A stretch of 25,211 bases of DNA from positions 1 to 25,211 of the IMG/VR virus record IMGVR_UViG_3300047173_000105; one strand, given 5' to 3'. Each line of letters begins with the position of its first letter. Positions within the stretch are counted from its first letter, which is position 1. The stretch comes from a virus. The notes beneath the pieces are model-generated. The model searched no databases. It was given only the letters and a program-made list of their open reading frames with translations, and was not told the DNA's origin. Position numbers and translations under genes: made by a program. Shown piece by piece: positions 1-25,211 of this stretch.

Positions 1-252
1 CCACGGTGGGTGTATAACACCGACGCTGCGTTGGAACTTCTCCCAACAAAATTTTCTCACCGGCTTACCTATATATCTCCTGGACAATTTAGCTACCTGG
101 GCGACAACGGGATTACCATTACAGCGCACACACTGCCAATCGCAATTGTGATCGCCGCCTTGCGTATTCACCATAAAATACACTATCAGCCAGCACCTTA
201 CCCTTTTCCACAGCAGCCCGAAGCTAACCCCTTTACCCAACCACAGGCATGA
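1..252 (+). CDS. Hypothetical protein, 5' end possibly outside the window
   Basis: The frame is open from the first base of the window to a TGA at 250-252, so the gene may begin upstream. A GTG at 10 would give an 80-residue protein but has no visible ribosome-binding site. The middle is hydrophobic (residues about 34-52, containing LPIAIVIAAL) and the tail is rich in Pro and Gln. I do not recognise a family. It lies only 4 nt upstream of the nuclease gene at 257, so it probably belongs to the same rightward replication operon. Short length and missing upstream sequence limit confidence. Confidence 0.45.
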   Translation, partial: PRWVYNTDAALELLPTKFSHRLTYISPGQFSYLGDNGITITAHTLPIAIVIAALRIHHKIHYQPAPYPFPQQPEANPFTQPQA

Positions 253-256
253 CACC

Positions 257-817
257 ATGCGTCCAGGGGGCTCAAACAGCAAAGGCGGCACGTTCGAGCG
301 CAAAATAGGTGGTATGCTCAGCCGCTGGCTAACTCATGGCGAGCGGACCGACCTGTTTAGCCGCAACGTGCTGTCTGGTGGGCAGTTCACCGTCTCACAG
401 GGCAAGCGCGGCACCCCGGGAGACCTGATCGCGGCGCACCCGTTAGCGTTTCGGTTTTTGTCCCTGTTTACGCTAGAATTAAAGCACAGGGCCAATATCG
501 GTTTGGCACAGTATATCATGGACACGGCGCACAAAAGTTTTTTGTCGCAAGTGATCCGCCATACCGAAACACAGGCTAGAGCACACGGTAAGCACTACAT
601 GGTGATTGCGGCACAGAACCATGTGACGCCGATCGTGCTGACCAGTGCCGCTGTAGGTAGCTGCCTCGAACCATTCATGCGTTCTCATGCTCTGCATGCT
701 CATACGGTAACAATGGTGCACCTTTCCGGGTTGTTGAGTCGCAACCCCGACGACTTCCTGACCGAAGTTGAAGGGTTGCGCACACCGCGATTGCGTGTGA
801 AACTTATAAAGGCATAA
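257..817 (+). CDS. PD-(D/E)XK-type nuclease, possible Holliday-junction resolvase
   Basis: A 186-residue protein with the layout of a PD-(D/E)XK nuclease: an early Glu in GTFERKIG (residues 11-18), then GTPGDL with Asp56, then LELK with Glu74 and Lys76. The Asp, Glu and Lys are the expected metal-binding and catalytic residues of this fold. Small nucleases of this fold in phages often act as recombination or Holliday-junction endonucleases, and the gene sits immediately upstream of gp47/gp46-like recombination genes. That role is inferred from motif and neighbours. The ATG at 257 follows the previous stop by 4 nt. An unrelated restriction-like nuclease of the same fold is the main alternative. 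Confidence 0.65.
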   Translation: MRPGGSNSKGGTFERKIGGMLSRWLTHGERTDLFSRNVLSGGQFTVSQGKRGTPGDLIAAHPLAFRFLSLFTLELKHRANIGLAQYIMDTAHKSFLSQVIRHTETQARAHGKHYMVIAAQNHVTPIVLTSAAVGSCLEPFMRSHALHAHTVTMVHLSGLLSRNPDDFLTEVEGLRTPRLRVKLIKA

Positions 818-823
818 AACTCC

Positions 824-1111
824 ATGGCTGTATTAGGTGTTGTAGACTCCATCCTGACTTTTTCGGAGGCATCTTTATTGCAAGCTGCCTATGGACGGGA
901 TGACGTTGTGCTTTGGACATGCTACAAATTCCCCAAGGATTACCCTACCAAATTCGTCGCCAGACCATCACTGGCGCGGCGGCAGTTGGTTTTTCATGGT
1001 GTAGTAATGGCTGATGACATCGACGGTCTACGCGATATGCTACCTCGTGGCCTGACCTGCCTTGGGAAAAATCCCGGCGACGATAAAAAAATTATTGAAG
1101 TATGGGTTTGA
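824..1111 (+). CDS. Hypothetical protein in the recombination operon
   Basis: A 95-residue soluble protein starting at ATG 824, 6 nt after the upstream nuclease and ending 4 nt before the gp47-like start. There is no signal peptide or membrane segment. The N-terminus (MAVLGVVDSILTF) and the C-terminal KKIIEVWV look like beta strands of a small alpha/beta domain. I do not recognise a family. Tight packing between a nuclease and the gp47-like gene suggests co-transcription and a role in DNA metabolism, which is inference only. Confidence 0.6.
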   Translation: MAVLGVVDSILTFSEASLLQAAYGRDDVVLWTCYKFPKDYPTKFVARPSLARRQLVFHGVVMADDIDGLRDMLPRGLTCLGKNPGDDKKIIEVWV

Positions 1112-1115
1112 AACC

Positions 1116-2108
1116 ATGATTTTAATCAGCGATCCCCATTTGGACGATGCCACCGCGAATGAGTCACGCTGGCAAATATTCTCAACATTACATACTTATC
1201 TTAAGCAGCACGGTGATCAGGATATTTTCATTCTGGGCGACTTAACGCAAAAAAACAACCGATTTAACGGAGATATGGTTAACCGCCTAACAAGCGAACT
1301 ACTATCATTGACCTATTATGGCGAGGTGCATATCCTGGCCGGCAACCACGATCTGCCGCTACACGGAACACCTTTTTGGACTGTGCTAAACAAGCTCGCA
1401 GGTAGTCGGGTGCACTATTACACCGATCCTACACCGCTTGGTGACCTGATCCTGCTACCATGGACGCCTGACCCAGAAATAGACTGGGCGGAAATTCTTT
1501 GGGGTGTGTATAAAGCCGCGTTCTTGCACATGACCGTGCCCGGGGCGCTGATGGAAAACGGCATGCGGTCACGCGGACGTAGCGAATTCATCTTTCCGAA
1601 GCACCTGAAATTGTACTCTGGAGATGTTCACACGCCACAAACACTTTCAAATGGACTCGTCTATGTTGGCGCCCCACACCCGATGTACTACGGTGACAAA
1701 TTTTCCGGTCGCTTCCTTGAATTGGATGACCACTACAACATAAAAGCCGAAATAAATTTGAACGCGCCACGCAAACTGGTGTTGGAAGTTTCAGACCTGC
1801 GCGATCTGGCCAAGGTTGACGTGTGCGGCGGTGATCAGGTCCGGGTCAAGCTGCTCTTGCCCCCTGGGGGCGTCACTGGCTGGCAGGAGCAGCAAGCCGG
1901 CATCATGGCATGGGCAGCCGAAGCTGGGGTCTCCATCACGTCGCTAGAGGCCGTGGTGGCACTCGGCGATCGCGACGCCAACCTGAGCAGCGGCGACACC
2001 GACCCGGCGACGATCCTGACCAGCTTCGCCGCCGCTGAAGGGCTTAGCGACGAAATCATGCAGGTTGGCTTGGACCTGATTGCAGAGGTTCGCGGTGAAG
2101 TCGGGTAA
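1116..2108 (+). CDS. Recombination endonuclease subunit, gp47/SbcD/Mre11-like metallophosphoesterase
   Basis: A 330-residue calcineurin-like phosphoesterase. Motifs appear in order: DPH (residues 6-8), GDLTQ (41-45), GNHD (76-79), His138, and GDVH (169-172), matching the two-metal active site of Mre11/SbcD/T4 gp47. With the ATPase at 2388 it should form a nuclease complex that trims DNA ends for recombination-dependent replication. I chose ATG 1116 because it lies 4 nt after the previous stop and puts the first motif at residue 6, as in the family. An in-frame ATG at 1062 would overlap the upstream gene. The C-terminal third (after about residue 230) is Ala/Gly-rich and may be the region that binds the ATPase. 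Confidence 0.9.
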   Translation: MILISDPHLDDATANESRWQIFSTLHTYLKQHGDQDIFILGDLTQKNNRFNGDMVNRLTSELLSLTYYGEVHILAGNHDLPLHGTPFWTVLNKLAGSRVHYYTDPTPLGDLILLPWTPDPEIDWAEILWGVYKAAFLHMTVPGALMENGMRSRGRSEFIFPKHLKLYSGDVHTPQTLSNGLVYVGAPHPMYYGDKFSGRFLELDDHYNIKAEINLNAPRKLVLEVSDLRDLAKVDVCGGDQVRVKLLLPPGGVTGWQEQQAGIMAWAAEAGVSITSLEAVVALGDRDANLSSGDTDPATILTSFAAAEGLSDEIMQVGLDLIAEVRGEVG

Positions 2109-2388
2109 AATCACCAAGCGCACCTCGGATGTCTATCGCCGCTGGAAGACCGACTTTTCGATATTCTGCCGCGACGTACACACCGAGCCGCCGACAATGA
2201 CCACGATCTGTGACTACCTGAGATACATAAACGAAATCCACGGACCGTCATGTGTTGCCGTCGCCGCCAGCGCCATCGCCTATGACTATCGATCACAAGG
2301 CAAGCCGTTCGACACCAAAAATCCTCAGTTGCAGGACGTACTATCGCGGGCACGGGAACAAATCTGGCAAGAAAAGAACCCTGAATAA
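2095..2388 (+). CDS. Small protein resembling an isolated tyrosine-recombinase core-binding (SAM-like) domain
   Basis: A 97-residue protein from GTG 2095, which follows a GCAGAGG ribosome-binding site by about 8 nt and overlaps the end of the gp47-like gene. An in-frame TTG at 2080 is less likely. The pattern is that of the N-terminal SAM-like domain of phage integrases: a Trp/Phe helix (YRRWKTDFSIFC), a proline loop, CDYLRYINEI, and an AIAYDYRSQG-like helix. The catalytic recombinase domain with its Arg and Tyr residues is absent, and the gene stops at a TAATG overlap with the ATPase gene. It may be a DNA-binding partner of the nuclease-ATPase complex. The domain call rests on pattern only. 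Confidence 0.6.
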   Translation: MKSGKITKRTSDVYRRWKTDFSIFCRDVHTEPPTMTTICDYLRYINEIHGPSCVAVAASAIAYDYRSQGKPFDTKNPQLQDVLSRAREQIWQEKNPE

Positions 2389-4187
2389 TGCGCACGCTTC
2401 GGCTGAAATCCCTGGCAATCAACGGCTTCAAATCATATTCGACCCCGGTGGTGATCGACTTCACCACCGAGCCCGGATTGCGTTTCCTGACGGGTGACAA
2501 TCAGGTTGACGCCAAGCTAGGACAAAATGGCTGCGGAAAAAGTTCAACGTGGGATGCTCTATACTGGTGCTGCTACGGCATCAGTACACGCAAAGCCCGT
2601 GCCATTACCTTGATAAATCCCGCCGCCGACAAAATCACGGTTTCGGTGATGTGGGAAATCGACGGCGACGATCACACCATCACACGCGAAGCGCCGCCGG
2701 ATCGGCTGATGGTCAATGGCGTGCGGGAAGAGCAAACCACGGTAGATGAAATACTTGGCCTGACGGCTGATCGGTTCCTGGCATCGGTACTATTTGGTCA
2801 GGGTGTTCCACTATTTTATGACCTTTCAATTCCCGACCGCGGCGCGCTACTCGATAGCGTGCTTGATCTTGGTTACTGGTTGGAATTGTCAGAATATGTT
2901 AGCCGCAAGCTGAAAAAACTCGATACTGATCTGCGCGAGGCCGAACGTGAACTGTCGTTTGCCAGGGGCGGTCTGGCGCATTTTGACGCGGCTAGGTTGG
3001 CCGAGCTGGAACAGGCTCGCGACACGTGGACAGCAGCACATGAGGCAGAGGTCAAAGCCACGATCGCTACGGTAGAAATGGCAGAAATCAACGTCACACG
3101 GGCGCGGGCCGGCGTCGGCCACGCCGCGGAAACTCAGGGTAGTCCGTTTGATGAGGCCGAACTGGCGCAGCAGATCGCCAGTCAGCAAGCCGAGCTAATC
3201 AAACTGGCCACACACGTGACACGCTATGATGACAAAATCTTAGCGAGCAACGATCAGGTAGAATTCTACCGTGATAATACCGAATGCCCCACCTGTTACC
3301 AGTCGATCACTCCGGAATTTATTACACGTAGTATTAGTATCCTTGAGGCAGAAAACAACAAAATTTTTGGGCAAAAAGAAGATGCTACAAAAGCAATTGC
3401 ACTGCTTCGGCCGGCGTTGCAAGCCAACCAGGACCGGCTGGCCAACATGCGCGCTATCCAGCGCACCGCCGAACGGTTGCAACAGGTCGCGCAGGATGAA
3501 CTGATCCGCTGCCAGACCCGGCTGGACGAAGCCACCGCGGCAGCCGAACGGCTGATCGATGAAGTCAACCCCTTTATCGGCCAAGTCAACTGGTTCCACG
3601 CTGAAAAAGAATCCGCCGAGCGTGCTGTGATTAACCGACAGGCAACGACTACCGCGCTACAGCAGACAGCGGATCGGCTTGACTATTGGCGCAACGGGTT
3701 CAAACTGGTGCGGCTGTTCCTGATCCGGCGCACGCTGGAGGCCCTGACGGTAGAGGTCAGCAGCGCCGCCGGCACGCTCGGGCTGCTCGGCTGGCGACTT
3801 GAATTTACTACTGAAACCGAGACTAAAAGCGGCACCACTAAACAGGGGGTACAAATTACTGTCACAGCGCCGGAACACAATGCCGCACGAGAATTCTCCC
3901 CGGGCGAGCTGCAGCGAGTACGCCTCGCCACCGCGATGGGGCTCGGGTCGCTGATCCAGCGCATGGCCGGCGTTGAATATGGTATCGAGATATGGGATGA
4001 ACCGTCAAATTTCCTGTCCGGCAACGGGATAGATGATCTGCTGGATAACCTTGACTACCGAGCAGCACACAAGGTAGTCTGGTTGGTGGATCATCGGGCG
4101 TTGAATTTCGGGTTTTATGAGGTATGGTCGGCGGTGAAAACCACTGAAGGTACCTCGGTGAATTTGTTGACCAGCGCTGGAGGATGA
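2388..4187 (+). CDS. Recombination ATPase subunit, gp46/SbcC/Rad50-like
   Basis: A 599-residue SMC/Rad50-type ATPase. The N-terminal lobe has a Walker A motif GQNGCGKSS (residues 45-53). Two long Glu/Ala/Arg-rich coiled-coil stretches flank a zinc hook CPTC (Cys300 and Cys303). The C-terminal lobe has an ABC signature-like FSPGELQRVRLA (about 503-514) and a Walker B IEIWDEP with Asp537 and Glu538, followed by a D-loop. The length is close to T4 gp46 and much shorter than cellular SbcC. With the gp47-like nuclease it should bind and process DNA ends. Its ATG overlaps the upstream TAA by one base, so translation is likely coupled. Confidence 0.92.
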   Translation: MRTLRLKSLAINGFKSYSTPVVIDFTTEPGLRFLTGDNQVDAKLGQNGCGKSSTWDALYWCCYGISTRKARAITLINPAADKITVSVMWEIDGDDHTITREAPPDRLMVNGVREEQTTVDEILGLTADRFLASVLFGQGVPLFYDLSIPDRGALLDSVLDLGYWLELSEYVSRKLKKLDTDLREAERELSFARGGLAHFDAARLAELEQARDTWTAAHEAEVKATIATVEMAEINVTRARAGVGHAAETQGSPFDEAELAQQIASQQAELIKLATHVTRYDDKILASNDQVEFYRDNTECPTCYQSITPEFITRSISILEAENNKIFGQKEDATKAIALLRPALQANQDRLANMRAIQRTAERLQQVAQDELIRCQTRLDEATAAAERLIDEVNPFIGQVNWFHAEKESAERAVINRQATTTALQQTADRLDYWRNGFKLVRLFLIRRTLEALTVEVSSAAGTLGLLGWRLEFTTETETKSGTTKQGVQITVTAPEHNAAREFSPGELQRVRLATAMGLGSLIQRMAGVEYGIEIWDEPSNFLSGNGIDDLLDNLDYRAAHKVVWLVDHRALNFGFYEVWSAVKTTEGTSVNLLTSAGG

Positions 4188-4189
4188 TC

Positions 4190-4366
4190 GTGGCAAAAAA
4201 TATCGTAGAAGTAGACGGCGAAATCGTTAACGAAACCGAAGCTGCCTATCTGTTTCAGACAGCCGACAAGGAGGTTTGGCTGCCGAAAAGTCAGTGTCAG
4301 TGGGATGCTGACGAAAAAGTTATGTCTATTTCGGAATGGCTTGCCATGAGGGAAGGACTGATATAG
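4190..4366 (+). CDS. Small hypothetical phage protein
   Basis: A 58-residue protein. GTG 4190 is the better start because a GGAGG lies 6 nt upstream, while ATG 4184 directly abuts that GGAGG. The sequence contains VWLPKSQCQWD and ends in an SISEWLAMREGL helix, a pattern seen in small phage proteins of unknown function. The gene overlaps the expected ribosome-binding region at the end of the gp46-like gene and is followed by a hairpin at 4374-4394. No function can be assigned. Confidence 0.7.
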   Translation: MAKNIVEVDGEIVNETEAAYLFQTADKEVWLPKSQCQWDADEKVMSISEWLAMREGLI

Positions 4367-4370
4367 TCAG

Positions 4371-4397
4371 TAACCCCACGCCTAAAGACGGGGGCTT
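4371..4397 (+). terminator. GC-rich hairpin after the 58-aa gene, terminator-like and resembling IS200/IS605-type ends
   Basis: CCCC at 4374-4377 and CG at 4379-4380 pair with CG at 4389-4390 and GGGG at 4391-4394, closing a TAAA loop, with one bulged A. It lies 5 nt after a stop codon. No T-run follows, so termination would be weak. The core pattern of C-rich arm, GCCTAAAG, G-rich arm and CTT is reminiscent of right-end/omega-RNA hairpins of IS200/IS605 elements, and a related hairpin occurs at 22793-22813. Terminator versus element remnant is unresolved. Confidence 0.4.
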
Positions 4398-4452
4398 GAG
4401 AAAGGAACCAAGCCCATACTGACCAGACCACACGAAGAAAGGCGAAAAAACC

Positions 4453-4842
4453 GTGGAAAATATGACTCCGGAAGAGCTGGCTGAAACTCCATACGGGAAA
4501 AAGCTGTTTGCTACTCTTAACCAAATTCAAACAATGTACCTGGATTTGGTCAGCTCTTTAGTCGAGCAGGAGCCGAACAACGCAGACGCACCTAAAGACG
4601 TGTTTATCCTGATCGTCGGCGCGATGGCAAGAATCCTGATCGACTGTGCTGCTCAGGTGACCAAGGACCCCTTCGTTTTTGTAGTTATGGGGGTCAAGCT
4701 ATCAAAGGAAACCGACATAGTCATCCGGGAGCTTATCAAGCGACACATTTCCAAGCAGTCCAATAGTGAGTTGTGTGATTTTATGCTTGACCTATTGGAA
4801 AGGCGGAAAAAAAAGGCCGCTGAGCAGCCGAAAGAAACCTGA
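4453..4842 (+). CDS. Hypothetical helical protein upstream of the replicative helicase
   Basis: A 129-residue protein from GTG 4453, preceded by AAGAAAGG about 11 nt upstream. It is predicted to be mostly helical, acidic at the N-terminus (ENMTPEELAETPYGKK) and lysine-rich at the C-terminus (ERRKKKAAEQ). A moderately hydrophobic stretch, VFILIVGAMARILIDCAA, occurs near residues 50-67 but is probably a buried helix. I do not recognise a family. It ends 3 nt before the helicase start, so a helicase accessory or loading role is conceivable from position alone. Confidence 0.65.
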   Translation: MENMTPEELAETPYGKKLFATLNQIQTMYLDLVSSLVEQEPNNADAPKDVFILIVGAMARILIDCAAQVTKDPFVFVVMGVKLSKETDIVIRELIKRHISKQSNSELCDFMLDLLERRKKKAAEQPKET

Positions 4843-4845
4843 TCG

Positions 4846-6279
4846 ATGCCGGGGCATCGCGACGGCCTGCAAGGGGCTTTGGAAGACAACGTACTGGTGG
4901 TTGTTGTCTATTCCGATGCGCATGCCCCGGCGATCATCCGCCGGGTTGACCCAAAACTATTTTCCGACCGGCCGCATCGGATCATCGCCGAGACGGCGTA
5001 CGCCTATGTCCAAAAGTACCATGAAGCCCCTCGCGAGCATATCCGCGACCTGTTGGAACCCCGGCTGGCCCGCGGCGACGAAGGCCGGATGCTGCTCCGA
5101 ATTGTGGAAGCCATGGTGACGCTGGCGCCGACACTCAACACCGCCTATGTAATGGATCAGCTCGACGCCTGGATTGAAGAGCGTCGGCTGACCATGGCGG
5201 CAGAAAAAACGCTTGATCTGCTCGGCGCGCACCGGCTGGACGAAGCCCGTGAGGCGTTCTACGCGGCGCGACCGATCCCTACCGCCAATAGCGAGGGCAT
5301 CTGGCTATCCGACGCCCAGGCCATGACACGGTTCATGGACCCGAAAGACGACGAATATTATTCCAGCGGCATCGACGTGCTGGATGTCCGCGGCATCCGG
5401 CCAATGCGCAAACGAGCGATGTTGCTGATCGCCCCGGCAAAAATCGGCAAATCGTGGTTCCTGACCGGGATCGGCAAAGCCAATATATTTTTGCGCCATC
5501 CGGTTTTACATATTACTTTAGAAATGCCAGAAGAGGAAGTAGCACAACGCTATGTGCAAAGCCTCTATAGCATGTCAAAGCAGGAGGGGGCGCTTCGGGT
5601 ACCGGAATTCGTCAAGGATGACATCGGTGCCTGCATTTCGATCGATTTTGATACCCAGATACCAGAGGTACTTACTTCAGACAAGCGGGCCGATATCATG
5701 CACCGGCTGAGCAGCCTGAAACACCGATCACGGTTGCTGATCAAGGAATTTCCTAGCGGTACATTAACCATTCCGCATTTGTGTGCCTTTTTTGATGAAC
5801 TGGCGTTGCAGCACAGTTTTAAGCCGTCATTGGTAATTTTGGATTATCCGAAATTGATGAAACTCGATAGCCAAAATATCCGGATCGATCTGGGCCAAAC
5901 ATTGGTAATGCTACGCGGTTTGGCGACGATCTACAATTTCGCACTTTGCGTAGTAGCACAAGGCAACCGCGGCTCGGCCAGCGCCAAAACGGTACGGACC
6001 GACCATGTCCAGGAAGATTGGTCACAGATCGGCACCGCCGACGTTATCCTGACCCTGTCGCGCACTGAGGCGGAAAAAGCGTTGGGACTGGCGCGGGTGT
6101 TCGTGCAATCGGCACGATTCGCGCCTGACGGCTTTATGGTAATGATTTCGCAGAGTTACGCTACCGGGCAGTTTTGCCTTGATAGCACGCTCATGACTAA
6201 GAAACTATCGGGCGAGGTCGCAAAGCTCAACGGTGGCGATGATACGGATGATGACAAACCCGAAGCGGCAAAGGTGTAA
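4846..6279 (+). CDS. DnaB/T4 gp41-type replicative DNA helicase
   Basis: A 477-residue RecA-fold hexameric helicase. The N-terminal part carries the DnaB-type helical domain (LFSDRPHRIIAETAYAYVQ, then AP and the helix after it). The ATPase core has Walker A APAKIGKS (residues 196-203; DnaB proteins also begin this motif with Ala), a Walker B LVILDY with Asp333, a VVAQGNRG strand with the sensor region, and a C-terminal segment in the position of the arginine finger and DNA-binding loops (around SQIGTADVILTLSRTEAEK). It should unwind the phage replication fork on the lagging-strand template. The start at ATG 4846 is 3 nt after the upstream stop; its ribosome-binding site is weak, suggesting coupling. 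Confidence 0.88.
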   Translation: MPGHRDGLQGALEDNVLVVVVYSDAHAPAIIRRVDPKLFSDRPHRIIAETAYAYVQKYHEAPREHIRDLLEPRLARGDEGRMLLRIVEAMVTLAPTLNTAYVMDQLDAWIEERRLTMAAEKTLDLLGAHRLDEAREAFYAARPIPTANSEGIWLSDAQAMTRFMDPKDDEYYSSGIDVLDVRGIRPMRKRAMLLIAPAKIGKSWFLTGIGKANIFLRHPVLHITLEMPEEEVAQRYVQSLYSMSKQEGALRVPEFVKDDIGACISIDFDTQIPEVLTSDKRADIMHRLSSLKHRSRLLIKEFPSGTLTIPHLCAFFDELALQHSFKPSLVILDYPKLMKLDSQNIRIDLGQTLVMLRGLATIYNFALCVVAQGNRGSASAKTVRTDHVQEDWSQIGTADVILTLSRTEAEKALGLARVFVQSARFAPDGFMVMISQSYATGQFCLDSTLMTKKLSGEVAKLNGGDDTDDDKPEAAKV

Positions 6280-6286
6280 CATAATC

Positions 6287-7915
6287 GTGACGTATCTTAC
6301 AGCAATATTCCCGCTACGTGTAACCCGTCGCAAGAGCTGTGCGATAGAGCGTGTCTATACTACTGTCAATGATCTGTACTGGCAAATGATGTTAATCTAC
6401 CAACCCGACGCCGAGGCGATTATCGACATAGATAACGAGATTGCCGCGGCACGAATTGAGCTAAAACAACTTGAAGCCGGCAAGCGTAAGGACCGGTTGG
6501 CAGACCAACTAAAAACCATGAACACGCAGCGACGCGAACTTGAGCGGTTTATTGCAAAGGTAGCGGCTGAATACGCCCTAAATACCGGAAAGATATCTGA
6601 GCCGGTAGCAACCGGCCTTGCCCGTAATGTCTGGTCATCAATCGAAAGTTATATCGGATTACGCGCTGGGCGACAAGGCGATACCGCAAATTATCCAACG
6701 CCCGACAACCCCAGTATGTTACCAAACTACGCTGAATTGTTGGACACATTTGCCGGTTCCACCAACCGGGAACAGGAAAGCGAATCTCGCAAAGAGCTGC
6801 TACGTCGCCAGAAAGACTACAAAGGGGTTCCCATTCTCCTGGCACGCGAACGCGATACAAGACTGATCCGCCTTGGCGACAACGGTAAAATCGCTACCAT
6901 CCTTAATATCCTCCGGGCATCCGATCCACGATCGCGCAAAGCACTTATACGCCCTGGGGTCGATGCCACAACCGGAGAGATGCTAAATGCAATGCAGTCT
7001 GCCACGCGATTGATTATACCTATTGATTGCTCTAAATGGCATGAACAAAAGTTTTTTTCCGGCAAAGCGTCGCTAAAATCCAGTCTGATCGTAAAGGGCG
7101 ATGATCGCAATAGCTGGAATTTGCACGCTCAGTTTGAATTTTCTGTTAACGAATTGGAACTGACCGGCAACGTGCTTGGAGTTGATCGCGGAATCGTTAA
7201 CCCTATCGCCATTTCGGTCGTTGACACCAGCGGGAAGGTGTTGGATATTCCTGATCCACAAGGCGGCGAGATGATGGGTATAATTCGCGCTGCCGCACTA
7301 CGAAAACGCGCCAGAAACCAGCGATTTGGGATTACATCCAGTGTCAGCTATAACAACACGGTCAACGATCTGCTGCACCGGCTGGCTAACCAGATTGTCG
7401 CACTGGCCAAACGCTATGGCGCCAAGGTTGTGTTTGAGCAGTTGGATTCGCTGAAAGCTGTTAAAAAAGGTAATTGGGGCAAGAGTTTGAAAGCGGCGCA
7501 GTTGGGTAAATTGGAAACTATTGTAAATTACAAATTGCGATTGGCGGGATTGCCGTTGTTGCAAGGTGTTCCTGCTTACAACACGTCGAACACCTGCCCA
7601 CGGTGCAGTCATAGCAACAGTGAAAACCGCTCAAAGCAGGTTTTCTGTTGTCTATCATGCGGCCTGACAGCGCACGCTGATTCGGTCGCGGCAATTAACA
7701 TCGCTCGGCGGTTGCTGGCGATGCAGCGTCGACAGGCGCGCAACAGCGCGTCGGGAAAGGAGGAACTGACACGAATTGAACAAGAGATAGCTTCGCAACT
7801 ACGAAGCAAAAAGTCTAGCGGGCTAGGGCCATTGGTCGCTTACGAGCCGCCAGTGGGTTTGTCGCGGCCCGTGCGTACTGCGGATCACGTTGTATACGCT
7901 GGATTTCCAGGTTAG
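6287..7915 (+). CDS. Compact Cas12/TnpB-like RNA-guided nuclease candidate (RuvC plus zinc ribbon)
   Basis: A 542-residue protein from GTG 6287, 7 nt after the helicase stop, with AAAGG about 12 nt upstream. The N-terminus begins with a strand and basic turn (IFPLRVTRRK), then a long charged helical region (about residues 40-100), as in the recognition lobe of TnpB and small Cas12 proteins. The RuvC nuclease is split: GVDRG with Asp300, VVFEQLDSL with Glu384, and AHADSVAAINIARR with Asp465. A zinc ribbon lies between the last two (CPRC 437-440 and CLSC 455-458). All catalytic acids are present, unlike dead TnpB-derived repressors. There is no TnpA nearby. Directly downstream are hairpin repeats at 8011-8282. 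It could be a phage Cas12 effector or a domesticated TnpB; the subtype is not assignable by eye. Confidence 0.85.
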   Translation: MTYLTAIFPLRVTRRKSCAIERVYTTVNDLYWQMMLIYQPDAEAIIDIDNEIAAARIELKQLEAGKRKDRLADQLKTMNTQRRELERFIAKVAAEYALNTGKISEPVATGLARNVWSSIESYIGLRAGRQGDTANYPTPDNPSMLPNYAELLDTFAGSTNREQESESRKELLRRQKDYKGVPILLARERDTRLIRLGDNGKIATILNILRASDPRSRKALIRPGVDATTGEMLNAMQSATRLIIPIDCSKWHEQKFFSGKASLKSSLIVKGDDRNSWNLHAQFEFSVNELELTGNVLGVDRGIVNPIAISVVDTSGKVLDIPDPQGGEMMGIIRAAALRKRARNQRFGITSSVSYNNTVNDLLHRLANQIVALAKRYGAKVVFEQLDSLKAVKKGNWGKSLKAAQLGKLETIVNYKLRLAGLPLLQGVPAYNTSNTCPRCSHSNSENRSKQVFCCLSCGLTAHADSVAAINIARRLLAMQRRQARNSASGKEELTRIEQEIASQLRSKKSSGLGPLVAYEPPVGLSRPVRTADHVVYAGFPG

Positions 7916-8010
7916 GCGCGGCCGTGGTCGTAAAATGCTCTCCTGTTAAGACACCAAAACGTCTTCGGGCGTATTCGCATCGCGGGTGTCATGGTTTTTC
8001 GGGGTGGTTG
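7916..8010 (+). other. Non-coding leader between the Cas12/TnpB-like gene and its repeats
   Basis: About 95 bp without a credible ORF. It contains a short inverted repeat AAGAC (7948-7952) and GTCTT (7961-7965) and a GT-rich run before the first repeat. No clear sigma-70 promoter is visible, so the downstream repeats may be transcribed by read-through from the nuclease gene, as for TnpB guide RNAs, or from a promoter I cannot recognise. Confidence 0.4.
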
Positions 8011-8282
8011 ATCGCGAGGATGTTGGGAGCGCGACTCGTCGGGATGTCGTGAGGATCACGACGACGTGGTCAGATCGATTTCCAGCGCCGCATGGGGAAG
8101 CGCGACCGGTAGGATCGGGCTTGCCGCGTTCATGGGGAAGCGCGACGTAGCTAATATGACGATTATCAACGTCAAGAACGTGCCGGGTTCATGGGGGAGC
8201 GCGACTGAGTGACCTGGGTTGTCGCACTCTCATGTCCCGAACAACCGCGGCAGCGCACCCCGTGTTCATGGGGGAGCGCGAC
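8011..8282 (+). CRISPR. Degenerate hairpin-repeat array next to the Cas12/TnpB-like gene (candidate guide-RNA array)
   Basis: Four repeats share the core CATGGGGRAGCGCGAC, ending at 8106, 8146, 8205 and 8282. A fifth, more diverged copy (TTGGGAGCGCGAC) ends at 8035. The last three are preceded by GTTC or a close variant. In the copy ending at 8282 a 7-bp stem (CGTGTTC with GAGCGCG) closes the loop ATGGGG and leaves a 3' AC; the copies ending at 8146 and 8205 fold the same way with one mismatch. A 3' hairpin followed by a guide is the usual arrangement of type V crRNAs. The end-to-end spacings (71, 40, 59, 77) are irregular, so this is not a standard CRISPR array. The unique stretches between repeats would be guides of about 16-53 nt. 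A set of protein-binding sites is the alternative. Confidence 0.45.
8046..8062 (+). other. Perfect stem-loop inside the first inter-repeat segment
   Basis: GTCGTG (8046-8051) pairs with CACGAC (8057-8062) around the loop AGGAT, within the segment between the diverged first repeat and the next copy. A self-complementary spacer would be unusual, so this part may be scaffold rather than guide, for example a tracr-like or omega-RNA-like domain. Confidence 0.4.
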
Positions 8283-8316
8283 GATTAACGGCAGCGGCCC
8301 GGCGTTATCCGGGTGA

Positions 8317-8346
8317 CCGGACGCCGTGTGTCACCACAGCGTCCGG
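8317..8346 (+). other. Strong stem-loop between the repeat array and the SNF2-type gene
   Basis: CCGGACGC (8317-8324) pairs perfectly with GCGTCCGG (8339-8346); an inner TGTG/CACA extends the stem around a TCAC loop with two bulged bases. No T-run follows, so it is a poor intrinsic terminator. It could close the guide-RNA transcript or shield the start of the gene at 8369. It lies 22 nt before that ATG. Confidence 0.5.
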
Positions 8347-8368
8347 CCGGTAGACCACGAAGGCAGGC

Positions 8369-9925
8369 ATGCCAGTTTCGCAAGCCGCGATCGATAGGTT
8401 CCTGAGCTGGCGCCCGCCGGAGATACGCGCCGTCAAGGAGCGGCCGATCGCCGAGCTGGTCGATCGTATAGAGCTGCTATGCCGGGCCAGCTTCACGCCG
8501 CGTACAGTGCCCAGGGTGCACCAGCTTGAGGCGTTGGTGTTCGCCCTGGAACAGCGCCGGGCGCTGCTGTTCATGAAGCCACGATTGGGGAAATCAGCCA
8601 CCTCAATTTGGTACGCCGAAATGCTCCGAAAGTCTGGTGATTTTCATAAAAAGGGACTGGTAATTGTCCCGGTACCGGTAATTTGTGACGTATGGGAATA
8701 CGAAACCACGCTGCACTCCGGCATGACTATCGCGACGGTAACCGATCAGGCGTCGCTTCACCGGGCGCTGTCGTCGCCTTGCGACCTGATCGTGTTATCT
8801 TGGTACACATTACAAGTATTATTCTGCGTCAAAGGGAAAGATAAAAAAACCGAAAAACCAAAACTTATAGCCGACAAAAAACAGCTTCAGGCACTGGCAA
8901 CGCGGTTTGATCTGGTCATCATTGATGAAAGCCACCTCGCCAAAAACACTACCAGCCTACGTTTCCAAATGGGTGAAATCCTGACCACCAACTGCCCCAA
9001 CGTTCTGGGCCTTTCTGGAACGCCCCACGGTCGAAATCCATTCGATCTGTGGGCGCAGGCGTTTCTGGTCGATCGGGGCCGAACGCTTGGCTTCAACTAC
9101 CACTTCTTCCGCTACGCTTTCGGCAAACCGGAAGAAAACTACTTCGCTCGCGGCGGCGCGGCGATCGTCTACGACTCCACCAAGCAGCATATCCTGGAGC
9201 AGCGGATCAGCGCCTTGGCCATTTCCTACGGCTGGGAAGGCTACATGGACATGCCGGAAATCGTGTCCAATGTAGTAAAACTTAAAATGACCGCAGATCA
9301 GGCAAAGCTCTACAAAGACGCCATCATGGATTTGGTGAAATCACAAGGCAACCGGATTTCAATAGAAAACATTTTCGTCCGGCTACGCCAGATCAGCAGC
9401 GGCTACCTGCCGTTCCGCACCGAGGATGGGCACGAATCGATCCTGCGCTGCAGCTCGGCGAAAATGGACTGGATTCAGGAGTTGATCGAACAGGCGCCGC
9501 CGGAAGTCAAGATCATAATTTTCCACGATTTCATCGAAACCGGAAAACTACTAACAGCGCATCTGACCAAATGCAAGATAAAACACTCCTGGCTGTATAG
9601 CGGTACCAAAGACAAATCCGCCGCGGTGAAAGATTTCCAAACCGGCGCCGTCAATGTCTTTGTTGCGCATCCAGCCTCCGGCGGCGTCGGCATCGATCTG
9701 AGCATGGCCGATTATCTGGTGTTCCTGGAATCGCCTGTATCGCCAACCATCCGGCAGCAAGCCGAAGCCCGTCCGCTCGGCGACAAGCGCGGTGGCCGCT
9801 GCCTGATGGTCGATGACATTATTTGCTCGCCGGTCGAGCAGCGAATCCTGGATTGCGTCAAGGAAGGCAAGGACTTATTGGCCGAAATAATCTATCACGG
9901 CGCCGATATGCGGGATTTTTTGTAG
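8369..9925 (+). CDS. SNF2-type superfamily 2 DNA-dependent ATPase/helicase
   Basis: A 518-residue SF2 ATPase. A Q-like region (RVHQLEALVFAL) precedes Walker A KPRLGKS (residues 70-76). Motif II is DESH (186-189), motif III is SGTP (216-219). The second RecA lobe carries a GGVGIDLS motif V (about 436-443) and motif VI RQQAEARPLGDKR (462-474), where Gln and Arg match the SNF2 arginine finger region. Phages use such enzymes to remodel or reanneal DNA at forks and during recombination. ATG 8369 follows AGGCAGGC closely. It is the last long replication gene in this block. A UvsW-like helicase is the alternative, but the DESH and SGTP motifs fit SNF2 better. Confidence 0.88.
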   Translation: MPVSQAAIDRFLSWRPPEIRAVKERPIAELVDRIELLCRASFTPRTVPRVHQLEALVFALEQRRALLFMKPRLGKSATSIWYAEMLRKSGDFHKKGLVIVPVPVICDVWEYETTLHSGMTIATVTDQASLHRALSSPCDLIVLSWYTLQVLFCVKGKDKKTEKPKLIADKKQLQALATRFDLVIIDESHLAKNTTSLRFQMGEILTTNCPNVLGLSGTPHGRNPFDLWAQAFLVDRGRTLGFNYHFFRYAFGKPEENYFARGGAAIVYDSTKQHILEQRISALAISYGWEGYMDMPEIVSNVVKLKMTADQAKLYKDAIMDLVKSQGNRISIENIFVRLRQISSGYLPFRTEDGHESILRCSSAKMDWIQELIEQAPPEVKIIIFHDFIETGKLLTAHLTKCKIKHSWLYSGTKDKSAAVKDFQTGAVNVFVAHPASGGVGIDLSMADYLVFLESPVSPTIRQQAEARPLGDKRGGRCLMVDDIICSPVEQRILDCVKEGKDLLAEIIYHGADMRDFL

Positions 9926-9989
9926 CAAATTTTTCGCTTGCCAAGCGGCACGATCTGGTGGTAATCTGGTTGAAATACTCAGATGGATA

Positions 9990-10610
9990 ATGCCTGTGCC
10001 TGTTAAAATTATGACTAATGAAGAAAAAGCCGCACTTGAACGCGACGTGCGAGAATTGTGGGTACAGACCGATCCGATTGTATCGGTTGCGCAGATGGCG
10101 CGGCTGTTCGGCGTTGGCGAGACCACGCTGCACGCCTGGATCAAGCGCTGGGGCATGCCGTCCCGGCCGAAACACCCTTGCGACGCGACCAACAAGAGAG
10201 ACCCGTCCCGGCCACGGCGGAAGAGCCGTGCACGGGTGCGGCTGCCGGAGGGCCACCCCCTCTATCCGTTGAGCTTTGCCGCCGCCCAGGCCCGCATGAC
10301 CGGCCCGGCGGCAGCGGTAGAACCGGTGCGTGCGGCGGTGCCTGCGGTAGCCCCGGCGCCCGTCAACGTGGCGACGGCCAACGGGTCTGGCGCGATGTCC
10401 CGGCTGGGCGGTCGGATGCCGAAGCTGCCGGTGGCGCCGAAGCCGCGGGCGTTGCCGAAGCCGAAGACATTACCGAACCGAGCCAGCCGCACACCGAAAC
10501 CCGAGCCGATAAACGGCGAAGATTCGCTGTTGGCCGAAAACGGGCAGCTCCGGGATAAGCTGCACACGCTGCCGCCGCTGCCGTCGCTGCTGATGAAATT
10601 GCCATGGTAA
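9990..10610 (+). CDS. Helix-turn-helix protein with Pro/Ala-rich tail, putative regulator
   Basis: A 206-residue protein. Residues about 12-55 form a helix-turn-helix: ALERDVRELWVQ, SVAQMARLFGV, ETTLHAWIKRWGM. This resembles GcrA-like or Sigma-70-region-4-like DNA-binding domains, in which a short helix pair reads DNA. The rest is low complexity, basic and rich in Pro and Ala (about 75-190), and is probably disordered. Such proteins may regulate phage transcription or bind DNA in packaging. ATG 9990 gives the full ORF; ATG 10011 is an alternative start, and neither has a strong ribosome-binding site. The exact family is uncertain. Confidence 0.65.
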   Translation: MPVPVKIMTNEEKAALERDVRELWVQTDPIVSVAQMARLFGVGETTLHAWIKRWGMPSRPKHPCDATNKRDPSRPRRKSRARVRLPEGHPLYPLSFAAAQARMTGPAAAVEPVRAAVPAVAPAPVNVATANGSGAMSRLGGRMPKLPVAPKPRALPKPKTLPNRASRTPKPEPINGEDSLLAENGQLRDKLHTLPPLPSLLMKLPW

Positions 10611-10618
10611 AAGTGAAA

Positions 10619-10717
10619 ATGAATATTCGTGAACAGGAAACGATCAGGGTGATCTGGTTTTGGATAACCATAATCACCCTGGCACTGGTCGTGGTCGGTA
10701 TCGTAATTACCGGGTAG
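10619..10717 (+). CDS. 32-aa single-span membrane peptide
   Basis: A short ORF with a charged N-terminus (MNIREQETIR) followed by an uninterrupted hydrophobic helix ending in GIVITG, typical of a single-pass membrane peptide. An in-frame GTG at 10613 would add two residues. It starts 8 nt after the helix-turn-helix gene and overlaps the convergent leftward gene by 11 nt. There is no good ribosome-binding site, so translation is likely coupled to the upstream gene. Its function is unknown; small phage membrane peptides often act in lysis control or superinfection exclusion. Confidence 0.55.
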   Translation: MNIREQETIRVIWFWITIITLALVVVGIVITG

Positions 10718-11093
10718 TGCCAGCAATCAGCCACTCGCACGAATCAGGTGTTTCAATCTCGCACGAATCAGGTGTTTCAATCGCTTCATCCCCATCGTAC
10801 ACAACTATACGGTAGCGAGTGCCCTCTAGTACCTCGGCGATGGCCAGATCGGCAAACTGTCCATTTGCCGCGGTACCAAGCTCTTCCACAACTTGGACAA
10901 GCACCGGATCGTCCCGAGGTATTTCATCATTTTGCTCGGCGTGCCGTGCAGCCTGTTCGGTGATGCCCTTCAGCGCCGTATAACGGTTAAGCGCGGCGCT
11001 GCTAAGACCAAAGCCCCCCATACGATTATTGTACACGATTTTCGTCATTGCCTTGGTGGCGGCAGCAACAAGCGCCTTATGTGATTGAGTCAT
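10707..11093 (-). CDS. Conserved phage hypothetical protein (YNNRMGGFGLS family pattern)
   Basis: A 128-residue protein of a pattern I know from many phages: an N-terminal KIVYNNRMGGFGLS strand-turn, DEIPRDDPVLVQVVEELG in the middle, and a C-terminal YRIVVYDGDEAIETP. Function is unknown across the family. The ATG at 11093 has AGAAGGG about 7 nt upstream. Odd point: the C-terminus carries an 8-residue tandem duplication (IETPDSCE twice), caused by a perfect 24-bp repeat. It is the last gene of the leftward operon that starts near 12150. Confidence 0.75.
   Translation of the reverse strand: MTQSHKALVAAATKAMTKIVYNNRMGGFGLSSAALNRYTALKGITEQAARHAEQNDEIPRDDPVLVQVVEELGTAANGQFADLAIAEVLEGTRYRIVVYDGDEAIETPDSCEIETPDSCEWLIAGTTR
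10734..10781. repeat. Perfect 24-bp tandem duplication within a coding region
   Basis: Two adjacent identical 24-bp units (10734-10757 and 10758-10781) beginning CTCGCACGAATC. The length is a multiple of three, so the frame is kept and the encoded protein gains one extra IETPDSCE unit. Perfect identity suggests a recent replication-slippage event. Confidence 0.9.
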
Positions 11094-11138
11094 ATTTTTT
11101 CCCTTCTTGCTCCGCTTCCATTTTCAGCCGGCGGCGTT

Positions 11139-11246
11139 TCAGAAGTTTCCCATAGCGCGCCGCCGTTCTGGCGAAGTCATCGCATCCCATGTCGGCCCGT
11201 GAGATAGAGGGCGGAAACCTTGGAATCCGTCGTCGGTCCGGGGCAT
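11139..11246 (-). CDS. Possible 35-aa protein in the leftward operon
   Basis: An ATG at 11246 lies one base after the stop of the 78-aa gene and opens a 35-codon frame (MPRTDDGFQGF, later DAMTSPERRRAM) that stops at 11139. Its position fits coupled translation. A different overlapping 37-aa frame (about 11083-11196, MGCDDFARTAAR) runs into the next gene. No family is recognised and only one of the two is likely real. Confidence 0.35.
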   Translation of the reverse strand: MPRTDDGFQGFRPLSHGPTWDAMTSPERRRAMGNF

Positions 11247-11247
11247 C

Positions 11248-11484
11248 TTAGGAACCCGGCAACAACGCGCGGCCAGCGGCCGTGATCTGGTAGTGCGACC
11301 GACCTTTCACCATCACCTTGGCGATGACGCCAGCCGCGATCATGTGCCCGATTGACAGCTTGGAAGCGTGCAACTTGTTGAAAACATCCTGCGCGGGAAC
11401 CAGTCCATCAACCGCGGCGTCGCGAATCTTGGTGAGGTAAAACAACTGAGTCGGGCTGATCGTGGCCATAGCATTCGGGTCCAT
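11248..11484 (-). CDS. Small hypothetical protein, possible winged helix
   Basis: A 78-residue protein. The order of helix (SPTQLFYLTKIRDAA), helix-turn-helix-like segment (PAQDVFNKLHASKLSIGHMIAAGVI) and a beta hairpin ending HYQITAAGRALL resembles a minimal winged helix-turn-helix domain, so DNA binding is possible. ATG 11484 has AAGGA about 10 nt upstream; an in-frame ATG five codons in is the alternative. It is part of the leftward operon. The fold assignment is an inference from pattern. Confidence 0.6.
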   Translation of the reverse strand: MDPNAMATISPTQLFYLTKIRDAAVDGLVPAQDVFNKLHASKLSIGHMIAAGVIAKVMVKGRSHYQITAAGRALLPGS

Positions 11485-11533
11485 TGGGTTTTTTTCCTTT
11501 CCAGGTTAACCGGGACCGAAGCCCCGGATGGTG

Positions 11534-11830
11534 TCAGACTTTTCTGCGGCACAACGCGAGGATATGGCCCCGCTGCCCCGCAAGTCCTGATGCACGAAGC
11601 TGGCTTGCTGCCGATGCGATCGAACGCAGCGCCGCGTGAAGCTGCGCATTTTCAGCTTGTACTTCCCGCAGGCTGCTCAGCACGTCCTCAATCGGCGTGC
11701 CGTCCGGCAGGATACCTGACGACGCCGCTTTCATGGTTTCATTCTCGGCGTCGAGTTTTTCCAAAAGATCGGCAGCTTTGTCTGCTGCTACGCGCAGCGC
11801 ATCGGCAACATCGATAGCGGTTTCCGTCAT
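11534..11830 (-). CDS. Hypothetical coiled-coil protein
   Basis: A 98-residue protein starting MTETAIDVADAL. Two helical segments with heptad-like spacing (ALRVAADKAADLLEKLDAENETM and LSSLREVQAENAQLHAALRSIASAA) flank a short loop with GILPDGTP, so a coiled coil is likely. ATG 11830 is preceded by TAGGAGC, which decides this start against upstream in-frame codons. It lies between the 102-aa and 78-aa genes in the leftward operon. Function is unknown. Confidence 0.65.
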   Translation of the reverse strand: MTETAIDVADALRVAADKAADLLEKLDAENETMKAASSGILPDGTPIEDVLSSLREVQAENAQLHAALRSIASAASQLRASGLAGQRGHILALCRRKV

Positions 11831-11841
11831 TAAAATAGCTC

Positions 11842-12150
11842 CTATTTTACCGGTGTTTCCGGCATCGCCGAGGTGTAAACACCGCACCGCCCCAGCGCAT
11901 CAGCGGTGGTCTCATTGATCTGGTTGGTTGCCGGCGCCGCGGTGTAGACAGTGGTGTAGACAGTCCATCCGTTGCCTTCAGTGTAGGTTTTCACCATCAC
12001 CGGACAACCGTTGACGGCGTAGCAGGTGATCCAGGCAACCTTGGTTTTCGCCGGTCCCTTGATTTCCCACAGGCAGCTTACCGAGGCACCGGCTGCACGC
12101 GCGGCGCGTTCGAAGGTCTGATCTGGGTAGGTTTTTTGTTTTGCGCTCAT
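11842..12150 (-). CDS. Hypothetical protein, first gene of the leftward operon
   Basis: A 102-residue protein beginning MSAKQKTYPDQTFERAARAAG, with a likely beta-rich C-terminal half (KVAWITCYAVNGCPVMVKTYTEG and WTVYTTVY). ATG 12150 has AGGAG about 10 nt upstream and lies 27 nt downstream of a consensus promoter. The longer in-frame start at 12186 would lie upstream of the expected transcription start. I recognise no family. It may be an early leftward gene opposite the small-gene operon. Confidence 0.7.
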   Translation of the reverse strand: MSAKQKTYPDQTFERAARAAGASVSCLWEIKGPAKTKVAWITCYAVNGCPVMVKTYTEGNGWTVYTTVYTAAPATNQINETTADALGRCGVYTSAMPETPVK

Positions 12151-12176
12151 AGGTGTTTTTCTCCTGCTACGGTGCC

Positions 12177-12205
12177 AATATGTCACACCCGTCGCGAGGT
12201 GTCAA
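12177..12205 (-). promoter_or_regulatory. Leftward sigma-70-type promoter
   Basis: On the - strand, -35 TTGACA (12205-12200) and -10 CATATT (12182-12177) are separated by exactly 17 nt. This drives the leftward operon 12150-10707. It sits back-to-back with the rightward promoter at 12260. Confidence 0.75.
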
Positions 12206-12207
12206 GG

Positions 12208-12275
12208 GAAAAAGGTAGCAGCCGTCAAAAAAGTTTTTTCAAAAATGCCAAAAAAACTCTTGTGGAAAAAGGTAG
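12208..12275. repeat. 11-bp direct repeat in the divergent promoter region
   Basis: GAAAAAGGTAG occurs at 12208-12218 and again at 12265-12275, flanking an A/T-rich imperfect palindrome (CAAAAAAGTTTTTTC at about 12226-12240). The second copy lies inside the rightward promoter spacer. The arrangement could be operator sites for a regulator of both promoters. Confidence 0.4.
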
Positions 12276-12288
12276 AAAATCGTATATA
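12241..12288 (+). promoter_or_regulatory. Rightward promoter, first copy of a duplicated promoter element
   Basis: -35 TTGTGG (12260-12265) and -10 TATATA (12283-12288) with a 17-nt spacer. The 25 bases ending in the -35 (12241-12265) are identical to 15883-15907, and similarity continues downstream through GGCGCCT and a GGGG..CCCCACC hairpin. It drives the small-gene block from 12569. Confidence 0.75.
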
Positions 12289-12493
12289 GGTAATGCGGAT
12301 GGCGCCTGAGCGAAAAGCCTTCCACCGGGGATCAGACCCCACCGAGAGAACGAACGACTGGTGCAAGCCCGGTCCTAGGCCAGCCGCGTGGCCTGCAGAG
12401 ATCACCCCTGGAAACAGCCGGCAATTGCGCCGGGACATTAAGGTAACTAACAGCAGCGTTGGCAACCTGACCAGGGGGCCTAAGCCAAGCTGC
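12289..12493 (+). other. Long untranslated leader, structured
   Basis: About 205 nt between the promoter and the first intercistronic hairpin with no convincing gene. It contains small inverted repeats: GGGG/CCCC around 12329-12342, GGCC..GGCC around 12378-12392, and CCGGC (12418-12422) with GCCGG (12429-12433). One frame is open but lacks a start signal. It could be a small RNA or a regulatory leader; I match no known class. Confidence 0.4.
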
Positions 12494-12548
12494 CGAAAAA
12501 AGACGACTGCCGCTGGCGTGACAGGCTTGCGGCATGCGTGTTTTTTCG
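12494..12548 (+). promoter_or_regulatory. Intercistronic two-tier hairpin, copy a
   Basis: Outer stem 12494-12504 pairs with 12538-12548 (CG plus six A-T pairs, a G-G mismatch at 12502/12540, then AC/GT). A G-C pair and an AC/TG internal loop lead to the inner stem TGCCGC (12508-12513) with GCGGCA (12529-12534). The start codon of the next gene is 21 nt downstream. The 3' T-run is part of the outer stem, so this copy may also act as a terminator. Confidence 0.7.
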
Positions 12549-12568
12549 CTACCAACAGGAGCTGTCAA

Positions 12569-12667
12569 GTGTCTAAGTTTTTCGCTAAGGTTGCCGCTTG
12601 GATCGATTACAACTTCGGCTTCAGCGGTGAACCACCTACGCTGACCTACTACATCCCGATCCACTAA
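12569..12667 (+). CDS. 32-aa small protein, first of the rightward small-gene block
   Basis: GTG 12569 has CAGGAG about 7 nt upstream. The peptide starts MSKFFAKVAAWIDYNFGF and ends in TYYIPIH; it is aromatic-rich with a short amphipathic helix. The frame is open further upstream, but the strong ribosome-binding site and intercistronic hairpin a decide this start. Hairpins flank the gene on both sides. No homologue is recognised. Confidence 0.6.
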   Translation: MSKFFAKVAAWIDYNFGFSGEPPTLTYYIPIH

Positions 12668-12678
12668 AAAGATCGGGG

Positions 12679-12720
12679 CTCAGATGCCTGCCGGGCCAAG
12701 GCGCCCGGCTTTCATGTGAG
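12679..12720 (+). promoter_or_regulatory. Intercistronic two-tier hairpin, copy b
   Basis: Outer stem CTCA-G-AT (12679-12685) pairs with AT-G-TGAG (12714-12720), keeping the G-G mismatch but with AT/AT replacing AC/GT. A 3x3 CCT/TTT internal loop leads to inner stem GCCGGGC (12690-12696) with GCCCGGC (12703-12709). The start codon is 15 nt downstream. Confidence 0.75.
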
Positions 12721-12734
12721 TGACGGAGACGGTG

Positions 12735-12998
12735 ATGACTAACCTTTCCAAGCGTGCCCAGAAGGCGGTTGACGTGCTGGCCCAGGGCGGCCGGTTTGTC
12801 AATCGGCTTGAACGCGACAATTACACCGGCCGCGAGCAATTCCACCAACGACTGTTCACCAGCAAGTCTCGCACCAGTCTGGTGAAGGGTTTTGGTTTCG
12901 CAGCTTTCAATGAGCTGATGCAGGCCGGCTTGCTGGTCTACGCCGACGGCGAATGGACCAGCGTGAGCGAGGTCTACAAGCTGCCCGAGCTGGCCTGA
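12735..12998 (+). CDS. Small hypothetical protein, possible winged helix
   Basis: An 87-residue protein starting MTNLSKRAQKAVDVLAQGG. ATG 12735 has GGAG 6 nt upstream; the GTG at 12720 overlaps hairpin b and is unlikely. Helical N-terminus and the C-terminal FNELMQAGLLVYADGEWTSV resemble the wing region of small DNA-binding domains (a helix, then 'aGLl' and a hairpin). This is suggestive only. It lies between hairpin copies b and c. Confidence 0.65.
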   Translation: MTNLSKRAQKAVDVLAQGGRFVNRLERDNYTGREQFHQRLFTSKSRTSLVKGFGFAAFNELMQAGLLVYADGEWTSVSEVYKLPELA

Positions 12999-13011
12999 AA
13001 CTGATCTAGAG

Positions 13012-13026
13012 CCCGCAAAGAGCGGG
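13012..13026 (+). other. Short GC-rich stem-loop after the 87-aa gene
   Basis: CCCGC (13012-13016) pairs with GCGGG (13022-13026) around AAAGA, directly before intercistronic hairpin c. It may help terminate or stabilise the upstream transcript. Confidence 0.4.
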
Positions 13027-13070
13027 ACTCAGATGCCTGCCGGGCGCAGTCGCCCGGCTTTCATGTGAGT
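13027..13070 (+). promoter_or_regulatory. Intercistronic two-tier hairpin, copy c
   Basis: Outer stem 13027-13034 pairs with 13063-13070 (ACTCA/TGAGT, G-G mismatch, AT/AT). The 3x3 CCT/TTT loop is identical to copy b. Inner stem GCCGGGCG (13039-13046) pairs perfectly with CGCCCGGC (13051-13058) around CAGT. Copies b and c share most of their sequence outside the inner loop. The next ATG is 24 nt downstream. Confidence 0.8.
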
Positions 13071-13093
13071 GACTACCAACAGGAGACTACCAA

Positions 13094-13327
13094 ATGACTA
13101 CCAGATCACTGAGCGCTATCGCCGCTGAAATCAGGCGGGATTGGAAAAAGCCCAACTACGCCGCGGTACCCTACCTGGACGCCATGCGTGGTCTGGACAA
13201 GATCACCGATACCTACATCGCCGACTCGGCCAAGTCGATCGTGACCTACTTCCTCGGCAATGCCGGCTCATGGCGCGGCGAGGTGGCCAAGCGGGTCAAG
13301 GCCGAATTGAGGGCCATGACCAAGTAG
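13094..13327 (+). CDS. Conserved phage hypothetical protein (LSAIAAEIRRDW family pattern)
   Basis: A 77-residue helical protein of a type I recall from many phages and prophages: SAIAAEIRRDWKKPNYAAVPYLDAM, then DSAKSIVTYFLGNAGSWRGE, and a basic C-terminal helix. Function is unknown in the family. ATG 13094 follows ACAGGAG by about 9 nt. It lies between intercistronic hairpins c and d. Confidence 0.8.
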   Translation: MTTRSLSAIAAEIRRDWKKPNYAAVPYLDAMRGLDKITDTYIADSAKSIVTYFLGNAGSWRGEVAKRVKAELRAMTK

Positions 13328-13328
13328 A

Positions 13329-13377
13329 GGATTGAAGACGACTGCCACCGGGGCTCGGTGGCAGGCGCGTTCAATCC
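13329..13377 (+). promoter_or_regulatory. Intercistronic two-tier hairpin, copy d
   Basis: Outer stem GGATTGAA (13329-13336) pairs perfectly with TTCAATCC (13370-13377), next to the G-G mismatch (13337/13369). After an internal loop, CTGCCACCG (13342-13350) pairs perfectly with CGGTGGCAG (13356-13364) around GGGCT. The next ATG is 19 nt downstream. Confidence 0.85.
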
Positions 13378-13395
13378 GGAACGAAGGAAAAAACC

Positions 13396-13620
13396 ATGTC
13401 ACCGAAAACCGCCGAAGTGCTTGCACTGCTTCGCAAGTACAATGAAGGCGAATCATCGCGGACACCGGATGGTGCGGTGTTTGCCACTATCTACCTTGAC
13501 AATGCCCGGCCCGAAGGTATGTCGGCACCTGCTTTCGCCGGCCACCTTTCCGCGCTTAAGGCCCTTGGGCTTTACAAGGGCTACGGCGACGATGCCTTCG
13601 GCGAGGTCAAACTCGCCTGA
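13396..13620 (+). CDS. Small hypothetical protein
   Basis: A 74-residue protein (MSPKTAEVLALLRKYNEGES, ending FGEVKLA). The layout of an N-terminal helix, then AFAGHLSALKALGLYKG and a final strand, again fits a small helix-turn-helix-like fold, but no family is recognised. ATG 13396 has AAGGA about 9 nt upstream. It is flanked by intercistronic hairpins d and e. Confidence 0.7.
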   Translation: MSPKTAEVLALLRKYNEGESSRTPDGAVFATIYLDNARPEGMSAPAFAGHLSALKALGLYKGYGDDAFGEVKLA

Positions 13621-13666
13621 TCTAAAGACGCTTGCCGGCGGTTCGCCGCCGGCTTCCGTGTTTCGA
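13621..13666 (+). promoter_or_regulatory. Intercistronic two-tier hairpin, copy e
   Basis: Outer arms pair TC/GA and AAA/TTT, followed by the conserved G-G mismatch (13627/13660) and ACG/CGT. A pyrimidine 3x3 internal loop leads to the perfect stem GCCGGCGG (13634-13641) with CCGCCGGC (13646-13653) and a TTCG loop. The next start codon (13679) is 13 nt downstream. Confidence 0.75.
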
Positions 13667-13678
13667 ATTGGGATGACA

Positions 13679-13867
13679 ATGACCAGACAAAAAGAACTGA
13701 AATACCGCTGGGTAGTGGTAACTGAAACCCACCACGTGGTGATCGATGACACGTCTACCCGCCGATCCTACCCGACCAAGTTCAAGGCTATGGCAGCGCG
13801 GGACCGGGCGGAAAAGCGCTACCCGTCTTACACAAGCTACATAGTCGATCGTGAGGAAACCAAATGA
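13679..13867 (+). CDS. Small basic hypothetical protein
   Basis: A 62-residue protein (MTRQKELKYRWVVVTETHHV, later YPTKFKAMAARDRAEKRYP). ATG 13679 is preceded by a weak GGGA; ATG 13673, two codons earlier, is an alternative. Beta strands at the start and a basic helix at the end could form a small nucleic-acid-binding domain, but this is not shown. Its TGA overlaps the next ATG (ATGA). Confidence 0.65.
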   Translation: MTRQKELKYRWVVVTETHHVVIDDTSTRRSYPTKFKAMAARDRAEKRYPSYTSYIVDREETK

Positions 13868-14013
13868 CACGTACGATACAGCAGCAGGTCACTCGCCAAC
13901 AGCGGGTGGTCGAACGCACCCCACCGCGCCCGATGCTCGCTTACTACGCCGCACGCGACAAACTGGCGGCGCTGATGGCCGAACTGGCGCGTGCTGAAGC
14001 CTCTGCTCAATAG
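13864..14013 (+). CDS. 49-aa hypothetical protein
   Basis: A short ORF starting at ATG 13864 inside an ATGA overlap, with GAGG about 7 nt upstream, reading MTRTIQQQVTRQQRVVERTP and ending in a helix (LAALMAELARAEASAQ). It is basic and Gln-rich at the N-terminus. Overlap with the previous stop and the ribosome-binding site support it despite its length. Function is unknown. Confidence 0.65.
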   Translation: MTRTIQQQVTRQQRVVERTPPRPMLAYYAARDKLAALMAELARAEASAQ

Positions 14014-14042
14014 ACATCTGCCAGCGGTTCGCCGTTGGTCTA
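14011..14042 (+). promoter_or_regulatory. Hairpin with TTCG loop after the 49-aa gene, copy f (atypical)
   Basis: CCAGCGG (14021-14027) pairs with CCGTTGG (14032-14038, one G-T pair) around TTCG, with flanking TAGAC/GTCTA. It lacks the usual G-G mismatch layout and overlaps the stop codon, so it may be a degraded family member or a simple terminator. Confidence 0.5.
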
Positions 14043-14051
14043 AGCTACCCT

Positions 14052-14107
14052 GATCGCAAGACGTTCGCCTCCAGGATCGCTACCCTGGAGGCTTTCGTGT
14101 TTCGATC
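14052..14107 (+). promoter_or_regulatory. Intercistronic two-tier hairpin, copy g
   Basis: Outer stem GATCG (14052-14056) pairs with CGATC (14103-14107), then AA/TT, the G-G mismatch (14060/14099), and ACG/CGT. A 3x3 TTC/TTT loop leads to GCCTCCAGG (14067-14075) with CCTGGAGGC (14084-14092). The next ATG is 71 nt away, further than for other copies. Confidence 0.8.
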
Positions 14108-14177
14108 GCCAATTACACTTTTCGCATTGCGATTGTGTAGTTGATCTGCTAAAACACTTTCCGAAGGAGAAAGTCAT

Positions 14178-14483
14178 ATGGCTGCCAACATCACACCAGA
14201 AATCGCCCGCAACGCCAAGGCCGCCGCCGCTTCCGCGATGGTTGGCCGGAGCTGGGGTTGCGCCCGGGTTTATATCGGCTTCAGTAACTTGCTGACCGCT
14301 GCCGATATCAAGGCACTGACTGGTGCCGGGTTCAAGGTCACGAAGCGGCCGAATAGCGGACGCAAGTTTGTGTACTTCGGTTACGATAATGCCACCGGGC
14401 GGGAATACGCCCAGGCAACCGCAGTGGCCAGGGCGTTCACCGCGGCCGGCGTGTCGGCTTATGAAGACGCCGACGAAGACTGA
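14178..14483 (+). CDS. Hypothetical protein
   Basis: A 101-residue protein (MAANITPEIARNAKAAAASA, ending YEDADED). An N-terminal helix is followed by RVYIGFSN and FVYFGYDN strands, and an acidic tail, suggesting a small alpha/beta fold. ATG 14178 has GAAGGAG about 9 nt upstream. About 70 nt of A/T-richer DNA lies between hairpin g and this gene and may hold a weak promoter. I recognise no family. Confidence 0.7.
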   Translation: MAANITPEIARNAKAAAASAMVGRSWGCARVYIGFSNLLTAADIKALTGAGFKVTKRPNSGRKFVYFGYDNATGREYAQATAVARAFTAAGVSAYEDADED

Positions 14484-14530
14484 TCATCGCGACTGCCGAT
14501 CGGGGGTTTCCTGATCGGCATGCGTGTTGA
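14484..14530 (+). promoter_or_regulatory. Intercistronic two-tier hairpin, copy h
   Basis: An outer stem 14484-14490 pairs with 14524-14530 with one T-T mismatch. A G-C pair and the AC/TG internal loop precede the inner stem TGCCGATC (14494-14501) with GATCGGCA (14513-14520), extended by three pairs. It begins directly after a stop codon; the next ATG is 14 nt downstream. Confidence 0.75.
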
Positions 14531-14543
14531 ACAGGGGGCTGAA

Positions 14544-14783
14544 ATGGCAAATCGCAAACGGGCTTATGCCAACGAGCTGTACGAATATCCCAAGGTTGCG
14601 GAGGTGCTGAGAAAATCCAATCCTACCGACACCTACACGATCACGCTGCTGGTAGCACAGCAAGTGACCGGGGATTACACTGAAGGTGGTTATGCTACTC
14701 AGGTTGCCGACCGCGCCTGGGAATGGCGGTTGCTGCGGGATGCTGGCAAACTGGTACAGCCGATAACGATTGGAAGGAAGTAA
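14544..14783 (+). CDS. Small hypothetical protein
   Basis: A 79-residue protein (MANRKRAYANELYEYPKVAE, later YTITLLVAQQVTGDY and WEWRLLRDAGKL). It appears mainly helical with no membrane segment. ATG 14544 has AGGGGG about 6 nt upstream, preferred over the in-frame ATG at 14520 that lies inside hairpin h. The next gene starts 2 nt after its stop, so translation is probably coupled. Confidence 0.7.
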   Translation: MANRKRAYANELYEYPKVAEVLRKSNPTDTYTITLLVAQQVTGDYTEGGYATQVADRAWEWRLLRDAGKLVQPITIGRK

Positions 14784-14785
14784 CA

Positions 14786-14974
14786 ATGGACGTGGAAATT
14801 TCCAACCAGGGCACAATAGTTCTGATGACGCCGCTAACCGGCGAGGCGGCGGCATGGCTTGGTGAACACCTGCCAAGCGACGCGACCTTTTTGGACGCTT
14901 CGGTGGTGGTGGAACACCGCTTTGCCGATGACATAATTGCCGATATGCGTCGCGACGGGCTCGCCGTCGGCTGA
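14786..14974 (+). CDS. Small hypothetical protein
   Basis: A 62-residue acidic protein (MDVEISNQGTIVLMTPLTGE, later VVEHRFADDIIADMRRDGLAVG). Strand-helix-strand pattern with AAAWLGEHLP and HRFADDIIADM helices. GGAAGGAAG lies about 6 nt before ATG 14786. It forms a coupled pair with the upstream 79-aa gene; hairpin i follows. Function is unknown. Confidence 0.7.
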   Translation: MDVEISNQGTIVLMTPLTGEAAAWLGEHLPSDATFLDASVVVEHRFADDIIADMRRDGLAVG

Positions 14975-15019
14975 TGCAGGCGACTGCCACTGGGTGAGAG
15001 ACGGTGGCATGCGTGTGCA
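14975..15019 (+). promoter_or_regulatory. Intercistronic two-tier hairpin, copy i
   Basis: Outer TGCA (14975-14978) pairs with TGCA (15016-15019), followed by the G-G mismatch (14979/15015), GC/GT, and a G-C pair. The AC/TG internal loop leads to TGCCACTG (14985-14992) with CGGTGGCA (15002-15009). The next ATG is 16 nt downstream. Confidence 0.75.
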
Positions 15020-15034
15020 ACAGGAGTTACCCAA

Positions 15035-15601
15035 ATGGATATCAATGGCAACGAACTGCGGCGGGCGGTGCTCGCCGAGGCCGCCGCATGGCGGGCCTTG
15101 AACGTGCAGACCGGCAATGACAGCAACAGGCTGGGCGCGTGGTTGCGCGCCGAGTTTGTCGGCCAGATCGGCGAGACGTGGCCGGGCAACCGGCTACCGG
15201 ATGACGTACCGCCGGGCTGGCCGAAGCAATGCTTCCACAACGCCGGCCAGTTGGTCAGGCGCCGGCCGAAAACTCTAACCTATACCGAGGGCTACGGCAT
15301 GACCGCACGACTCGGCATGGCACTGCACCACGGCTGGGCAGTGCACCGGGACGGCCGGGTGGTCGACCCTACATGGACTGATGCCGAAGATACTGCCTAT
15401 CTCGGCGTGCGGATAACCCCGGAAGAGCACCGGAAATTCACCTCGAACGACTGGGGATCGGTGCTGGATTCACCGGACTTCACGCCGAATCTTGCACTGA
15501 TCCTACATCGTGCGCCGGACCTGCGCGACCTGATGAACAACACGGAAAAGACGTGGGTGGAACGCTACCTGAAGGTCAACAACATCACCATCGGAGGTTA
15601 A
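15035..15601 (+). CDS. Phage protein with possible Cys-His-Asp catalytic layout
   Basis: A 188-residue protein. KQCFHNAGQL (Cys about residue 66), then TYTEGYGM, ALHHGWAVHRDGRVVDPTW, and YLGVRIT in that order resemble papain/transglutaminase-like phage proteins in which Cys, His and Asp form the active site. Here the candidates are Cys66, one of the paired His residues near 104-105, and Asp in VVDPTW. Function is unproven; a peptidase or amidase is possible. ATG 15035 follows CAGGAG by about 10 nt and hairpin i. The next gene begins 2 nt after its stop. Confidence 0.7.
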   Translation: MDINGNELRRAVLAEAAAWRALNVQTGNDSNRLGAWLRAEFVGQIGETWPGNRLPDDVPPGWPKQCFHNAGQLVRRRPKTLTYTEGYGMTARLGMALHHGWAVHRDGRVVDPTWTDAEDTAYLGVRITPEEHRKFTSNDWGSVLDSPDFTPNLALILHRAPDLRDLMNNTEKTWVERYLKVNNITIGG

Positions 15602-15603
15602 AA

Positions 15604-15834
15604 ATGTTAGTATGGACTGAAAGATACAACTGCCACTCGGCTAAGGTCGGGCGGGTTGGCAAACTAGAAGTCAATTGGGACAAGTCGGGCTACAAAGTCG
15701 CCGCCTTCGGCGTGACACTGACAACCTTGTCACCTGACGTTGAAGACGGCAAGCGGCGGGCGATCAAGTTGGCACGCCGGTTGTTAGCTGAAGCGGCGGC
15801 TGAGATGCAAGACGCGCTGGCCGATACCAAGTGA
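15604..15834 (+). CDS. Small hypothetical protein
   Basis: A 76-residue protein (MLVWTERYNCHSAKVGRVGK, later GVTLTTLSPDVEDGKRRAIKLARR). N-terminal strands and a basic C-terminal helix ending EMQDALADTK. GGAGG lies about 7 nt before ATG 15604. It starts 2 nt after the previous gene and is followed by a terminator hairpin, so it closes the first rightward small-gene unit. Confidence 0.7.
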   Translation: MLVWTERYNCHSAKVGRVGKLEVNWDKSGYKVAAFGVTLTTLSPDVEDGKRRAIKLARRLLAEAAAEMQDALADTK

Positions 15835-15840
15835 CCTGCC

Positions 15841-15880
15841 CAGCCCGGAAAAACCCCGGGCTGGCGGGCTTAAAATAATT
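15841..15880 (+). terminator. Intrinsic terminator-like hairpin
   Basis: CAGCCCGG (15841-15848) pairs perfectly with CCGGGCTG (15856-15863) around an A-rich loop; an A/T-rich tract (TTAAAATAATTT) follows after a few bases. It lies just before the second copy of the duplicated promoter, so it separates two transcription units. Confidence 0.6.
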
Positions 15881-15882
15881 TG

Positions 15883-15930
15883 AAAAATGCCAAAAAAACT
15901 CTTGTGGTCGGGGCGGGAAAAGTGTATATA
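15883..15930 (+). promoter_or_regulatory. Rightward promoter, second copy of the duplicated promoter element
   Basis: -35 TTGTGG (15902-15907) and -10 TATATA (15925-15930), 17-nt spacer. The 25 bases 15883-15907 are identical to those at 12241-12265; the spacer sequence differs. Downstream both copies carry GCGCCT and a GGGG..CCCCACC hairpin in the leader. It drives genes from 16123. Confidence 0.75.
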
Positions 15931-16063
15931 AGTAAGTGCGGACGGCGCCTTTCCCAGCCACCACCCGCCGGGGTCCACCCCACCAGAGAGATCGCGAGGG
16001 CCGTCTAGCCGGCCACTAGGTAGTGTATGATAGCCGGAGACGAAAAAAGCAAAATTCAACAAA

Positions 16064-16098
16064 GAGGTTTGCCGCCGAGTGAGACGGCGGCTTTCCTC
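16064..16098 (+). promoter_or_regulatory. Intercistronic two-tier hairpin, copy j (variant)
   Basis: GAGG (16064-16067) pairs with CCTC (16095-16098); a TTT/TTT 3x3 internal loop precedes the perfect stem GCCGCCG (16071-16077) with CGGCGGC (16085-16091). The G-G mismatch is not present. The next ATG is 25 nt downstream. Confidence 0.65.
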
Positions 16099-16122
16099 AG
16101 ACCTTTCTAATGGAGACACAAG

Positions 16123-16236
16123 ATGCTATTGCAAGTCAAGATTTGGCTGCATGACGCGGCTTGGCGCATCATGCAGGCCACCGGGCTCGACCCGGTGACC
16201 TTCGCCTGGGCACCGAACGTGCCGGGCCTGACCTGA
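16123..16236 (+). CDS. 37-aa small protein
   Basis: ATG 16123 has TGGAGA about 7 nt upstream. The peptide reads MLLQVKIWLHDAAWRIMQAT and continues with a Pro-rich tail; the first half could form an amphipathic helix. It is the first gene after the second duplicated promoter, the same position as the 32-aa gene at 12569, although the two peptides are not clearly similar. Confidence 0.6.
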   Translation: MLLQVKIWLHDAAWRIMQATGLDPVTFAWAPNVPGLT

Positions 16237-16270
16237 ATACGGATGCCGGCTGATGGCCGGCATTGGTATT
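16236..16270 (+). promoter_or_regulatory. Intercistronic two-tier hairpin, copy k
   Basis: Outer AATAC (16236-16240) pairs with GTATT (16266-16270); a GG/TG internal loop; inner ATGCCGGC (16243-16250) pairs perfectly with GCCGGCAT (16256-16263). Here the mismatch position is a T-A pair. The next ATG is 18 nt downstream, after GATCGGAGA shared with copy l. Confidence 0.8.
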
Positions 16271-16287
16271 TTGATCGGAGAGAAAAG

Positions 16288-16476
16288 ATGAAAAACATGA
16301 AAAACTTCACCAACGAGCAGCTTCAATCTTTTTGGGAGCAGGGCTTTGAAAATCGCGTGAAGTCTGGAGAGAGAAAGGGGCAGATCAAGATCAAGACCAT
16401 CCGATTTATGGATAAGGTCTTGGCTGAAGCAAGCCGTCGCTACTTCAAGCTGGTGACCCCGGCCAAATACCAATAG
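16288..16476 (+). CDS. Small basic hypothetical protein
   Basis: A 62-residue Lys-rich protein (MKNMKNFTNEQLQSFWEQGF, later RKGQIKIKTIRFMDKVLAEASRRYF). The basic helices suggest nucleic-acid or membrane-surface binding, unproven. ATG 16288 has CGGAGAG about 6 nt upstream, which excludes the earlier in-frame start at 16243 inside hairpin k. Confidence 0.7.
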   Translation: MKNMKNFTNEQLQSFWEQGFENRVKSGERKGQIKIKTIRFMDKVLAEASRRYFKLVTPAKYQ

Positions 16477-16491
16477 GACTGACATGGCGAC

Positions 16492-16535
16492 CTAAGACGG
16501 ATGCCGCTTATAAGTATGAGCGGCATTGGTGTTAG
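16492..16535 (+). promoter_or_regulatory. Intercistronic two-tier hairpin, copy l
   Basis: Outer CTAA-G-AC (16492-16498) pairs with GT-G-TTAG (16529-16535), including the G-G mismatch; a GG/TG loop; inner stem ATGCCGCTTAT (16501-16511) pairs with 16516-16526 (one T-G pair) around AAGT. The next ATG is 15 nt downstream. Confidence 0.85.
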
Positions 16536-16549
16536 ATCGGAGACTGAAA

Positions 16550-16999
16550 ATGACTATTGCCGAAAAAGTACTGCCACGGGTAACCGAGTACAGTGACCCG
16601 GTGGTCAACGCCAACTGGCACACGTCAAAAACCATCGCCACGGCAACCGCCGCGGTGCATGGCTACCCAATCGCCACGCTGGCCTATCGCACCGCCGGCT
16701 ACCAGCAGGGCGGCTCAATGGCGGTGTGGTCAGCCGAGGGCTGGTCGGTATCCTATGACTTCGACGGCGGGATACACGGCCAGCGCTTCGCGCCGGAAGA
16801 TGAGACTGCGGCGCGAGACTACTTCGCCAAGCTGACTGATCCCACCAAGGTCACCGCCCGGCGCGAGTCGGACGAACGGCTGGAACGGGAAGTCTACGGC
16901 CCGGCACGGATAGCCAGGGCCGCCGAGATCGCCGCCGACAAGGCAGCCAAGGCAGCTCGCGCCAAAGCCCGGCGGCTTCGGGAAGTTGACAATACCTAA
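16550..16999 (+). CDS. Hypothetical protein with beta-rich core and Ala/Lys-rich tail
   Basis: A 149-residue protein. The first 100 residues look like a beta-rich domain (ATLAYRTAGYQ, SMAVWSAEGWSVSYDFDGG); the last 40 are a charged helix (RAAEIAADKAAKAARAKARR), possibly a coiled coil or nucleic-acid-binding tail. ATG 16550 follows CGGAGA by about 7 nt and hairpin l. No family is recognised. Confidence 0.7.
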   Translation: MTIAEKVLPRVTEYSDPVVNANWHTSKTIATATAAVHGYPIATLAYRTAGYQQGGSMAVWSAEGWSVSYDFDGGIHGQRFAPEDETAARDYFAKLTDPTKVTARRESDERLEREVYGPARIARAAEIAADKAAKAARAKARRLREVDNT

Positions 17000-17007
17000 C
17001 AAGGGGA

Positions 17008-17050
17008 TGCCGACGCGGGGTGCGGTCCACAGGGACGCGCCAGCTCGGCA
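17008..17050 (+). other. Structured intergenic segment
   Basis: TGCCGA (17008-17013) pairs with TCGGCA (17045-17050), and CGCG (17014-17017) with CGCG (17036-17039) inside it. No ORF is present. It may be another diverged intercistronic element or part of a composite terminator before 17076. Confidence 0.4.
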
Positions 17051-17075
17051 AGCTACCTCTAGCGTGCCTGATACC

Positions 17076-17100
17076 CGGGGGCGGGCGTGGCCCCCGATTT
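17076..17100 (+). terminator. Intrinsic terminator
   Basis: CGGGGGC (17076-17082) pairs perfectly with GCCCCCG (17090-17096), followed by ATTTAATTTA. It lies 20 nt before a promoter, ending the unit that started at 15902. Confidence 0.7.
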
Positions 17101-17118
17101 AATTTAGTAATTTTCCGA

Positions 17119-17147
17119 TTGACAAAATCGGCGATAAAAGCTAGAAA
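17119..17147 (+). promoter_or_regulatory. Rightward sigma-70-type promoter
   Basis: -35 TTGACA (17119-17124), 17-nt spacer, -10 TAGAAA (17142-17147). The -10 is imperfect. Placement between a terminator and the gene at 17173 supports it. Confidence 0.55.
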
Positions 17148-17172
17148 CTGACCTACCTAAATGGAGCAACAA

Positions 17173-17412
17173 ATGACCAAACTCACCAGCGCCCGGCAAC
17201 GCGCACTCGCTTGGCTACCGGCGGACGGATCATGGAAAACAAATCCTGGCCGGCTATCCGCGGCACTCAATAGTCTTTCGCTCGGATGGCCCGGGTGTGT
17301 CGAAGCCCAGTGGGGGGCTTTCGGTCCCCGCGGAGGCCACGAACAACGGTGGCGGCTGACTTCCAAGGGCGTCGAACGGGCGCGGCAGTACCTGCCCACC
17401 AAACCGGAGTAA
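17173..17412 (+). CDS. Small hypothetical protein, possible winged helix
   Basis: A 79-residue protein (MTKLTSARQRALAWLPADGS, later WRLTSKGVERARQYL). Helix, linker, and a C-terminal RWRLTSKG strand-turn-helix resemble winged-helix proteins in which 'LT..G' ends the wing. ATG 17173 has GGAG 6 nt upstream; ATG 17161 directly precedes that GGAG and is less likely. DNA binding is inferred from pattern only. Confidence 0.65.
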   Translation: MTKLTSARQRALAWLPADGSWKTNPGRLSAALNSLSLGWPGCVEAQWGAFGPRGGHEQRWRLTSKGVERARQYLPTKPE

Positions 17413-17417
17413 TCAGA

Positions 17418-17477
17418 ATGCTTGACCAAGTCCAAACCGAACCGATGGCAACCCGGATGATCCGGCGCATCCGTTGA
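17418..17477 (+). CDS. Possible 19-aa peptide
   Basis: ATG 17418 has GGAG about 8 nt upstream, overlapping the end of the previous gene. It encodes MLDQVQTEPMATRMIRRIR, a short peptide with a basic C-terminus. It sits between two credible genes, so it could be a real micro-ORF or a translational coupler. Short length makes this weak. Confidence 0.35.
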   Translation: MLDQVQTEPMATRMIRRIR

Positions 17478-17515
17478 ATGCCTAACGCAAACCACCACCG
17501 AGCGAGAAAAACACC

Positions 17516-17899
17516 ATGAGCACACGAAGCGTTATCACAGTTTTCGACGCCGACAGCAATGACAACAGCTACTCAATCTATCGCCATTGCGACGGCTACC
17601 CGGACAGTGCCAGCGGCGTGCTGGAAACGCTGGCCAAAGCGCTGCCGTTCGCCTGGGCACTGCCGCGGTTTGAGGCGGAAGACTTCGCCGCCGCGATCAT
17701 CCGGGCGTGGAAGCAGCCCGGCGGTGGCAACATCTACCTGACCCCGGGCAAGCAAGCCCACGGCGACATCGAATGGTACTATGAAATTCGGCCGGCCGGA
17801 AAGCAGATCGCGGTGACCGTGTTCGAGGTCACCAACGACTGGGGTGGTGACAAGCCGCCGGTCTACACTCAGGTCGGCAAGCCGCACCTGATCGGCTAA
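17516..17899 (+). CDS. Conserved phage hypothetical protein (STRSVITVF...YRHCDGYP pattern)
   Basis: A 127-residue protein of a type common in phages and plasmids: MSTRSVITVFD at the start, SIYRHCDGYPDSASGVLETL, then acidic helices and DIEWYYEIRP strands. Function is unknown. ATG 17516 is preceded by GAGCGAGAAAAACACC, a weak site. It is followed by an intrinsic terminator at 17908. Confidence 0.8.
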   Translation: MSTRSVITVFDADSNDNSYSIYRHCDGYPDSASGVLETLAKALPFAWALPRFEAEDFAAAIIRAWKQPGGGNIYLTPGKQAHGDIEWYYEIRPAGKQIAVTVFEVTNDWGGDKPPVYTQVGKPHLIG

Positions 17900-17907
17900 A
17901 AACTAAC

Positions 17908-17939
17908 ACCGGCTGGGGCGCTCCTGGCCGGTAATTTTT
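17908..17939 (+). terminator. Intrinsic terminator
   Basis: ACCGGC (17908-17913) pairs with GCCGGT (17927-17932), followed by AATTTTT. It ends the transcript from 17119 and lies 4 nt before the next promoter. Confidence 0.75.
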
Positions 17940-17943
17940 CCAC

Positions 17944-17972
17944 TTGACACGTTCCAGTTAGTCACTTAAAGC
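17944..17972 (+). promoter_or_regulatory. Rightward promoter candidate
   Basis: -35 TTGACA (17944-17949) with a weak -10 (TAAAGC at 17967-17972) after 17 nt. Its place directly after a terminator supports it. A second candidate, TTAACA with CATAAT 17 nt later near 18014-18019, would start transcription on top of the ribosome-binding site. Confidence 0.45.
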
Positions 17973-18034
17973 CATGAATTGGTTGCATCCTGTTAACAGC
18001 TAAATGGAAAAATGTCATAATGGAAAGGACTGAC

Positions 18035-18388
18035 ATGATGATCGGCGACATCAAATTGCATCCGACCTATCGCGCCGCCGAGCTGGCAGCGGTACTGACG
18101 CGGGTGCTGCCGAAAAGCCGGCCAGATCAGCTTGCCGCACTGATTTTGGACATGCAGCAGGATACCCGCGCTGCCAAGCGCCACGCCTTGATCGCGCTTC
18201 GGCACGGAAAGGAGGGCGTCATGGATCACGTGGCATCTCAAATCGCCTTTGCTACCCGGCTGGCATCGCTCGGCGCACCGACCGGCACCACGGTCGAATT
18301 CGGCGGTGATCCGCGAGGCAGTTGCGGCCGGCTGATCATTCCTGGGGTCAAAGGCGACGGGCTCCGCGGCGACTTTCCGATATACTAA
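18035..18388 (+). CDS. Hypothetical protein with a possible internal start
   Basis: A 117-residue protein (MMIGDIKLHPTYRAAELAAV, ending GDFPIY). ATG 18035 is preceded by GGAAAGGA about 7 nt upstream, so it is preferred over ATG 18020, which forms part of that site. Inside, at 18221, a strong GGAGGG precedes an in-frame ATG (MDHVASQIAFATRL), so a 55-residue internal product is possible. A near-copy of this internal site occurs at 18572-18605. Confidence 0.65.
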   Translation: MMIGDIKLHPTYRAAELAAVLTRVLPKSRPDQLAALILDMQQDTRAAKRHALIALRHGKEGVMDHVASQIAFATRLASLGAPTGTTVEFGGDPRGSCGRLIIPGVKGDGLRGDFPIY

Positions 18389-18411
18389 ACAACAGAAAAG
18401 GACATAGTACC

Positions 18412-18624
18412 ATGCCGATGACCGGACCAACCGAATGGTGGCAGGAGGTCAACGACCTGTTGGCCAATACCGACCAGCCGCCGGCTACCCAGGGCGAGCT
18501 GAAGGACTTGCGGCTGTTCACCCCCGGCGGCGCGGCCGAGATCGTGCTGGCGGCGCGGGAAGCTGCGCAGGAAAGGAGGGCATCATGGATCACGTTGCTC
18601 CCCAAATCTTCGCCAAGCGTCTAA
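18412..18624 (+). CDS. Small hypothetical protein
   Basis: A 70-residue protein (MPMTGPTEWWQEVNDLLANT, ending WITLLPKSSPSV). AAAAGGA lies about 9 nt before ATG 18412. The middle, GELKDLRLFTPGGAAEIVLAAREAAQ, is helical. The last residues read through an internal ribosome-binding site and ATG at 18585 in a different frame, so the C-terminus may not be conserved. Function is unknown. Confidence 0.6.
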   Translation: MPMTGPTEWWQEVNDLLANTDQPPATQGELKDLRLFTPGGAAEIVLAAREAAQERRASWITLLPKSSPSV

Positions 18625-18641
18625 TATTGCACGTTAATTGA
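18585..18641 (+). CDS. Possible 18-aa peptide, truncated copy of MDHVA segment
   Basis: ATG 18585 has AAGGAGGG about 5 nt upstream and encodes MDHVAPQIFAKRLILHVN. The DNA around it closely matches 18208-18243, where the same site and MDHVASQIA lie in frame in the 117-aa gene. This suggests a duplicated small gene that is now short or broken. It overlaps the 70-aa gene in another frame. Confidence 0.4.
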   Translation: MDHVAPQIFAKRLILHVN

Positions 18642-18646
18642 ACCTG

Positions 18647-18682
18647 CGGCCGAGGCGCGTAGCTTCGGCCGTTTGCGTTTTA
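18647..18682 (+). terminator. Intrinsic terminator
   Basis: CGGCCGA (18647-18653) pairs perfectly with TCGGCCG (18665-18671), followed by TTTGCGTTTTAT. It precedes the promoter at 18696. Confidence 0.7.
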
Positions 18683-18695
18683 TCGATTACAACCC

Positions 18696-18724
18696 TTGTC
18701 AAATTCCGTAAAGCCCTTTATACA
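18696..18724 (+). promoter_or_regulatory. Rightward sigma-70-type promoter
   Basis: -35 TTGTCA (18696-18701), 17-nt spacer, -10 TATACA (18719-18724). Transcription would begin near 18731, downstream of the first in-frame ATG (18727), which supports ATG 18775 as the true start of the DUF932 gene. Confidence 0.75.
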
Positions 18725-18774
18725 TAATGCCAACAGGCCGGGATGCACCGGTACACGAAAAGGAAGGACAAAAA

Positions 18775-19887
18775 ATGGCACATGAACTGAGTTTCCGAAA
18801 CAGCACCGGCAAGTATGAAATGGCCTGGGCCGGGCAGACACCGTGGCACGGTCTCGGCCAGAAGCTGGTGCCGGGCGCCAGCCACGAGCAGTGGCGGCAG
18901 GCCGCCGGCATGGACTGGAAAATCCTGCGGTCCAAGGTCCGGTTTGCGCCGCGGCGTGACAGCGGCCCGGAGGATTTCCAGGTGATCGATGACAAGCATG
19001 TACTCTTTCGGTCGGACACGTTGGCGCCGCTTGGCGTCGTATCGGACGGCTATAAAATCGTCCAGCCGGAACAGGTGTTGCGGTATTTCGATGATCTGGC
19101 GCAGACCAGCGACTTCACCCTGGAAACCGCCGGTACCCTGTTCGGCGGCCGGCATTTCTGGGCGCTGGCAAGCGTCGGCGAGACCGCACACGTGCTCGAC
19201 CCGAAGGACAAGATACTCGGCCGATTGCTACTCGCGACTTCGGCCGATGGTAGCTTGGCCACCACTGGAAAATTTTTGGTGGAAAGCGTGGTTTGTCACA
19301 ACACCCTGACCCGCGGGCTGGCCGAAACCGGCGGTTCGCAGGTCAAGGTCCGGCACCGCACGAATTTCTCGGCTGAGCGGATCAACAAGCGGCTCGGCAT
19401 CCAACTGCGGAAGCAGTTTGGCGAGACAATGAAGGAGTTGCGAAAGCTGGCGAGTACCGAAATGTCACAGGAGGATAGGGTCAAGGCGACACTGGAACTT
19501 TACGCCCCGGACGCCGGCATCGGTGCCCTGAAAGAAGCCGATCTGATGAAGCTGACCAAGGGCCGCGCCGCCAAGCGAATTGCGTACCTGGCGGCTTCCG
19601 ATCAGGCGATCGGCGCCGACCTGACCGGCCGCAGCGGCAGCGCCTGGGCATGGCTGAATTCCGTGACCCAATTCGTGGATCATGAGTCGGAAAGCCGGAC
19701 CGATGCCGCCCGGTTGCGGCGGGCGTGGTGGGGCAACGGCGAGGCGCTGAAGAACAAGGCCTACGACATCGCCAGCCGGATCAGCGTTGAGGGTTTGCCG
19801 AAGCTGGCGATGTCCATGGACGCGCTGATCGACGGGCTCAACAACGGCCCAGTGGACGAGGTGGACGAATTGGAAGAGGTAAACTAA
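18775..19887 (+). CDS. DUF932-family phage/plasmid-like protein
   Basis: A 370-residue protein matching the phage/plasmid-like family often annotated DUF932 (TIGR03299): MAHEL near the N-terminus, PWHGLGQKL, then a central GVVSDGYKIVQP and RYFDDLAQ, FWALASVGE, and a helical C-terminal half with HRTNFSAERINK. Function is unknown in the family; it is common on phages and plasmids. ATG 18775 has AAGGA about 8 nt upstream and lies downstream of the expected transcription start. It is a monocistronic unit with its own promoter and terminator, suggesting strong separate expression. Confidence 0.88.
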   Translation: MAHELSFRNSTGKYEMAWAGQTPWHGLGQKLVPGASHEQWRQAAGMDWKILRSKVRFAPRRDSGPEDFQVIDDKHVLFRSDTLAPLGVVSDGYKIVQPEQVLRYFDDLAQTSDFTLETAGTLFGGRHFWALASVGETAHVLDPKDKILGRLLLATSADGSLATTGKFLVESVVCHNTLTRGLAETGGSQVKVRHRTNFSAERINKRLGIQLRKQFGETMKELRKLASTEMSQEDRVKATLELYAPDAGIGALKEADLMKLTKGRAAKRIAYLAASDQAIGADLTGRSGSAWAWLNSVTQFVDHESESRTDAARLRRAWWGNGEALKNKAYDIASRISVEGLPKLAMSMDALIDGLNNGPVDEVDELEEVN

Positions 19888-19895
19888 ACGCAAAA

Positions 19896-19927
19896 AACCC
19901 CGGCACCTAAGCGTGTCGGGGTTAAAA
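19896..19927 (+). terminator. Intrinsic terminator after the DUF932 gene
   Basis: AACCCCG (19896-19902) pairs with CGGGGTT (19917-19923), extended inwards by GCAC with GTGT; A-rich before and TTAAAA after. The symmetry means it could act in both directions. Confidence 0.8.
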
Positions 19928-19944
19928 CCTTGGGAGAGGTTAAA

Positions 19945-20052
19945 ATGTGGTTCTTATTTTTGATCCTGTTCGTGCTCGCCGGCACCGGGATTTTCCGGCA
20001 TCTGTTCAAGCTGTTGCTGATCCTGTTTATCCTGGGTTGGCTGTTCGGGTAG
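19945..20052 (+). CDS. 35-aa hydrophobic membrane peptide
   Basis: ATG 19945 has GGGAGAGG about 5 nt upstream. The peptide is almost all hydrophobic (MWFLFLILFVLAGTGIFRHL, then LLLILFILGWLFG), with one Arg-His break in the middle, so it could make two short membrane segments or one long one. Function is unknown. It is distinct from the holin in the lysis block but could affect membrane state. Confidence 0.65.
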   Translation: MWFLFLILFVLAGTGIFRHLFKLLLILFILGWLFG

Positions 20053-20063
20053 AGGAAATTAAA

Positions 20064-20525
20064 ATGGTTGTAATTTATACCATAAATTATCAGGGTAACG
20101 TCCCTGAGTTGCTTTCGGTTTGTGAAAATATTAACAAAGCAAGGGATTTTGGCAAACGTCTGGCTTTTGATCGGCCATACCTGTATTTCGCCATGATCGA
20201 TCTAAATGCGCGCTGTGCTCGCGATAGTAAGGGACGGAAAGCAACTTCGCGAAATGCCCTAGCCGATCGTATGCTTTACGCGCATGCAACCGGGAATTAC
20301 ATAAACGGAGCTGAATTGGTTGGGTTGGACTCACCCGACATGCGCCCGATATGGACATACACCTTAGCTGAATATGAAAAGTATATTACGCAAGGCGGTA
20401 ATGATTTGTTTGATGATTATTTTCGTGCGGAACACAGTCGTGCCGTCACAAATGCTAGGCTTTGGGATAAGCCTGTCCCGTATGCCGTACTAGTAGATTA
20501 CCCGCTGCTGCACAAAGCGCCATGA
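20064..20525 (+). CDS. Hypothetical protein
   Basis: A 153-residue protein (MVVIYTINYQGNVPELLSVC, ending YPLLHKAP). N-terminal strand and helices with RDFGKRLAFDRPYLYFAMIDL and WTYTLAEYEKYI. It is less GC-rich than its neighbours by eye. AGAGGAAA lies about 8 nt before ATG 20064. No family is recognised; it may be a recent arrival. Confidence 0.65.
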   Translation: MVVIYTINYQGNVPELLSVCENINKARDFGKRLAFDRPYLYFAMIDLNARCARDSKGRKATSRNALADRMLYAHATGNYINGAELVGLDSPDMRPIWTYTLAEYEKYITQGGNDLFDDYFRAEHSRAVTNARLWDKPVPYAVLVDYPLLHKAP

Positions 20526-20586
20526 CCACCAACGTGGTACCAAGCCTCACCGGCAGAAACATAACCATTCTAAGGATAAATAAGCA

Positions 20587-21051
20587 ATGAAAATCATCCG
20601 CCCTATGATGACCACTGAAGGCACCTGCTACACCGTACTTGAAGAACACTCAATAAATTTCGAGGTTAAAGTTTCAAAGAATCTTTATGAGTGTGACCTG
20701 ATGACGGAGTGGCTACCTTTGGGCAGTGGCAAAACCCGCTTAGAGGGTCACGTTCGCGCTGAGGATCATGCAACTGATCCTATTATCTGGGTGTGCTTTA
20801 TTTCCATGCCTGGGATTGAGGGTGAATTAAAAGAGTGGCTTTTGACCTATGAAACGGTGATGATAGGTGCGCAAATGGCTGGAAAACTCGGCTTTGCTAG
20901 TGCGTTTATCTTGCGTGCCGTCCCCCGCTATCCTGTCGAAACACGCAACGCGATTATCGAAACACGCAACGCGATCAGTGCGAAGCGTGCCCGCCACAGC
21001 GACGCCTTGAGCCGGCCAAGCGACAGCCAGAACGGGTCAGGGGCGGCGTAG
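20587..21051 (+). CDS. Hypothetical protein with tandem duplication near the C-terminus
   Basis: A 154-residue protein (MKIIRPMMTTEGTCYTVLEE) with strands at the start, a helix (GELKEWLLTYETVMIGAQMAG) and a basic Ser-rich tail. AAGGA lies about 9 nt before ATG 20587. The segment ETRNAI is repeated seven residues later because of a 21-bp tandem repeat. Last rightward gene before the convergent terminator. Function is unknown. Confidence 0.65.
   Translation: MKIIRPMMTTEGTCYTVLEEHSINFEVKVSKNLYECDLMTEWLPLGSGKTRLEGHVRAEDHATDPIIWVCFISMPGIEGELKEWLLTYETVMIGAQMAGKLGFASAFILRAVPRYPVETRNAIIETRNAISAKRARHSDALSRPSDSQNGSGAA
20936..20975. repeat. Tandem 21-bp in-frame repeat in coding DNA
   Basis: Two identical 19-bp blocks beginning TCGAAACACGC at 20936-20954 and 20957-20975, period 21. 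The frame is kept, giving a repeated ETRNAI unit. Confidence 0.85.
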
Positions 21052-21130
21052 CACGGGCAGCGGCGCTGTCCCCGAACTACGGTCGGCTATCGCCGCCAAG
21101 GGGGGCTCAGGCACGTTGGGCCAAAAACAG

Positions 21131-21157
21131 AAACGGCGCCGGGTGAGGGCGCCGTTT
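21131..21157. terminator. Bidirectional intrinsic terminator between convergent operons
   Basis: AAACGGCGCC (21131-21140) pairs perfectly over 10 bp with GGCGCCGTTT (21148-21157). A-rich on one side and T-rich on the other, so it can stop both the rightward transcript and the leftward lysis transcript that ends at 21166. Confidence 0.85.
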
Positions 21158-21165
21158 TCGGTATT

Positions 21166-21429
21166 TCAGGATGGTCCGACCAGCGGGTGCAACGCCCGGA
21201 CGTGGCCAAGGTTAGACCAGCACAGCTCCCCCCAAGCCTGCAAATCCACTACCCAACCAGCCAGCAACCGATCAGTGCCCGCCGCCGGTACCGGCGGTTC
21301 GCTTCCGCAGTTTAGCAGGGCTTGTGGCACCGGTAGCGCCGGAGGCGGAACCGGTGGCTGGGTGCAGTTGGCCAAGCAGAGTAGCGAAGGCAGGAGAATT
21401 AAGGCACGCAGAAGTGTCAGGTACCCCAT
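21166..21429 (-). CDS. Outer-membrane spanin subunit, Rz1-like lipoprotein
   Basis: An 87-residue protein with a hydrophobic signal sequence (GYLTLLRALILLPSLLCLANC) whose end LANC fits a lipobox, so Cys22 would be lipidated. The following segment is proline-rich (PPVPPPALPVP), as in Rz1. The gene overlaps the 3' part of the Rz-like gene in another frame, the classical Rz/Rz1 arrangement. Together they should fuse inner and outer membranes at the end of lysis. It ends just before the bidirectional terminator. Confidence 0.82.
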   Translation of the reverse strand: MGYLTLLRALILLPSLLCLANCTQPPVPPPALPVPQALLNCGSEPPVPAAGTDRLLAGWVVDLQAWGELCWSNLGHVRALHPLVGPS

Positions 21430-21685
21430 TGATTTTTGCTTTCAAATCGGCGTTTTCCGAGGCGATACGCGTAGCGTCGACCACCGCTTGATCTTGCTGC
21501 AGCGCCAGCAGCGCAGAGGCTTTTTGCAGTGCCGCCACCTGTTGCTTGGCTTGCGCTGCCGCGGCAGCCCGAACACGCAGGTTTTCAATGTAAAACCCGC
21601 TGCCGACCAGCGCGATAATCACCAGCACCACCCCGCCAATCTTCAGCACGGTCGGAGTCAGAAAATCGGCGATGAAACCAAACAT
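21272..21685 (-). CDS. Inner-membrane spanin subunit, Rz-like
   Basis: A 137-residue protein with an N-terminal membrane segment (about residues 13-31, VLKIGGVVLVIIALVGSGFY) and a periplasmic coiled coil (RAAAAAQAKQQVAALQKAS, SENADLKAKI). This is the layout of Rz. ATG 21685 is preceded by AAAAAGG on the - strand; the in-frame start at 21727 would add a basic leader. The overlap with the Rz1-like frame and place after endolysin and holin genes support the call. Confidence 0.82.
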   Translation of the reverse strand: MFGFIADFLTPTVLKIGGVVLVIIALVGSGFYIENLRVRAAAAAQAKQQVAALQKASALLALQQDQAVVDATRIASENADLKAKINGVPDTSACLNSPAFATLLGQLHPATGSASGATGATSPAKLRKRTAGTGGGH

Positions 21686-21698
21686 GACCTTTTTCTTC

Positions 21699-22100
21699 TT
21701 AAAGGGCGGTCGGCGTCGGACCGGCACTGATATTCGGATCGGCTGCCATCAGTGCGCCAAGCCGAGCGAGTACCTTGTCGTGCAAATCTTTCGCACTTAC
21801 GGGACCAAAAATAGCATTGAAATTCGGCGTTCGCGCCATGTAGTCGATCAACGCGGTTTGTACTACCGCATTTTGGCCTTCCTTGGAAGAAATGTTCTTG
21901 CCGGTGATTACCGCTACTCGATAAGCATCGGAAGCGACACTTTTCAGCGCGGTGTCAAGCTGCGCGGCTTGGTCAGCCCCGCTAGCGACCGCGAAGCGCT
22001 TGAGCAGGGCAGAGGTAACAATAGGCACCGCAACCGTAATAATCGCACTGGCAAGGCCGATCAACGCCTGGGTAACTGGTGCCCAATCAATTTCAGACAT
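21699..22100 (-). CDS. Putative holin
   Basis: A 133-residue protein (MSEIDWAPVTQALIGLASAI) with one clear membrane segment at about residues 12-35 and a long soluble C-terminal helical part (VASGADQAAQLDTALKSVAS). This matches holins with a single span and large soluble domain (LLH-type pattern) better than a two- or three-span holin. It overlaps the endolysin gene end by 8 nt and lies 14 nt upstream of the Rz start. Position in the lysis cassette supports the role; topology is inferred. Confidence 0.65.
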   Translation of the reverse strand: MSEIDWAPVTQALIGLASAIITVAVPIVTSALLKRFAVASGADQAAQLDTALKSVASDAYRVAVITGKNISSKEGQNAVVQTALIDYMARTPNFNAIFGPVSAKDLHDKVLARLGALMAADPNISAGPTPTAL

Positions 22101-22638
22101 TTGCTGTACCCCGTGCGAGAGTTGCCAACGCCAATTTTTCGCAATCGCCGCTGCGCCGCAGCCAACCACGAACAAATTGTGGCTTTCCCAGGCTTTTATA
22201 AAACTGTGTGTAGCGTTCGGCTAGCTTTGCGATCAGGTCATCCGGTTGCTCGGCGGCGACTGCGGCAAGCGTCTCTGGTCCGACCAAGCCGTCGATATAA
22301 ACCCCCAGAACGCCTTGTAGCAGCTCGATTGAGCGCTTTGGCCCGGCGGTGATCGCGACATCAAACACCGGAAGATCAGGCCCGACAGGAAACCGATCCA
22401 GGCTAATGGCCGACCAGTACCACGAGTACAAGATGGCGGAAAGCTCGGTTTTGGTAGCGGCTTTCAGATCGGCCGCAGTGGTCGTGTGTTGCCCGTGCAC
22501 CGCACGCCATGCCGAATAGGTACCCAGGGTTACAGCCCAAGCGGTAGCCTCCCCGGAATCACCCGGTGCGACGTGGAAAGGTTGCCCGTCATTTTCCCGC
22601 CGCCATACAAAAGCTAGACAATCGTCAAACCGTGCCAT
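22093..22638 (-). CDS. Endolysin, GH108-type muramidase
   Basis: A 181-residue protein resembling glycoside hydrolase family 108 lysozymes: FDDCLAFVWRRENDG with a likely catalytic Glu15, then the DSGEATAWAVT region that takes the place of the usual DPGGxTxxGIT, LYSWYW, and a peptidoglycan-binding domain (VFDVAITAGPKRSIELLQ, GLVGPETLAAV). The family's EGG motif reads END here. It should cleave peptidoglycan after the holin acts. ATG 22638 has AAGGA about 9 nt upstream. There is no signal peptide, so it needs a holin. Confidence 0.85.
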   Translation of the reverse strand: MARFDDCLAFVWRRENDGQPFHVAPGDSGEATAWAVTLGTYSAWRAVHGQHTTTAADLKAATKTELSAILYSWYWSAISLDRFPVGPDLPVFDVAITAGPKRSIELLQGVLGVYIDGLVGPETLAAVAAEQPDDLIAKLAERYTQFYKSLGKPQFVRGWLRRSGDCEKLALATLARGTANV

Positions 22639-22659
22639 GATTTAATGTTTCCTTGACTT

Positions 22660-22737
22660 TTACGGCGCGGCGAGTATAACAGCCGGATCGGCGCCGATGC
22701 CGGACAGCAGCGCCAGCACGGTCGGGTAGGTTGTCAT
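22660..22737 (-). CDS. Possible 25-aa peptide before the endolysin
   Basis: ATG 22737 on the - strand has GGAGAG 4-5 nt upstream. It encodes MTTYPTVLALLSGIGADPAV and a short hydrophobic tail. It fills much of the gap between the tail gene terminator and the endolysin. A good ribosome-binding site is the main evidence; the function is unknown. Confidence 0.5.
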   Translation of the reverse strand: MTTYPTVLALLSGIGADPAVILAAP

Positions 22738-22789
22738 CGAACTCTCCGCGAGAAACCTGTGTGTTCTGGCCGCCTAACAGCGGCATGGA

Positions 22790-22815
22790 AAAGCCTCCGC
22801 CTTCAGGCGGGGGAT
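22790..22815 (-). terminator. Intrinsic terminator after the tail-protein gene, related in sequence to the hairpin at 4374
   Basis: On the - strand CCCCCGCC (22813-22806) pairs with GGCGGAGG (22801-22794, one G-T) around TGAA, followed by CTTTTCC. It lies 8-9 nt after the stop of the DUF4376-like gene. The sequence CCGCCTgAAGGCGG..GGCTT is close to that of the hairpin at 4374-4397, also just after a stop codon. Confidence 0.75.
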
Positions 22816-22821
22816 CGGTTA

Positions 22822-23322
22822 TTAAGCTATCGTCACGCTAGAGGGGGGCAGGGTGGTTGATGCGCCGATCTGGACCTTCATAGCTGCCGCCACGAAAGTA
22901 CCGATGGCCGTGGCGAACGATTTGAACACCGCAACGCTAGGGAACGTATGCAGCGCGCCGGTAGCGTCTGCCCATTGCAGCGTTGTCGCGCCGTCCGCGA
23001 ACGTTCCGTTTGCGAGAATGGACAGCATCTCGGCTTGGACGTAGCTCACGGCGTTCGGCGTCGCTAGATAAGTGCCGTCGAGCGCTGGCGCGGACGCGCT
23101 GGTGATGGTGAGCCCTGCGGACAGTAGCGCGGCAGCCTGCTGCGGCAAGGTTGGCGATCCAATCACAGCCGGCGGCACACCATCGAATGGCTGTAGTGTT
23201 GAAGGGGTTGCCAATGTGACGCCGTTTACCGAGAATACGTAGATGCCCGATTCGATTGCGACGGTTACGTTCGAATCAAACGACCAGATTTTCTGCGTCG
23301 CACTATCTTGAAATAGCGCCAT
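22822..23322 (-). CDS. Phage tail protein, DUF4376-like C-terminus
   Basis: A 166-residue protein. The N-terminal part (MALFQDSATQKIWSFDSNVT) is beta-rich; the C-terminal part (AEMLSILANGTFADGATTLQ, HTFPSVAVFKSFATAIGTFV) matches the DUF4376 pattern of a small domain found at the end of tail and tail-assembly proteins. ATG 23322 overlaps the stop of the tail-fibre gene by one base. It probably belongs to the tail tip or fibre assembly; this is inferred from domain and place. Confidence 0.7.
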   Translation of the reverse strand: MALFQDSATQKIWSFDSNVTVAIESGIYVFSVNGVTLATPSTLQPFDGVPPAVIGSPTLPQQAAALLSAGLTITSASAPALDGTYLATPNAVSYVQAEMLSILANGTFADGATTLQWADATGALHTFPSVAVFKSFATAIGTFVAAAMKVQIGASTTLPPSSVTIA

Positions 23323-23960
23323 CAGTAGACCTCCGCCCAGCCGCTTACTGTTCCGGCATACGACAAAACTATAAACTCATATGTGTTTCCAGGAGGAACC
23401 ATTCCGTAAAGCGTGGCGTTTGCCCCGCCGCTCGGAAACTGCAACTGGGATGAGGTGTTCCCGTTAATAAAGAGTGCGAGGTTAGAAGCCCCAGTCGAAA
23501 CGAAATCCACTGTCACGAACATCGGTCGACCGGTTGTGTTTGTGTAAACGGTGTTGGCCACGCGGCTTGGTGTAGCATTAAAGGCTGCAAAGTTAGTCGG
23601 GTGAACGTGGTCCTGACGAGCGAATAATAGCGAGGAACCAGGAGTTGCGGATGAGTTGTTTGTGGTTGGCGTTGATGAACCGGGCAGGGGAATCAGTGTA
23701 TGTAGCGCCGCCCCGAAATTGGCCTCGATCGTCGCAAGGGTACCATCATCAATGACATCTGCGCCAGTCTGATCAACGATGAATTTTGCGATCATCGCCG
23801 CCATGATAGACGACTGACGCGCCGTCTTGTTATACTGCGCCGAGCTGGCAATGCCACTACCGGCGCCGATCGTCTCGGCCGCCAACGCGGCATAGGCGGC
23901 TTGGCTCAGTACATTGGCGCCGGATGCACCTGCCCATACCAGGAAGTCATTTTCAGCCAT
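23322..23960 (-). CDS. Tail fibre or tail-tip protein
   Basis: A 212-residue protein beginning MAENDFLVWAGASGANVLSQ. The N-terminal 100 residues follow a common tail-fibre pattern (SQAAYAAL, GIASSAQYNKTARQSSIMAA, FIVDQTGADVIDDGTLATIE). Then comes a Ser/Thr-rich linker with LFARQDHVHPTN and a beta-rich C-terminal domain ending WAEVY, which may touch the host. It is short for a fibre, so it may be only a tip or a chaperone-linked fragment. GGAAGGA lies about 8 nt before ATG 23960, which overlaps the previous stop. Confidence 0.75.
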   Translation of the reverse strand: MAENDFLVWAGASGANVLSQAAYAALAAETIGAGSGIASSAQYNKTARQSSIMAAMIAKFIVDQTGADVIDDGTLATIEANFGAALHTLIPLPGSSTPTTNNSSATPGSSLLFARQDHVHPTNFAAFNATPSRVANTVYTNTTGRPMFVTVDFVSTGASNLALFINGNTSSQLQFPSGGANATLYGMVPPGNTYEFIVLSYAGTVSGWAEVY

Positions 23961-24640
23961 CAATGCGGTCCTTCCGGAGTGACGCCCCAGGCGCCGGTAT
24001 CCCAACCGGAAATGCCGAGGCTTTCTACGTCAAAGCCAAACAACGGCGTGGCATCCACCGAGGTAAACAGGAAATTCATCGCCACGCCAACCGGTTTCAA
24101 CGGAAAATAGCCACCGACCAGAAGCTGGGTGAATACCGGATTTGGCAGCGTTCCGGCGACACCGAGCGTAATCGTCATGTCCTGATTATCTTGTACTATC
24201 AAGATCGTGCCGGGCGTTGTCAGATTATCGAACAGCAAGCCGTAATCATTTATCGCGCCCTGCAGTGTGCCGTCCCATTGGTTGGCGGCGATCACCGCGC
24301 GCAACAAAATACGGTAGAAAAAATCATCCAGCACGGTAATACCAAAACTCGGATCGTATGGGCCTTGCCAGTAGCCCTGATCCCAACCCAGGCCGGTGGT
24401 ATCAAAGGAAAAATACACATTTACCAGTGGTATTTTAACTTGTCGGCTGCGGCCAACCCACTGTCCAACCACATCGAGCTGCGCGCCGATCGCGGTGTCC
24501 AGATCGAATTCCGCCGGGATGCCGGCGATCATGGTCTGCACCGCGTCCAATGGCTGCAGCAGCGCGGTCAGCTCGGCGATGAAATTCGGCTGCCGTGAAT
24601 TTGCTGACGGCACGAGTGCCAGATAAGACGCAATTGACAT
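23960..24640 (-). CDS. Baseplate-region protein, DUF2612 type
   Basis: A 226-residue protein (MSIASYLALVPSANSRQPNF) of the DUF2612 type: FDLDTAIGAQLDVVGQWVGRSRQV, then FSFDTTGLGWDQGYW, and DDFFYRILLRAVIAANQWDGT. These phage proteins sit between baseplate J and the fibre genes and occupy the place of P2 gpI. The C-terminus GFDVESLGISGWDTGAWG is typical. Its ATG overlaps the stop of the J-like gene by one base, so expression is coupled. Confidence 0.85.
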   Translation of the reverse strand: MSIASYLALVPSANSRQPNFIAELTALLQPLDAVQTMIAGIPAEFDLDTAIGAQLDVVGQWVGRSRQVKIPLVNVYFSFDTTGLGWDQGYWQGPYDPSFGITVLDDFFYRILLRAVIAANQWDGTLQGAINDYGLLFDNLTTPGTILIVQDNQDMTITLGVAGTLPNPVFTQLLVGGYFPLKPVGVAMNFLFTSVDATPLFGFDVESLGISGWDTGAWGVTPEGPH

Positions 24641-25211
24641 CAGGTCACCAACGTGACGTTAGCAGCATTGCATACGGCTTCTTGGTAAAACAAAATCGGC
24701 AGATCGGCTGGCGTCGGCGTGGCACCACCAACCACGCCCAACGCAATCGACACCAGTTCAAAGGTGGTGGCATCGTTCGGACTAGCCGGCGTGGCGTATG
24801 GCCCGGCAAGGTTGGCAGGCACGTACAGCCTGCTCATCAACACCGAGGCGCCGGACGGCAGACCGTTGATGAACGCCGCCACCGCGGCGACGATTTCATT
24901 ACCGATCGACACGGTGTAATTCAGCAATGGACTTATCGTGATAACCACGGCGACGTTAACTTGTACCGGTTCGTAAAAACTAATCGGATGGGAAATTCCA
25001 TAGATATCAGTCACCGGAATAGTGATATTGCCGTAGGTACCACAACCGGGTCCTTTTAGGAGCAGGATTGTGTTGGCGATCGCGATGGCGTCGCCGCCGG
25101 TCACCACCAAGGCCAGTGTATTGCCGGGGATGCCGATGTCGTTGGGCAGGTCACTGTCGTTTTCGTACGGCACACAGGCGGTAACTCCGGGCAGTGCCAG
25201 GATCGATCCTA
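24640..25211 (-). CDS. Baseplate J-like protein, N-terminal part outside the window
   Basis: The frame runs from a stop at 24640-24642 to the right edge without a break, so the protein continues beyond 25211. Visible residues include ALPGVTACVPYEND, GIPGNTLALVVTGGD and IPVTDIYGISHPISFYEP, the hallmark central segments of baseplate J proteins (P2 gpJ/Mu gp47 type), which form the wedge of a contractile-tail baseplate. An internal GTG at 25173 is not the start because the upstream codons keep family similarity. Confidence 0.88.
   Translation of the reverse strand, partial: GSILALPGVTACVPYENDSDLPNDIGIPGNTLALVVTGGDAIAIANTILLLKGPGCGTYGNITIPVTDIYGISHPISFYEPVQVNVAVVITISPLLNYTVSIGNEIVAAVAAFINGLPSGASVLMSRLYVPANLAGPYATPASPNDATTFELVSIALGVVGGATPTPADLPILFYQEAVCNAANVTLVT

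Follow-up and report, generated by a model that had tools for sequence, protein, structure and literature searches.

The window analysed here, IMGVR_UViG_3300047173_000105, is an IMG/VR virus record of 25,211 bases from an uncultured phage; it is the whole contig, which is probably a genome fragment. Its genes encode an SbcC-like protein, a DnaB-like helicase, an SNF2 helicase and a DUF932 protein, followed by small unknown genes; those grouped on the minus strand towards the right end are taken as the structural genes. A close relative of the phage is absent from the collections searched. The window DNA has no match among 50,697 phage records, and its best protein relatives are about 40% identical (41-43% for DnaB, on contigs as long as 125 kb; 37-39% for the SNF2 helicase; about 40% for the DUF932 protein).

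Two other features lie outside the region of interest. Between the DnaB and SNF2 helicase genes, positions 6233-7915 (+) encode a 560-aa TnpB/Cas12f-family protein, which scores 97.5 bits against guided_TnpB (just missing the cut-off of 100) and 86.7 bits against Cas12f2. This gene is followed, at 8022-8282, by four or five copies of CATGGGGRAGCGCGAC at irregular distances, which may be a mini-array or a guide RNA. There is also a perfect 24-nt tandem duplication at 10734-10781.

Two gene units and their intercistronic hairpins

The region of interest comprises two units in which a codon-usage gene caller places 14 gene starts. Both units open with a near-identical AAAAATGCCAAAAAAACTCTTGTGG and then TATATA, and the two heads have in common a 36-nt block that is 89% identical. 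Because a relative, G015, has similar TTTGTGG..TATAAA elements upstream of genes, we infer that these blocks are promoters (P1 and P2), from which units 1 and 2 would each be transcribed as polycistronic RNA. The near-identical promoter blocks come with a shared leader (12230-12340 and 15872-15985) that has GGAYGGCGCC and GGGG-loop-CCCC-ACC elements; this leader may itself be a structured RNA. The 22-nt promoter block has no match in viral contigs. The features are as follows, with model scores in bits:

12230..12290, +, putative promoter P1 (TTGTGG, then TATATA), opening unit 1
12291..12490, +, unit 1 leader (GGAYGGCGCC, then a GGGG..CCCC ACC element), common to the P2 leader
12494..12548, +, hairpin a, 40.7 bits, preceding a small ORF at 12569 (GTG)
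12678..12721, +, hairpin b, 40.2 bits, preceding the gene at 12735
13027..13070, +, hairpin c, 43.0 bits, preceding the gene at 13094
13329..13377, +, hairpin d, 41.2 bits, preceding the gene at 13396
13622..13665, +, hairpin e, 42.0 bits, preceding the gene at 13679
14052..14107, +, hairpin g, 37.5 bits, 70 nt upstream of the gene at 14178
14482..14531, +, hairpin h, 35.8 bits, held-out match, preceding the gene at 14544
14974..15020, +, hairpin i, 39.3 bits, held-out match, preceding the gene at 15035
15872..15931, +, putative promoter P2, opening unit 2
15932..16055, +, unit 2 leader, partly common to the unit 1 leader
16064..16098, +, hairpin j, 29.5 bits, held-out match, preceding a small ORF at 16123
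16234..16271, +, hairpin k, 36.8 bits (13.8 bits held out), preceding the gene at 16288
16492..16535, +, hairpin l, 37.3 bits, held-out match, preceding the gene at 16550

The placement of the hairpins is strict. Across the two units, all 11 of the gene starts that are separated from the preceding gene have a hairpin, and none of the three coupled starts does (13864, overlapping; 14786 and 15604, 2-nt gaps), just as the first-pass annotation had said of overlapping or 2-nt-spaced pairs. Separated plus-strand genes elsewhere in the window contig have no match to the covariance model R1 described below. Relative to where the upstream stop codon ends, each hairpin begins between -3 and +38 nt, in most cases no more than 15 nt away (hairpin h overlaps that codon), and nearly occupies the whole intergenic gap while leaving the ribosome-binding site outside the stem. 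The distance to the start codon, earlier given as 13-25 nt, measures 12-24 nt for ten copies and 70 nt for g. The elements do not match intrinsic terminators, because no T run follows the G+C-rich hairpins in any spacer, the T run of copy a lying within its stem.

A shared register and its covariation

The 11 copies align without gaps except in the apical loop, in a register anchored on an invariant GCC/GGC block. From the outside in, this register consists of a variable outer stem, a G.G mismatch, ACG/CGT or ATG/CAT, a 3x3 internal loop, GCC/GGC and a variable inner stem. The GCC/GGC block is found in 11 of 11 copies and ACG/CGT or ATG/CAT in most, while the outer and inner stems drift among copies and the apical loops are likewise not conserved. 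The G.G mismatch, correctly described at the outset as the commonest state, is present in eight copies and is otherwise C-G (h), G-C (j, the shortest copy) or T-A (k). A separate loop type of GG/TG had also been proposed, but k and l fall in the same register with the G.G moved inward. By a tolerant count, nine of the 11 hairpins have 19-26 helical positions, or about two A-form turns. Hairpins b and c, which are 91% identical across 57 nt, look like a recent duplication. The original description listed a twelfth copy, f, at 14011; it was dropped from the family because it is not matched by the covariance model, folds more weakly (-13.6 kcal/mol) and adjoins g.

The structure scored for covariation was an outer stem, a 1x1 mismatch, 3 bp, a 3x3 loop and 7 bp. 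In the 11 copies 90.3% of cells are paired, compared with 67.7% in shuffles and 36-45% in controls with slid partners, and the covariation score is 0.608 versus 0.175 when shuffled. There are 39 double-changed cells against 12.9 in shuffles, with double changes at nine pairs of the shared structure; as the copies compared are paralogues within one genome, these counts reflect divergence among copies and not among orthologues. The claim that pairing is kept while stem sequence differs is thus borne out.

The covariance model that the first-pass annotation had proposed was built from the 11 copies (R1) and matches exactly those 11 on the plus strand of the window, at 29.5-43 bits, the next-best plus-strand match being 11.4 bits. 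To limit circularity, a second model (R2) was trained on a, b, c, d, e and g alone. It recovers the remaining five, with held-out scores of 32.5 (i), 22.5 (l), 17.1 (h), 16.6 (j) and 13.8 bits (k), although one unrelated plus-strand match (14.1 bits) outranks k. A plain descriptor recovers 10 copies of the family, missing one, and also picks up two other sites; over 200 dinucleotide shuffles it gives 1.5 matches on average and 7 at most. It follows that a set of chance hairpins picked by eye, for which the abundance of hairpins in G+C-rich phage DNA would be the reason, is scarcely credible; held-out recovery, shuffles and slid controls refute it for the 11, while it is possible for f.

The same columns bear on whether the elements act as RNA or DNA. 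Among paired columns there are eight G-U pairs and three A-C mismatches, of which two mismatches fall at the terminal pair, and this excess modestly favours a plus-strand RNA over a DNA palindrome. DNA-level palindromes (operators, recombination or replication sites, or palindromic mobile repeats) would be in keeping with copies that are imperfect inverted repeats and with the apparent recent duplication of b and c. They are nevertheless highly improbable given the G-U bias, the single orientation, the non-conserved apical loops, a position that tracks translation start sites and the conserved G-U pairs in the G001 family described below. The hairpins are very probably structured RNA. The broader proposal of a functional RNA structure on the plus strand has good support from covariation, G-U bias and strict placement.

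Searches beyond the window and the related phages

No detectable copy of the window family was found in the viral contigs searched, and Rfam, at gathering and relaxed thresholds, gave no match (one sub-threshold, chance-level match falls within copy g). Exact hairpin patterns retrieved two stretches from IMG/VR in a stricter form and 98 in a looser form, with no clusters of copies among these loci. Both stretches of the stricter pattern (L008 and L009) and the pattern locus with the top model score (L031, 26.7 bits) lie in apparent coding regions and were treated as chance. Two loci from the scan, L017 and L053, are relatives by protein and led to the 106.8-kb record G001. The window model found no comparable family in G001, G003, G004, G011, G014, G015 or Edwardsiella phage ZHS, and no account of a phage hairpin family like that of the window was found in the open-access papers searched.

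Just 3' of its SNF2 helicase gene, in a position equivalent to that of the window family, G001 carries a different cassette in 13 copies that all face the same way. Each combines a GGATGCAGC..GCTGCATC hairpin with a second, short hairpin and with CAATGGGAGAAC, located at the ribosome site. The cluster (L117 10452-18322, equivalent to G001 90.4-98.3 kb) lies upstream of gene starts, and coupled genes are without the cassette. The CAATGGGAGAAC motif is tightly conserved. The first stem is 99.2% paired, with 18 double-changed cells versus 5.4 when shuffled, and one of its pairs is G-U in 9 of 11 copies. A model of this cassette finds no family outside G001. The 125-kb G014 has several unrelated two-tier hairpins just 5' of ribosome-binding sites with no common consensus, and G015 has few such hairpins. 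The arrangement thus recurs with other sequences in part of the clade, which does not imply common ancestry of the families; in G001 the architecture is kept while the hairpin sequence turns over.

Other repeats were seen in other records. In L006 a TGACCCCTTATCTAT motif is repeated across many gaps; it was set aside as a hairpin because of its promoter-like look. In L138, near-perfect palindromes around CAGCGCTGTATATATACAGCGCTG lie 5' of two genes (12300-12370 and 17230-17310, or G011 32.3 and 37.3 kb) and are possibly operators.

Known systems and possible functions

The nearest published arrangement is the SAS/ESAS system of Cluster K mycobacteriophages, which is also found in Cluster EF Microbacterium phages (PMC7302621). 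SAS/ESAS are inverted-repeat cassettes in one orientation, located in the larger gaps of the non-structural gene region, directly 5' of the ribosome sites of unrelated genes, and their consensus differs between subclusters (PMC3203893, PMC7302621). The 11 window copies are similarly inverted repeats on the plus strand only, just 5' of starts in larger gaps. Unlike SAS/ESAS, they lack the 13-bp SAS (GGGATAGGAGCCC), and a loose CAACAGGAG occurs in some spacers only; while a strict SAS is thus missing from the window family, that of G001 does have a SAS-like motif. The Cluster K authors judged the changes in the two repeats to be unsupportive of RNA pairing and preferred a DNA-binding protein (PMC3203893). 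In the window, by contrast, pairing is kept by compensatory changes, which strongly supports an RNA hairpin. The window family therefore falls outside the SAS/ESAS description, because those authors found little support for a hairpin in the mRNA.

Functionally nearest are the early RNase III sites of T7. T7-group sites such as R1.1 are hairpins between cistrons, about two turns long and interrupted by an internal loop, and they mature the polycistronic transcript (PMC4858673, PMC6121014). The predicted window hairpins share the intercistronic location, the approximate length and the internal loop. They differ in that the R1.1 loop is asymmetric (4/5 nt) and the window loop symmetric, and in the sequence conservation of the central block across the 11 copies. 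In phage T4, CUUCGG intercistronic hairpins lie near ribosome sites. The T4 hairpins act on mRNA and, like those of the window, are upstream of phage genes. The T4 gene 43 operator, also a hairpin near a ribosome site, is a single autoregulatory site (PMC3014915), whereas the window has 11 copies whose stems covary and which share a conserved block in mid-helix.

Our preferred but tentative explanation is that the hairpins are RNA punctuation of polycistronic phage mRNA. They would be sites at which it is processed or stabilised, and host RNase III is the lead candidate. A phage-specific family of cis-acting hairpins would punctuate the two polycistronic transcripts as double-stranded processing or stability signals. 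RNase III of the host, or a similar dsRNA-binding factor, would engage the two-turn helix around G.G / ACG-CGT / 3x3 / GCC-GGC and would cut or protect at the central block. Each ORF would thereby acquire a defined 5' end shortly before its Shine-Dalgarno sequence, while the preceding message would have its 3' end protected, as in the maturation of T7 early mRNA. The geometry fits RNase III: the dsRNA is about two turns long, an internal loop lies midway along the helix, and the sites number one for each boundary between cistrons of the presumed transcript. The non-repeated two-tier hairpins of G014 fit it as well, and the covariation, the strict placement and the G001 cassettes also speak for this explanation. 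A gene for RNase III was sought in the window and six related records and not found, so the host enzyme must be assumed. Points against RNase III are the symmetric internal loop, unlike that of R1.1, the shortness of copy j and the conserved ACG/CGT and GCC/GGC sequence; the enzyme has no obvious need for the latter, and a more specific reader is therefore suggested. The G001 cassette, with a 12-bp stem and a short second hairpin, would by its size be a poor RNase III substrate.

Such a reader is the basis of a possible, if somewhat doubtful, alternative, in which the hairpin serves as an address tag. An RNA-binding protein (or an RNA) encoded by the phage would bind this tag and either promote translation of phage mRNA or protect it. 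The mid-helix G.G and internal loop would widen the major groove so that its sequence could be read specifically, and tag and reader would be particular to each phage lineage. This would account for the fixed register and near-invariant central block in stems that otherwise drift, as well as for the different families in related phages and the conserved ribosome-site motif of G001, and similar terms were used in discussing SAS/ESAS in Cluster K (PMC3203893). A candidate reader was not found, however, the scanned proteins of the hairpin units in this partial contig being below family cut-offs. It is unlikely that the hairpins have no dedicated reader and are passive, stable structures that insulate the ribosome-binding site, stabilise 5' ends or block 3' exonucleases, even though they are located between stop codon and Shine-Dalgarno sequence. 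Replacing them with shuffled sequence raises the mean opening energy of the start region from 7.2 to 8.2 kcal/mol and is worse in 9 of 11 cases, but deleting them gives a similar energy (about 7.6 kcal/mol, a mean of per-site values), so that they are not needed for insulation; the conserved central block would also be left unexplained. In these folding calculations the ribosome site is not hidden by the hairpin and stays open without it, and what remains is reading by a factor.

Processing or stability punctuation is the reading we tentatively prefer. A bolder and rather improbable one is that a phage lineage labels the translation units of its operons by means of a fast-evolving, genome-specific RNA hairpin code; a co-evolving phage factor would read this code and would process, protect or preferentially translate phage mRNA.

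Finally, the window family and that of G001 suggest that some phages punctuate their mRNAs with a fast-changing structural signal. If this is true, the function of SAS/ESAS-like cassettes, a question since 2011, becomes testable, because the signal in the window is clearly structural RNA and its conserved core is defined. The hairpins may also be useful as short parts that keep cistrons apart in synthetic operons. A further implication, if true, is that related phages retain the punctuation scheme and replace its sequence, and such turnover would be expected if the phages were in an arms race with host RNases or if the reader co-evolved.
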